Assembly (NCBI RefSeq): GCF_039655875.1
Contig: NZ_JBBYXK010000001.1
Coordinates: forward strand, 868,001-932,000
Direction: 5' to 3'
DNA: 64,000 nucleotides
From: Emcibacter sp. SYSU 3D8
GTDB taxonomy: Bacteria > Pseudomonadota > Alphaproteobacteria > SMXS01
Part shown: piece after piece, positions 1-64,000 of the stretch
Numbering within the stretch: position 1 is the stretch's first letter
How the letters are laid out: each line of letters starts with the position of its first letter
The notes under the pieces: generated by a model
The model's input: only the letters and a program-made list of their open reading frames with translations
What the model was told of the DNA's origin: nothing
Database searches by the model: none
Program-made: the position numbers and the translations under genes

Positions 1-1934
1 AACGTGTCCTGGGCATGGAGGTTGAACACGACAACGGTTTCTTGCTGCCCATACCGGTAGAGGCGCCCAATCCGTTGCACCAGCCGCGCGGGATTCCAGG
101 GCATGTCGTAATTGACCATGACGTGGCACGACCGATGAAGATTAAGCCCCTCTCCGCCCGCTTCCGTCGATATCATGAAGGTCGCCGGCCCATCGAACGC
201 CTCAATCGCGCGGCGCTTATCATCCAGCTTCATTGATCCGTTGATGAGCGCGACTTCGCCCAGTTCTGGGAAACGGCGCTTTAATGCGCCCTCAAGGTAA
301 GTCTGGGTGGCACGATACTCCGTGAACACCAAAAGTTTCTTTCCCTCCCTCACGAGCGGCTCGACGACCTGATCAAGAAACAGGCGAAGTTTCTCATCAT
401 TCCGGCGCACATCAACTGCAAGCTCCAGCAGCGCATGAATCATTTCTGCTTCAAAATCGAAAAATTCGCTGCTCGTCGTTCGCCTTATGGTGGTTGCAAG
501 ATCGTCCTGCTCGTCGCCCCCATCTTCCAAATCCTCCAAGGAGAACTGGTGATCGTAGTCTGAAATCGGTTCAGCATCCGCAGCTCCAGACAACCTGTCG
601 AGGCGAAGATTCAGCGCACGTTCGATTGCTGCAATACTCGATGACGCCAGCTTCCGATACGTCGTCATAACAAAGCCAATGGCTCGGCCGATAGCGCCAC
701 CACTCTCGCCCGCCTTGTAACCACGACGCAGATAATCCTGGAGCTTCTGCTGAAAGGCGCGTGTTTCAGGTGAAGGCTCTACGGGCACCCGATGGATCTG
801 CTGTCCCTTGAAGATGAACTTGCCGTCGGCATCGGTTACTTCGCTCTTGCGATTTCGCAGGATCATCTCCCCTACGACTTCCGGATTGGCTTCCATGGTC
901 TGAATCTGGGGCTTCAGGTCCGGGCGAACCAACTCCAGCAAAGCGATAAACCGATCCGCGTAGCCCTGATGCGGCGTGCCACTCAGCAGAAGGAACGCGT
1001 CCGACATCTGCCGCAGCATTTCCGCCAGGCGATAACGCTCGCTGACTTCGCCATCACCGTGCCGTGTCAGCTTGTGGCCTTCATCGAATACGATGACGTC
1101 CCAGCCTCCCGTTTGTTTGAACAGCTGCATGTGCTGCTCGCGCTTGGCCAGATCGATCGAGACAATAACGTGATCCTCGCCCTTCCAGTGCTCGGGGCGA
1201 TTGATCACGAAGTCCAGTCCGTAAATTTTGTAATCCTGGTCGAACTTGTACTTGAGTTCGTCCTGCCACTGGCGCACCAGACCCGCGGGCGCAACGATCA
1301 GCACCCGCCGCGCCTGCCCTTTCCGCTTGAGCGCGGCGAGCAGAAGGCCGACTTCAATGGTCTTGCCGAGACCCACGTCGTCAGCGATCAGCCAGTTATA
1401 GTTTCCAGAACTGAGGATGCGGTGAACAAGTTGTATCTGATGCGGCAATGGATCCACGTCGAGCCTGTCCAGGGACCCAGTGAGGTGGTTCCAGTTCTCG
1501 AGCGCGTGGGCGAGAAGCCTTAATCGAAACCGCTCCGCATGGTCAGGCGTGCCGGTTTCCGCGCGCACATAGCGCATGCGCACGTCCTTGACCCTGCGGA
1601 GATTTTCGTACGGCAACCAAACCGATCGCCCATCGTCGTGCAGCTGGATCAGTATCTGCTCGCGTCCGCCGAGCACACGTCGGCTGACAACCTCTCCAAG
1701 GCCCAGCGGGCTGCGCGTAGTCGACAACGGAATGTCCTGTACCGTCCAGCCCTGTTGAATGCCTGACTGCAACAGAGACAGATCAATCCATTCCTGGTTG
1801 TTGCCTGGCCACGAAACTCTGACCTGCGTAGAGCTTCCTGAGCCCCTACTGGCAAGAACCCGCCCAAGTATTTTGGGAAGCTCGATACGCCGCACCCAGC
1901 AGCCTTCGACGGGCACTAGAACATCCGCGACCAT
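1..1934 (-). CDS. SNF2-family DNA helicase, 3' end outside the window
   Basis: This is an SNF2/RapA-like superfamily 2 ATPase that probably moves along or remodels DNA in a defence operon. Reading back from ATG at 1932-1934, the visible 644 codons hold the Walker A motif DDVGLGKT near residue 185, the Walker B DEGH near 282, and motifs V and VI (STEAGGEGLNL, then QRIGRLYRYGQ) near 590 and 625. The C-terminus lies beyond position 1, so length and any C-terminal domain are unknown. The start overlaps the end of the preceding acidic-protein gene by 19 bp, so translation is probably coupled. SNF2 helicases of this kind occur in DISARM (DrmD), but no DrmA or DrmB is visible here. The family call is sure. 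The system assignment is inference. Confidence 0.9.
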   Translation of the reverse strand, partial: MVADVLVPVEGCWVRRIELPKILGRVLASRGSGSSTQVRVSWPGNNQEWIDLSLLQSGIQQGWTVQDIPLSTTRSPLGLGEVVSRRVLGGREQILIQLHDDGRSVWLPYENLRRVKDVRMRYVRAETGTPDHAERFRLRLLAHALENWNHLTGSLDRLDVDPLPHQIQLVHRILSSGNYNWLIADDVGLGKTIEVGLLLAALKRKGQARRVLIVAPAGLVRQWQDELKYKFDQDYKIYGLDFVINRPEHWKGEDHVIVSIDLAKREQHMQLFKQTGGWDVIVFDEGHKLTRHGDGEVSERYRLAEMLRQMSDAFLLLSGTPHQGYADRFIALLELVRPDLKPQIQTMEANPEVVGEMILRNRKSEVTDADGKFIFKGQQIHRVPVEPSPETRAFQQKLQDYLRRGYKAGESGGAIGRAIGFVMTTYRKLASSSIAAIERALNLRLDRLSGAADAEPISDYDHQFSLEDLEDGGDEQDDLATTIRRTTSSEFFDFEAEMIHALLELAVDVRRNDEKLRLFLDQVVEPLVREGKKLLVFTEYRATQTYLEGALKRRFPELGEVALINGSMKLDDKRRAIEAFDGPATFMISTEAGGEGLNLHRSCHVMVNYDMPWNPARLVQRIGRLYRYGQQETVVVFNLHAQDT

Positions 1935-3265
1935 CTGCTCTCCCACTCCCGGTTGTCTTGGTGTTCCAGCAGCAATCCTGCGTAGAGCTTTTCCGCCTCA
2001 TATCCGCGGCATTTCACGCCCACGTAGTCGACGAAGCTGAGAAAGCCTTCGTCCCCTCGTGAGAGGTTCAACCACTCTTCGAACCACGATTCCTCGATCA
2101 TCGTCTGAGGTTGCTCATCACTGCGGGCGAGGCAGACACGGTGCGCGAGACGCCAGCTCAGCGCCGACGCCCCGTTTGTCATCCGGCCGGGGGCGGCGCC
2201 AAAACCATACCGACCAGCCCACCACTCATCGCGCTCTGTCCAGTAGCGTTTGAGCTCCGCCATCGCTTGCAATAATTCGAAGTCGAGGCCGGCAGCTATG
2301 CGTTCAATTGCGCGGTACGTCGATGAATGTCTGAACTCTGAAAACAGTTCGGTAAGATAGGCCAGGCTCGTCTCTCGCTGCCGAACCGAGACAATCTCCA
2401 GCAGTCCCGTGATTGTCGCCGCCTTCAGCCGAGCCTTCCACAGAACAGGCCCATCATCGTCTTCCGCCTGCTCCCACGGGCTCTGGCGTGCGTCAGCATC
2501 ATAGTCCGGAATGTCGATGTCTTGGTCGTGATGGTCCGCTTCGATACCGGCAAAGGAACCGAACTCGTCGTCGGCACCTAGTTCCTCGAGGAAAAAATGG
2601 TCGTCGTCTTCGACAGACATTTCTTCGAGTGGATCTTCGGCATCCTCGACATCATCCGCCGCGTCGTATCTCTCGTCCCCTTCAATTTCCACCACCCTTG
2701 ATCGCAGCTCGGCCAAATTGGGAGTTATCTCGACAACACCGCTCAAGGCCCTTTCGAAATAAGCTGCCTGCCGTGCGACGTCTGCCGGTTCATCATCGGT
2801 ATCGTCGCTACCGAACGTCCTCTCACGATCTGCGGTCTTGTCTTCGACACAAGAGACCAGCGTTGAGTGCTCGATCTCTCGCCCAATGCGAGGCGTCTCA
2901 TCGTTCTCAGTCAACTGACCATCGAGATCACTCTGCCGGGCAGACATGATTGTCGAGATTAAGCGCTCTTCAACTTTGTCGGGGAGGTCTTTGACTACAA
3001 AGGTAGAGTCCGGCAGTTTAGAAGCCAACTCATCGTGCTGAACTTGGATGTGGTCGTCTACCGGCGATGCCCGCTCCATTTGAATGGTCTTGCTTGACCA
3101 AGGCTCATCGTCAGGAGAGTCGAAAGTATCGGCTGCCAAGTGATCTGAATCCGCCCAAATCAGATCCGCGGCCGACGCGAGCACCAACATCCGCTGCTTC
3201 CTGCGGAGTGCTTTTGAAGGCACCTTGGCCGCCGTCCTTGAGAGCTTCTTTGGTGGAGGGCTCAT
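1916..3265 (-). CDS. Unrecognised, strongly acidic protein between methyltransferase and SNF2 helicase
   Basis: I do not recognise this 449-residue protein. The start is the ATG at 3263-3265, 8 nt after the methyltransferase stop; the same frame stays open upstream only as a shadow of that gene. Residues 1-30 are basic (SPPPKKLSRTAAKVPSK). The middle, about residues 110-270, is dense in Asp and Glu with runs such as DDVEDAEDPLEE and is probably disordered. The last 180 residues look folded and helical, with many Trp and Tyr (YWTERDEWWAGRYGFG). An acidic tract could mimic DNA or dock on the helicase, but that is inference. It overlaps the SNF2 gene, which suggests stoichiometric production. 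Its GC content is clearly lower than that of the Res gene. Confidence 0.75.
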   Translation of the reverse strand: MSPPPKKLSRTAAKVPSKALRRKQRMLVLASAADLIWADSDHLAADTFDSPDDEPWSSKTIQMERASPVDDHIQVQHDELASKLPDSTFVVKDLPDKVEERLISTIMSARQSDLDGQLTENDETPRIGREIEHSTLVSCVEDKTADRERTFGSDDTDDEPADVARQAAYFERALSGVVEITPNLAELRSRVVEIEGDERYDAADDVEDAEDPLEEMSVEDDDHFFLEELGADDEFGSFAGIEADHHDQDIDIPDYDADARQSPWEQAEDDDGPVLWKARLKAATITGLLEIVSVRQRETSLAYLTELFSEFRHSSTYRAIERIAAGLDFELLQAMAELKRYWTERDEWWAGRYGFGAAPGRMTNGASALSWRLAHRVCLARSDEQPQTMIEESWFEEWLNLSRGDEGFLSFVDYVGVKCRGYEAEKLYAGLLLEHQDNREWESRWSRMF

Positions 3266-3273
3266 GTTTAACT

Positions 3274-6075
3274 TCACCCCACCCCGAACACCTTCATCAC
3301 CTCGTCGCCCAGGTGATTGATCACCTTCACCGCGATCCGGCCCGACGCCGGCTTGTCGAACGGCCTCGACGTGTCGCCGTACAGGCTCTCCCACGCTTCC
3401 TGGTCGATCTCGGCCTTCAGCGTCGTCTTCAGCGCCTTGTAGGGGTCGTTGGCGCCCAGGAAGTAGGCGTGGCGCACGAAGAAGCTTTCCTCGTTGTAGT
3501 CGGTGTCGATCATCCACAGGGCGATGCTGTCGGCGTCGCCGCTGCGTACCTCGCCAGTCTGCGGGTGGAACACGTCGACGCCGCGGATGTGCACGCGGAT
3601 CTGCGGCTTGCCATCGGCGACGCCCGCGTCCTCGATGGCGATGTCCGGCTCGCCGAACACCACGAACAGGTTGCCGGCGCCGGTGTTCTTCAGCTCGCCG
3701 GCCATGTGCAGGTCCGGGTTCATGCGCGCCTTCAGCACCGGGATACGGCCGAGCTTCTCGAACTCGGCGGAATGGGCGTCGTAGTTGAAGGCGCAGGCCA
3801 CCAGCACGTCGAAGCCGGCGTCGCCCGCCTCGCGCGCCGCGGCGACCAGGTCGGCGCGGGCCACAGTGCCGAATTCGGGGCCGATGAAGATGCCGGCGCG
3901 GCGTTCCCTGTCGCCCTCCATGAACCGGCCCTCGGCGCAGATGTGATCGCCCGGCCAGCCAGTGAGCGCCGTGAAGGCGATGCGGTCTTCCTTGTGTGCC
4001 TGCTGCACGCCGGCGGCGCGCAGCGTGTCCAGCACCATCTGGGCGAAGTCAGCTTCCTCGCCGCCGCCCCGTGGGCCACGCTTGCCCTCGGCGGCCTCCA
4101 GCGTATCGAGCAGCTCGTCGTTTTCGTCCACCGCCAGCACCCGGTGCGGCGACAGGCTTTCCACCGTGAACGGCCCGGCGACGCGCACACGGCTATTGTC
4201 CACATAGGGCTTGTCGTAGAGGTATTCGAACTCGGCCTTGGCGGCGATGGAGGCATCAATCTCCTTCTGCCGGCCAATGCGCGCTTTCCACCAGTCTGCA
4301 TGCAACTTCGCCGCCTCGCTGTTCGCAGCCTGAGCTGGGGAAAGCTCGCGCGGGATTTCCCATTCCTCCCACGCCATGCCCAGCTCCGCGTTGAGCCGGG
4401 TCCGCAGGAGTTCCAGTGTCTCTTGCCATTTGTCCCAGATCGCATCGATCTCGGCATTATTGGCAATGGATTTCAGGGTGATGTGCGGCACTCGTTCGTA
4501 GACAAACCCCTGACGAATGTCGCCGCGCGTCGTCGTACTGCGTGGTGCGGTACGTGTTACCTCCCCCTCTTTGCGTTGCCCTTCAGGGCTGTCAGCCAAG
4601 AGGTAATAGGGATAGCGCGCGCCCATTATGCGTGACCGGGCCAAGGCCAGCGCTACGCGGGAGGTATCAATGGTGATCCACCGCCTTCCCCATTGCTCAG
4701 CAACATAGGCGGTCGTGCCGGAGCCGCAGGTGGGGTCCAGTACAAGGTCTCCAGGGTCAGTCGCCATGAGCAGGCACCGCTCAACCACTTTAGCAACCGT
4801 CTGAACTACGTAAATATTAGCATCCCTGTAGCCGCTGGAACCAGTGTCATCCCAATTGTTAATGATAGGAATGACCGGGAAGTCGTTTACGTACCGCAAA
4901 TATCTGAGCTTCGCAGTAGCTTCATATAGTCGATCAGCTCTTGAGAGCCTGCTCAGCCCGGAGAGATTGGTCTTCCACCGCTGATTATACACGCGCCCAC
5001 GGAAGTTAAACGCAAACAGCGGGTTCGCTGACTCAAGGGCCGTTGTTTGGAGGATCTGCCAGTCGGAAGGCAGCTTGTCCGGATATTCCGCCTCATCACC
5101 GGTCAAACGACGTACAGACAGATCAGGCAGCCTAACATGCCGATAATCAGAGTCCCCACCATAGGCCTTCGCAGAGTATGGCTGACGAAACTTCGCCTTC
5201 TCAATATCTTTGGCGTACCAAAGTAGATAGTCGCCAGTTGACGGGAGAAAGCCGCTAATCAGCCCCCCTGTTTTCTTGAAGCCAATGAGGTTGCAGAAGT
5301 TGTCACTTCCGAAGACCTCATCCATCACCGCTCGAACGCGGTGCACGTTCTCGTCGCCGATCTGCACGAAAATCGAGCCAGTCTCGGCAAGCAAGTCTCG
5401 TCCCACCGTGAGCCTGTCGCGCAGATAGGTGAGGTAGGAGTGGATGCCGTCGCGCCAGGTGTCGCGGAACGCCTTCACCTGCTCAGGCTCGCGGCTGATG
5501 TGGTCCTTGCTGCCGTCCTTCACGTCGCGGCTGGTGGTCGACCACTGGAAGTTGCTGTTGAACTTGATGCCGTAGGGTGGGTCCAGATAGATGCACTGCA
5601 CCTGGCCGCGCAAGCCTTCCCGTTCGGCCAGCGAGGCCATCACCTGCAGGCTGTCGCCCAGGATCATGCGGTTCGTCCAGTGGGCGTTGTGCTGATAGAA
5701 CTCGGTGGCGGCCTCGCGGTCCGGCAGGCCGTTGAAGTCGGCGAACAGGTCGGGCATGCCAGAGCCGCTCTTGTCCGCTTCCTGACGGGCACGCGCCTTC
5801 GACTGGCGCAGCAGGTCGTCGATCAGCACCTTGGGGTGCACCTTCTCCTGGATGTACAGCGGCGGCGCCTGCACGATCAGGTCAGACCAGTCCTGCTCGT
5901 CCTTGCCGCGCCACACCAGCTGCGGGTCGAGGTCGCGGTTGCGCCGCTCGTATGCCAGGCGGATCGGGCTGCGCTCGTCCTCGCGCATCACCCCTTCCAG
6001 CTCGGCCGTGGGAATGTTCCGCCGCTTCGCCGCGCCGTGCTGCAGGGTTTCAACCTCAATGGGCTTCTTGGCCAT
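3274..6075 (-). CDS. Site-specific DNA methyltransferase, type III Mod-like, beta class
   Basis: This 933-residue enzyme probably adds a methyl group to adenine (or N4 of cytosine) and supplies self-recognition for the adjacent Res-like nuclease. The catalytic motif IV (DPPYGIKF) is near residue 164 and the AdoMet motif I (DPTCGSGTTA) near 447. This IV-before-I order defines the beta class, and the region between them usually carries target recognition. A further 480 residues follow motif I, longer than typical Mod proteins. The start is ATG at 6073-6075, sharing one base with the stop of the DUF4268 gene; the longer frame upstream is a shadow. Roughly 4440-5340 has lower GC than the flanks, which hints at exchange of the specificity region. 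Confidence 0.9.
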   Translation of the reverse strand: MAKKPIEVETLQHGAAKRRNIPTAELEGVMREDERSPIRLAYERRNRDLDPQLVWRGKDEQDWSDLIVQAPPLYIQEKVHPKVLIDDLLRQSKARARQEADKSGSGMPDLFADFNGLPDREAATEFYQHNAHWTNRMILGDSLQVMASLAEREGLRGQVQCIYLDPPYGIKFNSNFQWSTTSRDVKDGSKDHISREPEQVKAFRDTWRDGIHSYLTYLRDRLTVGRDLLAETGSIFVQIGDENVHRVRAVMDEVFGSDNFCNLIGFKKTGGLISGFLPSTGDYLLWYAKDIEKAKFRQPYSAKAYGGDSDYRHVRLPDLSVRRLTGDEAEYPDKLPSDWQILQTTALESANPLFAFNFRGRVYNQRWKTNLSGLSRLSRADRLYEATAKLRYLRYVNDFPVIPIINNWDDTGSSGYRDANIYVVQTVAKVVERCLLMATDPGDLVLDPTCGSGTTAYVAEQWGRRWITIDTSRVALALARSRIMGARYPYYLLADSPEGQRKEGEVTRTAPRSTTTRGDIRQGFVYERVPHITLKSIANNAEIDAIWDKWQETLELLRTRLNAELGMAWEEWEIPRELSPAQAANSEAAKLHADWWKARIGRQKEIDASIAAKAEFEYLYDKPYVDNSRVRVAGPFTVESLSPHRVLAVDENDELLDTLEAAEGKRGPRGGGEEADFAQMVLDTLRAAGVQQAHKEDRIAFTALTGWPGDHICAEGRFMEGDRERRAGIFIGPEFGTVARADLVAAAREAGDAGFDVLVACAFNYDAHSAEFEKLGRIPVLKARMNPDLHMAGELKNTGAGNLFVVFGEPDIAIEDAGVADGKPQIRVHIRGVDVFHPQTGEVRSGDADSIALWMIDTDYNEESFFVRHAYFLGANDPYKALKTTLKAEIDQEAWESLYGDTSRPFDKPASGRIAVKVINHLGDEVMKVFGVG

Positions 6076-6986
6076 TATCCGCTGATCCCCAAAATCTCTC
6101 GTACCGCCGCGTCGTAGCGGCGAGCCTCGGTGTGCATCCACTCCATGGCCGCCGGCCAGTTGGCCTCGTTCTCCATGTCGGCGTCATGCGTCGACTGGAA
6201 CAGATAGGTATCGCCTTCGCCGCCTATTGGCGCTCCAAGGCGTTCGCTCAATGGCGCCGCATGGTCGGCAAGCCGTCGGTAGGTTTCGACCGCATCGCTG
6301 CCGTGCCCCCTGACGAAGATGCCGACGCCCTTCTTGCTGAGGTAGATCGACAGGATCAGGTCCTTGTCGCCGATGTACCACCACCAGGCTGACCCGCCCC
6401 GCGGCGCGCGCCGTTCAACGTCCTCCGGATAACGCTCGCGGTAGGCCGTCCAGTAGCGTTGGCGGAACTCACCGACGGCGCTGACCCCGCGGTTCTCCTG
6501 CGCGACGGCTTGAAGCCGCCGCTCCCACTGGTTCGGCTTCTCCAGCACCTCGAAGATCGGCGCGAGTGGGCTGTCGCCGATGCGCACCACGCGCAGCCGG
6601 ATGGCGAAGAACGCGAAGGGATCCGCAGTGTGCTCGTTGAGCCACTTGATGGCCGACAGATGCGGTTCGCGGAAGTCGGTGGCGATCCAGACGATGGTCT
6701 TCGCCTCCAGCCCGACCAAATAGGTCATGATCTGGCCGAGATGGGTATGGTTGGTCGCCTCCAGCTGGTTCTCGATCAGCACACGGCTGTTGTCGGCCAA
6801 GTTTCGAGCGAGGATGTCGGCGGAGAAACTCTCGACCGCGACTTCTTGGCCTTCCAGCTCTAGCGGAATGCCGATCACCTCCGACAGGTGGTCGAGGTTC
6901 GCGGCAAGCCAGGGGGTGAAGTCGATGGCCTCGTGCGGCCAGGCTTGGCGAGGAGGTGTCGTGATGAGTCGGCCGATCTCAGTCAT
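6075..6986 (-). CDS. DUF4268-type protein with PD-(D/E)XK-like N-terminus
   Basis: This 303-residue protein has an N-terminal half that reads like a PD-(D/E)XK nuclease core. Asp57 (SADIL) is followed by Glu72-x-Gln74 (LIENQLE), where Gln replaces the usual Lys, then a helix with HLGQIMTYL. The C-terminal half (FRQRYWTAYRERYP, WWWYIGDKDLILSIYLS) resembles DUF4268. The start ATG (6984-6986) overlaps the Res stop in an ATGA junction, and its stop overlaps the methyltransferase start. It is therefore a fixed part of the operon. It may be a second nuclease, a structural nuclease fold that binds DNA, or a specificity factor; the sequence does not decide. The fold call is good, the domain name likely. 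Confidence 0.75.
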   Translation of the reverse strand: MTEIGRLITTPPRQAWPHEAIDFTPWLAANLDHLSEVIGIPLELEGQEVAVESFSADILARNLADNSRVLIENQLEATNHTHLGQIMTYLVGLEAKTIVWIATDFREPHLSAIKWLNEHTADPFAFFAIRLRVVRIGDSPLAPIFEVLEKPNQWERRLQAVAQENRGVSAVGEFRQRYWTAYRERYPEDVERRAPRGGSAWWWYIGDKDLILSIYLSKKGVGIFVRGHGSDAVETYRRLADHAAPLSERLGAPIGGEGDTYLFQSTHDADMENEANWPAAMEWMHTEARRYDAAVREILGISG

Positions 6987-9900
6987 GCCATTTCCCTCAC
7001 GGGGATTGAGGCGAGCAGCTTTGCAAACTCTGCCTCGATCTCATAGACGCTGGTGAATTCGGCAAAGGCCCAGCGGCCGAACTTGCCCAGGTTGTTCACG
7101 CCCGGCACCCAGTAGGCGCGCATGGTGTTGGCCTTGTCCTTGGCGTCCTCGCCCCGGAAGCCCTTGATCTCGACGATCAGGTTGAGCGGATCGGGATGGC
7201 CGTCGTCGATCTGCACGATGAAATCGGGGAGGTATTTGCGAGCAACCGCGCCTGCCAGATACGGCACTTCCAACCCCAGGTTCTGGTTCTTCACATAGGC
7301 GCGCACGCGGGGATGGGCCTCGGCGACGCGGCAGAACTCGGCCTCCCAGTCGCCGTCGCAGACCACCCAGTTGACATGGCACCGGCGCGGGTCGGTTTGC
7401 CAGCGGGTTTCCTTCGACGTGGTGAAGTTGACGAAGTGGGTGGAGCCCGTCGGATTGTATGGGTCGAGGATCGCCTTCACCGGCCGCTCGCCAGCCAGGC
7501 TTTCGGTGATCGCGGCCTTGATGCGCTCGGCCGCCCGGTCGGCGATCTCCTGGTAGAGCAACTGGCCCGGGTAGGTGCCGCCGGTGCACTTCAGATAGCC
7601 GCCGTCGAGCCATTCGCGCGCGATGCGCTTGAGCTGGCCGAACAGGTGCATCTTGGGCGCGTCGCCCGGGTCGCGGTACTTGTTGTAGAGAAGGTGTTTG
7701 GCGAGATGGAAAAGGATGGTCGAGGGGCGCGATTCCAGATGCTCGACGGTCAGGTCTACGTCAGCGCCGACGATGCCCTTGTTCTTGGTGATCGACGGGC
7801 CGACCAACTCTGGCGTCAACTCAAGTACCGAATCCGGCCCGAATTTCGCCGTCAGCCGCTCTTCGGGCAGTTCGACACGGTAGCCCTCGACACGCGGAAA
7901 AGTGATTTCCAGGAGATCGCGATCCGGCCGGATCGCCTGCACGCGGATCGTCTCGCGCGGTGGCGCGGGCTTCGCAATCACCGGCTTTGCGGCGAAATTG
8001 AATGGGATGCCGAGGATGTCGGCGTACTCGACGTCGAACAGGCCCTCTTCATTAAGTTCGTACGATTGGCGGCGTAGACCCCGACCGACGACCTGTTCAC
8101 ACAGGAGCTGGGTGCCGAAGGCCCGCACGCCGAGGATATGCGTGACGGTGTTCGCGTCCCAGCCCTCGGTGAGCATGGAGACGGAGACGACGCAGCGAAT
8201 GGACTCGCCCAGCCGGCCCTGTTTACCGACCGTGTTCATCACCTCACGCAAAAGATCCTGGTCGGTGATGGAGTCGCCGGCACGCGCGTCGCCGGTGCGC
8301 TCGACGATCTCGCGCCTGAACCGATCGATCTCATCCGCGGCCATCTCGCGGAAATCCTTGTCGAGCGCCTCGCCGGATTCCAGCTGCTCGCTGTCGATCA
8401 GCAGGGTGCGAGGCCGCGCAAGGCGGTTTCCGTGCTCGTCATAATTGCGGAACAGCTTCAGTCTGCCGTTTTCCAGCGTCGTGGAGCCGTCGTCGTTGTC
8501 GCGGTCGAACCCCGAAATGAAGTCGTAGACGACCTTGGAGGTAGAGGTGTTGTTGCAGACCACGATGAACACGGGCGGCACGCTGATGCCGCTGGCGGCC
8601 CAGAGATCGAACGTCTTCTCGTAGTGGCCGTAGAGCGCTTCGAGAGCGGTGTGAAGTAGCGGTTGGATTTTCAGCGGATCCAGACCAACGCCAGATTTTC
8701 CGCGCCCCTTCTTGGGCATCTGCTTGCCAATGTGTTCCCATAGGTTGCGAAGCCGGGGCATGTCGTCATCGCCGCCGGGCAGATTATCGGCGATCGGTAC
8801 ACGCGGCAGTTTAACAATGCCGCATTCGATGGCGTCCATCAGCGAGAAGTCGCTCACCGTCCATGGGAACAGCGTGCCTTCGGCATAGCCCGAGCCGCGC
8901 AGGAAGAACGGTGTGGCAGACAGGTCGTAAACACCTTGCAGGCCCATCTTCCGTTTGATGGCCTCGATGCCGGAGATCCACAGGCGCGCAGCCTCGTTAT
9001 TCTTTTTCGCCTCGGCCTTATCCTCGCCCTTCAGATCGCCCTCGCCGTCACTCTGCGGCTTTTCGCGGTAGCAGTGGTGCGCCTCGTCGTTGATGACGAC
9101 GATGTTCTTCATGCCCATCAGCTCGGGCATGACCCGCTGGAGCATCTTGCCTTCGCTCTCGATGGTCTCAGGGTTACCGAGCAAGGCGCGGCCGACCCTC
9201 GATACCGCCATCTCCTCACGGCGCTTGAAGGCGTGGTAGTTGGTGATGACGATCTTGGCGCGCTCGATGTCGCCGATCATGTCGTTCGGCACCAGCTCGC
9301 GGTGGCGATAGTAGCTTTCCGGATCATTGGGCATCAGCACCCTCAGACGATCCTTGATGGTGATGCCGGGCGCGACGATCAGGAAGCCGCGCGAGAACAT
9401 CTTGCTGTTCGGGTGACGCACGGCGTTGACCGTCTGCCACGCAATGAGCATGGCCATCACTGTGGTCTTGCCGGCGCCCGTCGCCAGCTTCAGCGCCAGC
9501 CGCACCAGTTCGGGGTTCGATTGCTCGTTGGCGCCGCGGATGTGTTCCCAGAACTTGGCGCCGCGCGCACCCATCTTCGGCGCGACCTCGGTGAGCCAGA
9601 TGATCGTCTCAGCGGCTTCGACCTGGCAGAAGAAGGGCCGCAGGCCTTCGAACTGATGGTGCCGCCAGTGCTGCAATAGGCGGGCCGTCTCGGGCGTCAC
9701 CAGCCATTGATCCGGGTTTGGCAGCGCCCGCCAGGTTTCGACGTAACCGCGAATCTCGTTGATGATCGGGGTGGGATTGTATTCCTGTTCGGCGGTCGAG
9801 AGACCGTCGCCGGCGTCGAGCACCAGGGATGTCTGTTCCCGCGGGCTCTTGCGCTTCTTCGGCTTGGGCACCGGCGTGATCAGATCCGACCGGCGGCGCG

Positions 9901-10009
9901 TATTGACGATCTCGCTGGTCGGCTGGCCGTCCTCGTCCAGCGCCCAGTGCTGCCCTGGATAGGCGTAGGGCGAATTCAGGATCGGCCGCTCGAAGAACTG
10001 GTCGCTCAT
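6983..10009 (-). CDS. Type III Res-like helicase-endonuclease (BPTD_3080-type)
   Basis: This 1008-residue protein combines a superfamily 2 helicase and a C-terminal nuclease, as in type III restriction subunits. Walker A (LATGAGKTT) is near residue 176, the DEAH box (INDEAHHC) near 306, the SAT motif (DLSATPFF) soon after, and motif VI (QVVGRGLRR) near 641. Near residue 929 comes LPDFIVQIDD and near 945 LIVEIKG, a PD-x(n)-ExK metal site. It resembles what annotation pipelines call the BPTD_3080 family, a name I give from memory. It is the first gene of the operon and overlaps the DUF4268 gene by 4 bp (ATGA). The start is ATG at 10007-10009. No strong ribosome site is visible. Confidence 0.9.
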   Translation of the reverse strand: MSDQFFERPILNSPYAYPGQHWALDEDGQPTSEIVNTRRRSDLITPVPKPKKRKSPREQTSLVLDAGDGLSTAEQEYNPTPIINEIRGYVETWRALPNPDQWLVTPETARLLQHWRHHQFEGLRPFFCQVEAAETIIWLTEVAPKMGARGAKFWEHIRGANEQSNPELVRLALKLATGAGKTTVMAMLIAWQTVNAVRHPNSKMFSRGFLIVAPGITIKDRLRVLMPNDPESYYRHRELVPNDMIGDIERAKIVITNYHAFKRREEMAVSRVGRALLGNPETIESEGKMLQRVMPELMGMKNIVVINDEAHHCYREKPQSDGEGDLKGEDKAEAKKNNEAARLWISGIEAIKRKMGLQGVYDLSATPFFLRGSGYAEGTLFPWTVSDFSLMDAIECGIVKLPRVPIADNLPGGDDDMPRLRNLWEHIGKQMPKKGRGKSGVGLDPLKIQPLLHTALEALYGHYEKTFDLWAASGISVPPVFIVVCNNTSTSKVVYDFISGFDRDNDDGSTTLENGRLKLFRNYDEHGNRLARPRTLLIDSEQLESGEALDKDFREMAADEIDRFRREIVERTGDARAGDSITDQDLLREVMNTVGKQGRLGESIRCVVSVSMLTEGWDANTVTHILGVRAFGTQLLCEQVVGRGLRRQSYELNEEGLFDVEYADILGIPFNFAAKPVIAKPAPPRETIRVQAIRPDRDLLEITFPRVEGYRVELPEERLTAKFGPDSVLELTPELVGPSITKNKGIVGADVDLTVEHLESRPSTILFHLAKHLLYNKYRDPGDAPKMHLFGQLKRIAREWLDGGYLKCTGGTYPGQLLYQEIADRAAERIKAAITESLAGERPVKAILDPYNPTGSTHFVNFTTSKETRWQTDPRRCHVNWVVCDGDWEAEFCRVAEAHPRVRAYVKNQNLGLEVPYLAGAVARKYLPDFIVQIDDGHPDPLNLIVEIKGFRGEDAKDKANTMRAYWVPGVNNLGKFGRWAFAEFTSVYEIEAEFAKLLASIPVREMA

Positions 10010-10218
10010 GGGCGCAACCGAAAAAGCGCACCCATGTCGGGCGCGCCGCTGAAACGATGTCTTTGAACGATATTGGCCAAGGCAGAAATCCCCCTATGGG
10101 AGAGGCTAGCCCAAACTGGGCGACCGTGTCACTTACTTGCCTACCTCAGTGGCTTTCGATCTCAGAGGGGTAGAAAATCCCCCTGCTGCCACGGCATCAG
10201 GTCCGATAGAGTGGCATT
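10010..10218. promoter_or_regulatory. Divergent intergenic region with repeated CCCCCT motif
   Basis: This 209-bp gap separates the minus-strand operon from the plus-strand nuclease-like gene, so it must hold both promoters. A direct repeat is visible: AGAAATCCCCCT at 10084-10095 and AGAAAATCCCCCT at 10172-10184, with 88 bp between first bases. A short inverted repeat (GCCCA-AAC-TGGGC) lies near 10109. I cannot place convincing -35 and -10 boxes on either strand. Shared control of both transcripts through the repeat is an inference. Confidence 0.4.
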
Positions 10219-11004
10219 ATGGAACAAGAAAAGAACAACGGAATACTGAACCATCTTCCAGCCGAACGAATCCTGGCCGAGTACGCCTCGGCGCCCGGCA
10301 ACGAAATCGCCAGTGGCAAGTTTGTCAGCAAGGAATCATCCGCCGCCCTCGCCGCCAACACCTTCGGGCTGTTTCTGGATCACCCCGGCGACCTGCCTCG
10401 TTTGCCGGGCACGGAGGAATGCGGCTGGCCCGCCGGCCGCGTCGGGCTGGAGAAGGTGGTGAGGTTCCCATGGCGCGGGGGGCTCCACCCGTGCCTCGAC
10501 GCCCTCATTGAAACCGGCACGGCCCTGATCGGCGTGGAGTCGAAGCGGTTCGAGCCGTTCAGGCCGAAGCAGCTAGGGGAGTTTTCAGACGCATACATGC
10601 GCCCGAAGTGGGGTGACGCGATGCGGGGGTATGAGAGCATCCGCGATCTGTACCGACAGAACGCCTCGCCGTTCACGATGCTCGACGCGGCACAGCTGGT
10701 GAAGCACGCCTTCGGGCTGAGGAGCGAGGCGGAGCGCAGGCACCGCGCCGGAAACCCGCGGGTGCCGATTCTCTACTATCTCTATGCCGAGCCTGCCAGC
10801 TGGCCGGTTGGTGGAAAGGTGATCGGGCCCGAGATCCACGAAGCGCACCGCCAGGAGATCCAGCTGTTCGCGAAACTCGTCGCCGGCGATGAAGTCGAGT
10901 TCCATTCATGCAGCTATAGCCGGTTGCTCGCTGCCTGGTCTTCCAGCTCGTCACCCGACATCCGTGACCACGCAGCAGCCATTGTAGGTCACTTCAAGCC
11001 TTAG
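10219..11004 (+). CDS. Putative PD-(D/E)XK restriction-endonuclease-like protein
   Basis: This 261-residue protein looks like a small stand-alone nuclease. FPWRGGLHPCLDALIE is followed by LIGVESKRFEPF around residues 93-112, giving an Asp, then Glu-x-Lys, in the spacing of a PD-(D/E)XK core. Downstream are YMRPKWGDAMRGYE and an ILYYLYAEP strand, then a Glu/His-rich helix. It reminds me of the PGN_0703 family of putative restriction enzymes, but that name is from memory and unverified. It is transcribed away from the Res operon across a 209-bp gap and ends with a normal TAG. No partner methyltransferase is next to it on its own strand. The nuclease fold is probable; activity is not shown. Confidence 0.65.
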   Translation: MEQEKNNGILNHLPAERILAEYASAPGNEIASGKFVSKESSAALAANTFGLFLDHPGDLPRLPGTEECGWPAGRVGLEKVVRFPWRGGLHPCLDALIETGTALIGVESKRFEPFRPKQLGEFSDAYMRPKWGDAMRGYESIRDLYRQNASPFTMLDAAQLVKHAFGLRSEAERRHRAGNPRVPILYYLYAEPASWPVGGKVIGPEIHEAHRQEIQLFAKLVAGDEVEFHSCSYSRLLAAWSSSSSPDIRDHAAAIVGHFKP

Positions 11005-11063
11005 CCGGCGCTACCAATCGGGAGGCGACGCCGCTCCCCAAACACCGCCAGGCGAAAGCGCGT

Positions 11064-11378
11064 CTACCTCTTCCAAAAGGCTCGGATTTTGCGCCATGCC
11101 CTCATGCCGAGCCAAGGCCGTCGCTCAGGCCTTTTCACCCGATCAAACAAACTCGGCCCGGCGTCATTCGAGAAGGTGCGCCGCCCAACCAGGGCAGCGT
11201 TCCGCCAAAGAAACACCGTGCCGCAGCCGCACCTGATGTCGCGCGACAGTGGCGGGGCGTAGCTGCCGTCGCTACGCACCGGCCAATTTCCGAGATAAAC
11301 GGATTTCACCCTGGGCACCGCATGCACCAAGCCACACGACGGGCAGGCATAGAGGTCCGTTCCGGCGAACGTGGTCAT
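11064..11378 (-). CDS. Small zinc-ribbon-like hypothetical protein
   Basis: This 104-residue protein is not recognised. Two cysteine pairs, CPSC at residues 12-15 and CGC near 50, lie about 37 residues apart, as in a zinc ribbon. The C-terminal 30 residues are basic and Trp-rich (RPWLGMRAWRKIRAFWKR). No signal peptide or clear membrane segment is seen. It converges with the nuclease-like gene, 59 bp away. It could be a nucleic-acid-binding accessory of the element. The reading frame is supported by the Cys spacing rather than by homology I can name. Confidence 0.5.
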   Translation of the reverse strand: MTTFAGTDLYACPSCGLVHAVPRVKSVYLGNWPVRSDGSYAPPLSRDIRCGCGTVFLWRNAALVGRRTFSNDAGPSLFDRVKRPERRPWLGMRAWRKIRAFWKR

Positions 11379-11597
11379 GTAGCCGCCGATCGAACGTTGA
11401 GACGGAACCCCTGACGCGCTCGTGTTGCCGCCATCTGACCCAAAAAAATCTCAATCTTGTCTAGGATGGAATCAGCGTACCACGGCTCTCGGCAATGCCG
11501 GCATTACGCAGAAGCCGGCAATCTCATGTCCCCACCCCAAGCGGTCGGAGCGCTCGACAAAAAGCACTCCGACCTCGTTAGGTACTTAAAGACCCCG

Positions 11598-12524
11598 TCA
11601 GCTCGCCAAACATTCGGCATTCAGGGAGCGCGCCCGGCGCAGGTGCTTCCGGAAATCGTGGGCAAGCAGCCATTCTTTCGTTATGACGACATACCAGTCA
11701 CGCTTGGCGCCGTAGCTTCCTTCCATCATCTGATCCGCGACCCAGATCCATTTGTAGGCGCGCGAACGTCCGCGCAACCAAGGCCTGTCCTTTGCTATTT
11801 CGCGAATGAAACGCTCAAGGCGGCCGCCATTAACAAGCAACTTGTCCATCCTCGATGCCATCTCGATATTCTGCAGCCACGACAGGTTGATCGCCACCTG
11901 GAACGGGATGCCAAGTTCGTCCGCTTTTACGTCTGCGGCCTTCTCTTCGGCCGCATATCGCGCCGCGCGATCGAACTCGAAGGTGGCACCCCAACAGAGA
12001 TTGCGAATCTCATGGGAGAATTTCCAAGGTGCGAACCGCAGTCCAGCACGCTGGTTCAGGGCAAACACCCAGTGCATATCTATCACTTGGCGATCCTGCA
12101 AATTCCAGCGCTTACGAACACAGGCGCGTGCCTCGGAGGCCCAAGAAGCCATCTCGCCCTGCCTGAGGTTATCACTCATCGGGCGAAACGCCGGCCAGAC
12201 GCTTCCCCTCATGTTGAGTTCGATGTGGATCCGGGCTTTACGCTCCCTGTAGCTGAAGTATTCCGCGGTCGAACAACCCAGGAGACACGACTCAATAGCC
12301 TCCAGTTCATCGATCAATGCCGAAGAGGCGACCTTCGCCAGGAGAGGGGAATATTGCTCAACCGGGAAACTGTAAGCTTGGAAGCTTTCGAATTTGGCGG
12401 CAGCCAGATCCCTCAGCTGACCAAGCTTTCCAGCAGCAAAATCCTTCAGGCGGGAAGTCTTATGCATATAGGCATGGCTAGTGGTTTCGCTCGTATTGCG
12501 GCGCGAGATAGAGATGTTTTTCAT
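11598..12524 (-). CDS. Unrecognised 308-residue element protein
   Basis: I do not recognise this protein, but the frame looks genuine. The start ATG (12522-12524) has AAGGAG about 7 nt upstream, and the product has normal composition with many Trp and aromatic clusters (DMHWVFALNQRAGL, RAYKWIWVADQMM, KRDWYVVITKEWLL). Basic N-terminus; no membrane segments. The central part is helical and mixed in charge. It overlaps the small ORF upstream by 47 bp. The opposite strand also carries a long open frame here, but its composition is poor and it lacks a ribosome site, so I reject it. A role in replication or transfer of the element is possible but unsupported. Confidence 0.6.
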   Translation of the reverse strand: MKNISISRRNTSETTSHAYMHKTSRLKDFAAGKLGQLRDLAAAKFESFQAYSFPVEQYSPLLAKVASSALIDELEAIESCLLGCSTAEYFSYRERKARIHIELNMRGSVWPAFRPMSDNLRQGEMASWASEARACVRKRWNLQDRQVIDMHWVFALNQRAGLRFAPWKFSHEIRNLCWGATFEFDRAARYAAEEKAADVKADELGIPFQVAINLSWLQNIEMASRMDKLLVNGGRLERFIREIAKDRPWLRGRSRAYKWIWVADQMMEGSYGAKRDWYVVITKEWLLAHDFRKHLRRARSLNAECLAS

Positions 12525-12687
12525 TGTCGGCTCCTTGGTTTGTTGAACTCGTTAAAAAGCTCAACATGTCCAAGGCGCGCCCGCGTAACGCAGACATAAA
12601 GGTATTCCGCATCTGCGTGAGCAGATCGATATCAGCGTGCTGACCGGCGCGGAACGATAGCCAAATGTGGTGAGGATAGGTGTTCAT
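12478..12687 (-). CDS. Small hypothetical ORF, 69 residues
   Basis: This short frame begins at ATG 12685-12687 with GGAG 8 nt upstream. It overlaps the start of the next minus-strand gene by 47 bp. The product (MNTYPHHIWLSFRAGQHADI...) has no motif I know. The clear ribosome site and position as first gene of a two-gene unit support it. The long overlap leaves open that it is a leader ORF or a frameshifted N-terminus of the 308-residue protein. Confidence 0.4.
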   Translation of the reverse strand: MNTYPHHIWLSFRAGQHADIDLLTQMRNTFMSALRGRALDMLSFLTSSTNQGADNEKHLYLAPQYERNH

Positions 12688-12754
12688 AGAAAGTCTCCGA
12701 TTGCGTTCCGTGAGGGATCAGCTACCCTGTGCACATCCTATACCGGGTACTTAC

Positions 12755-13429
12755 ATGGGAGTAAAGAAAATTCGACGGGATACGAACCTTTCTATCTCTC
12801 GGGATCGTGCCGAGCAGCTGCGCCGTCTCGCGGAGGCATATAACTGCTCGCCGCGAGAGGTAATCGAGGATTGGATCAGCAACGGCCTGAAGACCCTAGG
12901 GTTGAACGCCGACGGCATCCCTCACTGGGCGCCACCCGACACCAGTGTCAGGAAGATTTCGGTGAACGGCATCGCATTCATAGAACTGCGCCATGCTGGG
13001 CTCCCCGTCACGCTGCTAAGGGTGACCTTAGAAGACGATACCGGCAGTAGCTCGGAAGCACTTGCACTCGCCAAAGCCCTAGAGGAAGCGGCGCGCGTCA
13101 ACCGACCCTGGGAGTACAATTGCACCAAACATGGCGGGCGGCGCCTCGATGTGCGGCGCCGCGGCGGTGCCGTGATCCTGACGGCCGATGACAAGGGAGA
13201 TGAGACTGGGGAAGAAAGACCAACTGCTCCACGCATTGTTCTCTCCCCGGCGATGACTGAGGAATTGGCTGATGCCATCCGGTTCTTGCTCCACTCTAGT
13301 GTCGAAGCAAGCCAGACCTTGGAATGTAAGGAATCAGGGGCGGCCGCATCGGCTCCCGAATTAGCGCTCGCAGAGGCATTTGAGCTGGCTTGGCAGGTGG
13401 GTTGCATGGATACCGCATCGAGCGGATGA
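12755..13429 (+). CDS. Ribbon-helix-helix-like protein, 224 residues
   Basis: The N-terminal 48 residues (KKIRRDTNLSISRDRAEQLR, then LAEAYNCSPREVIEDWI) fit a ribbon-helix-helix DNA-binding domain: a short strand and two helices. The remaining 175 residues are not recognised; they hold two Ala/Glu-rich helices and a strand pattern (GGRRLDVRRRGGAVILTAD). I take ATG 12755 rather than the longer frame because the RHH strand begins right after it. A TATACC box at 12739-12744 ends only 10 bp before this ATG, so the mRNA could be leaderless. It is divergent from the unit at 11598-12687, and the short odd palindrome TACCGGGTA at 12741-12749 may be its own operator. Autoregulation is an inference. Confidence 0.6.
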   Translation: MGVKKIRRDTNLSISRDRAEQLRRLAEAYNCSPREVIEDWISNGLKTLGLNADGIPHWAPPDTSVRKISVNGIAFIELRHAGLPVTLLRVTLEDDTGSSSEALALAKALEEAARVNRPWEYNCTKHGGRRLDVRRRGGAVILTADDKGDETGEERPTAPRIVLSPAMTEELADAIRFLLHSSVEASQTLECKESGAAASAPELALAEAFELAWQVGCMDTASSG

Positions 13430-13521
13430 TGAGACATCGTACCGATCTAGCTTCCGATCGAACCTACTTTCAGCGACGAAGCCTAATGCTGAGGGCCCTC
13501 CTGCAATTCGTGCGGATCGCG

Positions 13522-13547
13522 ACAGATAATATGGCGCGATTATCTGT
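13522..13547. promoter_or_regulatory. Perfect inverted repeat upstream of HNH gene, candidate operator
   Basis: ACAGATAAT (13522-13530) and ATTATCTGT (13539-13547) are exact reverse complements around an 8-bp spacer. CGCG outside both arms extends the symmetry. It ends 4 bp before a GCGACA/TATAAT promoter, a position suited to a repressor or activator. Confidence 0.5.
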
Positions 13548-13550
13548 TTC

Positions 13551-13580
13551 GCGACACATTTAGATTTTTTGTGTTATAAT
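13551..13580 (+). promoter_or_regulatory. Sigma70-type promoter for the HNH gene
   Basis: GCGACA at 13551-13556 (three of the last bases match TTGACA) is followed, after 18 bp, by a perfect TATAAT at 13575-13580. The DNA is AT-rich compared with its surroundings. Because the promoter sits here, translation must start downstream of about 13587, which rules out the TTG at 13569 as the start of the HNH gene. Confidence 0.5.
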
Positions 13581-13661
13581 TCAATATCTTATGGATCACC
13601 CTGCGCCCTTGTCGCCCAGCGTCCAATGCCACTAAAGATCGCGATAGAGGCCAAAGTTTCC

Positions 13662-14123
13662 ATGATTACATCACGTAGCTCAGCCTCTAAGCCGGTAGAC
13701 AAAGAGGTCTGGATCGATACGCCGGGATTCATATATCTCTATCGAGTATCGAGTATGGGCAGAGTGCTGCGCCTGCCGCGGCCTGGCACCCTCGATCAGC
13801 GCCTCGATTACACCCGTATCCTGGAGCCCAACTTCGCCGGCCACCATCTTTGGGTGTGGCTCCGAGACCATGATCACCAGCGTCACAGGCTTCGGGTTGA
13901 CAGGCTGGTTGTCTGCGGCTTCTCGGGCCAGCCCTATGCCGTGTTTGACGTTGTTCACCTTGATCGCGACAACCGCAACTGCCGGCTGGAGAACCTGATC
14001 AGGCTTAACAGACGCACGGTCTTTGGGCCTGCGCATTCCAGGCGCTCAATCATCCGCGTTGACGATACCGCGTATGTTCAAGGCTACAGAGCTGCGTTGG
14101 TCTCCAGCAAGACGGCCGTTTGA
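13662..14123 (+). CDS. NUMOD4-HNH endonuclease-like protein
   Basis: This protein of about 153 residues joins two short domains usual in phage and mobile-element HNH proteins. First comes a NUMOD4-like segment (EVWIDTPGFIYLYRVSSMGR), then an HNH_3-like core with VVHLDRDNRNCRLENLIRL, where His, Asn and Asn mark the metal site. The start is uncertain: ATG 13662 has AGAGG 11 nt upstream, while ATG 13626 gives 12 more residues with no ribosome site. Such proteins nick DNA and act in homing or in phage packaging. Here it is a single gene with its own promoter and terminator. The family call is good. Confidence 0.75.
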   Translation: MITSRSSASKPVDKEVWIDTPGFIYLYRVSSMGRVLRLPRPGTLDQRLDYTRILEPNFAGHHLWVWLRDHDHQRHRLRVDRLVVCGFSGQPYAVFDVVHLDRDNRNCRLENLIRLNRRTVFGPAHSRRSIIRVDDTAYVQGYRAALVSSKTAV

Positions 14124-14177
14124 GGGAATGAACCTGCCGGGAGCCCCGGCGCATCGCCGGATAGAGATTGCTGAGCC

Positions 14178-14208
14178 AGGGAGAGTCACCAGCGGGCCAT
14201 CTCTCCCT
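14178..14208 (+). terminator. Stem-loop terminator after the HNH gene
   Basis: AGGGAGAG (14178-14185) pairs with CTCTCCCT (14201-14208) across a 15-nt loop and runs into TT. It lies 55 bp after the HNH stop. The T-run is short, so strength is uncertain. Confidence 0.45.
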
Positions 14209-14364
14209 TTCTGGTGTCAGTGGGCACCACGGGCCTGATCGCGCCCAGCGAGTCTGAGAACCGCTCGCGTCTGAACAGACAACCACAGCCATGGGTGAGG
14301 CATAGGCGCCGGTCAATGAACCGCGTGCAGTGGCGAGTGCGGGATCCTCGAAATAGGCCATGCC

Positions 14365-15573
14365 ATGTTGCCGAAAGCGGATGCTTCCTCTATTCCCCGC
14401 CAGCTCGATCTATCGCCATCAGAGAGGAACGCCGTGCCCATCCACCGAGAGGTCGAGCTGCCGATGAGGTTGCACTCGCAGTCGCTGACGCTCCCCTATC
14501 GCGTTGGCGAACTCACCGGCGCCCAAGCGCGACTGCAGGGCCGCTACGTGGTTGAGCCGGATGTTGACGTGTCTGGGAAGAGCTTCGCCTGTTCCGCGGA
14601 GGTTGACTGGCTGGTGTTCGGTGTGTCGCTACGGAATGTGACGCAGAGCGTGCATGTCAGCACCCTACTTAGCCCAATCCTCCGCCGGCAACCCCACGTC
14701 GAGGGGCCGAATGGAGAGTCGCACTACACCGGCAACGACTTTCGCATCCGGGTACAGCAGCCGAAGAGACGCAAGCTCGATGAAGTGCTGTTTGAGCTGG
14801 ATGATCGATGGGGCCTGGTGGGCGAACCGAGGCCCTTGCAGATTGAGGTGTCGCTGGATTTTTATCCGAAGGATGAGACGGATGAGACCCGCCGCATGAT
14901 GGTAGGCATACTGCAGCGACACTTCCTGGCGCCCGACGAGCATGTCGAAGGGAAGATGGCAAAGGGGCGGTTCTTCTTCACGTACGGCAATCCGCCCCGC
15001 AAGAAGACCTTCCGGATCTACAGCAAGAAAGGCGCCACCACGCCGCTCATCGATTCCACGGTCTACTTCGGCAAGGAGGGCGCGCCGGTGACATGGCGCA
15101 TCATGGATAAGACCACCGACGACCGCAAAGGCGTCAAGGCGATGGCGCTGATGCAAGACAAGAAGCGGGCGCGCATAGAGGTGACCCTGGGTGATGCGAC
15201 GGTGGCAGCAATGGGGCTGGAGACACTCGACGACCTGAAGAGCCCGTTCTTCACCAAGCTGAGGAAGCCCTACTTCGAGTTCAGACTGCCGACGTTCGAT
15301 GAGGTGGAGGGCAAGGGCATCGAGGCCGCGAGGGAGAAGTACGAGGAACTGAGATGGTCGCTGTTCGCCCAGGCCGGGGTGTACGGGCTGCTGAGGATGG
15401 ATCGCGCCGCCGATGTGACCAGGGCCGACCTCAACCGCAAGCGAACCGAGGGGAAGGTCAGAGCGCCTGACGGCACACTGCGGCGTCTGCGGGTGGGAGA
15501 GAACGCTCGGCTGGTGGCGTACGGCGCGCTGCACAGGCGGATCGGCGCCGCGCTCCGCAATCTCAACCTGTAA
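14365..15573 (+). CDS. Possible rolling-circle replication initiator (Rep_trans-like)
   Basis: This 402-residue protein is not recognised with certainty. Residues 75-345 show a pattern that recalls the Rep_trans/RstA-type initiators of small plasmids and filamentous phages: VDWLVFGV, then LQIEVSLDFYP, then STVYFGKEGAPVTWRIMDK, then RARIEVTL. The comparable family segment is a TxYxG strand followed by an RxYDK box and a basic/acidic strand. Here Met replaces the Tyr in that box, so a catalytic Tyr would have to be elsewhere. ATG 14464 (MRLHSQSL) is an alternative start with GAGG upstream. A hairpin lies 24 bp past the stop. A role in element replication is inference. Confidence 0.45.
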   Translation: MLPKADASSIPRQLDLSPSERNAVPIHREVELPMRLHSQSLTLPYRVGELTGAQARLQGRYVVEPDVDVSGKSFACSAEVDWLVFGVSLRNVTQSVHVSTLLSPILRRQPHVEGPNGESHYTGNDFRIRVQQPKRRKLDEVLFELDDRWGLVGEPRPLQIEVSLDFYPKDETDETRRMMVGILQRHFLAPDEHVEGKMAKGRFFFTYGNPPRKKTFRIYSKKGATTPLIDSTVYFGKEGAPVTWRIMDKTTDDRKGVKAMALMQDKKRARIEVTLGDATVAAMGLETLDDLKSPFFTKLRKPYFEFRLPTFDEVEGKGIEAAREKYEELRWSLFAQAGVYGLLRMDRAADVTRADLNRKRTEGKVRAPDGTLRRLRVGENARLVAYGALHRRIGAALRNLNL

Positions 15574-16173
15574 CCCGCTCTGGCTATGGCTTCCCGTTCC
15601 GCTTAGTATCTAGTTATTAGATGGAGAGCGGAAATGCCGCCGGTTTGGCCAAGCCCAGCCTGGGCGGCGCTCGCCTCGTCATATACGGCCAAAACAGCCG
15701 TATTCACGTCGGAAACAGGTCGGATTTGACTGAAACTTACACCTAGGCGGCATGCGAGCACTGGGCAGTGGCGTGCACCAGGCAGTCGCCAGACCAGCGC
15801 CAGCGCGGCTCTTCAGACGGCCACCGCCAAGCTGGCATCGGCGAACGCACGCCGCCTGTGGAAGGATCCGACGCCGGGCAGCTGCCAAAATGTGCCGGCA
15901 TGGCCCACGAGGCTCGCCTCGGTGCTAAGACTACCCATCCCTTCGAACAATGTGCAACACGACGGCGCCCCACCCTGTCGGCTTCATCTCACGGCAAGAC
16001 CGATCAAGTCGCACAGAAGCGTGCTGACTCGCGTCGCTTCTCCCGGGCATGGATAACACCCCAGAACGTCGCATGCGCACTCAGCGAGCCCCAGGGAGTC
16101 GGGAAACGGCACCCTGCATCAGCATGTCGATCACGCGAGCTTTGGGCGCACTAGACGACCGCCAGCAAGACCA
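15574..16173. other. 600-bp region without a convincing gene
   Basis: Apart from a hairpin at 15597-15633 I see nothing I can support. Open frames on both strands here are short, rich in Arg, Pro and Cys, and have no ribosome sites or recognisable motifs. It may be decayed coding sequence. Confidence 0.5.
15597..15633. repeat. Interrupted palindrome after the Rep-like gene
   Basis: TTCCGC (15597-15602) pairs with GCGGAA (15628-15633), and inside it ATCTA (15608-15612) pairs with TAGAT (15618-15622) around a GTTAT loop; 5-nt unpaired bulges separate the two stems. It lacks a T-run, so it is not an obvious terminator. Its place next to a Rep-like gene makes an origin hairpin possible. Confidence 0.4.
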
Positions 16174-16791
16174 TCAGGCGTCACCCTTCGCCTTCTTCCT
16201 CATTCGCACCTGCATCGCACGGCGTGCCCCTGCGATGCGCCCGAGGGCAACGCGAATGGCGTCTTCATTGACAACGGTTGGATCAAAGTCACCGAGCTGG
16301 TCGCTGATCTCATCATGCTCCGGATGATCCGAATCGGCGAGGATGGCGACCAGATCGTAAAAGCCGCCCAGCCCGCCGCAGTCCTCCGGCGGCACCGCGT
16401 TTTCACCGCCAACGTAGAGGGGGTAACCAATCTCCGGGTCGCCCGCCCGGATGTTCTTGACCACCAGGCGGTGATGCCAGTCGTCGCCAAAGTCATACAG
16501 GTAGTCAATCACCGTCTGGCCAGGCTGAAGAACCTGCCGGAGCCGCACCTTGCCTGCGTCGGTAGTCGGCGTGTCGCGCCATTCCCCATCCACCGGCAAG
16601 ACGTAGCGCCGATCGCCGATCTTCAACTCCCAAAGGTGCTCGTCGAACCACCCCATCGCCGCCTGCACGATTTTGTGCAGCACCTTGAGTGTCACCGAAG
16701 TTGGCACCTCCACCTGGCGCCAGATCAACGGATTGGAGCCGGTCAACTCGATCCGGAGCGTGGCGATCTCGTTGATGCTGTTGCTGGTCAT
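16174..16791 (-). CDS. Plasmid pRiA4b ORF-3 family protein
   Basis: This 205-residue protein matches the PRiA4_ORF3 family. Hallmarks are LRIELTGSNPLIWRQVEVP at the N-terminus, LHKIVQAAMGWFDEHLWEL, the central YLYDFGDDWHHRLVV box and CGGLGGFYDL. The family is common on plasmids and genomic islands; its biochemical role is unknown to me. I place the start at ATG 16789-16791 because the family begins with the IATLRIEL strand; an upstream start at 16863 would add 24 unlikely residues. It stands alone, with no operon partner. Confidence 0.85.
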   Translation of the reverse strand: MTSNSINEIATLRIELTGSNPLIWRQVEVPTSVTLKVLHKIVQAAMGWFDEHLWELKIGDRRYVLPVDGEWRDTPTTDAGKVRLRQVLQPGQTVIDYLYDFGDDWHHRLVVKNIRAGDPEIGYPLYVGGENAVPPEDCGGLGGFYDLVAILADSDHPEHDEISDQLGDFDPTVVNEDAIRVALGRIAGARRAMQVRMRKKAKGDA

Positions 16792-17053
16792 GCGGGCACA
16801 TTTCCGAATCTGGCTGATGGCCAAACAACTAGCATTCGGCAGCTTGGATGCCTGCGCGAGCATCTTAACCGCGGATCTACCAGATGTGTCTTTGACGAAA
16901 CTCGAACATCAGATCTAAGTCAACCTCCATGCATAGAGAAAATTAAGCATCAGATAGACAGTGAGGTCATACGGATTAGCGCATTAAGAGCGATAGCGTG
17001 ATGTCGACACCCGGCCGCTCTCCGCGGTCATTTTGGAGACCACGCCGCACCGC

Positions 17054-18067
17054 TCACGGTTTAGATGGCACCACCCGCATAACCATCTTGCCAACGTTCT
17101 CGCCCTGGTAGAGGCGGTGAAGCACGGTCGGGTAGTCGGTGACAGTGCCTTCTACGATGTTCTCCCTGAAGCCCAGCAGGCCCTGCTTCATCCAACCAGC
17201 CATCTCGCGGCGTGCCGCGTCGTAGCGATCCACATAGTCGAAGATGATGAAGCCCTCCATGCGGGCCCGCAGCGTTGCCAGTGCCAGATAGTTCTTCGGC
17301 CCGTAGATCTCGCCCTCGTTGTACTGCGACGTGGCGCCGCAGATGATGACGCGCCCGCGCATCCCCAGCCGGCGGAAGAGCGTGTCGAGCAGCGGGCCGC
17401 CCACGTTGTCGAACACGACGTCGACCCTGTTAGGTGTCGCCTCCTTCAGGTCGCGGTAAAGATCGGGTGAGCGGTAGTTCACGGCGGCATCGAACCCGAG
17501 ATCCTCTGTCAGCCACCGGCACTTTTCGTCGGAGCCGCAGATACCGACCGCCCGCGCGCCCTTGATCCTGGCGATCTGACCGGCGACGGAGCCTACCGCG
17601 CCGCTGGCTGCTGTAACCACGACCGTCTCGCCCGGCTTCGGCTTACCGACTTCCTCGAAGCCGAAATACGCCGTGAGGCCCGTCAACCCAAGCCCCCCGA
17701 GCCAAGACGGAAGCGGCGCCAGTGACACGTCTACTTTCGTCAGGGTGGCGCCATCGACGACCGCATATTCCTGCGTGCCCAGCATGCCGGTGACTTTATC
17801 GCCTGAGATGAAACCCGGATGCGCCGAGGCGACGACCTCTCCCGCCACGGGAACATCGACAATGTCGCCAATGCCCACCATGGCGCGGTACGACTGACCA
17901 GCGTTGAGGTGGGTGCGCACGGATGGGTCGATCGAGATATACTCCGCGCGCACAGTTACTTGCCCGTTCTCCGGCGACGGCACCGCCTCGCGCGTCACAC
18001 TGAAGTCGGTCGATTTCGCTTCCCCACTCGGCCTACGAGCCAAGCGCAATTGTGTGTTGAGCATCAC
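17054..18067 (-). CDS. NADP-dependent medium-chain oxidoreductase (CurA/PTGR-like)
   Basis: This 337-residue cytosolic enzyme belongs to the zinc-free MDR branch that reduces activated double bonds in 2-alkenals and enones with NADPH. The N-terminal GroES-like half contains YISIDPSVRTHLN and VGIGDIVDVPVAGEVV. The Rossmann half begins with VVVTAASGAVGSVAGQIA near residue 150 and continues with VFDNVGGPLLDTL and IICGATSQYN, typical of this branch. Length is normal. It is a cargo gene of the island with no link to the defence genes. Its promoter must lie in the AT-rich 18068-18339 gap. Confidence 0.9.
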   Translation of the reverse strand: MMLNTQLRLARRPSGEAKSTDFSVTREAVPSPENGQVTVRAEYISIDPSVRTHLNAGQSYRAMVGIGDIVDVPVAGEVVASAHPGFISGDKVTGMLGTQEYAVVDGATLTKVDVSLAPLPSWLGGLGLTGLTAYFGFEEVGKPKPGETVVVTAASGAVGSVAGQIARIKGARAVGICGSDEKCRWLTEDLGFDAAVNYRSPDLYRDLKEATPNRVDVVFDNVGGPLLDTLFRRLGMRGRVIICGATSQYNEGEIYGPKNYLALATLRARMEGFIIFDYVDRYDAARREMAGWMKQGLLGFRENIVEGTVTDYPTVLHRLYQGENVGKMVMRVVPSKP

Positions 18068-18339
18068 ACCTCCCCTCCAATGCCACAGCCATTGAACCTA
18101 GAGAGCGCTCAACCCGAGCGCAACAATGCCGCACTAACCGTCGATGGCGCGCGCTGGGCGCGCGCTGGGCGCGCCGCCGTTGCTCATAACCATAAATGAT
18201 TCCCGTATAGATATTCGCATAATGCATAGATCGTATGGCGCCTAAATAATATCTATTAAATCCTAACTAATAATCTGTATACCGTTTATCCCGATAACTA
18301 TTATGTCTGTATTGATCTCTCACAGACAACAGGAACGAG
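18068..18339. promoter_or_regulatory. AT-rich divergent intergenic region
   Basis: The gap between the reductase and the XRE-like gene starts with a GC-rich tandem (GCGCGCTGGG twice, about 18151-18170) and is then strongly AT-rich from about 18185 to 18310. It probably holds both divergent promoters. TATTAT at 18299-18304 is a candidate -10 for the plus-strand gene. No clear -35 is seen. Confidence 0.35.
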
Positions 18340-18765
18340 ATGACCGACGGCATGAATGAAGACACCCGCACCACTTTCACCAGCCTCCTCGAGTACCTCG
18401 AATTCGCCTTCGAGCGCTCCCCCAAGACACATGCCGAGATCGCGCATGAGATGGGATATCGCAGCGAAAACGTGCTCACGATGATGCTGGCCGGCATCTG
18501 CAAGGTGCCGATCGACAAGGTACCCAGCCTGGCAAGGGCGCTCAACGTCGAGCCCTCTCACATGATGACGCTCGCGCTGGAAGACTACTGCCCGGCGATT
18601 TTGCGGGCGATGGAGGAGACGTTCGATCATATCGCCACACCGAACCAGAAAGAATGGCTCAAGGTGGTGCGACACATCTCCGGCGACACCGATCCGCGGA
18701 TAACCCCCGATATCCGCGGCCTTCTTGAAGAGCACTTCCGCAACAACGTGGTCACCCAAGGCTGA
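18340..18765 (+). CDS. XRE-like helix-turn-helix protein
   Basis: This 141-residue protein carries an HTH of the lambda-repressor type in residues 15-70: HAEIAHEMGYRSENVLTMML as the recognition helices, then KVPIDKVPSLARALNVEP. The remaining 70 residues (YCPAILRAMEETFDHIATP) are helical and unrecognised. AGGAACGAG precedes the ATG. It is followed at once by a long inverted repeat. It could regulate the divergent reductase gene or the element itself. Confidence 0.7.
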   Translation: MTDGMNEDTRTTFTSLLEYLEFAFERSPKTHAEIAHEMGYRSENVLTMMLAGICKVPIDKVPSLARALNVEPSHMMTLALEDYCPAILRAMEETFDHIATPNQKEWLKVVRHISGDTDPRITPDIRGLLEEHFRNNVVTQG

Positions 18766-18771
18766 GCAAGG

Positions 18772-18827
18772 CGGCGGCGGATAGGCGTTCGGGAAGAGGT
18801 ACCTCGTCGAACGCACATCCGCCGCCG
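18772..18827. repeat. Long imperfect inverted repeat after the XRE-like gene
   Basis: GGCGGCGGAT (18773-18782) pairs with ATCCGCCGCC (18817-18826); inside, GCGTTCG pairs with CGAACGC, and the centre is the palindrome GAGGTACCTC. Arms of 26-28 bp are broken by small mismatches. It starts 7 bp after the stop codon. No T-run follows, so it may be a folded transcript end or a palindromic repeat element. Confidence 0.6.
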
Positions 18828-19028
18828 TCAATCCGCCTGGCTCGGTACGCGGGTGCACACGCAGGCATCCTGCTGAGGGTCTACGATGGGATCGAGCCGT
18901 TCCTAAATTTTCCGCCCCTCTGGTTTCCGTAGCTCTTCACCGACCGACGAGTGCGAGATGCGCGCCCCCGGCCTTCACCAGTTTCGACGTCATCTTGCCA
19001 AGGCAAGCCCAAGCGATTGGTGGGTCGG

Positions 19029-20261
19029 CTATAGTCGACAGTTCGTCATTACGGCGCGCGTGCGCTCCTCGATGTGCCTTTGGAAGACCACGAAGGGTAT
19101 CAGCACGCCGCCAGCATCATTCGCAGCCAGCCTGGTCAAGGAAGGCAACCTTGCGAGAACGCTTTCGGCGAGCGCCTCCACTCGCCGCACGGTCGCGGCA
19201 GGCGCTAAACCGACCGCTTGAGCGAAGTTCTCCCAATGCCGCCTTTGCAGGTGCTCAGCACGCGAATTGTCTGCGATCTTCATCGCCATGTTCCGGGTGA
19301 TGTTGCTGTAGATCAGTGACGTCATGGCATCGTAGTGCGGCGCAAGCCGCCAGCCTCGGTCATCAAGCAACAAGCTGTAGTTCTTAGCGTGCCGATCCGT
19401 GTCGCCGATGCAGCACGAGAAGATGACCATGTCGAGCAGCGTCAGTCGATCGCGCGCCGCGGCCGCGGAGTGATGAACCACCACCTCAAATAGCTGCTGT
19501 AGGCCGGGGCCACCGGATGCCTGGTACTTCTCCGTTGGGTAGCGCCCAAGAGCCTGGCAGAAATCTTCCTGGTGGCGGCGGGTGACCCGCCCATCCTGGG
19601 CGATGCTACGATCATAGCGGCGCACCAGCAGATAGCGTTGATCCCCGGCTCGCCCGAAAGCGGCTTCCGGCGTGGGGATTCCCACGGCAGACGCCAGCCT
19701 CATGCACATCAATTCGTTTGCAACCGACGCGTAGAGGCGATCATTGGCGGGCTTCAGAATATGCGTCGAAGCGGCGCCGTTGATCGGCAGCATTACGCGC
19801 CCTCCGATCACTGCGACGAGCATCTTGCTCTGCGCCCCCGCCAGCGACAGGGCCACCCCTTCGTCGCCGATGAGTAGCGGCCTCTGCGGCAGCCGACGGA
19901 TTGCAGCCGCAAGGTCGTGCTCGTCAAGAGCTTGGTAGCGCCCGCTCTCCGGCTTCTTGGCGTCGCCGATCGACAGTGCACCGGCGGTGTCGCGACCGAT
20001 CTCTTCCAAAATGCCATATGTGTCGCCCGCAGCGCGGCCAAGAATCTGGCCGATCATCTCAAGCTGCGGTTCCTCGGGCAGCAGATTGGCGAACCAGGGC
20101 GTCGCCACGTCGATGGGGTAGACATCCTTAACAAGAGGCATCGACACCGAGATCGCGAACCCTTCTCGGATCCAGTCAGGGTCATAGGCGAAGGACAGCC
20201 CCCCCCCGCTGGTACGCTCCAGGATACCGACCCGCTGTTGTTCGCACCAGACACCCAACAT
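19029..20261 (-). CDS. hipA: HipA-type serine/threonine kinase toxin
   Basis: This 410-residue kinase is the toxin of a type II HipBA module; HipA proteins phosphorylate targets such as glutamyl-tRNA synthetase and slow growth. Features are LANLLPEE-like ATPWFANLLPEE near residue 60, a glycine-rich LSLAGAQSKM near 135, LVRRYDR and the catalytic GDTDRHAKNYSLL near 284, followed by PHYDAMTS. The start is ATG 20259-20261, 2 nt after the hipB stop; the frame upstream is a shadow of hipB. Length is normal and the kinase residues are present, so it is probably active. Transcription is likely repressed by HipB at the three palindromes upstream. Confidence 0.9.
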   Translation of the reverse strand: MLGVWCEQQRVGILERTSGGGLSFAYDPDWIREGFAISVSMPLVKDVYPIDVATPWFANLLPEEPQLEMIGQILGRAAGDTYGILEEIGRDTAGALSIGDAKKPESGRYQALDEHDLAAAIRRLPQRPLLIGDEGVALSLAGAQSKMLVAVIGGRVMLPINGAASTHILKPANDRLYASVANELMCMRLASAVGIPTPEAAFGRAGDQRYLLVRRYDRSIAQDGRVTRRHQEDFCQALGRYPTEKYQASGGPGLQQLFEVVVHHSAAAARDRLTLLDMVIFSCCIGDTDRHAKNYSLLLDDRGWRLAPHYDAMTSLIYSNITRNMAMKIADNSRAEHLQRRHWENFAQAVGLAPAATVRRVEALAESVLARLPSLTRLAANDAGGVLIPFVVFQRHIEERTRAVMTNCRL

Positions 20262-20263
20262 GG

Positions 20264-20488
20264 TCAGGCCGGCAACGAGGCGCTTACGCGGATATTCAGC
20301 AGCCCGGCGATGCGGAAGGCCAATTCCAGGCTGGCGCTCTGCTTGCCGCGCTCCAGCTCGCTGACAAACCGGAGACTGACACCCGCGGCGAGGGCCAGCT
20401 CGCTCTGGGTTAGACCCTGTGACTTGCGACCTTGACGGATGACGGCCCCGAACTCGGATGCGTTGAATATGACTAGGGAAGTGTTCAT
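20264..20488 (-). CDS. hipB: HipB-type XRE antitoxin
   Basis: This 74-residue protein is a single HTH domain: FGAVIRQGRKSQGLTQSELA, LAAGVSLRFVSELERGKQSAS, then LELAFRIAGLLNI. It should bind HipA and the operators upstream of its own start. The gene precedes hipA by 2 nt, the usual order. One operator palindrome begins directly next to the start codon (20489). Confidence 0.9.
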   Translation of the reverse strand: MNTSLVIFNASEFGAVIRQGRKSQGLTQSELALAAGVSLRFVSELERGKQSASLELAFRIAGLLNIRVSASLPA

Positions 20489-20506
20489 TTTTCCTGATCG
20501 GGAAAA
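20489..20506. promoter_or_regulatory. Candidate HipB operator 1
   Basis: TTTTCCTGATCGGGAAAA is a near-perfect palindrome abutting the hipB start codon, with one mismatched base pair. It shares the core TCGGGAAA with the next site. Binding here would block transcript elongation or translation initiation. Confidence 0.65.
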
Positions 20507-20536
20507 CGCAGGGGGTTGAGAACCTTGCAGCGCGAA

Positions 20537-20554
20537 TTATCCCGTTCGGGAAAT
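20537..20554. promoter_or_regulatory. Candidate HipB operator 2
   Basis: TTATCCCGTTCGGGAAAT is a palindrome of the same type, centred 48 bp upstream of operator 1. Confidence 0.65.
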
Positions 20555-20583
20555 CGTCTCCGCGCGCTGCGGTCATGTTGACG

Positions 20584-20601
20584 TTTGCCCGATCGGGTCA
20601 A
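20584..20601. promoter_or_regulatory. Candidate HipB operator 3
   Basis: TTTGCCCGATCGGGTCAA is centred 47 bp upstream of operator 2, with a perfect CCCGATCGGG core. It lies between hipB and the end of the integrase gene. Confidence 0.6.
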
Positions 20602-20624
20602 TTCCATCAAACCGGCTTCTCCAA

Positions 20625-22412
20625 TCATGTGCCTGGATACAGGCCGGTCAGATCGATCGGGTAGTTGACCGCGTTCACCGCCTTCAGCAGCGATTGTGGC
20701 CCATAACCCTTCCCGTAATGTTGCTGTTCGACATGGGTGCCCTCGTGGCCGACAACAGCGTGCCTCACATCCTCGCCTACGTCGGCAGCTCGAAGGGCGT
20801 CGATCATCGTATGGCGGAAGCTGTGGAAACTCAGTGACCGCCTCCTACGCAAATCCTCGCCGAGGATCTGACCTAGCAAGCGGTTGAGCCGCTTGCTCTC
20901 CGGATCGGATTCATATCCAGAAGCGCCCTTCTTGACGGCTGGCCACAGTAGAGCACTTCCAGATCGTCGACGTTGCGCCACGTAGTCCAGAAAACCGATA
21001 TCGAGCAGTTCGCGATGGATGGGCGTTAGTCGCTTCGAGGCCGCGGTTTTGAGATTCTTGTCGCCGGCGTCGTTAATATCGAAACACGGCACACCCTCTT
21101 CGGTCACGATATCGGCAACCCGAAGCTGGCAGATTTCACCGAGGCGTGCCCCGGTAAACAGCGCGATGAGCGGCATCCAGAAGCGGTGATCACGAACCTG
21201 AAAATTTCCTGGCTCCGTAACACGGCCTGACGACCTGCAGCCTCGGAACAATGGTGCATCGAAAAGGATCTGCAATTCCGAGGCATCGAACGGGCTGCGC
21301 GGCTTGGTAGTTTTCTTGGGAGCGCGATGATTGATCCCCTCTGCTGGGTTGATGCCCAGGAGACCTGACTCCTTGCACCACCTGAAAAACAGCTTCATCG
21401 GGATCAGGTACTTGCCCTTCGCGGTGCCGTTATCGAGTTTCGGTAGGCCGCGCTCGGCCGCTACACGAATGGCTTCAGCGTAGCCCAATCCCGGCAGCTT
21501 CTTCGTTCTGTTGCTCGGGAGGCTGAGCACCACCTGCTTGAATCTCCCAAGCATTGCAGGAGTGATGCTCTGCAGTAGGGCATCGTTGCCCAGTACCTCG
21601 ACCAGGAGCGAGGTGGCCGTCAGGTGGGTGTCCATGGCTTTGATGCGAAGCGACTGGGTCGCGCGCATCTCCGCGATATAACGGTCTCTAACGGTGGATA
21701 GCGCCGCCTCCTCATCAACCATTTGAGACGGAGGCGATAATTCAACAGCCCCGGATGCGGCGGCGGCGGCCGGTGCGGAAGCGCCTCCAGATATCTCAAT
21801 TTCTTCCTCCTGGAACTCTACGAGGTCAAGTCTGGAGGCGTTGATCGTGCGGCCATCGGAGCGTTCGACTTGCACTTCCCTCAGGCGCTGTGACGCCGCA
21901 AAAAGTGCCTGAGCCAGCTTGATGTATTGGGGAGTACCCTGTTCCGCCGTCACTCCCAACGCGGTTATCTCTCCGCTCATGGAAGTCTGCATCGCATGCA
22001 GATCGGCGTCTCTCAGGATGTGTGCCATCCGCGCGAGCTCGTCTGTCGCATCGAGACCAATGCCGATGTTGATATAGTGCCCGACAGGAAGATCGAGTTC
22101 TCTCGCGCCATCGAGATAACCAGCGGTTCGACTGGAGCGGGCCTGCAGATCCTCATCAAGCCTCAACCGCAGCCAACCGTTCACGAGGTCGTTGATCATT
22201 ACCTTGGGCATATCGGGATCGTTCCTGATAAGCGCCATTGCCCGTGCAAGATGCGCGACCAACCGGGCACCTCGCACACGCGCTAGCGAGTTGTCTCGGG
22301 TGCCTAAAGAGCGGGATATTTCGCTGCGGCCGATGCGGCCGGAGATGTCGCCAGCGATGCGTAGCCGCAGCCGGTAGATCCCGGCTCGAGGGTAGATGTT
22401 TGAGGTAACCAC
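20625..22412 (-). CDS. int: Tyrosine recombinase, integrase of the island
   Basis: This 595-residue phage-type integrase should catalyse insertion and excision at the adjacent tRNA-Ala. The catalytic domain is C-terminal: Arg in TGARLGEICQL near residue 420, a HSFRHT box near 528, GHEG about 22 residues on, and the nucleophile Tyr in QQHYGKGY near 563. The N-terminal 250 residues hold the arm- and core-binding parts and are longer than in lambda Int, resembling DUF6538-type integrases. The gene starts 95 bp from the CCA end of the tRNA. Two 12-bp direct repeats lie just upstream. All key residues are intact, so it may be functional. Confidence 0.92.
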   Translation of the reverse strand: MVTSNIYPRAGIYRLRLRIAGDISGRIGRSEISRSLGTRDNSLARVRGARLVAHLARAMALIRNDPDMPKVMINDLVNGWLRLRLDEDLQARSSRTAGYLDGARELDLPVGHYINIGIGLDATDELARMAHILRDADLHAMQTSMSGEITALGVTAEQGTPQYIKLAQALFAASQRLREVQVERSDGRTINASRLDLVEFQEEEIEISGGASAPAAAAASGAVELSPPSQMVDEEAALSTVRDRYIAEMRATQSLRIKAMDTHLTATSLLVEVLGNDALLQSITPAMLGRFKQVVLSLPSNRTKKLPGLGYAEAIRVAAERGLPKLDNGTAKGKYLIPMKLFFRWCKESGLLGINPAEGINHRAPKKTTKPRSPFDASELQILFDAPLFRGCRSSGRVTEPGNFQVRDHRFWMPLIALFTGARLGEICQLRVADIVTEEGVPCFDINDAGDKNLKTAASKRLTPIHRELLDIGFLDYVAQRRRSGSALLWPAVKKGASGYESDPESKRLNRLLGQILGEDLRRRRSLSFHSFRHTMIDALRAADVGEDVRHAVVGHEGTHVEQQHYGKGYGPQSLLKAVNAVNYPIDLTGLYPGT

Positions 22413-22419
22413 GGGGCAC

Positions 22420-22443
22420 TCTGTGTAACGATCTGTGTAACGA
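22420..22443. repeat. Two tandem 12-bp direct repeats between int and tRNA
   Basis: TCTGTGTAACGA occurs twice in perfect tandem, at 22420-22431 and 22432-22443. It sits 7 bp upstream of the integrase start and 64 bp from the tRNA. Candidates are arm-type integrase sites or an excisionase site. Confidence 0.5.
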
Positions 22444-22507
22444 TCGAGCCCTCGTGTCGAACGGCGCGCCGCAGACCCCGCGGAAACATTGGGGTTTTTA
22501 GGGAAAA

Positions 22508-22583
22508 TGGTGGAGCCAGACGGGATCGAACCGACGACCTCAAGCTTGCAAAGCTAGCGCTCTCCCAACTGAGCTATGGCCCC
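22508..22583 (-). tRNA. tRNA-Ala(TGC), integration site of the island
   Basis: The 76-nt minus-strand gene begins GGGGCCATAGCTCAG and ends GGCTCCACCA, with CCA encoded. The anticodon loop TTTGCAA gives anticodon TGC, alanine, and the TTCGATC T-loop is normal. The anticodon stem CTAGC/GCTTG has a T-T mismatch at 28-42. The 3' half faces the integrase, so it would have been supplied by the element on insertion. Acceptor, D and T stems pair well. Confidence 0.95.
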
Positions 22584-22802
22584 AACGACGGTGGTCTATA
22601 TCGGTATGGGCCGGGGCAAGTCAATGTCGCGTTGCCCGGCAAGACACAGGCTTACTCACAAAAAAGTTATCGGCGGCGGCGTTCGGCGTTGACAGCGATT
22701 CTCACGACCGGCATCCTTAGGTCAGTCACACTGACTTCTTTGGAGAAGCCGGCGCGGTGGCGTTGTATTTTCGCGGAGAACACGGAAGACATCGGACGCT
22801 TG

Positions 22803-24257
22803 ATGGTCAACGAAAACAGCGGGTTAGAGAACATCCAACCGGCGGCGCAATTTGATTTGCACCGTCATGTCGGCTCGCCGGGCTGGTTTTTGCGCACCGC
22901 CGCACTTGTCATGCTGGTCGGCACAACCGTCGGATTTGGCGTCCAGTCCAACTTTTCTGTCTACAATGCCTACAACGCGGCGATCGGCGGTTCGGTTCCC
23001 TCGCCCTTCTCGACCATCGCCTCGATGGGCCCGAGCGCCCGCAGCGGCCAGCCGGGCCTGAGCCTGACCGGCCCCATGAGCGACGGCAGCCCCATCGCCC
23101 GTGTGCTGCTCGAGGAAGTCGACACCTCCCCGGTCAAACAGGCGCGCATCATGCGCGGCGACACGCTGGCTGGCGTGCTGATCAAGGCCGGCGTCGAACT
23201 GGCCGACGCACACAGCGCCATCACCGCCCTGTCGGAGCACCTCAATGTCCGCCGCCTGAAAGAAGGCCAGGAAATCGAGTTGACGTTCGGCCATGACGAT
23301 CCGGCCAGCGACGAGCAGACCCTGCAGGCCATCCGGCTGCAGTCCGAGGTCGAAAGCGCCGTTCGCGTGGCCCGGCAGAACGATGGCTCGTTTGTCAGCG
23401 CCATCGAAGCCATCAGGCTCGACACCCATGCCACCCGCGCCGCCGGCGAAATCCACGAAAGCCTGTACGCCGCCATGCGCAAGGCCGGGGTGCCGCACAA
23501 CGTGATTGCCGAGTTCATCCGCATCTATTCCTGGGACGTGGATTTCCAGCGCGAGGTCCAGCCGGGCGACAGCTTCGAGATTTATTTCGACCGCTACGAG
23601 AACGGCAAAGGCCGGATGGTGAAGACCGGCCCGCTGCTCTATGCCGGCCTTAACCTGAGCGGCAAGGCCCACAATCTCTACCTTTACACCACACGCGACG
23701 ACGGCAATGCCGATTATTACGACGAGAACGGCCAGAGCGTGCGCAAGGCGCTGCTCAAGACGCCGATCGATGGCGCCCGGCTGACGTCCGGCTTCGGCCG
23801 GCGCACCCATCCCATCCTGGGCTATACCAAAATGCACAAGGGGCTGGATTTCGGAGCGGCCCGCGGCACCCCGATCCATGCGGCCGGCGACGGCACCGTC
23901 GAGGTGGCCGGCCCCAAGGGCAGCTACGGCAATTACGTGCGCATCCGCCATAACGGAACCTATGCCACCGCCTATGCCCACATGAACGGCTTCGGCAAGG
24001 GTATCCGGGCCGGCGCGCGTGTCCGTCAGGGCGATGTCATCGGCTACGTGGGCACCACCGGGCGTTCGACAGGCCCGCACCTGCATTACGAAGTGCTGAA
24101 GGAAGCCAGGCAAGTCGATCCGCGGGGCATCAAGATGCCGTCGGGCCGCCAACTCGCCGGCAATGAACTGGCCTCGTTCAGGACCTCGCTGGAGCAGGTC
24201 AAGAGCCAGATAGCCGCCCTTCCCGTCATGCGGCAACTGGTCGCCAACGCGGAATAG
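22803..24257 (+). CDS. M23-family peptidoglycan endopeptidase, membrane-anchored
   Basis: This 484-residue LytM-type enzyme should cut peptidoglycan cross-links in the periplasm. A transmembrane anchor (FLRTAALVMLVGTTVGFGV) lies near residues 30-50. A LysM/OapA-like segment follows (IMRGDTLAGVLIKAGVE, near 120). The C-terminal catalytic domain carries HKGLD near residue 347 and GPHLHYEV near 422, giving the zinc ligands H-x3-D and HxH. I choose ATG 22803 because the upstream frame has no membrane or signal features. TTGACA at 22689 is a possible -35. Next to it is GTCAG-TCACA-CTGAC, a small inverted repeat. This is the first chromosomal gene after the island. Confidence 0.88.
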   Translation: MVNENSGLENIQPAAQFDLHRHVGSPGWFLRTAALVMLVGTTVGFGVQSNFSVYNAYNAAIGGSVPSPFSTIASMGPSARSGQPGLSLTGPMSDGSPIARVLLEEVDTSPVKQARIMRGDTLAGVLIKAGVELADAHSAITALSEHLNVRRLKEGQEIELTFGHDDPASDEQTLQAIRLQSEVESAVRVARQNDGSFVSAIEAIRLDTHATRAAGEIHESLYAAMRKAGVPHNVIAEFIRIYSWDVDFQREVQPGDSFEIYFDRYENGKGRMVKTGPLLYAGLNLSGKAHNLYLYTTRDDGNADYYDENGQSVRKALLKTPIDGARLTSGFGRRTHPILGYTKMHKGLDFGAARGTPIHAAGDGTVEVAGPKGSYGNYVRIRHNGTYATAYAHMNGFGKGIRAGARVRQGDVIGYVGTTGRSTGPHLHYEVLKEARQVDPRGIKMPSGRQLAGNELASFRTSLEQVKSQIAALPVMRQLVANAE

Positions 24258-24290
24258 GGCGCGCCCGACCTCCCGATATGCCGGAACAGA

Positions 24291-24322
24291 CAAAGGGCGG
24301 CGCCGCGAGGCGCCGCCCTTCC
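24291..24322. terminator. Bidirectional terminator between M23 gene and clpB
   Basis: GGGCGGCGCC (24295-24304) and GGCGCCGCCC (24309-24318) form a perfect 10-bp stem with a GCGA loop. A-rich and T-containing flanks on either side suit both converging genes. Confidence 0.8.
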
Positions 24323-24340
24323 CTGTTTACCCCGACAATC

Positions 24341-26992
<2,652 letters not shown>

Positions 26993-27163
26993 GGTGTGTC
27001 CTCCCTCTGCGGGATGCTTGGATTTGGCGGCGGGAACCGCGAGCATGGCCTGCATATGGTGTTGCACATCGGCAACACAAGAGGCACGAGGACGGGAAAA
27101 ACCGGCGCGGTTTCCCGCATCGCCCCGACGCGGGCGCGCGCTGCCGGGCAGCCGTAAAAGAAA

Positions 27164-27189
27164 ACGGGCGGCCCGAGCGGGCCGCCCGT
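27164..27189 (-). terminator. Terminator after the DUF4167 gene
   Basis: ACGGGCGGCCC (27164-27174) and GGGCCGCCCGT (27179-27189) pair perfectly over 11 bp with a GAGC loop. Reading on the minus strand it is followed by TTTTCTTTT, a good T-run. It ends the DUF4167 transcript and separates it from clpB. Confidence 0.85.
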
Positions 27190-27210
27190 CCAGATACTCA
27201 ATAGTGAAGG

Positions 27211-28047
27211 TTACTCGGCGTCCGAAGGCTCTTCCGTGGCCGGAGCAGCAGCAGCAGGCGCTGCCGCCGCGGCGCCTTCCGGAGCTGCCTCGCGGGGCTC
27301 CGCGGGTCGGCGCGGACGCCGACCACGTATGGCACGCGGCGCCGACGGCAATGACGGCGGCGTCAGTGAGACGGGCGGCACATCGACGGCGATATCTGCG
27401 GAAATGTCGGGCTGGTCGTCGGTGCCCGAGATGACCGGCTTGGGCTGCGGCTGCGACTGAGCCTGCGGCGCGGCCGGTTGCCCGCCATTGTCGCGGCGCT
27501 GACTTCCGTTGGCATTCGCAGCGCCATTGTTGTTGCGCTGCTGGCCGCCGTTGTTCTGGCCGCCATTATTCTGGCCACCGTTACCCTGGCCACGCGCGTC
27601 CTGGTTGCGGTTATCCTGATTGCGGTTGTCCTGGTTGCGGGTGTCCTGGCCACCGTTGCCTTGGCCACGGTTGCCCTGGTTGCCGCTGTCCTGGTTGTCA
27701 TCGTCGCCCGATTCACCGGTCTGGTTGCCGTCGCTATCGGACTGCTCGTCGTAGCCGGACTGCTCATCGTCCTCGATGGCCTGCGGCTCGATGCCCTGGG
27801 CGATCATGATCTCGTTCATGATGCGCTGATAATGCTCGGCGTGCTGCAGGAAATTCTCGACCAGTACCCGGTCGCGGCCCACCCGCGCGTCACGCGCCAA
27901 GCTGACATATTTTTCAACCAACTGCGCCGCGGTGCCGCGGAGCTTGCCCGCCGGTCCGTTGCTGTCGTAAGCCCGATTCATATTCTGTTGGGGCGCGGGT
28001 CTTCTGCCCGAGCGACCCCGGGAGCGCTTGCCGTTGCTGTGTCTCAT
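27211..28047 (-). CDS. DUF4167 protein with Asn/Gln/Gly repeats
   Basis: This 278-residue protein has the alphaproteobacterial DUF4167 domain at its N-terminus: RPAPQQNMNRAYDSNGP, then LRGTAAQLVEKYVSLARDA and NFLQHAEHYQRIMNE. It starts with a basic, Arg-rich stretch (KRSRGRSGRR), so RNA binding is plausible. From about residue 110 to 190 the chain is low-complexity, with repeats such as NQDNRNQDNRNQDARGQ and NNGGQNNGGQ, then a Pro/Ala-rich tail. The place next to prmC-prfA and clpB is conserved in many alphaproteobacteria. Function unknown. Repeat number may vary among strains. Confidence 0.85.
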   Translation of the reverse strand: MRHSNGKRSRGRSGRRPAPQQNMNRAYDSNGPAGKLRGTAAQLVEKYVSLARDARVGRDRVLVENFLQHAEHYQRIMNEIMIAQGIEPQAIEDDEQSGYDEQSDSDGNQTGESGDDDNQDSGNQGNRGQGNGGQDTRNQDNRNQDNRNQDARGQGNGGQNNGGQNNGGQQRNNNGAANANGSQRRDNGGQPAAPQAQSQPQPKPVISGTDDQPDISADIAVDVPPVSLTPPSLPSAPRAIRGRRPRRPAEPREAAPEGAAAAAPAAAAPATEEPSDAE

Positions 28048-28276
28048 CGCGTCACTATGTTGTTATCTCGTTTCGGTCTTGCGGCTATTGCCACCGATGA
28101 TCATCCGGACAGACCCGTAACGGGCCCTAGAGCGTAGGTTGTGCAGCCAAAGGAGACTGCATCCAGCGATTCTAGTTCTGGATGACTTCAAGAGGGCAGG
28201 CCCTAAGATGCCCCGCGCTTCTCTTAGTGGCGACCCTACTCATCCCGCCAACATTTTCCAACATAAAATTCATCTT

Positions 28277-29146
28277 TCAGCGCTCTGCCCGGAAAAAAGC
28301 GCCCAGGCAGCGAATTCGGCCGGAAAGGTCGGGAATTTGCTGGACCATGCTGGCGCCGCCCCGTTCCAGCAGGGCAGCCACATCGTTTTCCTGTCCGGCG
28401 CCGATTTCTAGGAATGCCGCGCCGCCAGGCACCAGGACGCGTTTCAGGTCGGCCGCAATGCGGCGGTAGGCGGCAAGGCCATCGGCGCCTCCGTCGAGGG
28501 CGCCGACGGGATCGAACACCGCCACCTCGGGTTCGAGACCGTCGATATCGCCGCTTGGAATGTAGGGCGGATTGGACACGATCAGGTCCATTGCGCCATC
28601 GGGCAATTCCGCCGACCAGTCGCCTATGGCAAATGAAGCCCGCGCCGACAGGCCAAGCGCCGCGGCATTGGCGCGCGCCACGTCCAACGCAGCATCGCTG
28701 ATGTCGATGCCCAGGCCGCCATCCCCGGGCCGCTCGTGCAGCAGCGCGAGCAGGATACAGCCGCTGCCGGTTCCCAGGTCGGCGATCCGCGCAGCAGGCC
28801 GCTCCTCAAGCCAGTCCAGCGCCGCGCCCACCAGGGTCTCCGTGTCGGGACGCGGATCCAGCACCGGCGCCGCCACGGCAAAGTCGAGCCCCCAGAACTC
28901 CCGCCGGCCCAGAATGCGCGACACGGGTTCGCGGGCGACACGCCGGTCGATCATGGCGCGGTAAGCATCGGCGGCCGGGTCATCGACAGTCCGTTCCGGA
29001 TAGGCCATGAGTGCCTCGCGCCGCTCACCGGTCGCCGCGCACAGCAGCAGGGCCGCATCCAGCGCCGCCGACGCCACGCCCGCCGCGGCCAGGCGCGCCC
29101 GTCCGGACCGCTGCAGGTCGCCAAGGGTCGCGCCGGTGTCGGTCAC
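28277..29146 (-). CDS. prmC: Release factor glutamine methyltransferase PrmC
   Basis: PrmC methylates the Gln of the GGQ motif in RF1 and RF2. In 289 residues it shows the N-terminal helical domain, LGRREFWGLDFAV, the AdoMet motif DLGTGSGCILLAL near 123 and the catalytic SNPPYIPSGD near 190. It starts with GTG immediately after the prfA stop, so the modifying enzyme is made with its substrate. Confidence 0.95.
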   Translation of the reverse strand: MTDTGATLGDLQRSGRARLAAAGVASAALDAALLLCAATGERREALMAYPERTVDDPAADAYRAMIDRRVAREPVSRILGRREFWGLDFAVAAPVLDPRPDTETLVGAALDWLEERPAARIADLGTGSGCILLALLHERPGDGGLGIDISDAALDVARANAAALGLSARASFAIGDWSAELPDGAMDLIVSNPPYIPSGDIDGLEPEVAVFDPVGALDGGADGLAAYRRIAADLKRVLVPGGAAFLEIGAGQENDVAALLERGGASMVQQIPDLSGRIRCLGAFFRAER

Positions 29147-30244
29147 TCAGAAATCTCCGGCAGTCTCCATGGCCGCAAGCCGCTCGGCCTGGTCCTCGGA
29201 TATCAGCGCATCGATCAGCTCGTCGAGCCCCTGCCCCTGCATGATCAGGTCAAGCTTGTAGAGGGTCAGGTTGATACGGTGATCGGTGATGCGGTTCTGC
29301 GGAAAATTGTAGGTGCGGATGCGCTCGGACCGGTCGCCGCTGCCCACCTGGGTGCGGCGCGCATCCGAACGCTCGGCATCGAGCTGCGCCCGTTCGTGGT
29401 CGTACAGCCGGGCGCGCAGGATCTTGAGCGCCTTGGCCTTGTTCTTGTGCTGCGATTTCTCGTCCTGCTGCGACACGACGATGCCGGTCGGCAGATGGGT
29501 GATGCGTACCGCGCTTTCCGTGGTGTTGACGTGCTGGCCGCCGGCGCCAGAGGCACGGAATACGTCGATGCGGATGTCCTTGTCCTCGATAACGATGTCG
29601 ACTTCCTCGGCTTCAGGGAGCACCGCGACGGTAGCAGCCGACGTATGGATACGGCCGCCGGCCTCGGTCACCGGCACGCGCTGGACACGGTGGACGCCGG
29701 ATTCGAATTTCAGCCGCGCATAGACGTTCTTGCCGTTCACCGAGACGATGATTTCCTTGTAGCCGCCGACGCTGGACTCGCTGGCCGACATCAGGTCGAT
29801 CTTCCAGCCGTGCAAATCGGCATGCCGCTGATACATCCGGAAGAGATCGCCAGCAAACAACGCCGCCTCGTCGCCGCCGGTTCCGGCCCGGATTTCCAGG
29901 ATGACATCCTTGCCGTCATCGGCATCCTTGGGCAACAGACGAAGCTGCAGGTCGCGCTCGACCTCCGGCAGCCTTGTGTTGAGTTCGCGCAGCTCCTCTT
30001 CGGCCAGCGCCTTCATCTCGGCGTCGCTGTCCGGATCGCGGATCAGCTCGCCCAGAGAGTCGATTTCCTCGCGGATGCGGCGCAATTCGCGTGCACCCAC
30101 CACCACTTCGGTCAGTTCGGAATATTCGCGCGAAAGCTTGGTATAGGCCTCGCCTGTCAGATTGCCGGCATCCGCCATCTGCGCCTCGAGCCCCTCGAAG
30201 CGGTTGATGAGCTGCCGCACCCGTTCCTGCGAAAAGCCGGCCAT
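29147..30244 (-). CDS. prfA: Peptide chain release factor 1
   Basis: RF1 ends translation at UAA and UAG. The 365-residue product contains [14 protein letters not shown], the codon-reading loop [17 protein letters not shown] (PxT type of RF1) and [18 protein letters not shown], with the catalytic GGQ near residue 233. The start ATG overlaps the hisS stop (ATGA); extra residues upstream in frame are a shadow of hisS. Length is normal. Confidence 0.96.
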
Positions 30245-31485
30245 CAGTTCCCGCCCAGCCGGGCGACGACCTCGTCCATCGACACTTCGGTCTGTTCGCC
30301 CGTGTCCAGGTCGCGTACCGCGACAGCGCCCCGGGCCAGTTCGTCGCCGCCGACCAGCACGGCAATGCACGCATTGATTTTGTTGGCCTGCTTCATGCGC
30401 TTGCCCACATTGCCGCGGAACCCCAGGTCGGCCTTCACGCCGGCGCGGCGCAGTTGCTGCGTCAGCACCAGTGCCGCGGCGTCTCCGTCGTCACCCACGG
30501 GGATGACGGAGACAGGCCGCTCGGGCGCCGGCGGTTCGTCGAGCAGCATCACCAGCCGCTCGATGCCGCAGCCCCAGCCGATGCCCGCCGTGGACGGTCC
30601 GCCCATATATTCGATCAGGTGGTCGTAGCGGCCACCGCCGATGACCGCGCTCTGCGCGCCCAGCAGCGTGGTGGTGAATTCGAACGCCGTGTGCGTGTAA
30701 TAGTCGAAACCGCGCACCAGCCGGTCGTTGACGGTGTAGTCCTGCCCCAGCGCGTCGAGACCGTCCTTCACCTTCCGGAAAAAGTCCTTCGACGTCTGGT
30801 TGAGGTAATCGCCCATCTGCGGCGCGTTGGCGACAATCTTGCGGTCGCCCTCGTCCTTGGAATCGAGGATGCGCAACGGATTGCGCTTCAGCCGCATGCG
30901 GCTGTCCTCGCTGAGATTTGCCTCGTGGCCGGAGAAATACTCGACCAGCACGTCGCGATAGGCGGTGCGGCTTTCCGTGTCACCGAGCGTGTTCAGCTCC
31001 AGCGTCACCTTGTCACGGACGCCGAGGAGTTCGAGCAGGTGCGCGCCGAGCGCGATCACCTCGATGTCGGCCTGCGGCTCGGCTACACCCAGCACCTCGA
31101 TGTCGAGCTGATGGAACTGGCGCAGCCGGCCCTTCTGGGGCCGTTCGTGGCGAAACATGGGGCCATAGGCATAGAACTTCAGCGGCAGATGCTGCGCCAG
31201 CCCACCGGAGATGAAGGCCCGGGCGATACCGGCGGTGGGCTCCGGCCGCAGCGACAGGCTGTCGCCGCCGCGATCCTGGAACGTGTACATCTCCTTGGTG
31301 ACCACGTCGGTGGTCTCGCCCAGCGACCGGTCGAATACCTCGGTAAACTCGAAGATCGGCGTATCGATCTGGCCATAGCCGTAGCGCTCGGCCAGATCGC
31401 GGAAGGTGGCGATCACGTACTGGTGCTTGCGTGCCTCATCAGGCAACAGGTCATGGGTCCCGCGGACGGGTTGCAGCTTTGCCAC
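30244..31485 (-). CDS. hisS: Histidyl-tRNA synthetase
   Basis: This class II synthetase of 413 residues charges tRNA-His. Motif-bearing segments are [14 protein letters not shown] at the N-terminus, [13 protein letters not shown] (motif 2 region), [16 protein letters not shown], the histidine-binding [13 protein letters not shown] and [15 protein letters not shown] (motif 3). The start is GTG 31483-31485 with GGAG 8 nt upstream, 22 nt after ispG; this fits the conserved N-terminus better than the longer frame. Confidence 0.95.
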
Positions 31486-31507
31486 TTCGGGGCTCCGGTA
31501 AGGGTCG

Positions 31508-32632
31508 CTACGAGGCCTCGGCGAGGGCAGCGGCACGCTCGATCTTGAGCTCGGCCGCCTTCTTCTCGACCAGGTCGACAATGTGCTCGACCATGTTCTC
31601 GTCGTTGATCTTGTGGTCGGTGACGCCCGACAGATAGATCATGTGGTTGCCGCTGCCGCCACCGGTCAGGCCGATGTCGGTTTCGCGGGCCTCGCCCGGA
31701 CCGTTGACGACACAGCCGATGATCGACAGCGTCAGATGGGTGTCGATATGGGCCAGCCGCTTCTCCAGCGTCTCGACGGTCTTGATCACCTGGAACGCCT
31801 GCCGCGCGCAGGACGGGCATGAGATGATCGACACGCCGCGATGGCGCAGGCCCAGGCTCTTCAGCATCTCGAAGCCGACCTTCACTTCCTCGACCGGTTC
31901 GGCCGAGAGCGAGACGCGGATGGTGTCGCCGATGCCGGCCCAGAGCAGCATGCCCATGCCGATCGACGATTTGACGGTGCCGGTCATCAGGCCGCCGGCT
32001 TCGGTGATGCCGAGATGCAGCGGGTAATCGCAGGCTTCGGCCAGACCCTGATAGGCCGCCACGGCAAGGAATACGTCCGATGCCTTGACCGAAATCTTGA
32101 ACTCGCGGAAGTCGGCATCCTCGAGCACCTTGGCGTGATTCAGGGCGCTCTCGACCATGGCCTCGGGGCATGGCTCGCCATACCGCTCCAGCAACTCCCG
32201 TTCCAGCGAGCCGGCATTGACGCCGATGCGCATGGAGCAATTATGGTCCTTGGCGGCCCTGACCACCTCGCGCACCCGGTCCATGGAACCGATATTGCCC
32301 GGATTGATCCGCAGGCACGATGCGCCGGCTTCGGCGGCTTCGATGGCGCGCTTGTAGTGAAAATGGATGTCCGCGACGATCGGGACGTTCACTTCCTTGA
32401 TAATATGCTTCAGCGCCGCCGTTGATTCCTCGTCGGGGCACGAAATGCGCACGATATCGGCACCGGCCTTCTCAAGGCCCAGCACCTGCTCGATGGTGCC
32501 CTTGATGTCCGTGGTGCGGGTATTGGTCATCGACTGGACGGCGATGGGTGCGTCGCCGCCGATCGGCACGTTGCCGACGTGAATCTGGCGCGACTTGCGG
32601 CGTTCGATATGTCTGTAAGCGCGGACGGTCAT
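31508..32632 (-). CDS. ispG: 4-hydroxy-3-methylbut-2-enyl diphosphate synthase
   Basis: IspG makes HMBPP in the MEP isoprenoid pathway using a [4Fe-4S] cluster. The 374 residues begin with the TIM barrel ([35 protein letters not shown]). The cluster ligands are the two Cys of SCPSCARQ near 272 and the Cys of [14 protein letters not shown] near 306. It leads the ispG-hisS-prfA-prmC run. Confidence 0.96.
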
Positions 32633-32723
32633 GTTGATCAGTGATCCCGTGGCAGTTGGCTGGGCTTATACCCCAAGGCCCCCCCGATGTCAGCCTGACA
32701 GTTGGGGCGATCCGGACGGAAGT

Positions 32724-33356
32724 CTACTGGTCCTGGGTGATCGCCGACAACTGCCCCTGATAGGTGGCCGGCGCCTCAGACTTGGTAAACGACGGATCCT
32801 GCGACAACTCCCATGCGACGCAAATGCCCAACGCCAGCAGCACCGCCACGATCAGCAGCGACAGTTTGGGCATGGCGTTTTCCTGCGCGATGCTCCACAT
32901 GCTGCCGCGATGGCGCGGATCTTCATAGGCGCGGCGCACCTGGGCAACCGCCGTGGGAATGTCGATCCCGAGAGCGGAGCCGCCGAGAAATTCGGCATAG
33001 GACCGCAGGAATCCAACGGCATAGGCGACGGGCAGTTCCTTGATTTCTCCGTATTCCAGCGCTTCGACGTAGTCGGCGCGGAATTTCAGCACCTCGGCAA
33101 CGTCCTCGATGGACAAGCCGCGCGCCTCGCGTGTGTGCCGCAGACGCTCGCCGAGTTCGGCCGCCGCATCCATGGCGCCGGGCTTGCGGTCCTTGATGGA
33201 AACCACATTGCTACGCTGATGCCGAACAGAGGGGAGGGCCTCGCCATTCTCGTCAACAATCAGGAGCCCCCGCCCCGACTCTTCGACCTCGATTTCCGGC
33301 TCCGCACCCGCTTTGCGCGCGGGCCGTATCAGATTGAGCACCGAGTGTGTATCCAC
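32724..33356 (-). CDS. RodZ-like HTH membrane protein
   Basis: This 210-residue protein resembles the N-terminal part of RodZ: a cytosolic HTH_25 domain in residues 65-140 (LGERLRHTREARGLSIEDVA, then DYVEALEYGEIKELPVAYAV), then one membrane span near 175-193 (LSLLIVAVLLALGICVAW) and a short outer tail. RodZ links MreB to the wall machinery. The usual long periplasmic domain is missing, so this is a short form. The start is uncertain: GTG 33356 is the longest frame, while ATG 33173 starts right before the HTH. It sits upstream of ispG, as RodZ genes often do. Confidence 0.75.
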   Translation of the reverse strand: MDTHSVLNLIRPARKAGAEPEIEVEESGRGLLIVDENGEALPSVRHQRSNVVSIKDRKPGAMDAAAELGERLRHTREARGLSIEDVAEVLKFRADYVEALEYGEIKELPVAYAVGFLRSYAEFLGGSALGIDIPTAVAQVRRAYEDPRHRGSMWSIAQENAMPKLSLLIVAVLLALGICVAWELSQDPSFTKSEAPATYQGQLSAITQDQ

Positions 33357-33457
33357 CTTAGTTCGCGCTGTTCCCGGGAAATCACAGTCAAGAAGATTCG
33401 ATAACTCAAAGGGTAACGAGTTCCGGAGGGGTATTCAACGGCCATGGCTGCAGGTAA

Positions 33458-35728
33458 TTACAATTCCACGCCGTGATCCCGGGCAAAATTCGTCAATTTG
33501 CTCCGTAAGCTATGGTCGGGCAGCTGGAGCAGGGTCATCAGGTAGGCACGGAGCTTGCCGACATCGAGACTGCGGATCATTTCCTTGACCGGTCCAACCG
33601 ACGCCGGCGTCATGGACAGGCTGCGCAGACCGAGTCCGATCAGCGCCATCGCCTCCAGGGGCTTGCCCGCCGCCTCGCCGCACAGCGAGACGCTGACCCC
33701 GCCCTTCCCCAGCCTGTCGATGATCGCGGACAGGAACGACAGCGCCGCCGGCGACAACAGGTCATAGCGGTCGGTCAGCATGATGTTGCCGCGGTCGGCG
33801 GCGAACAGGTACTGCATCAGGTCATTGCTGCCGATGGACACGAAGTCGACATGCGGGATCAGCGCGTCGAGTTGCCAGGCCAGCGCCGGCACTTCCAGCA
33901 TGGTGCCGACCAGCAGCCTGGTCGGCGGCTGGTACTTCAGGCGCATGTGCCGGCCGAGCTCGCGGTCGAGAATCGACTTGGCGGCAAGGAACTCCGAGAC
34001 GTCGCTGACCATCGGAAACATGACCCGCAACTCGCGCCCTGCGGTGGCCGCCAGCAATGCGCGCAACTGGTAGCGGAGCAATGCGGGCCGGTCGAGGCCC
34101 ATGCGGATCGCCCGCCATCCGAGCGCCGGGTTCTCTTCCTTGGGCCGCTCCAGGAACGGCACCACCTTGTCGCTGCCGATGTCCAGGGTGCGGAAGACCA
34201 CCGGCCTGTCGCCGGCCGCGTCGAGCACCCGGCTGTACAGCTCGCGCTGCGCCACGTGGCGCGGAAAGGTCGAGCCGATCATGAACTGGAATTCGGTGCG
34301 GAACAGGCCGATGCCCTGGGCGCCGGTATCGTCCAGATGCGGCAGATCGACCAGCAGACCGGCATTGATGTGCAGCGCCATGTCGACGCCGTCCCGGGTG
34401 ATCGCCGGCAGGTGGCGGTGTTCGGCGTAGGCCGCCCGCCGCTGCTCGCGCAGCGCGATGGCCTCCTCGTAGACGTCGACGATGTCCTGGGTGGGAAGCA
34501 GGAAGACCTGCTCGGTCATGGCGTCGATGATGATCTGGTCACCCGGATCGACCAGCCCCACGATGCCTTCTATCTGGCCGATTACCGGAATGCCCAGCGC
34601 CTTGGCGATGATCGCCACATGCGCGCTGGGCGATCCTTCGGCCAGGATCAGGCCGCGCAGCCTGGCGCGGTCGTAATCGAGCAATTCCGTGGGGCCAAGG
34701 TTGCGCGCGACAACAATGGTGTTGTCATAGAGTTCAGCCACCGCTCCCTGTTCCAGCCCCATCAGATGGCGGATCAGCCGGTTTGCCAGGTCATCCAGGT
34801 CGGAGAGCCGCTCGCGCAGGTAGACATCGCTCACCTTGGCCATGCGCACCCGGTTGTCGACCTGGACACGCTGCACCGCCGCCTCGGCGGTCAGGCCGCC
34901 GCGGATGGCATCGCGGATCTTTTCGATCCATCCCCGGTCGTTGGCGAACATGCGGTAGGTCTCGAGCACCTCGAAGTGATCGCCCTCGATTCCCAGGTCC
35001 GAATTTTCCAGCAGGGAGTCCAGCGACGAGCGCAGGCCGCCCAGCGCCTCATCGAGGCGCGCCTGCTCCTCGGCCTCGTCCTCGGCGATCAGCCGCGTCA
35101 CCTGCACCCTCGGCTCATGCAGCACGACCTTGCCGATGGCAATGCCCTCTGCCAGCGCCACGCCGTCGATCTTCGGCGGATGGCCCTGGGCGAAGGTGCC
35201 GGCATGGACCTCGCCGGGATCGATCAACTCGCCGGAGCCGACCAGCTCGGCCAGCACCATGGCCACGGTCTGCAGCGCCTCGACCTCTTCCTCGGTGTAG
35301 AGGCGCTGGGTGACGTTCTGCACTGCGAGCACACCGAGTACGCGTCCGGCGCGGATCACCGGCACGCCCATCAGCGAATGGTAGATGTCCTCGCCCGTCT
35401 CCGGCCGGTAGGCGAAATTGGGATGGGACTGGGCGTCGGCCAGGTTGAGCGGCGTGCCGCGCGCCGCCACTTCGCCGATAAGGCCCTCGCCCACCCGCAG
35501 ATTGGTCTTGTGGACCGCTTGCGGATTCAGGCCGACGGTGGCGAATAGTTCAAGGATGTCGCCCGCGCGCACCAGATAGATGGAGCACACCTCCGCGACC
35601 ATGTTGTTGGCGATCACCCGCACCATCTGGTCCAGCTTCAGCTGCGGCGACTCCGGCGAGGCCATCACCTCGCGCATGCGCCGCAGCAGCAATCTGGGGC
35701 CAGCTGGGTTGAGGGGCGCCGTAGGCAT
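33458..35728 (-). CDS. ptsP: Phosphoenolpyruvate-protein phosphotransferase PtsP (EI-Ntr)
   Basis: PtsP starts the nitrogen-type phosphotransfer chain by passing phosphate from PEP to NPr. The 756 residues hold a GAF domain (about 20-165; MVRVIANNMVAEVCSIYL), the phosphohistidine site GSPSAHVAIIAKALGIPV near 368, and the PEP-binding barrel with LFRTEFQFMIG, SIGSNDLMQYLFAADR and SLCGEAAGKP near 679. The start is ATG 35726-35728, 2 nt after the preceding stop; the long upstream frame is a shadow. It is preceded by a nitronate-monooxygenase-like gene and lysC. Confidence 0.94.
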   Translation of the reverse strand: MPTAPLNPAGPRLLLRRMREVMASPESPQLKLDQMVRVIANNMVAEVCSIYLVRAGDILELFATVGLNPQAVHKTNLRVGEGLIGEVAARGTPLNLADAQSHPNFAYRPETGEDIYHSLMGVPVIRAGRVLGVLAVQNVTQRLYTEEEVEALQTVAMVLAELVGSGELIDPGEVHAGTFAQGHPPKIDGVALAEGIAIGKVVLHEPRVQVTRLIAEDEAEEQARLDEALGGLRSSLDSLLENSDLGIEGDHFEVLETYRMFANDRGWIEKIRDAIRGGLTAEAAVQRVQVDNRVRMAKVSDVYLRERLSDLDDLANRLIRHLMGLEQGAVAELYDNTIVVARNLGPTELLDYDRARLRGLILAEGSPSAHVAIIAKALGIPVIGQIEGIVGLVDPGDQIIIDAMTEQVFLLPTQDIVDVYEEAIALREQRRAAYAEHRHLPAITRDGVDMALHINAGLLVDLPHLDDTGAQGIGLFRTEFQFMIGSTFPRHVAQRELYSRVLDAAGDRPVVFRTLDIGSDKVVPFLERPKEENPALGWRAIRMGLDRPALLRYQLRALLAATAGRELRVMFPMVSDVSEFLAAKSILDRELGRHMRLKYQPPTRLLVGTMLEVPALAWQLDALIPHVDFVSIGSNDLMQYLFAADRGNIMLTDRYDLLSPAALSFLSAIIDRLGKGGVSVSLCGEAAGKPLEAMALIGLGLRSLSMTPASVGPVKEMIRSLDVGKLRAYLMTLLQLPDHSLRSKLTNFARDHGVEL

Positions 35729-35730
35729 GA

Positions 35731-36747
35731 CTACCGGCCTGCCAGATGCGCGGCAGCCTGATCGACAAGTTCGGCAAGGATATCGGCGGTCGGCTGCTCG
35801 GCCGTGACCATGCCAACGCTCTGGCCAGCCATCAGCGAGCCGTTCTCCACGTCGCCATCGATCACCGCGCGGCGCAGGGCACCGGCCCAGTAATGCTCGA
35901 TCTCGAGCTGGGCGGCCTGCTGATCCAGCTCGCCCGCATGAAAGCGATCGATCACGATCCGCTGGGTATCCATGAACTGATCGGTGGCCGCGTTGGCAAG
36001 GGCGCGCACCGGTATGACCGGAAAACGCTTGTCGAGCTGCACCGACGGCATGGCGTCGCGGGCATTGGCCCGGATGAACGCCTTCTTGAATGCCGGATGG
36101 GCGACGCATTCGGTCGCGCAGACGAAGCGGGTGCCAAGCTGCACGCCGCTGGCGCCCATTTCCAGATACATGGCCATGGCCTCGCCGCGGCCGATGCCGC
36201 CAGCCACGAACACCGGGACGTCCCTGATATGGGGCAGGATTTCCTGCGCGAGGACGGCCGTGCTGACCGGCCCGATATGGCCGCCGGCTTCGCTGCCTTC
36301 GATGACCAGGGCGTCGACGCCGCTGCGCACCAGCTTCTTGGCAAAACCGAGCGCCGGCGCGAAGCAGATGAGCTTGGCGCCATACGCCTTGACGGCTTCG
36401 ATGGCCTTGCCCGGCGGCAAACCGCCGGCCAGAACCACATGCCCCACATTCTGTTCGCGGCAGACCCCGATCAGATCCTCCAGCGCCGGATGCATGGTGA
36501 TCAGGTTCACACCGAACGGCCGGTCGGTCAAAGCGCGTGTTTCGCGTATCTCCCGCTCAAGCAGTTCAGGGGTCATGGAACCGCAGGCGATCACGCCGAA
36601 GCCGCCTGCATTTGAAATGGCGGACACCAGGTGCCGCTCGGACACCCATGTCATGGCGCCGCCGAGAACTGCATAACGCGCACCGAGGAATTCACACCCC
36701 CGGCGCCACAGCTCGTCGAGACGTGCCTTCCCCCGCGTGTCTGTCAT
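35731..36747 (-). CDS. Nitronate monooxygenase-like flavoprotein
   Basis: This 338-residue FMN barrel belongs to the NMO/enoyl-ACP-reductase-II superfamily. It shows VLGGAMTWVSERHLVSAISN, the EGSEAGGHIGP box that binds phosphate and substrate, VFVAGGIGRGEAMAMYLEMG and GVQLGTRFVCATE. Members oxidise alkyl nitronates or act as other FMN oxidoreductases; the exact substrate here is unknown. It sits 4 nt after lysC and 2 nt before ptsP, so it is co-transcribed with both. Confidence 0.88.
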   Translation of the reverse strand: MTDTRGKARLDELWRRGCEFLGARYAVLGGAMTWVSERHLVSAISNAGGFGVIACGSMTPELLEREIRETRALTDRPFGVNLITMHPALEDLIGVCREQNVGHVVLAGGLPPGKAIEAVKAYGAKLICFAPALGFAKKLVRSGVDALVIEGSEAGGHIGPVSTAVLAQEILPHIRDVPVFVAGGIGRGEAMAMYLEMGASGVQLGTRFVCATECVAHPAFKKAFIRANARDAMPSVQLDKRFPVIPVRALANAATDQFMDTQRIVIDRFHAGELDQQAAQLEIEHYWAGALRRAVIDGDVENGSLMAGQSVGMVTAEQPTADILAELVDQAAAHLAGR

Positions 36748-36751
36748 GTGA

Positions 36752-37972
36752 TCAGGTCGCGTCGAGCTGGTAGGCCGAGTGGAGCGAGCGTAACGCCAGT
36801 TCGGTGTATTTCGCGGCAATCAACACACTGATCTTGATCTCCGAGGTGGAAATCACCTGAATGTTGATGCCCTCATTCGCCAGTGCCGCGAACATGCGGC
36901 TGGCGATGCCCGCGTGGCTGCGCATGCCGACGCCGATGACCGACACTTTCACCACGTCGCTGTCCGTACTGACCGCCCTGTAACCGAGCGTGTCCTTCAG
37001 GCCCTCGATCACCTTGACCGAACGGGTCAGATCGGCGCGCGGCACCGTGAATGTCAGGTCCGTAGTCTGGCCGTCGGCCGCCATGTTCTGGACGATCATG
37101 TCCACGTTGATGCTCGCCTCCGCAAGCGGACCGAAGATCGAGGCCGACACGCCGGGCCGGTCTGGCACGCCTTGCACGGTGATCTTGGCTTCGTCGCTGG
37201 TATAGGCAATTCCGCTGATATCTGCTTGTTCCACGATTTCTTCCTCGTCGACAACCATCGTGCCGGGTTCATCCGAAAAGCTGGAGCATACATGCACCGG
37301 CACCTTGAAGCGCATGGCGAGTTCGACGGAGCGGGTCTGCAGGACCTTGGCGCCCAACGAGGCCATTTCCAGCATTTCTTCGTAAGTGATCTTATCGAGC
37401 TTGCGGGCCTTCGTAACGATCCGGGGATCGGTGGTGTAGACGCCGTCCACGTCGGTATAGATATCGCAGCGATCCGCCTTGAGCGCCGCAGCGAACGCGA
37501 CCGCCGTGGTGTCCGAGCCGCCGCGGCCCAGAGTGGCGATGCGGCCGTCTGCAGACAGTCCCTGGAAACCGGCGATGACGGCAACCTGGCCGGCGTCGAG
37601 GCGCTTCTCCAGTTCAGCCGTCTCGATTTCCAGGATACGGGCCGAACCGTGCGCCATGGACGTACGGACAGGCAGTTGCCAGCCCAGCCAGGATCGCGCG
37701 TCGACGCCCATGTTCTGCAGGGTGAGCGCCAGCAGACCACTGGTCACCTGTTCGCCTGTCGCCACCACCGAGTCGTATTCCCGGGAATCGTACAGGGTCG
37801 AGGACTCCGACACCCACGAGACGAGCTGGTTCGTCACGCCCGACATGGCGGACACCACCACGACTACCTGGTCGCCGGCATCGACCGCCTGCTTGACCTT
37901 TTTTGCCACGTTGCGGATCCGATCCAGATCCGCCACCGACGTTCCGCCGAATTTCTTGACGATCCGCGCCAT
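36752..37972 (-). CDS. lysC: Aspartate kinase
   Basis: LysC phosphorylates aspartate in the Lys/Thr/Met pathway. The 406-residue single-function enzyme opens with MARIVKKFGGTSVAD, continues with GFQGLSADGRIATLGRGGSDT and the TDVDGVYTTDPRI loop, and ends in two ACT domains (ITVQGVPDRPGVSASIF; VKVSVIGVGMRSHAG). Feedback control by lysine/threonine through ACT is known for the family. Start ATG 37970-37972 has GAGGG upstream. Confidence 0.96.
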   Translation of the reverse strand: MARIVKKFGGTSVADLDRIRNVAKKVKQAVDAGDQVVVVVSAMSGVTNQLVSWVSESSTLYDSREYDSVVATGEQVTSGLLALTLQNMGVDARSWLGWQLPVRTSMAHGSARILEIETAELEKRLDAGQVAVIAGFQGLSADGRIATLGRGGSDTTAVAFAAALKADRCDIYTDVDGVYTTDPRIVTKARKLDKITYEEMLEMASLGAKVLQTRSVELAMRFKVPVHVCSSFSDEPGTMVVDEEEIVEQADISGIAYTSDEAKITVQGVPDRPGVSASIFGPLAEASINVDMIVQNMAADGQTTDLTFTVPRADLTRSVKVIEGLKDTLGYRAVSTDSDVVKVSVIGVGMRSHAGIASRMFAALANEGINIQVISTSEIKISVLIAAKYTELALRSLHSAYQLDAT

Positions 37973-38107
37973 CGTCCCTCGCACTAGAGTGTTGTTTATC
38001 TGGAGGCCGACGCGCCGCTATACAGGAATGCCGCTTGCCCTCACAAAAGCGGCCCTTACATACTCGGTCACCAACGGCAGCGCAAGCTGCGCAGGGAGGC
38101 GGAATCC

Positions 38108-38857
38108 TTGGCCAAAGCCAATTCTACCAGTATCGACGCCGATGAGGTCGCCCGCTTCGAGGCCATGGCTGAATCATGGTGGGACCCCACCGGACCGTTC
38201 AAGCCGCTGCACCGGTTCAACCCGGCGCGGCTGCTCTTCATCCGCGAACAGGCGGTGCGCTATTGGCGCCGCGACCCGGCGACCCTCAGGCCGCTGGACG
38301 GCCTTGCGGTGGTCGATATCGGCTGCGGCGGCGGCCTGATCAGCGAACCGCTGGCGCGCATGGGCGCCAGCGTTACCGGCATCGATCCGTCCACGAAAAA
38401 CATCGGCACGGCGCGCGTGCATGCCGCCCAAGGCGGCCTGGATATCGACTATCGCGCGACCACCGCCGAAGAACTGGCCGCCTCCGGCGCGCGGTTCGAC
38501 ATGGTGATGAATCTGGAAGTGGTCGAGCACGTGGCCGATGTGGAAGGCTTTCTGGCGGCGTCCGGCAGCCTGCTGAAGCCCGGCGGCCTGATGATCTGCG
38601 CCACGCTCAATCGGACCCTCAAGAGCCTCGCCATGGCCAAGATCGGCGCCGAATATGTGCTGCGCTGGCTGCCGCGCGGCACCCACGACTGGCAGAAGTT
38701 CCTGACGCCGGCCGAACTGTCGCGCGCCATCCGCCGCGCCGGCCTTTCGGTCACGGCGCTGCAGGGTGTCAGCTATCTGCCCTTCAGGGATGAGTGGGCG
38801 CTGAGCGGCGACACCGGCGTGAATTACATGGTCGTGGCGGTCAAGCCGGCCGCTTAG
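38108..38857 (+). CDS. ubiG: Ubiquinone biosynthesis O-methyltransferase
   Basis: UbiG performs both O-methylations in ubiquinone synthesis. The 249 residues include the family N-terminus ARFEAMAESWWDPTGPFKPLH, the AdoMet motif VVDIGCGGGLISEPLARMG near 70 and MVMNLEVVEHV. The start is TTG with GGGAGG 9 nt upstream. It is divergent from lysC, the common alphaproteobacterial order, and its stop overlaps the DUF1178 gene tail to tail by 4 bp. Confidence 0.95.
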   Translation: MAKANSTSIDADEVARFEAMAESWWDPTGPFKPLHRFNPARLLFIREQAVRYWRRDPATLRPLDGLAVVDIGCGGGLISEPLARMGASVTGIDPSTKNIGTARVHAAQGGLDIDYRATTAEELAASGARFDMVMNLEVVEHVADVEGFLAASGSLLKPGGLMICATLNRTLKSLAMAKIGAEYVLRWLPRGTHDWQKFLTPAELSRAIRRAGLSVTALQGVSYLPFRDEWALSGDTGVNYMVVAVKPAA

Positions 38858-39276
38858 GCGTCGCTGCGCGGCAGCCAGGGGATCGCGACGATGTCGATGC
38901 CCTCGTCGCGCAGCTCCTCGGCTTCGTCCTCGGTCGTCTCGCCGTAAATGCCGCGATCGTCGGCCTTGCCGGAATGGATCTTGCGGGCCTCGTCGGCGAA
39001 ATCGGTGCCGACATAATCACAATTGTCCTCGACCTTGCGGCGAATCTCCATGAACACACGGCGTACTTCTGCGGCGATCTGGGCGCTGCTGGGCTGCGCA
39101 TGGTCGCGGCGCACCGAGACATTGGGCGCCATGATGGCCTTGCCCACGTCGGCGCCTGAGCACATCGGGCACTGGATATCGCCCGAGCCGGCCTGTACGT
39201 CATAGGTGGCGCTGTCGGCGAACCAGCCTTCGAACTGGTGTTCGCAGCCGCGGCATCTGAGTTCGTATTTGATCAT
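38854..39276 (-). CDS. DUF1178 zinc-ribbon protein
   Basis: This 140-residue protein begins MIKYELRCRGCEHQFEGWF and has a second Cys pair in IQCPMCSGADVGKAIMAPNV, giving a four-Cys zinc ribbon. The C-terminal half (EVRRVFMEIRRKVEDNCDYVG, FADEARKIHSGKADDRGIYG) is the conserved DUF1178 signature. Function unknown. The start is the ATG before IKYELRC; a longer upstream frame is spurious. Confidence 0.9.
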   Translation of the reverse strand: MIKYELRCRGCEHQFEGWFADSATYDVQAGSGDIQCPMCSGADVGKAIMAPNVSVRRDHAQPSSAQIAAEVRRVFMEIRRKVEDNCDYVGTDFADEARKIHSGKADDRGIYGETTEDEAEELRDEGIDIVAIPWLPRSDA

Positions 39277-39393
39277 CTGTCTTTCGCCACGCTCGTCTGT
39301 CCACTCAACATGTTTGCGAAACCATCGGAGTTCAATGTTTTGTTGCAGTTCCGCTAGGCACGGCGCCGCCGGGGCGCTAGTGATGAGCCCACC

Positions 39394-39918
39394 ATGAACA
39401 CACGCCTGCAGCAGACCCCCAGCCCCTGGGTTGTCCAACACACGGAGCGCCTCGCGCCCGGCACCGACGTTCTCGACCTGGCGTGCGGATCGGGACGCCA
39501 CACCCGCTTTTTACTGGAGCGCGGCTTTCGGGTCATGGCGGTCGATCTCAATATTTCGGGCATCGACGACCTGTCGGGCCACCCGGGCCTGGCCATGCTG
39601 GAAGCGGATCTCGAAAATGGGCCCTGGCCGCTGGGCAATGCCCAGTTCGGCGGCGTGATCGTCACCAATTATCTGTGGCGGCTGCTGTTCCCGCGCATCC
39701 GCGACGCGGTCGCGCCGGGCGGTGTAGTGATCTACGAGACCTTCGCCACCGGCAACGAGCAATACGGCAAGCCGTCCAATCCCGACTTCCTGCTGCGCGA
39801 CGGCGAGTTGATGGACTGGTTCGGCGACTGGCAGGTGTCCGGCTTCGACCAGACCTATACCGACATCCCCAAGCCCGCCATCATCCAGCACATCTGCGCG
39901 GTGAAGCCGTCCGCCTGA
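39394..39918 (+). CDS. Class I SAM methyltransferase, TehB-like
   Basis: This short 174-residue methyltransferase has the AdoMet-binding motif VLDLACGSGRHTRFLLERG near residue 26 and the acidic VMAVDLNISGID. IVTNYLWRLLFP and VIYETFATGNEQYGKPSNP follow, as in TehB-like enzymes. Substrate unknown. It is divergent from the DUF1178 gene and converges, with a 1-nt gap, on the nitrilase-like gene. Confidence 0.85.
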   Translation: MNTRLQQTPSPWVVQHTERLAPGTDVLDLACGSGRHTRFLLERGFRVMAVDLNISGIDDLSGHPGLAMLEADLENGPWPLGNAQFGGVIVTNYLWRLLFPRIRDAVAPGGVVIYETFATGNEQYGKPSNPDFLLRDGELMDWFGDWQVSGFDQTYTDIPKPAIIQHICAVKPSA

Positions 39919-39919
39919 T

Positions 39920-40747
39920 CTATGCGCCCAGCGCGTAATCCCGGTCGTGGTTCAGCGACGGCACCTTGCCGCGCGCCTCGGCCACCTTGGCCGGGTCGAT
40001 GCGGGCGGTGACGATGCCCACATCACCGCCGCCATCGGCGATGATCTCGCCCCAGGGATCGATGATCAGCGAATGGCCGAATGTCTGGCGGCCGTTCTGA
40101 TGGGTGCCGGTCTGGGCGGCGGCGAACACGAAGCAGCCAGTTTCGATGGCGCGGGCGCGCAGCAACACATGCCAGTGCGCCTCGCCGGTCACCTTGGTAA
40201 AGGCCGCCGGAACACAGATGAAATCGGCGCCCGCCTTGGCCAGCGCCCGGTAGAGATGCGGGAAGCGCAAATCGTAGCAGATGGTCAGGCCCAGCCTGCC
40301 CCAGGGCAGGTCCGCCACCACGGCACGCTCACCCGGCTGGTAATTCTTCGATTCCCGGTAGGTCTCGCCGCCCGGCAGGTCGACGTCGAACATGTGGATC
40401 TTGTCGTAGGTCGCCTTGATGGCCCCGGACGGATCGATCAGGAAGGACCGGTTGGCGATCTTGGTATCGGACAGCCTGATCGGCAGCGACCCGGTATGAA
40501 TCCAGATACCAAGACTGTCCGCCAAGCCCCTGAATGCCTTGAGGGCTTCATCCTCGTCCTGGGGCTTGACCTGGGCGAAGACCAGCTTCGAACGGGTCTC
40601 CATCAGGGATACGGTCTCGGGGAGCATGACCAGATCGGCACCCGCCCCCTGGGCGGCGCGGATCATCTCGCTGACGCTCGCAACATTCGGCGCGACCTGG
40701 TTGCCCGACGTGGTCTGAACCAGCGCGACGTTGAACGGCTCGCCCAT
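39920..40747 (-). CDS. Carbon-nitrogen hydrolase, Nit1/omega-amidase-like
   Basis: This 275-residue nitrilase-superfamily enzyme has the catalytic triad Glu44 (MLPETVSL), Lys116 (TYDKIHMFDVD) and Cys157 (LTICYDLRFPHLY). The HMFDVD and RESKNYQPGE segments match the Nit1 branch, which repairs deaminated glutathione; together with the adjacent glutaredoxin gene this supports a glutathione role, though that is inference. The ATG shares a base with the grxC stop (TGATG). Confidence 0.87.
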   Translation of the reverse strand: MGEPFNVALVQTTSGNQVAPNVASVSEMIRAAQGAGADLVMLPETVSLMETRSKLVFAQVKPQDEDEALKAFRGLADSLGIWIHTGSLPIRLSDTKIANRSFLIDPSGAIKATYDKIHMFDVDLPGGETYRESKNYQPGERAVVADLPWGRLGLTICYDLRFPHLYRALAKAGADFICVPAAFTKVTGEAHWHVLLRARAIETGCFVFAAAQTGTHQNGRQTFGHSLIIDPWGEIIADGGGDVGIVTARIDPAKVAEARGKVPSLNHDRDYALGA

Positions 40748-41004
40748 CAGGCGGCCAGCCACTTGTCGAGTTCGCCGCGCGCCTCGAGTTCGAATAATTC
40801 ATCGCACCCGCCGACATGGCGGCCGTTAATGAAAATCTGCGGCACGGTATGGCTGCCCCCTGCCTTTTGCCTCATCTCTTCGCGCAGCGATGGATTCATG
40901 TCGACACCGATCTCATTGAATTCAGTGCCTTTTTCCTTCAACAACCGCTTGGCGCGGGCGCAATAGCCGCAGAACGCCGAGGTGTAGATAATGATGTCAG
41001 CCAT
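40747..41004 (-). CDS. grxC: Glutaredoxin 3
   Basis: This 85-residue protein carries the dithiol CGYC at residues 12-15, the TVPQIFING cis-proline loop and GGCDELFEL, all glutaredoxin-3 marks. It reduces disulfides with glutathione. ATG 41002-41004 has GGAG upstream. Overlaps the nitrilase-like gene; comF lies 23 nt upstream. Confidence 0.94.
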   Translation of the reverse strand: MADIIIYTSAFCGYCARAKRLLKEKGTEFNEIGVDMNPSLREEMRQKAGGSHTVPQIFINGRHVGGCDELFELEARGELDKWLAA

Positions 41005-41027
41005 GGGCAACTCCTGTCCGTCTTACC

Positions 41028-41777
41028 CTATATAGCCGCCTGGTCCGGCAGCGCAACTCGTGCCAGCGTCAGGACGTCAACCCGCCCGGCACCTGCACTG
41101 CGCAGCGCCCGGGCGCAATGGCCCACCGTGGCGCCGGTGGTCAGCACGTCATCGACCAGCACGACCCGGCGGCCCTTGACCATATTCCCGTAACGCGGCG
41201 ACAGGGCAAAGGCTCCCCGCACGTTCCGCGAGCGCTCCTTGCGGCCAAGGGCGCCCTGGCTGGGCGTGCGGCGAATACGGCTCAACAGATCGGGGACAAA
41301 GTCAGGCCCGCCGGGCCTGGCGATGTGGCGGGCAAGGATCGCCGACTGGTTGAAGCGGCGCGCCAGCAGCCGGGTCCAGTGCAGCGGCACCGGTGCGATG
41401 ATGTCGGCCTCGTCAAGGAGTTCGCGCCCGGCACGGGCCATCCAGCGGGCAAACACCGGGGCGGTATCGAGCCGGTCGCCGTGTTTGAAGCGCAGCACCA
41501 GGCTCCGGCTGAAATCGTCATAGACCATCACGGACCGGGCGCGGTCGAAGGCGGGCCGGTCAGTCAGGCACTGCAGGCAGAGTGCATCGCCGCCGGCATC
41601 GAATTCCAGCGAGACGCCGCAGCAGGCGCAATAGGGCGCGCCGATGAACCGCACCTGGCCCCAGCAGGCCGGACACAGCTGGGCATGGTCCTGGACCAGC
41701 ACGGCGCAAACGGGACATTGCGGCGGGAAGACCGCATCGAGCACGTGACGTCCGAACTGCGAAACAGTCCCCAGCAT
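41028..41777 (-). CDS. comF: ComF-family amidophosphoribosyltransferase-like protein
   Basis: This 249-residue protein has the N-terminal zinc-binding pairs CPVC, CPACW, CACC and CLQC, and a phosphoribosyltransferase domain with VVLVDDVLTTGAT near residue 204. ComF supports DNA uptake in naturally competent bacteria; in others its role is unclear. It heads the comF-grxC-nitrilase unit and is divergent from the methyltransferase at 41831, sharing a 53-bp gap. Confidence 0.9.
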   Translation of the reverse strand: MLGTVSQFGRHVLDAVFPPQCPVCAVLVQDHAQLCPACWGQVRFIGAPYCACCGVSLEFDAGGDALCLQCLTDRPAFDRARSVMVYDDFSRSLVLRFKHGDRLDTAPVFARWMARAGRELLDEADIIAPVPLHWTRLLARRFNQSAILARHIARPGGPDFVPDLLSRIRRTPSQGALGRKERSRNVRGAFALSPRYGNMVKGRRVVLVDDVLTTGATVGHCARALRSAGAGRVDVLTLARVALPDQAAI

Positions 41778-41830
41778 GGCGCCAGTCTATCAGACTTTCC
41801 GGGGGACGGCAGGCGTGCCATATACGCCTG

Positions 41831-42754
41831 ATGAGCACCGCCATGCAGATTTTCGACCGTCCGCTCGTGCGCCAACGCCGCGACCAGCGGGCATCCGGTT
41901 TCGCCGGATACCAGTTTCTCAAGGCCGAGGTGGCGGACCGGATCGCCGACCGGCTGCTCGACATCAACCGCCCCTTCCCCGTCGCGCTCGATTTGGGCTG
42001 CCACACCGGCGCCCTGGGACGGCTGCTGGCGGCGCGGCCCGACGTGGAGACGCTGGTCTCGGCTGATCTGTCTCCCCGCATGGCGGCGCAGGCCCCGGGG
42101 CTGCGGGCCGCGGCCGATGAAGAATTGCTGCCCTTTGCCGAGGAATCGTTCAACCTGGCGGTGTCGGCACTGTCGCTGCACTGGGTGAACGACCTGCCCG
42201 GCGCCCTGATCCAGCTCAACCGCACGCTCAAGCCCGATGGCCTGTTCCTGGCCGCCATGCTGGGCGGCGACACCCTGACCGAGTTGCGCCAGGCCATGAT
42301 GCAGGCTGAACTGGCGGTGGAGCCCGGCGTGGCGCCGCGGGTCTCGCCGTTCGCCGACATTCGCGATGCCGGCGGCCTGCTGCAGCGGGCCGGCTTCGCG
42401 CTGCCGGTGGCCGATGTGGAGCGGATCACCGTGGACTACGCCGACGCCTTCAGCCTGATGCGGGATCTCCAGGGGATGGCCGAGACCAACGCGGTGCTGG
42501 AGCGACACAAGGCGCCATTGAAGCGCCGGACATTGTTCGCTGCCGTCGAGGCCTATCACGACCTGTTCGCCCGGCGCGACGGACGCATTCCGGCGACCTT
42601 CGACGTGGTCTTCCTGACCGGCTGGGCACCCCATGAAAGTCAGCAGAAGCCACTGGCGCCCGGCAGTGCTACAATGCGCCTTGCTCAGGTTCTGGGCACG
42701 AAAGAACACACGGCAGGGGAAAAAGCCCCGCCACGGCCTTGGAAACGCCCCTAA
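41831..42754 (+). CDS. BioC/NDUFAF5-like methyltransferase-fold protein
   Basis: This 307-residue protein starts MQIFDRPLVRQRRDQRAS, the conserved N-terminus of the NDUFAF5 group. AdoMet segments ALDLGCHTGALGRLLA and LSALSLHWVNDLPG-like VSALSLHWVNDLPGALI follow, then GLFLAAMLGGDTLTELR. NDUFAF5 hydroxylates a complex I subunit in mitochondria and bacteria may share this role; methyl transfer is the alternative. Sure of the family, not of the reaction. Confidence 0.85.
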   Translation: MSTAMQIFDRPLVRQRRDQRASGFAGYQFLKAEVADRIADRLLDINRPFPVALDLGCHTGALGRLLAARPDVETLVSADLSPRMAAQAPGLRAAADEELLPFAEESFNLAVSALSLHWVNDLPGALIQLNRTLKPDGLFLAAMLGGDTLTELRQAMMQAELAVEPGVAPRVSPFADIRDAGGLLQRAGFALPVADVERITVDYADAFSLMRDLQGMAETNAVLERHKAPLKRRTLFAAVEAYHDLFARRDGRIPATFDVVFLTGWAPHESQQKPLAPGSATMRLAQVLGTKEHTAGEKAPPRPWKRP

Positions 42755-42802
42755 CGGCACCGATGTAGGTTAAGTGAACAACGACAGAGGGTTAGGTGCG
42801 AC

Positions 42803-43276
42803 ATGCATGGAAAGAAGATCAAGTCCTGGATCGCGATCGCGGACAGCGCCAAGGCGCGAATTTATGCCACATCCGGACCGGGATTGAAGCTCACGCTGGT
42901 TAACGAACTGGATTCCGAGGCTGCTCGCCGCCTGACCCAGGAACTGGTGTCCGACAAGCCCGGCCGAAGTTTTGCAAGCGCGAGTTCCCGTCGCTCGAGC
43001 ATGGAACCGCACAGCGATCCGCAATCCATCGAAAAGCACAAATTCGTCAAGGATCTGGTCGGCTATCTTGATGCCGCCGCCCTCAAGGGTAAATTCGACG
43101 ACCTGTTTCTGGTGGCCGCCCCGCGGACATTGGGAGAAATCCGCAAGCTGTCCAACGGCCACATCGGCTCGCGCGTGCGCGCCGAACTGGGCAAGGACCT
43201 CACCAACATACCCGAGCCCGAGCTTCCCAAGCACCTGGAGGGACTCGACATCGGCAAGCAACCACTGGGAAGCTAG
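42803..43276 (+). CDS. Host attachment family protein
   Basis: This 157-residue cytosolic protein matches the Host_attach (PF10116-type) family named after an Agrobacterium plant-attachment locus. Marks are WIAIADSAKARIYAT at the start, a central basic/Ser stretch and DDLFLVAAPRTLGEIRKLSN. It has no signal peptide, so a direct adhesive role is doubtful; it resembles eRF1/Baeg-type folds. It overlaps the DUF2459 gene tail to tail by 4 bp. Confidence 0.85.
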   Translation: MHGKKIKSWIAIADSAKARIYATSGPGLKLTLVNELDSEAARRLTQELVSDKPGRSFASASSRRSSMEPHSDPQSIEKHKFVKDLVGYLDAAALKGKFDDLFLVAAPRTLGEIRKLSNGHIGSRVRAELGKDLTNIPEPELPKHLEGLDIGKQPLGS

Positions 43277-43908
43277 CGGGCGCGCATCACGCCTTCGGGC
43301 AGGGGCGACCACAGGACGGCGCGTATGCCGGCATCGGCCAGTCTGCGATTCGTCCACTGATTGCATGTCATGAACATGCTGTAAGCCCCTGCTCCCTCAT
43401 AGAAATTGTCTCTTCGACCGTAGCCCTTTCCGGGCAGGATACGAACGGGCCCTGGCGCAAAGCCCGACCTGATGCCGCGGACCAGCCTCGCATACTGGTC
43501 CGCGGATACGGTCAGCCGGATGGCATTCGGCCGGCGCGACGGCCACTCGACGACATGCATCAGCGCCGGCTGCCACAGCAGCGACTTCACGCCCACAACC
43601 AGACTGAAGTCGGCCCAGGTCGGCGTGCGCAGATAGAAATCCCGCTCGCCCCAGCCGAACGCCAGATATGCCGTGTCCGGATGGGTCACCAGGCCCTCGA
43701 TCCGCCAGTCCTTGACCGGATGGACAACGGGCACCGCGACATCCACGTGGACGTCGTTCGACCATAGAAATATCTCAATGCCATCAGGCGTTTCAGCGAC
43801 ATCACTATTGACCGGAATGAACATCCCGACGCTGGCAACGGCCCAGTACAGCAGCACGGCGCCAGCGAGACCGCCCAGCAGGCGGACCAGCCAGCGCCGC
43901 AGGATCAC
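43273..43908 (-). CDS. DUF2459 / TIGR02117-type membrane protein
   Basis: This 211-residue protein has one N-terminal membrane span (LLGGLAGAVLLYWAVASVGM) and then the family motifs IEIFLWSNDVHVDVAVPV, YLAFGWGERDFYL and YSMFMTCNQWTNRRL. The Cys-Asn-His pattern suggests a papain-like hydrolase acting outside the cytosol, an inference. The start is GTG 43908, overlapping the mutT stop in GTGA. Confidence 0.82.
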   Translation of the reverse strand: MILRRWLVRLLGGLAGAVLLYWAVASVGMFIPVNSDVAETPDGIEIFLWSNDVHVDVAVPVVHPVKDWRIEGLVTHPDTAYLAFGWGERDFYLRTPTWADFSLVVGVKSLLWQPALMHVVEWPSRRPNAIRLTVSADQYARLVRGIRSGFAPGPVRILPGKGYGRRDNFYEGAGAYSMFMTCNQWTNRRLADAGIRAVLWSPLPEGVMRAR

Positions 43909-44330
43909 AACAGATCCCGCAGCATGGCCACCAGCGGGACATCGGCGGGCGGCATGGGATAGTCGGACAGCCTGGTGACACGCACCCATTTCAGCGCGGT
44001 ATGCTCGCGCGCCATGACCGTGCCCTCCCATTTCCGGCAGACAAACAAGGGCATCAGCAGGTGGAATTTTTCGTAAGTATGCGAGGCGAAGGTGAACGGC
44101 GCCAGACAACTTGCCCAGGTCTGGATGCCCAGCTCTTCCTCGAGTTCCCGGATCAGCGCCGCCTCGGGCGTTTCTCCCGGCTCGACCTTGCCGCCTGGAA
44201 ACTCCCACAAGCCCGCCATGGACTTGCCTTCCGGACGCTGGGCGATCAGCACACGTCCGTCCACATCCACCAGCGCGACAGCGGCCACGAGGACGATGGG
44301 CCTGGAATTGATCGGGTTGGGGTCGCTCAC
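43905..44330 (-). CDS. mutT: (Deoxy)nucleoside triphosphate pyrophosphohydrolase MutT
   Basis: MutT removes 8-oxo-dGTP from the nucleotide pool. The 141-residue Nudix protein has LIAQRPEGKSMAGLWEFPGG running into a complete Nudix box (GGKVEPGE, then RELEEELG, residues about 45-68). It starts with GTG, 5 nt after the GNAT stop, and is linked to argJ as in many alphaproteobacteria. Confidence 0.93.
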   Translation of the reverse strand: MSDPNPINSRPIVLVAAVALVDVDGRVLIAQRPEGKSMAGLWEFPGGKVEPGETPEAALIRELEEELGIQTWASCLAPFTFASHTYEKFHLLMPLFVCRKWEGTVMAREHTALKWVRVTRLSDYPMPPADVPLVAMLRDLL

Positions 44331-44335
44331 GTGGC

Positions 44336-44863
44336 TCAGCTCCAGACTTCGAATTCCCGCCGGTAATAATGCACGTCGCCCTCGCCGTCACGCAGCCGGT
44401 AGCGGCGCATACCCTTCCATTGGAATCCCGCCTTTTCGAGGACCCGGCACGACCGTTCGTTACCCTGCATCACGCCGGCCCAGAGATAGTCGAGACCGAA
44501 ATGCGAGAAAACACATTCGGATATTCCTCTAACCGCCTCTGTTGCATAGCCATTTCCCCAGTATTTTTGGCCAAGCCAATAGCCGGTCTCGTTGTCGTCG
44601 AAGCTGACGCCGACGCCGCCCATGACGGCGCCGTCCTCGCGCCGGATCACCACATAGGGCAGGCCTCGCCGCCACCAGCGGATGCGCCGCGAGATGCCAA
44701 GCCAATCCTTCGCGTCGCGCTCGGTATAGGGATAGGGCGCGCGCGAGAGCCAGCGCGCCACGTCCCAATCACCGATCAACGCCGGAATGAACGGCAGGTC
44801 GGCGCGCTGGTAGGGGCGCAAGACGAGACGCTCGGTCTCGATCCGGCGACAAATGGGGATCAA
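44336..44863 (-). CDS. GNAT acetyltransferase, RimJ/RimL-like
   Basis: This 175-residue enzyme has IETERLVLRPYQRADLPF at the N-terminus and the acetyl-CoA loop of YWLGQKYWGNGYATEAVRG, then NERSCRVLEKAGFQWKG. Such enzymes acetylate protein N-termini or small amines; the substrate is unknown. The likely start is TTG 44861-44863, which overlaps the argJ stop (TTGA). Longer upstream frames run inside argJ. Confidence 0.87.
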   Translation of the reverse strand: MIPICRRIETERLVLRPYQRADLPFIPALIGDWDVARWLSRAPYPYTERDAKDWLGISRRIRWWRRGLPYVVIRREDGAVMGGVGVSFDDNETGYWLGQKYWGNGYATEAVRGISECVFSHFGLDYLWAGVMQGNERSCRVLEKAGFQWKGMRRYRLRDGEGDVHYYRREFEVWS

Positions 44864-46098
44864 CTGCGATAGTCGGCGTTGATCGCGATGTAGCCGTGCG
44901 TCAGGTCGCAGGTCCACATCGTCGCCTTGCCGGATCCAACGCCCAGGTCGACCTCGATGTCGATCTCCCTGCCCTTCAGATGAAGGGTCAGCCTGTCCTC
45001 GTCATAGCCGGGACGCACCCGGCCGTTTTCGGTCAGCACCTGGCCCCCGAAGGTGACCTTCAATCGTTTGGGCTCGACCTTCTCGTATGACTTGCCGACC
45101 GCCATGACGATACGGCCCCAATTCGCATCCTCACCGGCGATCGCGGTCTTCACCAGGGGCGAGTTGGCAATCATCCGGGCGACCCGCTTGGCCGCCGCGT
45201 CGTCCTCGGCGCCGGCGACATGGATGGCAATGAACTTCTGTGCCCCCTCGCCGTCCCGCACGACCTGGCGGGCAAGATCGCCCATCACCGCCTCCAGCCC
45301 GGCCTTGAAGCCGGCCAGCACCGGGTCGGCCGCGTCGGTCACCGGCGCGTTGCCGGCGGCGCCGGTTGCGAACAGCAGCAAGGTGTCCGAGGTCGAGGTG
45401 TCGCTGTCCACCGTGATGGCGTTGAAGCTGCGCTCGTTGACGTCGCGCAGCACCGCATCCAGCGCCTCGCGCCCGATCGCCGCATCGGTGACTACATAGG
45501 CCAGCATGGTCGCCATATTGGGTTCGATCATGCCCGAGCCCTTGGCGATGCCATTGATGGTGACGCGGGTGCCGCCTATGGAGGCCGTCGCAGTGGCGCC
45601 CTTGGGAAACGTGTCCGTGGTCATGATGCCGCGGGCCGCGGCTTCCCAGCAATCCTCGGAAAGCACAACCGACGGCAGCGCGCCGACGATCTTCTCGTAG
45701 GGCAGCGGCACGCCGATCACCCCGGTCGAGGAGATCATGACGTTTTCCGGCGGACAGCCCAGCAGGCGTGCCGCCGCCCGGGCCGTCTCAGCCGATGCGT
45801 TATAGCCTTCGTCGCCGGTGAAGACATTTGAGTTGCCGGCATTCACCACCAGCGCCCGCGACCGGCCGCCAGATATTCTGAGCGCGTCGCGGCACCACAG
45901 GATCGGCGCGCCCGGCGTAAGCGAGCGCGTGAATACGCCGGCAACGATGGTGCCTTCGGGAAAGGTGACGAAGGTGACGTCGGGCCGGTCCTTGTACTTC
46001 ACGCCAGCCGCAATGGTTCCCAGGCGCACGCCAGTGATAGGCGGCATGTCGGGAAAGCTTTCGGGCGCGAGCGGAGACAGCGTCGTCTCGACCATCAT
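44860..46098 (-). CDS. argJ: Bifunctional glutamate N-acetyltransferase ArgJ
   Basis: ArgJ recycles the acetyl group in arginine synthesis (ornithine and glutamate N-acetyltransferase). The 412-residue proenzyme cleaves itself before the Thr in KGSGMIEPNMATMLAYVV near residue 199. FTGDEGYNASAE-like and SDTLLLFATG segments are conserved, and the C-terminus AINADYRS is typical. It leads argJ-GNAT-mutT-DUF2459, four genes with 4-bp overlaps or short gaps. Confidence 0.96.
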   Translation of the reverse strand: MMVETTLSPLAPESFPDMPPITGVRLGTIAAGVKYKDRPDVTFVTFPEGTIVAGVFTRSLTPGAPILWCRDALRISGGRSRALVVNAGNSNVFTGDEGYNASAETARAAARLLGCPPENVMISSTGVIGVPLPYEKIVGALPSVVLSEDCWEAAARGIMTTDTFPKGATATASIGGTRVTINGIAKGSGMIEPNMATMLAYVVTDAAIGREALDAVLRDVNERSFNAITVDSDTSTSDTLLLFATGAAGNAPVTDAADPVLAGFKAGLEAVMGDLARQVVRDGEGAQKFIAIHVAGAEDDAAAKRVARMIANSPLVKTAIAGEDANWGRIVMAVGKSYEKVEPKRLKVTFGGQVLTENGRVRPGYDEDRLTLHLKGREIDIEVDLGVGSGKATMWTCDLTHGYIAINADYRS

Positions 46099-46144
46099 GC
46101 AACTCCAGGATCATGTTCCGTTTAACGGCCGGACACCCGGCCGT

Positions 46145-46507
46145 TTACCCGAAGAACAGGTCGTCCGGCTTGGCGAGGGGCTGCTTCTTATCATAGGCCA
46201 TCCAGCCTTTCACCAGTCTCACGATGTACCAGATGTAGACGGCGATGAGCACCAGGATGCCGAGACCGAAGGCAGGCACCAGAATCCAGCCAATGGCCGC
46301 GCCCGCCAGCCAGAGCCAGAAGGTACGGATCAGCCAGGTATCGTGGCTTTCCTTCCAGGTTCCGGCGTCCTGCGGTCGCTGCATATAGGCAATCACCACT
46401 CCGACAATTCCCGACACGCCGACGACGACGGCCGCCGCATAGCAGATGTAGGCGACCAGGGTCATATCCGTGGAACTGGTTTGAGGCGCGTTCAGATTGT
46501 CGCTCAT
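46145..46507 (-). CDS. DUF4870-like small membrane protein
   Basis: This 120-residue protein has three predicted membrane spans (LVAYICYAAAVVVGVSGIVG, FWLWLAGAAIGWILVPAFG, GILVLIAVYIWYIVRLVKG), resembling DUF4870 proteins. The start ATG 46505-46507 has GGGAG upstream; a longer frame upstream is not supported. Function unknown. Confidence 0.8.
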   Translation of the reverse strand: MSDNLNAPQTSSTDMTLVAYICYAAAVVVGVSGIVGVVIAYMQRPQDAGTWKESHDTWLIRTFWLWLAGAAIGWILVPAFGLGILVLIAVYIWYIVRLVKGWMAYDKKQPLAKPDDLFFG

Positions 46508-46678
46508 GGCTGACTCCCTTACCCCTTGTTGGACTTGGACATTCTGCCTGCTTCCGGCGTCACCTTCAAATCCAGATAAGCACCGGGCGCCAGCGTTCAT
46601 TGACATCACCTGATACCGGTCTTATGTGTCCCCGAGGTGTGGGTCGCCCGGCCATCGGGCGAGAAAGCAGGGTTTTGC

Positions 46679-49386
<2,708 letters not shown>

Positions 49387-49390
<4 letters not shown>

Positions 49391-49809
49391 GGCGTTGGTT
49401 CGGGCGGGCCCTTGAGTTCGACCACGTTGCCTTCCGGATCGCTGACATAGATCGAGGGTCCGTAGCCCTCGGCGCCATAGCGCCGTCCCGTTTCGCCCAG
49501 CACGGCGCCGGATGCCTGTAGATGGGCAAGGATCGCGGTCTCGTCCCACGGATCGATCCGCAGGCAGAAATGGTCCATGTTGCGGGCCGTCTCCCCGGGC
49601 GCCGCGCCGCCCGCCCGACCGAGCGGTCCACCGACATCCACCAGATCGATCAGCGATGTGCCCGCGCGCAGCTGGGTCAGGCCGAGCGACGGCTGCTGCT
49701 TTTCCACCGCACAACCCAGCACGTCGCGGTAGAATCGGACCATCTCGCCAACGTTCCGCGCACGCAGGACCACATGGTCCAGCCCGGCAATTGCGAACGG
49801 CGCATTCAT
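49387..49809 (-). CDS. VOC/glyoxalase-fold protein
   Basis: This 140-residue protein fits the virulence-factor VOC branch of the glyoxalase superfamily: [44 protein letters not shown] and [18 protein letters not shown], providing His and Glu metal ligands. Substrate unknown. Its ATG overlaps the stop of the preceding secreted-protein gene (ATGA) and its end overlaps secA by 4 bp. Confidence 0.88.
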
Positions 49810-50252
49810 TGCTTTGTAGAGAAATCCAGCGCCGCATTGGCGGCGAATGCATCGACCAGCCGGATGATCTCCGGGTCGGTGCAGCCCTTGGTCTGGACCG
49901 CGCCCGACGCCAGCTGGTTCAGACTCCGCATGCGGCTCAGCAAAATATCGCCGATTTCCTTCGACGATTTGTCCGGCATCTGCTGGTGCATGTGCCGCAG
50001 CGTAAGTTGATGCACCACATCCAGGTTCTGCATGAACCGGCCCATGGTCGCCTCGTCGGGTGGCTTGCACATACCGGCCACCACGCCCGAAATCGAAAAA
50101 TTGTCGAACATGGTGATGGTCGGATCGCGCTGCGCCTGCCCGGCTTCGCCGGACGGAACTTCAGTCGGCGGCGCCGTCAGATCGACCTGCGCGCTCGCGG
50201 CGGTGGAGGCGCCGAGCAGCGCCCCGAGCAATATCATGCGATTACGCCACAC
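49806..50252 (-). CDS. Secreted hypothetical protein
   Basis: This 148-residue protein has a signal peptide ([20 protein letters not shown]) and a helical mature part with two Cys. I know no motif in it. It starts with GTG 50252, overlapping the accA end by 11 bp; ATG 50237 is an alternative. The last 140 residues are Gln/Met/Asp-rich. It may be periplasmic. Confidence 0.65.
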
Positions 50253-51198
50253 CAGCGGTCCCCAATGTCAGGAATTTGCGGCGGCGCTCGTCGCGCAGCA
50301 CGTCAGGACTCTTGCCGGCAAGCGAGTCGAGTGCAGCGGCAATGCCCGCGCCAAGCCGGTCGATGGCCTTGGCGGCGTCCCGGTGGGCGCCGCCCAGCGG
50401 TTCGGCGACGATGTCGTCGATCACCTTCAACCGCTTGAGGTCCTGCGCGGTCAGCTTCAGGGCGGTTGCGGCCTCCTCGGCAAAATCCGGGCTGCGCCAC
50501 AGGATGGATGCGCAGCCTTCCGGCGAAATGACCGAGTAGATCGCATGCTCGAACATCAGCACCCGATTGCCGGCCGCCAGCGCAACCGCGCCGCCGGAGC
50601 CGCCCTCGCCCACGATGCATGAAATCAGCGGCACGCCCAGGTTCAGGCAGGCCTCGGTCGACCGGGCGATAGCCTCGGCCTGGCCCCGTTCTTCTGCGCC
50701 CACGCCCGGATAGGCGCCCGCGGTATCCACCAGCGTGATCAGGGGCAGCCGGAACCGGTCGGCCAGTTCCATCAGGCGCACCGCCTTGCGATAGCCTTCG
50801 GGCCTGGCCATGCCGAAATTGTGTTTCAGGCGGGTTTCCGTATCCCTGCCCTTTTCATGGCCGATGACCATGACCGCCTCGTCGCGGAACCGCGCCAGGC
50901 CGCCCAGGATCGCCTGATCGTCACCGAAGCCGCGATCGCCCGCCAGCGGCGTATAATCGGTGAACAGGCCCGCGAGATAGTCGCTCCAATGGGGCCGGCG
51001 CTGATGGCGCGCGACCTGGGTCTTTTGCCAGGGATTGAGATCCTTGTAGGTCTGGCGCAGCAACTGCTCCAGCTTGCCTTCAAGGCGCGCCACCTCGCCG
51101 ACCACGTTCACCCCGCCGCCGTCGGAGAGGCGCTTCAATTCGCGGATCTTGCTTTCAAGTTCCGCGATGGGCTTTTCGAATTCGAGTACTGCTTCCAT
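50242..51198 (-). CDS. accA: Acetyl-CoA carboxylase carboxyltransferase subunit alpha
   Basis: AccA, with AccD, transfers carboxyl to acetyl-CoA at the start of fatty acid synthesis. The 318 residues begin [20 protein letters not shown] and include GFDDQAI-like [34 protein letters not shown] and [16 protein letters not shown], all standard. Length normal. Confidence 0.97.
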
Positions 51199-51411
51199 GT
51201 GGAGGATATCGTTTCGAAGACTGTTCGTTTCAAAGGAACGGTGCGCAGACCTGAACGTTTTGGATGGACGCAGGCCCGGCGCCGGAGCAAGTCTTGTACC
51301 CGAAACCGATCCAACTTGCTAACCCGGATCGGGCAACCTGGTGCGCAGGCGCACCTGCGTTGTGGCTAATTTGGACTCACACGGCCCGGACAGCGGGCGT
51401 ATGGTGACAAC

Positions 51412-52056
51412 ATGCAAATCGACGTCATATCGGATTCCATCTGCCCCTGGTGCTTCATCGGCAAGCGGCGCCTGGAAAAGGCTATCGCAGCGCGCCCGGA
51501 CATTTCGTTCGAAGTCTTGTGGCGGCCCTACCAGCTGAACCCTGATACGCCGCACGAGGGTTATGACCGCAAGGCCTATATGCAGGCCAAGTTCGGCAGC
51601 TCCGACCAGGCGAAGGGCGTCTACAAGATTGTCCAGTCCAATGCTCGCGAAGAAGGCCTGGAACTCGCGCTCGAGAAACAGAAGCGCGTCCCCAACACCC
51701 TTGATTCCCACCGGCTCAATCATTGGGCCCACACGGCCGGCGTTCAGGACGCCGTCGTCGAAGGTCTGTTCCGCGCCTATTTCATCGACGGTGCCGACAT
51801 CGGCGATCCGGCTGTGCTGGTGGGCGTTGCGCGCGCGGCGGGCATGGATGCAGGCGTGGTGGCCCAGCTGCTGGCCGGCGACGCCGACCGGGAGCTGGTG
51901 CTGCGCGAGGAAGCCGTCGCGCGCCGCATGGGCGTCACCGGCGTGCCCTGTTTCATCATCGACCAGCGGCTGGTGATGGTGGGCGCGCAGGAAACCGACA
52001 TGCTGCTGCGCGCGATCGACCACGCCGCCGAACAGGCCATCCAGGCCGCGGAATAA
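51412..52056 (+). CDS. FrnE-like DsbA-family oxidoreductase
   Basis: This 214-residue cytosolic thioredoxin-fold protein has the redox motif CPWC at residues 11-14, FEVLWRPYQLNP, RVPNTLDSHRLNHWA and the cis-Pro loop VTGVPCFIIDQ. FrnE proteins act as disulfide isomerases or in polyketide metabolism; here the role is unknown. It is divergent from accA with a 213-bp gap. Confidence 0.9.
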   Translation: MQIDVISDSICPWCFIGKRRLEKAIAARPDISFEVLWRPYQLNPDTPHEGYDRKAYMQAKFGSSDQAKGVYKIVQSNAREEGLELALEKQKRVPNTLDSHRLNHWAHTAGVQDAVVEGLFRAYFIDGADIGDPAVLVGVARAAGMDAGVVAQLLAGDADRELVLREEAVARRMGVTGVPCFIIDQRLVMVGAQETDMLLRAIDHAAEQAIQAAE

Positions 52057-52132
52057 CCGCCCGCCTTTGACCGAACGATCGCATCCGGCAGAGCCGGCTG
52101 CCGGGTCCGAGCACCATTTTTCCAGAAAACAA

Positions 52133-52164
52133 AACCGCCGCCTCGCACAAGCGGGGCGGCGGTT
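52133..52164. terminator. Bidirectional terminator
   Basis: AACCGCCGCC (52133-52142) pairs with GGCGGCGGTT (52155-52164). It is preceded by AAAAC and followed by CTTTG, and lies between two converging genes. Confidence 0.7.
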
Positions 52165-52190
52165 CTTTGGATTGCTGCGAGGCGCGAGGC

Positions 52191-53168
52191 TTACAGTGCC
52201 TTGAGCTTCTCGACGGTGGCGATCAAAACCTCGGCCTGGCGGATCGACGCCAGATCGATCAGCTTGCCGTCCAGCGCAACGGCGCCGCGGCCTTCCTTCT
52301 GGGCGACAACCATGGCCTCGAGGATGCGCTTGGCCTTGGTGACTTCGCCTTCCGAGGGGCTGAACAACTCGTTGCCCAGCGCCACCTGCGACGGGTGAAT
52401 CGCCCACTTGCCCTCGCAGCCGAGCACGCCGGCGCGGTTGGCCTGGGCGCGGTAGCCGTCGGGATCGGAGAAATCGCCGAACGGACCGTCGATGGGACGC
52501 AGGCCATGCGAGCGTGCCGCGACCACAATGCGCACGATGGCGTAATGCCACATGTCGCCCCAATAGGTCTCGCGATTGCCGGCATCATCCGCGTTCGACA
52601 ACACGACGTAATCGGGGTGCGGGCCGCCGATCTGGGTGGTGCGCATCTTCATGGAGGCGGCGAAGTCGGCGACGCCGAAATGCAGCGATTCGTTGCGCTT
52701 GGACGCGCCGGCGATGGCGTCGATATTCATCAGGCCGCGGGCGGTCTCGATGATCAGCTCGAAGCCGACCCGCTTCTTGCGGCCCATGGCGGTTTCGATC
52801 TGGGTGCACATCATGTCGAGGGCGTAGACGTCCTCGGGCACGTCCACCTTGGGCAGCATGATCAGGTCGAGCCGTTCGCCGGTCTTTTCCATCAGGTCGA
52901 CCACATCGCGGTACATGTAGTGAGTGTCGGTGGCGTTGATGCGCACCGAGACGGTCTTGCGGCCCCAGTCCAGATCGTTGATGGCGTCGATCACCAGCTT
53001 GCGGGCACGCTCCTTGTCATCCGGCGCCACGGCGTCCTCGAGATCGAGGAAGACCACGTCGGCATCCGACTGGGCCGCCTTCTCGAGGAATCGGGAATTG
53101 GAGCCGGGGACGGCCAGTTCGCTGCGGTTGATGCGGGCCGGAGCCTGTTCGACGGGAAGAAATGCCAT
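52191..53168 (-). CDS. Malyl-CoA/beta-methylmalyl-CoA lyase-like aldolase
   Basis: This 325-residue HpcH/HpaI-family enzyme closely fits L-malyl-CoA/beta-methylmalyl-CoA lyase by my memory of that sequence: ELAVPGSNSRFLEKAA, VVFLDLEDAVAPDDK, LDWGRKTVSVRIN, LDLIMLPKV and ELIIETARG. It would split malyl-CoA to acetyl-CoA and glyoxylate, a step of the ethylmalonyl-CoA or serine pathways. The start ATG 53166-53168 has GAGG upstream. Other citrate-lyase-like activities cannot be excluded. Confidence 0.82.
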   Translation of the reverse strand: MAFLPVEQAPARINRSELAVPGSNSRFLEKAAQSDADVVFLDLEDAVAPDDKERARKLVIDAINDLDWGRKTVSVRINATDTHYMYRDVVDLMEKTGERLDLIMLPKVDVPEDVYALDMMCTQIETAMGRKKRVGFELIIETARGLMNIDAIAGASKRNESLHFGVADFAASMKMRTTQIGGPHPDYVVLSNADDAGNRETYWGDMWHYAIVRIVVAARSHGLRPIDGPFGDFSDPDGYRAQANRAGVLGCEGKWAIHPSQVALGNELFSPSEGEVTKAKRILEAMVVAQKEGRGAVALDGKLIDLASIRQAEVLIATVEKLKAL

Positions 53169-53307
53169 GATCGCCTCTTTTGGGTGGGCCATTGAAGTCT
53201 GGAGGCACGCTATCCAGCGCATCTGGGCGAGTCAATCGAACGGACCACGCCGACCGCTCAACCCTGCCCGTCGTCCGCCTGCGCGCCGCGGCCTAAGCCC
53301 AATGGGT

Positions 53308-54234
53308 TCAGGTGACTTTCGCCAAGGGATGTCCGTCGCGGACCAAGGCCTGCAGGCGCTCTTCCAGCACATGGGTGTAGATCTGGGTGGTGCTGATATC
53401 CGCGTGCCCCAGCATCTGCTGCACCGAGCGCAAGTCGGCGCCATTGTTCAGCAGATGGCTGGCAAATGCATGGCGCAGCACATGCGGGCTGACCCGGCGC
53501 GGGTCGATGCCGGCCTCCACGGCGAGTCCGTCGAGCAGCTGGAAGAAGCGGACACGGGTCAGATGTCCCGCCTTGCCGCGCGAGGGAAACAGATAAGCGC
53601 CGCCCCGGTCTCCCGCCTGTTCCAGAAATACGGGCCGCACCTTCAGATATTCGGTCAGGGCTGTCTTCGATGGCGGGCTCAGCGGCACCAGCCGCTCGCG
53701 CCCCCCTTTGCCGGTCACCAGCAGAACACGGGCATCGCCGCGCGCCGAGGACACCGGCAGCTTGACCAGCTCGGAGACCCGCAGGCCGGTTGCATAGATT
53801 ACCTCCAGCAACGCGACGAGGCGCACATGGCGCGGCGACTTGCTGGCCATCAGCCGCGCCTGCGCGGCCTGCATGAGACTGTCGACTTCGGAAACGGTCA
53901 GCACCTTGGGAAGCGGACGGCCGCGCTTGGGGCCTTCAAGCGACACCGCCGGGTCGTCGGTGCGGATGCCGTCGCCGTAGAGAAAGCGAAAGAATTGCTT
54001 GAGCGCCGACAACCGTCTGGCGGCGGTGCGCGGCGCGAAGCCGGCATCGTCGAGCCGTGCCAGATAGGCCCGGATCGCTTCGGTGTCGGCGCCGGTCAAT
54101 CCGCCCCGCCGAGCAGCAAAATCGCTGAAAGCCGAAAGGTCGCGGCGATAGGCCTCAAGCGTATTGAGCGCCGCGCCCCGCTCGGCTGCCATCATCTCAA
54201 GGAACGACTCGATCAGGTAAGGATCGCTGGCCAT
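53308..54234 (-). CDS. xerD: Site-specific recombinase XerD
   Basis: XerD works with XerC at dif to resolve chromosome dimers. In 308 residues it has the SAM-like N-domain (LIESFLEMMAAERG, NTLEAYRRDLSAF), the catalytic Arg in ATGLRVSELVKL near 150, HVLRHAFASHLL near 246 and GHADISTTQIYTHV with the Tyr near 283. The extended frame upstream is a shadow. The place near aroK/aroB is conserved in alphaproteobacteria, so it is the host gene, not an island integrase. Confidence 0.94.
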   Translation of the reverse strand: MASDPYLIESFLEMMAAERGAALNTLEAYRRDLSAFSDFAARRGGLTGADTEAIRAYLARLDDAGFAPRTAARRLSALKQFFRFLYGDGIRTDDPAVSLEGPKRGRPLPKVLTVSEVDSLMQAAQARLMASKSPRHVRLVALLEVIYATGLRVSELVKLPVSSARGDARVLLVTGKGGRERLVPLSPPSKTALTEYLKVRPVFLEQAGDRGGAYLFPSRGKAGHLTRVRFFQLLDGLAVEAGIDPRRVSPHVLRHAFASHLLNNGADLRSVQQMLGHADISTTQIYTHVLEERLQALVRDGHPLAKVT

Positions 54235-54247
54235 CCCGGGCGCCCGC

Positions 54248-56176
54248 TCAGAAGCCGGACATGACAAGCGATTCCAGCGCAATGGCGCGGGCGTCCCGCT
54301 CGAGACCGACACTGGACAGTGCCCTGAGGACGTCGCCCAGAACCGCGGGGTTTGCCTTGCCCGGGCCGGGATCGCCCAGAACCACCAGAGACAGCAGGAC
54401 CGTCTCGCCCAGCCGTCCTGCCCCTGCGGCGGCATCCAGGCCCCGCCAGACGGCCAGTGGCGGCATCCTGCCATCGACGGCGGCAGCGCCATCGTAGAGG
54501 CTGCCCCAGAATGCCGCTGGCGCCGGCTGACCAAGGCCTTCCAGCACCGCCATGAGCACGGTGCCGCGCCGGCGCCGGTCATCGGCCGCCAGCGACGACT
54601 GAGCCTGCCACCAGGCTTCGAAGCCAGGCTCATCGAACCCGGTGTCCGCATCGGCGACCACCATCAGCGGCCAGAGCTGGATCTGGGTTGCGGTCGCGTT
54701 GGGGTTGCCGCCGGCGGCCTGATCCTGCACGGCCGCGTACCAGGCACGGGCCGCCTCGATATCGCCGGCCACGAGCTGCGCCCGGGCGATTTCCAGCGCC
54801 GCAGCCAGCAGCTGAGGCGGCGTCGGCTCGGGTTCCGGCTCGGGCACAATTGCCGGCAGGACATCGTCGGGCACCAGCGAAATGGGTGCGCCGTCGGCAA
54901 GCGAATCGGCAGCCTGGTCAGCCAGTGCCAGGCCGGGTTCGGGTTCGGGCGGAACAGGGGCTGGCAACAGCGACTTGGTCGCCTCGGCATTGACGCGCGC
55001 GGCCAGCAGATAGGTGCCGTCGGCCCTTGCCCTGGCCCATGCCGCCTGCAGGATGCTCAGTTTCGCCACCGGATCGGTCGCCTGCATGGCAGCCTGGTAA
55101 AGCAGCGCGTTGCCGCGGCCTCCGGGCTGGCCTGCCGCCGCGGCGACCGGATCCGCCAGGTCGGGCGCCTCAAGTGTCATTCCCGCATAGGCGGCTGCCA
55201 GGTCTCTGGCCCCGATGGCCCCGGCGCGGGCGGCGCGTTCGGCCGCTTCAAGCCTGAGGTCCGGCGCAAGCTCCGTGTCGTTGGCCACGGTAACCAGTAC
55301 CACCGGGCTTGCCGCCTCGAGGGTCGATGACTCGATGTCGCTGCCTGTCGCCTTGCGCATCACAAGGCCAAGGGGTGTCAGCGGCTGGTCGTTCGCCAGT
55401 TCGGGTCTGTCGCTCCTTGCGTCTTCCGGCAGGGCAAGCCAGCCCAGCAAGGCGAAGAAGTCCGCGTCGCCGGCACCGGTCTCGCGCAGCATGTCAGCGG
55501 CGAAGGCGGCGCCATCCGCGTCGTCTTTCAAGAGTTTGCAATAAGCGACTGTCTCCAGCCACGACGCTTCCTCGCTGCGCTGATTGGCGCTCAGCGCTTC
55601 GTCGCAGGCGGCATCGGCATCGCCGGTCAGCAGCAGCGCATCCACCCGGGCGCGGGACAGGCTGGCATCTGCAATCTTTTCGGGAACGCGGCCGAACAGA
55701 TCGGCGATCTCTGCGCCATAGCCGGCGGCCGAGAGCCGATCGATTCGGGCCTGGAACACGTCATAGACGTTCCTGGTGTCGCCCTCCGGCACCTGTGCCT
55801 GGCTCAGCAGCAACCGTTCCGCCAGCGACCGCATGGCCGGCGAACCCTTGCCGATGGACATGCGCGGCAACAGCGCCACCAAAGCGGGTCGTTCGGTCCC
55901 CCGCCACATGCTGGCCGGAAAGCCGCCATTGGACGTGTTCAGGATGCCGGGTGACGACGGATCGAGCGTGTCCAGTCCCTGCTGATAGACGCCCTGCGTC
56001 CGCAGATCTTCGCCGCCAGCGGGCGGCGCGGAACCGAGAGGCGTCTGACGGATCGCCGGTCCGGACGGCGGCGCCGGCTGCGCCGGCTGATCGGGTTCGA
56101 TCGTGGGATCGAACTGCGCCCACGCCGAACCCGTGGCCGCGAACAGGGCCGCGGCCACCAAACCATACCGGCGCAT
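54248..56176 (-). CDS. Large secreted helical-repeat protein
   Basis: I do not recognise this 642-residue protein. It has a clear signal peptide (RRYGLVAAALFAATGSAWAQ), a Pro/Gln-rich linker, then Ala/Leu-rich helices resembling TPR- or solenoid-type repeats (LSRARVDALLLTGDADAAC; ALEIARAQLVAGDIEAARAWY). A Pro/Glu-rich spacer lies near residue 415-480. It is likely periplasmic or envelope-associated. It follows the 48-residue membrane protein and precedes xerD. Confidence 0.75.
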   Translation of the reverse strand: MRRYGLVAAALFAATGSAWAQFDPTIEPDQPAQPAPPSGPAIRQTPLGSAPPAGGEDLRTQGVYQQGLDTLDPSSPGILNTSNGGFPASMWRGTERPALVALLPRMSIGKGSPAMRSLAERLLLSQAQVPEGDTRNVYDVFQARIDRLSAAGYGAEIADLFGRVPEKIADASLSRARVDALLLTGDADAACDEALSANQRSEEASWLETVAYCKLLKDDADGAAFAADMLRETGAGDADFFALLGWLALPEDARSDRPELANDQPLTPLGLVMRKATGSDIESSTLEAASPVVLVTVANDTELAPDLRLEAAERAARAGAIGARDLAAAYAGMTLEAPDLADPVAAAAGQPGGRGNALLYQAAMQATDPVAKLSILQAAWARARADGTYLLAARVNAEATKSLLPAPVPPEPEPGLALADQAADSLADGAPISLVPDDVLPAIVPEPEPEPTPPQLLAAALEIARAQLVAGDIEAARAWYAAVQDQAAGGNPNATATQIQLWPLMVVADADTGFDEPGFEAWWQAQSSLAADDRRRRGTVLMAVLEGLGQPAPAAFWGSLYDGAAAVDGRMPPLAVWRGLDAAAGAGRLGETVLLSLVVLGDPGPGKANPAVLGDVLRALSSVGLERDARAIALESLVMSGF

Positions 56177-56186
56177 CGGACCCCGG

Positions 56187-56333
56187 CTACTTCTGCAGCG
56201 TTTCATTCGGCAGGTCTTTTTCCACCTCGACCGACGGTGCCGGCGGATCCCAGAACTGCAGGAAGGCAAGGCCAGCGCCAGCCAACACCACGAGGATGAC
56301 GAGCGCGATGACGAGGGTGCGAATCTTGTTCAA
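56187..56333 (-). CDS. Small single-span membrane protein, 48 residues
   Basis: This tiny gene starts with TTG 56331-56333, with GGGAGAG 10 nt upstream. Its product has one membrane helix (TLVIALVILVVLAGAGLAFL) and a short acidic tail ending SVEVEKDLPNETLQK. It lies 10 nt upstream of the large secreted protein, so both probably act at the envelope. The ribosome site and helix support it. Confidence 0.6.
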   Translation of the reverse strand: MNKIRTLVIALVILVVLAGAGLAFLQFWDPPAPSVEVEKDLPNETLQK

Positions 56334-56420
56334 GAGCGGCTCTCTCCCTTTGTTGCCTGTAAGGCTGATTTTCAGAGCGAATGCATATAACATACGCTGA
56401 AACGAGATGCATTGAAGCAC

Positions 56421-56990
56421 ATGGACAAGGTTAACGACGAGGGCACGGTCGACGTTCCGCCGCCCATTCATCTGGAAAAATCCATCGTCCTGGTCGGCCT
56501 CATGGGGGCTGGCAAGACCACGATCGGCCGTCGCCTGGCGAAGCGTCTGGGCGTTTCCTTCATCGATGCCGACTCCGAAATCGAAAAGGCCGCCGGCTGT
56601 TCGATCAAGGATATCTTCGAGTGCTATGGCGAGGCGGCGTTCCGCGAGGGTGAGCGGCGCGTGATCTGCCGGCTGATGGCAGGGCCGCCACAGGTGGTCG
56701 CGACGGGCGGCGGCGCGTTCATGGACGCCGAGACGCGACGGCGGGTGAAGGAATCGGGTGTTTCGGTCTGGCTGAAAGCCGACATCAAGACGCTGGTCGC
56801 CCGGGTCAGCAAGCGGGACACGCGGCCGCTGCTGTCGACCGGAGACCCGGAAGCGATCCTCCGCGATCTGGCGGAGAAGCGGAATCCGTTCTATGCAGAG
56901 GCCGACATCCATGTGGAGAGTCGCGACGGTCCCCACGAAACGGTGGTCGAGGCCGTCGTCGAGGCGCTCAAGAAACGTCGGGCCGCGTAA
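56421..56990 (+). CDS. aroK: Shikimate kinase
   Basis: AroK phosphorylates shikimate in aromatic amino-acid synthesis. The 189 residues have Walker A in LVGLMGAGKTTIGRRLA, the DADSEIE shikimate-binding motif, VVATGGGAF and RDTRPLLS in the LID. ATG 56421 is chosen; TTG 56412 would add three residues. It is 2 nt upstream of aroB. Confidence 0.95.
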   Translation: MDKVNDEGTVDVPPPIHLEKSIVLVGLMGAGKTTIGRRLAKRLGVSFIDADSEIEKAAGCSIKDIFECYGEAAFREGERRVICRLMAGPPQVVATGGGAFMDAETRRRVKESGVSVWLKADIKTLVARVSKRDTRPLLSTGDPEAILRDLAEKRNPFYAEADIHVESRDGPHETVVEAVVEALKKRRAA

Positions 56991-56992
56991 TC

Positions 56993-58108
56993 ATGATCCA
57001 CGAAAGCGTTACTGTCGGCCTTGGCGACAGGTCGTATGACATTGTTGTCGGCACCGGTCTGGTGCGCGCCGCGGGCGATCTGATCGCCCCCTTCCTGCAG
57101 CGCCCCCGGACCTTCATCGTCACCGACGAGAACGTGGCCGCGCTGCATCTCGACACGCTGCGCGAGGCGCTGGACACCACTGGCATCGAGTCCGGCGTCC
57201 ATGTCCTGCCCGCAGGCGAGAAGACCAAGAGCTTCGCGCACCTGGAAGGGCTGATCGGCGCCATGCTGGATGCCCGGCTTGAGCGGCGCGACAAGGTCAT
57301 TGCGCTGGGCGGCGGCGTGATTGGCGATCTTACCGGATTTGCCGCCAGCATCCTGCGGCGCGGCATCGGCTTCATTCAGGTGCCAACAACCCTGCTGTCG
57401 CAGGTGGATAGCTCGGTGGGCGGCAAAACCGGCATCAATACGCGCCATGGCAAGAATCTGGTCGGCACCTTCCACCAGCCCAGCCTGGTGCTGGCCGACA
57501 CCGGCGTGCTCGACACCCTGCCCCGCCGCGAACTGGGCGCGGGCTATGCCGAGGTGCTGAAGTACGGGCTGATCCGCGACGTGGCCTTCTTCGACTGGCT
57601 TGAGCAGCACGGCGCCGACGTGATGGACGGCGACGCCGACGCCCGCGCCTACGCCATCGCCACCAGTTGCCGGGCCAAGGCCCTGGTGGTGGCGGCTGAC
57701 GAATTCGAGACCGGCGACCGGGCGCTGCTGAACCTGGGCCATACCTTCGGCCACGCGCTCGAGGCCGAAACCGGCTATTCGGACCGGCTGCTCCACGGCG
57801 AAGGCGTCGCCATCGGCATGGTGCTGGCCTTCGAGTTGTCGGCGCGGCTCGGCCTGTGCGACCGGCAGGCGCCCGGCCTCATCCGCAGCCATCTGCGCCG
57901 GCTCGGCCTGCCCGCCTCTCCCGGCGACATTCCCGGCACAACCATGGACGCCCAGACCCTGATCGCGCACATGGCCCAGGACAAGAAGGTCAAGGATGGC
58001 CGAATCACCTTCGTGCTGGCGCGCGGCATTGGCGACGCGTTCCTGACCAGCGACGTCGAGTCCGGCGCCGTCGAGGACATGCTGAACGACGCCCTGCAGG
58101 CCGCCTGA
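56993..58108 (+). CDS. aroB: 3-dehydroquinate synthase
   Basis: AroB turns DAHP into dehydroquinate. In 371 residues it has LPAGEKTKSFAHLE, the NAD segment ALGGGVIGDLTGFAAS, LLSQVDSSVGGKTGINTRHGK and the metal ligands in NLGHTFGHALE and LLHGEGVAIGM. Follows aroK directly. Confidence 0.97.
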   Translation: MIHESVTVGLGDRSYDIVVGTGLVRAAGDLIAPFLQRPRTFIVTDENVAALHLDTLREALDTTGIESGVHVLPAGEKTKSFAHLEGLIGAMLDARLERRDKVIALGGGVIGDLTGFAASILRRGIGFIQVPTTLLSQVDSSVGGKTGINTRHGKNLVGTFHQPSLVLADTGVLDTLPRRELGAGYAEVLKYGLIRDVAFFDWLEQHGADVMDGDADARAYAIATSCRAKALVVAADEFETGDRALLNLGHTFGHALEAETGYSDRLLHGEGVAIGMVLAFELSARLGLCDRQAPGLIRSHLRRLGLPASPGDIPGTTMDAQTLIAHMAQDKKVKDGRITFVLARGIGDAFLTSDVESGAVEDMLNDALQAA

Positions 58109-58113
58109 CCAGC

Positions 58114-59397
58114 ATGTCCGCGGCCGCATTCATCACCGTGCTGGCCATCATCGTCCTGTTGGCGATATCCGCCTATTTTTCCGCCGCCGAAACCGCGCTC
58201 TACGCGGCCTCTCGCCGCCGCATGCAGAAGCTCGCGCGCGACGGCGATGCCCGCGCCCAGTGCGTCGAGCGGCTGCAGCGGAACAATGAGGGGCTCGCCG
58301 GCGCCATCCTGCTGGGCGACACGCTGGTGATCATCATGGCGACGGCGCTGGCTACCGGCCTGTTCGCCAGCTTCTGGGGACCCTATGCGCTGCTGGTCGC
58401 CGCGCCGCTGGTCGCGGTGCTGGTGATCCTGCTGGCCGAGGTTGCCCCCAAGACGCTGGTCGTCCGGGATGCGGACCGTGCCGCACTCAAGCTTGCGCCG
58501 TCCATGGAAATGGTGGTCGGACTGCTGTCGCCCGTTACCGCGTTCTGTCAGAAACTCATGCGCGGCGCGTTGCGTCTGTTCGGCCTTCGCATTGCGGCCA
58601 GCCAGCCGGTGTTTTCGGTTCACGACGTGGTTCGCGGCGCTATCGATCAACAGGACCGCAGCCAAATCATCAAGACCCACCGCGACATGCTGGGCAGCAT
58701 CCTGGACCTCGATGAACTGGCAGTGTCGGAGGTGATGGTCCACCGCCGCAACATGAAGATGATCGACGCGGCCATCGGCGCTGAGGCCATTGTCGAGGAC
58801 GTGGTGGCGAGCCCCTATACCCGCATTCCGGTGTGGCAAGACAATCCCGAGAACATCATCGGCGTTCTGCACGCCAAGGCGCTGCTGCGCGCGCTGATCA
58901 GCCAGCACGGCAAGCTCACCATGGAGCAGATCCAGGCCACGATGCTGTCGCCCTGGTACGTGCCCGAGACCACCTCACTGCGCGAGCAGCTCAACGCCTT
59001 CCGCGACCGCCGTTCTCACTTTGCGCTGGTGATCGACGAATACAGCGTGCTCCAGGGACTCGTGACCCTCGAGGACATCCTGGAGGAAATCGTCGGCGAC
59101 ATCGCCGACGAACACGACGTGACGCGGAGCGGCATCCGGCCGCAGGCGGATGGCAGGCTGATCGTCGACGGCACGACCACCATCCGCGACCTGAACCGGG
59201 CCATGGACTGGGACCTGTCGGACGAGCATGCGACAACCATTGCCGGCTACGTCATCCACGAGGCGCAGACCATTCCCGAGGCGGGCCAGCTGTTCAAGTT
59301 CGGCGGCTTCAAGTTCGAAGTGCTGCAGAAACGCCGTAACCAGTTGACCCTGCTCCGCATCACCGCGCCCCCGAGCGTACCGGTCGATCCCCTATGA
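58114..59397 (+). CDS. CorC/HlyC-family CNNM transporter-like protein
   Basis: This 427-residue membrane protein has an N-terminal CNNM (DUF21) domain with about four spans (ITVLAIIVLLAISAYFSAAE), a CBS pair (VSEVMVHRRNMKMID; VLQGLVTLEDILEEIVGD) and a C-terminal CorC_HlyC domain. The family is linked to Mg2+/Co2+ efflux; transport here is unproven. The start is ATG 58114, 5 nt after aroB; the longer frame is a shadow. Confidence 0.9.
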   Translation: MSAAAFITVLAIIVLLAISAYFSAAETALYAASRRRMQKLARDGDARAQCVERLQRNNEGLAGAILLGDTLVIIMATALATGLFASFWGPYALLVAAPLVAVLVILLAEVAPKTLVVRDADRAALKLAPSMEMVVGLLSPVTAFCQKLMRGALRLFGLRIAASQPVFSVHDVVRGAIDQQDRSQIIKTHRDMLGSILDLDELAVSEVMVHRRNMKMIDAAIGAEAIVEDVVASPYTRIPVWQDNPENIIGVLHAKALLRALISQHGKLTMEQIQATMLSPWYVPETTSLREQLNAFRDRRSHFALVIDEYSVLQGLVTLEDILEEIVGDIADEHDVTRSGIRPQADGRLIVDGTTTIRDLNRAMDWDLSDEHATTIAGYVIHEAQTIPEAGQLFKFGGFKFEVLQKRRNQLTLLRITAPPSVPVDPL

Positions 59398-59407
59398 CCG
59401 ATCGCGC

Positions 59408-60289
59408 ATGCTAGCCGAAGTCTTTTCCATCATTGCGCCGGTCTTCCTGATCGCCGCTTTGGGTTTCGTCTGGGCCAGAATGGAGCAGCCGTTCGACACC
59501 ATGCTGGTCACGGTGTTGCTGACCAACGTCACCTCGCCCTGCCTGATCTTCAGCAGGGTCGCATCGCTGACGGAACCGGTGTCGACCTTCGCCACGATCG
59601 CCGGGCTGGCGGCGTTGTCCATCGTCATTTTCGCGATCACCGGCTATGCGGCGGCCAGGATGCTGAAGCTGCCGCTGACCGCCTCGGTGGGCCCGATCAT
59701 GTTTCCCAACAATGGCAATATGGGCCTCGCGCTCTGCCTCTTCGCATTCGGCGACGTCGGGATCGGCCTGGGCATCGGCTTCTTCATCGTGGCCGCCACG
59801 TCCCAGTTCACGCTGGCGCCGTGGATTGCATCGGGCCGCTTCTCGCTGCGCCAGATGCTGAAGTCGCCCGTCATCTACGCCTCGGCCGCCTCGCTGCTCT
59901 TCCTCGGCGGCGGCATCCCGCTGCCGGACTGGCTCTACAACACCACCAAGCTGCTTGGCGACATATCGATTCCGATGATGCTGATTACCCTGGGCGTATC
60001 GCTTGCCCGGCTGAAGGTCGTCAGCCTGCGCAACAGCATGATCGTTTCGCTGCTGCGGCTTGGCATCGGCTTCACCACCGGCGCCGGGCTGATCTGGGCA
60101 TTCTCGCTTACGGGCGCTGTTGCCGGCGTGGTGATCATCATGTGCAGCATGCCGCCTGCAGTATTCAACTACCTGTTCGCCGCCCGATACGGCGATCACG
60201 CCGAGGAAGTCGCGGGAACGGTGATCCTGTCCACGGCAATTTCATTCGCCACCATGCCCCTGTTGATGACCTACGCTCTGCGGCTGTAA
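59408..60289 (+). CDS. AEC-family transporter
   Basis: This 293-residue protein has about ten membrane spans in the bile/arsenite/auxin efflux pattern. FPNNGNMGLALCLFAFGD and SIPMMLITLGVSLARLK are the characteristic broken-helix segments of AEC proteins. The substrate is unknown, probably a small organic acid. It follows the CorC-like gene by 10 nt, ending the aroK operon. Confidence 0.88.
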   Translation: MLAEVFSIIAPVFLIAALGFVWARMEQPFDTMLVTVLLTNVTSPCLIFSRVASLTEPVSTFATIAGLAALSIVIFAITGYAAARMLKLPLTASVGPIMFPNNGNMGLALCLFAFGDVGIGLGIGFFIVAATSQFTLAPWIASGRFSLRQMLKSPVIYASAASLLFLGGGIPLPDWLYNTTKLLGDISIPMMLITLGVSLARLKVVSLRNSMIVSLLRLGIGFTTGAGLIWAFSLTGAVAGVVIIMCSMPPAVFNYLFAARYGDHAEEVAGTVILSTAISFATMPLLMTYALRL

Positions 60290-60311
60290 ATCGCCGGACG
60301 CCAATACTTTA

Positions 60312-60329
60312 TTGTACGAAATCGTACAA
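60312..60329. promoter_or_regulatory. Perfect 18-bp palindrome upstream of DUF962 gene
   Basis: TTGTACGA (60312-60319) and TCGTACAA (60322-60329) flank AA. It lies 101 bp upstream of the DUF962 start, in the gap after the AEC gene, where a promoter is expected. Likely an operator for a dimeric regulator. Confidence 0.55.
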
Positions 60330-60429
60330 AATCTCGATTTAGGTATCCCTTCCGCAATCTGCCCGTTAACATCACCACTCGGCGCGCAGGGGAGTCGTAG
60401 CCGGCCCAATCCTAAACGAGGAACATTCA

Positions 60430-60801
60430 ATGGGACGCTATCAAGACTTCTGGCCCATTTACCTGGCCGCGCATCGTGGGACCTGGACTCAGCGGATTCA
60501 CCTGATCGCATCCACGGTGGGGGCCATCGGAGTCTTTGGCGCGATTGGTCTCGGCGAACCCTTGCTGGCCCCGGCCGGAATCCTGATCGCCCTGAGCATT
60601 GCCTTTTCGAGCCATTACCTGATCGAAGGCAATCACCCCACCATTGCCAAGAACCCGCTGTGGAGCGCCGTCGGCGATGTCCATATGTGCATTCTTCTGG
60701 TCACCGGACGCCTGCCCGCCGAGATGAAGCGCATGGGCCTTGACCGGCCGATCGTCGAACGCTTTGTGTGGGCGCGCACCAAGAACCAGACACGCCACTG
60801 A
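60430..60801 (+). CDS. Mpo1/DUF962-like membrane protein
   Basis: This 123-residue protein has the DUF962 layout: FWPIYLAAHRGTWTQRIHLIA, two spans, then SHYLIEGNHPTIAKNPLWS, holding conserved His and Glu-Gly-Asn. Yeast Mpo1 is an iron dioxygenase in fatty-acid alpha-oxidation; this may be similar. Its stop abuts bolA tail to tail. Confidence 0.87.
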   Translation: MGRYQDFWPIYLAAHRGTWTQRIHLIASTVGAIGVFGAIGLGEPLLAPAGILIALSIAFSSHYLIEGNHPTIAKNPLWSAVGDVHMCILLVTGRLPAEMKRMGLDRPIVERFVWARTKNQTRH

Positions 60802-61086
60802 TCAGGAAGCGCTTCGCTTCGGGTCTCCCGGCGCAATCGTCTCCAGCGACAGGGCATGTACCGGGCCGGCCAGTTCGTCGGCCAGGATATTGTAAACCAG
60901 ACGCTGGCGGGCGACGCGCATCATGCCCGCGAATTTCTCCGATGTGACCGCGACATGGAAATGGGTTTCGCCCTCCGGGCGCGCACCCATATGGCCCTTG
61001 TGCTTGTGGGATTCGTCGATGACTTCCAGCGCCGATGGCGCCAGCGCCTCGGTCAGCTTCGTCCTGATACGTGCCGCTACGCTCAT
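60802..61086 (-). CDS. bolA: BolA-family protein
   Basis: This 94-residue BolA-like protein has IDESHKHKGHMGARPEGETH and FHVAVTSEKFAGMMRVARQR, with the family His residues. BolA proteins pair with monothiol glutaredoxins for Fe-S delivery. The start is ATG 61084-61086; it diverges from the J-domain gene by 50 bp. Confidence 0.92.
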   Translation of the reverse strand: MSVAARIRTKLTEALAPSALEVIDESHKHKGHMGARPEGETHFHVAVTSEKFAGMMRVARQRLVYNILADELAGPVHALSLETIAPGDPKRSAS

Positions 61087-61136
61087 TCTTTTGCCTTGCC
61101 CTTTCCATCCCGGTTGGTCGCCACCATAATCCGGTG

Positions 61137-61760
61137 ATGGACAATGCGCATCCCCATAGCGGCGCTTCCCATGGCGCGAGCGACAGCCGAGTCTGCGAAT
61201 GGCCCGGCTGCGACGAGCATGGCGGGCACCGCGCGCCGAAGGGCCGGGACCGGCTGGAGGACTATTACTGGTTCTGTCTGGGCCATGTCCGCGAGTACAA
61301 CCGCTCGTGGGACTATTTCGCGGGCATGAAGGACGCCGAGTTCGAGACCATGCTGCGCTCGACGGCCACATGGGAACGCCCCACATGGCCGCTGGGCGGG
61401 CGCGGCGGCGACCGCAGCGCCTGGCCGTTCTGGGCCGCGAAAGAGGCGGTTGCGGATTTCATGGGCGACCCGGATCCCGGCGCCCGCACACTGCACGAAC
61501 CCGAACGCGTCGCCACCAGATCGCGGCTGAAGCAACGGGACCGGCAGGCGCTGGCGGCGCTGGAACTGCCGGAGACAGCGTCGTTGCAAGACATCAAGAA
61601 ACGCTTTAAGCAGTTGGTCAAGCGATACCATCCGGACGCCACGGGGCCGGCGCAAAAGCCTAGCCGCGCCATCGAAGAGCGTCTCCGAAACGTGATACAG
61701 GCCTATTCCCACCTCATGGACAGCGGCCTGTACAAGGACAGTGTGGAAGAAGGTCGATGA
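61137..61760 (+). CDS. DnaJ-domain protein with N-terminal Cys motif
   Basis: This 207-residue co-chaperone-like protein has an N-terminal [15 protein letters not shown] stretch, followed by [17 protein letters not shown], that may bind zinc, and a C-terminal J domain with KRYHPDATG (HPD intact) near residue 163. It should stimulate a DnaK ATPase; linkage to cobST is common in alphaproteobacteria. Its stop overlaps the cobS start (ATGA). Confidence 0.88.
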
Positions 61761-62773
61761 CGTCGGAAAATAATATGCCCGGACACAATGGATTGCCGGA
61801 CACCAAGGTTTCGGTTCGAGAAGTCTTCGGCCTGGACAGTGACATGGTCGTGCCGGCGTTCTCGAGCGGCAACGAATATGTACCGCCACTGGACGACGCC
61901 TATCTGTTCGACCATGACACGACCAGGGTCATCCTGGCCGGTTTCTCGTTCAATCGCCGGGTGATGATCCAGGGCTATCACGGCACCGGCAAATCGACCC
62001 ATATCGAGCAGGTCGCGGCGCGCCTCAACTGGCCGTGCGTGCGCGTCAACCTCGACAGCCACATCAGCCGTATCGACCTGATCGGCAAGGACGCCATCGT
62101 CCTGAAGGACGGCAAGCAGATCACCGAGTTTCGCGAGGGCATCCTGCCCTGGGCGATCCAGAACCCGGTGGCGCTGGTGTTCGACGAATACGACGCCGGC
62201 CGCCCGGATGTGATGTTCGTGATCCAGCGCGTGCTGGAGGTCGAAGGCCGCCTGACGCTGCTCGACCAGAACAAGGTGATCCATCCGCACCCGTCGTTCC
62301 GCCTGTTCTCGACCACCAATACGATCGGCCTCGGCGATACGACAGGCCTCTATCACGGCACGCAGCAGATCAACCAGGGCCAGATGGACCGCTGGAACAT
62401 CGTCGCCACGCTGAATTATCTGTCCCACGAGGCCGAGGTCGGCATCGTGCTGGCCAAGTCGCCCGCCTACAACACCGCCGAAGGCCGCGATGTCATCAAC
62501 CGCATGGTGCGTATCGCCGATCTGACCCGCGCCGGCTTCATGGCCGGCGACCTGTCGACGGTCATGTCGCCGCGGACGGTGATCACCTGGGCGCAGAACG
62601 ACGAGATTTTCAAGGATCTCGCCTTCTCGTTCCGCGTCAGCTTCCTTAACAAATGCGACGAGCTGGAGCGCCCGCTGGTCGCCGAGTACTACCAACGGGT
62701 GTTCGGCGTCGAACTGCCCGAGTCCGCCGTGGCCCAGGCCGCCGGCGCGGCCAAGAAGGTGGTCAACGCCTAA
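61757..62773 (+). CDS. cobS: Cobaltochelatase subunit CobS
   Basis: CobS is the AAA+ motor of the aerobic CobNST cobaltochelatase that inserts cobalt into hydrogenobyrinic acid diamide. The 338 residues have Walker A in [16 protein letters not shown] near 77, Walker [30 protein letters not shown] and the arginine-finger region. It is 9 nt upstream of cobT. Confidence 0.97.
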
Positions 62774-62782
62774 GGGGACCCA

Positions 62783-64000
62783 ATGGCCGCTCCAGAAAGC
62801 CCCGTAGAACCGTTCAAGCGGGCCGTTGTCGGCGCGGCGCGGGCGATTTCCGAGGACCGCGAGCTGGAGCTGACCTTCAGCGCCCAGAATAGTCCCGGTC
62901 CCGGCCGCCTGCCCACGCCGTCGCGCGACCTGACTGCGCGTGACGCAGCACTGGTGCGCGGCGCGGCCGACGCCCTCGCCCTGCGTATCAAACACCATGA
63001 CCGCGACGTGCACTCGACCCTGCTGCCTGTGGGCGGCACGGCGCGCGCCATTTTCGATGCCGCGGAACAGGCGCGCATCGAGGCGATCGGCGCCAAGACC
63101 ATGGACGGCGTCGCCATGAACCTCGAGGCGGCGCTGGTCGAGCGTTCGCGGATCAAGGGCTATGACCAGATCAGGACTACTGACGACGTGCCGCTTGCGG
63201 ACGTGGTCGGCTTCATGGTGCGCGAGCGGCTGACCGGCGCAACGCCGCCCGAAGGTGCGCGCGAGATGGTCGACCTGCTGCGTGCCATGATCGAGGTCAA
63301 GGCAGGCAAGGACCTGGACGAGCTTGACGGTTCGTTCGAGGACCAGAAGCGGTTCGCCCGCATCACCCGTCAGATCATCGCCGATCTGGACCTGGGCGAC
63401 GAGCTTGGCGAAGATCGGGAACAGGATGCCGAGGGCGAGGAGCAAACCGAGTCCCAGCAGATGCAGAAGGACGGAGAGGGCGACAACTCCGAGGATTCGA
63501 GCCCCGACGGCAAGTCCGTGTCCGACGTCGAGATGCGCGAGCAGCTGACCGACGATGAGTCGCTGGAAACGGTCACCATCGAGTCCGAACAGCAGACCGA
63601 CGGCGAGCAGGGCGACCAGGAAAACCAGGGCGAGGCGCCCTATCGTCCCGAACACGGCCGCAATGACAAGCGCGACCGCGCCTACACCACCTTTACCGAG
63701 GAATTCGACGAGGTCATCGCCGCCGAGGAACTGGCCGATCCCGAGGAGCTGCACCGCCTGCGCACCCAGCTGGACCGCCAGCTCGACGCGTTGCAGGGCG
63801 CCGTCGCCAAGCTGGCCAACCGGCTGCAACGCCGGCTGATGGCGCAACAGAATCGGTCGTGGGAGTTCGATATCGAGGAAGGCATGCTCGATACGTCCCG
63901 GCTCACCCGCATCATCATCGACCCGTATTACCCGTTGTCGTTCAAGCGGGAGAAGGACACCGATTTCCGCGATACGGTGGTGACGCTGCTGCTCGACAAT
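62783..64000 (+). CDS. cobT: Cobaltochelatase subunit CobT, 3' end outside the window
   Basis: CobT pairs with CobS in the chelatase. The visible 406 residues hold the N-terminal domain ([15 protein letters not shown]), an acidic and Gln-rich linker near 205-290 ([17 protein letters not shown]), and the start of the vWA-linked part ([19 protein letters not shown]). The C-terminal MIDAS domain lies beyond 64000. GGGG upstream of the ATG is a weak ribosome site. Confidence 0.95.

Follow-up and report, generated by a model that had tools for sequence, protein, structure and literature searches.

The window (the 64-kb stretch of Emcibacter DNA that was analysed) carries, within an integrative element of ∼54 kb, a gene for a protein with a predicted Rep_trans-like fold in which a methionine stands at the position of the catalytic tyrosine. 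The substitution by methionine or glutamine is common to six of the eight proteins of this kind that were found, and nearly all other positions of the active site are invariant among the six. Rep_trans proteins depend for their mechanism on a single tyrosine, which cuts the DNA and stays attached to it. A conserved set that lacks this residue and keeps the remaining active site would represent either another way to cut DNA or the conversion of an initiator into a binding protein within mobile islands. We favour the former, at a probability of roughly 45%: the gene may encode an element-borne DNA-processing protein of Rep_trans fold that keeps its metal site and uses another nucleophile. Our results point to a Rep_trans-like branch, low in its scores, among the elements of alphaproteobacteria.

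Table 1. Features of the window discussed in the text (coordinates in the window; a point marks features without strand).
Feature	Coordinates	Strand	Remarks
Type III restriction-modification cargo	3274..10009	-	mod 3274-6141, DUF4268 gene 6075-6986, res 6983-10009
Rep_trans-fold protein gene	14365..15573	+	402 codons; start more probably at GTG 14434
Motif II (T232-x-Y234-x-G236) and motif III (R245-I-M247-D-K249-T-T-D252)	15058..15120	+	begins with TVYFG; Met codon 15103-15105 (ATG, in RIMDK) replaces catalytic Tyr
Motif IV (R270-I-E272)	15172..15189	+	begins with RIEVTL; E272 is a metal ligand by alignment; residue roles from the excerpt of PMC4797284
Two-step hairpin TTCCGCT...AGCGGAA	15597..15633	.	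candidate cis site or terminator
Second inverted repeat ATACGGC-7nt-GCCGTAT	15683..15703	.	7-bp arms, 7-nt loop
Small HTH-like protein	18340..18765	+	homologues close to the gene's relatives in Rhizobium, the viral record and the two Sagittula plasmids
HipA-like cargo gene	19029..20576	-	
Tyrosine integrase, DUF6538 N-domain	20625..22412	-	abuts the attachment site; Phage_integrase 25.0 of 27.1 bits, just under cut-off
Right attachment repeat	22501..22525	.	25 bp; tRNA-Ala 3' end plus 7 nt
tRNA-Ala (TGC), integration target	22508..22583	-	

The gene, its relatives and the predicted fold

The reading frame carries TVYFG...WRIMDK...RIEVTL, is uninterrupted in the Emcibacter window, and has GC contents at its three codon positions (0.64/0.43/0.80) that are typical of a real coding frame. 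Translation probably starts at codon 24, a GTG preceded by AGAGAGGA. No second gene of this kind was found in the same genome, where a PF02486 search at E ≤ 1 returned only this frame (E 0.09) and a protein search with the window protein returned only the self-match. A NUMOD4/HNH gene, whose product could be a homing-type endonuclease, lies just upstream (13569-14123).

Our searches gave eight members in all, whose reading frames are unbroken and 391-412 codons long; the seven others are ∼26-32% identical to the window protein. They come from Defluviimonas, a member of the Phyllobacteriaceae, Pelagibacterium montanilacus, Rhizobium sp. CF122, the viral record IMGVR_UViG_2919166419_000001 and two Sagittula plasmids. 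A profile search of 398 genomes of the phylum found three carriers, namely the genome studied here, Defluviimonas and Rhizobium, and contig scans with a wider profile yielded four genome loci (Defluviimonas, Phyllobacteriaceae, Pelagibacterium and Rhizobium) together with the viral locus. Among plasmids, the single tblastn hit comes from Sagittula sp. MA-2 (26%, E 4e-13); it is alignable across 89% of the window protein and led in turn to the homologue of S. stellata E-37; both proteins (WP_283983559.1 and WP_347100768.1) are annotated as hypothetical. Scans of genome and viral contigs with a single protein found nothing, an initial profile scan of the viral contigs was equally negative, and further viral scans with other queries returned the same viral record or nothing. 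A phage collection held no match to the three members used as queries, the Rhizobium member had no match among plasmids, and a search of 96 relatives and 385 genomes of the class with two queries recovered only the window gene. The Rhizobium and viral-record proteins are 61% identical to each other, and with a pN of 0.25 and a pS of 0.76, raw proportions that we report with synonymous sites saturated for dN/dS, the pair is under purifying selection.

Sequence alone makes a weak case for membership of Rep_trans. The window protein matches the Pfam Rep_trans family (PF02486) over residues 231-285 with 13.7 bits (E 0.046), below the gathering cut-off of 29.6 bits, and the unrelated Gly_acyl_tr_C family, also below its cut-off, does slightly better (E 0.023). 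In a PF02486 scan of the members other than S. stellata, scores were obtained for Defluviimonas (19.0 bits, E 0.0012), Phyllobacteriaceae (16.2 bits, E 0.0083) and Sagittula MA-2 (11.6 bits, E 0.21), and the Pelagibacterium, Rhizobium and viral-record proteins had no match at E ≤ 1. For the window protein, NCBIfam and PADLOC gave no match and PHROGs two weak ones. Sequence searches of the PDB brought up no Rep_trans chain: the single protein gave five weak, unrelated matches and a profile gave none.

The predicted structure of the window protein (pLDDT 66, pTM 0.68) is of low confidence at the N-terminus, and Pfam, at E ≤ 1, finds no HTH domain in the protein. Its sole Foldseek match in the PDB at E ≤ 0.001 is RepDE (4cwe, E 2.2e-5). 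When the Foldseek candidates were re-aligned, 4cwe again came first (Z 9.7, 211 residues aligned, 4.1 Å), followed by 4cwc (Z 9.6, 222 residues, 4.3 Å) and 4cij (Z 8.4, 206 residues, 5.3 Å), with unrelated chains from Z 6.5 down. The model of a second member (pLDDT 63) places the same three Rep_trans entries first (Z 10.0, 9.6 and 8.2; next 7.2). A Rep_trans/TBP-like fold is therefore supported on the predicted models by the three Rep_trans crystal entries that lead the ranking. The signal from Foldseek on the second model is less clear, with no match at E ≤ 0.001 and Rep_trans absent from the top 50. Seven BFVD entries, most of them unnamed, passed E ≤ 0.001, and their TM-scores are low; one is an inovirus protein, and others are from large DNA viruses. 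A profile-profile alignment to Rep_trans proteins of other proteobacteria, represented by six whole proteins and four fragments of 2-45 residues, gave an E of 1.8e-5 (for one comparison) and a probability of 78% over 68 columns, and it places M247 on the Rep_trans tyrosine. The relationship to Rep_trans that the original prediction proposed is thus upheld by the ranking of the predicted structures and by this alignment, and the structure comparison on which it was to stand or fall, run on predicted models, did not refute it.

It is improbable that the protein is not related to Rep_trans at all but is another TBP-fold DNA-binding protein that resembles it. TBPs make up much of the Foldseek list below RepDE, and the Pfam score is below cut-off. 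However, Rep_trans itself has the TBP fold (according to the excerpt of PMC13107129), the motifs occur in Rep_trans order, and the Sagittula members retain K-I-Y-D-K. A misplaced motif register was also considered and ruled out, since the profile alignment and the Sagittula KIYDK agree.

The active site and its missing tyrosine

Catalytic residues of RepDE were taken from the accessible text of PMC4797284 and the five motifs from that of PMC5714925, and they were mapped onto the window protein by sequence alignment rather than by residue-level structural superposition. The metal aspartate of motif N' (D81) is present in all eight members, as is motif II (T/SxY/ExG), which reads T232-V-Y234-F-G236. 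Motif I (RxD) is replaced by Q159-I-E161, with the arginine absent and the aspartate changed to glutamate in 8/8. In motif III, the expected YxKxxE with its catalytic tyrosine reads M247-D-K249-T-T-D252 in the window protein. The RxE of motif IV (R270, E272) is kept in 8/8, with the W/L position taken by arginine in the six members that lack the tyrosine. The metal ligands would, by alignment, be D81, E161 (an aspartate in RepDE) and E272.

The window protein thus resembles Rep_trans initiators (RepDE/RepD, RepSTK1) in its predicted fold, the motif N' aspartate, the TxYxG of motif II, the lysine of motif III with an arginine or lysine before it, and the RxE of motif IV. It differs from them in the nucleophile (methionine or glutamine in 6/8), in motif I (xxE for RxD), in the aspartate for glutamate of motif III, in the W/L of motif IV that is not kept, and in a Pfam score below the cut-off; moreover, those initiators belong to small rolling-circle plasmids, whereas the present members lie in integrative elements or large plasmids. 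Because the motif I signature and the catalytic tyrosine are both absent, we do not count the protein as a member of Rep_trans. It is a divergent relative whose mode of action is at best partly that of Rep_trans.

At the nucleophile position, methionine is found in four members (window, Defluviimonas, Phyllobacteriaceae and Pelagibacterium), glutamine in two (Rhizobium and the viral record) and tyrosine in the two Sagittula proteins (KIYDK). In other proteobacteria every PF02486 match has a tyrosine there (10/10, at ten loci in nine of 299 genomes of the phylum, seven of the ten over the cut-off), and a change from tyrosine to methionine takes three base changes. The unrooted tree of the eight proteins separates tyrosine from methionine/glutamine with support of 100/100 and leaves the branching on the methionine/glutamine side unresolved; as tyrosine is the rule in Rep_trans, a single loss seems probable. 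Among the titles and opening lines of abstracts that were searched, a sample mostly outside the subscription literature, no tyrosine-less branch of Rep_trans was found.

The rest of the active site is kept. Within the six tyrosine-less proteins, 11 of the 13 other catalytic positions are invariant (D81, E161, E272, D165, T232, Y234, G236, R245, K249, D252 and R270), compared with 28 of the 238 columns of the core, which we delimited ourselves as residues 74-311 (hypergeometric P 5e-10). The two that vary are the motif I arginine, which is lost, and the alanine two residues past the motif I aspartate, which is serine or alanine. Judged from these alignments, the missing tyrosine is a shared trait of the subfamily, a kept feature rather than decay, given that methionine or glutamine is common to six members in which the other active-site positions are invariant. 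The original prediction had pointed to a methionine where tyrosine is expected in an RxYDK-like box, and M247 indeed aligns with the Rep_trans tyrosine. It had added that this could mean an inactive protein or a wrong assignment; the substitution does not signal a wrong assignment or an inactivation confined to this protein, because the same methionine is found in three other divergent members and glutamine in two, and on the same grounds decay and sequencing error were ruled out as its source.

What the substitution means for catalysis is a closer question. Tyrosine is the nucleophile in RepD (excerpt of PMC4797284), and its change to alanine abolishes the activity of RepSNJ2 (excerpt of PMC13107129) and of RelSt3 (in the accessible parts of a source among PMC4797284, PMC6499999, PMC5704250 and PMC5714925), which together argue that the strand transfer of Rep_trans would be lost in the tyrosine-less proteins. 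A pseudoenzyme derived from Rep_trans, which would fold, bind metal and element DNA without strand transfer and act in origin binding, copy control or regulation, is nearly as likely as the reading that we prefer. The nucleophile is the catalytic position that separates the tyrosine-less from the Sagittula members, besides lysine for arginine at R245, and it has changed to non-nucleophilic residues. In a comparison of two alignments of the members, no potential substitute for the tyrosine was newly invariant in the tyrosine-less set only: besides M1 and L400, the invariants specific to this set are R56, Q131, W244, R245, R268 and R330, so that no specific nucleophile has been gained. The small HTH protein found nearby in 5/8 loci (see below) is a further point in favour of a pseudoenzyme. 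However, a protein that does no more than bind DNA would have no need to hold its metal ligands and both basic residues of motif III invariant at about 30% identity. The invariant carboxylates and basic residues are most simply explained by catalysis, and it is therefore most likely, as far as conservation can indicate, that the protein acts on the DNA of its own element with a working metal centre.

Returning to a protein that uses another nucleophile, three tyrosines are common to all eight members (Y234, Y386 and Y45). That the tyrosine-less subfamily as a whole keeps its metal centre and phosphate-gripping residues and acts on the DNA of integrative elements in alphaproteobacteria through another chemistry, either with an alternative tyrosine such as Y234 or by hydrolysis without a covalent link, is a more doubtful proposal.

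The tRNA-Ala element and the surroundings of the relatives

The gene belongs to an element of ∼54 kb integrated at a tRNA-Ala gene, as indicated by an integrase at the tRNA end, by direct repeats and by the shorter counterpart of the site in a congener. A 901-base search located the left copy of the repeat outside the window, at C1:836531-836555, 24/25 identical to the right copy and 54.0 kb away from it. The integrase is 33% identical to a DUF6538 protein of Rhizobium over 335 aligned positions. The right flank has an 85% match in the congener G002 that begins at window position 22504, and the nearest flank shared on the left lies at C1:827787-828742 of the genome studied here. The distance from this flank to the tRNA gene is 4.0 kb in G002 compared with 61.8 kb in our genome, so the site is occupied differently in the two; in G002 it is not empty but holds 4.0 kb of other DNA. 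A further congener, G004, likewise shares the right flank of this tRNA-Ala with our genome. Between the left side of either congener and the DNA just left of our left repeat, no match was found. The tRNA-Ala site looks like an integration hotspot, as the congeners share its right flank and have a left side unlike the DNA outside our left repeat.

Besides the restriction-modification and HipA-like genes of Table 1, the element carries Z1 and UvrD proteins. Its left part (C1:837991-846000) encodes a multicopper oxidase, a heavy-metal P-type ATPase, an RND pump and a metal-responsive repressor, a block that we read as copper resistance. Among the element proteins scanned, which were a part of all its reading frames, neither a relaxase-family Pfam match nor a plasmid replication gene was found.

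It had been suggested that the island carries, or has absorbed, a small replicon, a view that finds no support in a gene that sits inside a ∼54-kb element with an integrase and tRNA-Ala repeats. Very unlikely, too, is an ordinary rolling-circle initiator of such a replicon that was inactivated by mutation. The Rep_trans fold and the methionine in place of tyrosine would fit it, but the reading frame is intact, three other divergent members have the same methionine and two more have glutamine, and the gene lies in an integrative element whose scanned proteins, again a part of the whole, include no plasmid replication gene.

The small HTH protein is encoded near the gene in 5/8 loci, at distances of 0.5 to about 9 kb, with phmmer E-values from the window protein of 1.5e-11 to 3.9e-5; the Defluviimonas, Phyllobacteriaceae and Pelagibacterium stretches gave no match to it. 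Its profile matches 4/190 genomes of the class at E ≤ 0.001, our genome included. The link to the Rep_trans-like gene is not exclusive, since one genome (G193) has a strong HTH match without a Rep_trans-like gene in the 20 kb around it.

Integrase-type genes lie within about 26 kb of the gene in the Rhizobium, Phyllobacteriaceae and viral-record loci, and none was found on the Pelagibacterium contig or the 7-kb Defluviimonas contig. At the Rhizobium locus, where a Phage_integrase search had no match, there is a DUF6538 protein homologous to the window integrase, along with Z1, AIPR, a DNA methylase and Vsr. The Phyllobacteriaceae locus, at a contig end, has an integrase 13.5 kb away and genes for Cas1, Cas3 and Cas7; a CRISPR-Cas locus and an integrase on the same stretch suggest that this element also carries defence cargo. 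The viral record (28 kb), which has portal, capsid, terminase, integrase, KAP NTPase and DUF2293 genes with the Rep_trans-like gene at its edge, may be a capsid-carrying satellite or a truncated prophage. The Sagittula proteins are alignable with the window protein and have an HTH neighbour of the same kind, but they keep the tyrosine (KIYDK) and are borne on plasmids that carry a separate gene annotated as replication initiator protein A.

Two known groups offer further comparison. The MOBT relaxases of Firmicutes ICEs (RelSt3, NicK) likewise have a Rep_trans-type active site and are encoded in integrative elements, yet they retain the catalytic tyrosine (Y252 in RelSt3) and an N-terminal HTH domain, whereas the window protein has no such tyrosine and no Pfam HTH match, and its subfamily occurs in alphaproteobacteria. 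Rep-Arvir proteins (RepSNJ2, archaeal viruses) are, similarly, divergent relatives of Rep_trans in an integrating element with a hairpin downstream, but they keep an absolutely conserved tyrosine, where the window protein has methionine, and a MarR-like wHTH domain.

The downstream hairpin and a possible mode of action

The two-step hairpin without a T-run that was originally described is borne out by the sequence and by folding. It begins 23 nt past the stop codon, has no T-run after it on either strand, and has a predicted folding energy, as DNA, of −8.1 kcal/mol (z −4.4, with 1/200 shuffles as good), with the opposite strand at z −5.2 (0/200 shuffles). It is the sole two-step hairpin of its kind in the 64 kb, compared with 0, 0, 0, 0, 0 and 1 in six dinucleotide shuffles, under thresholds (outer arm ≥ 7, inner arm ≥ 5) that were chosen after the hairpin had been seen.

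A role as an origin has a precedent in the archaeal Rep_trans relative RepSNJ2, which depends on a conserved downstream hairpin, its likely origin (excerpt of PMC13107129). Two inverted repeats lie within 130 nt downstream of our gene, an arrangement resembling bind/nick origins. This likeness is a resemblance and says nothing of function; the window hairpin is a candidate origin, and that of Rep-Arvir is conserved and needed for replication. In the six of seven relatives with downstream sequence (489-700 nt), no fold with z ≤ −3 was found within 200 nt past the stop, among the four best folds per locus, upstream and downstream taken together; the nearest such fold among these is at +225 in Phyllobacteriaceae, and S. 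stellata has a weaker fold (z −2.5) at +69. A scan for perfect stems (≥ 6) skipped the window hairpin itself and is thus no guide to the relatives.

The chances appear even that the hairpin is not an origin but a transcription terminator or an operator between convergent genes. It lies just past the stop codon, between our gene and a gene on the opposite strand (16174-16863), and no counterpart was found at the matching place in the relatives. Against a terminator, the T-run is absent on both strands, and a pair of inverted repeats within 130 nt is reminiscent of bind/nick origins.

If the protein does cut DNA with another nucleophile, the integrase would first excise the element as a circle. 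The Rep_trans-fold protein would then bind a site on the element, possibly the region of the downstream hairpin, and the retained three-carboxylate metal centre would nick one strand, so that the circle begins to replicate or is mobilised. With the motif III tyrosine replaced by methionine or glutamine, the attack would come from another residue or from metal-bound water, the neighbouring invariant Y234 being the first candidate.

Hairpins were also seen elsewhere in the loci of the relatives. In Sagittula (L002, about 7436-7480), a strong hairpin follows the HTH gene, and its arms (AGCGGA/TCCGCT) are the same six bases as those of the window hairpin in inverted order, which may be chance. A near-identical hairpin (AAGGTCCGGCG-A/T-CCAGCCGG-A/G-CCT) occurs in Rhizobium (L012, about 7322) and in the viral record (L013:7688-7710); it lies just upstream of the 146-147-aa gene that the two loci share and is a possible operator or cis site of those elements.
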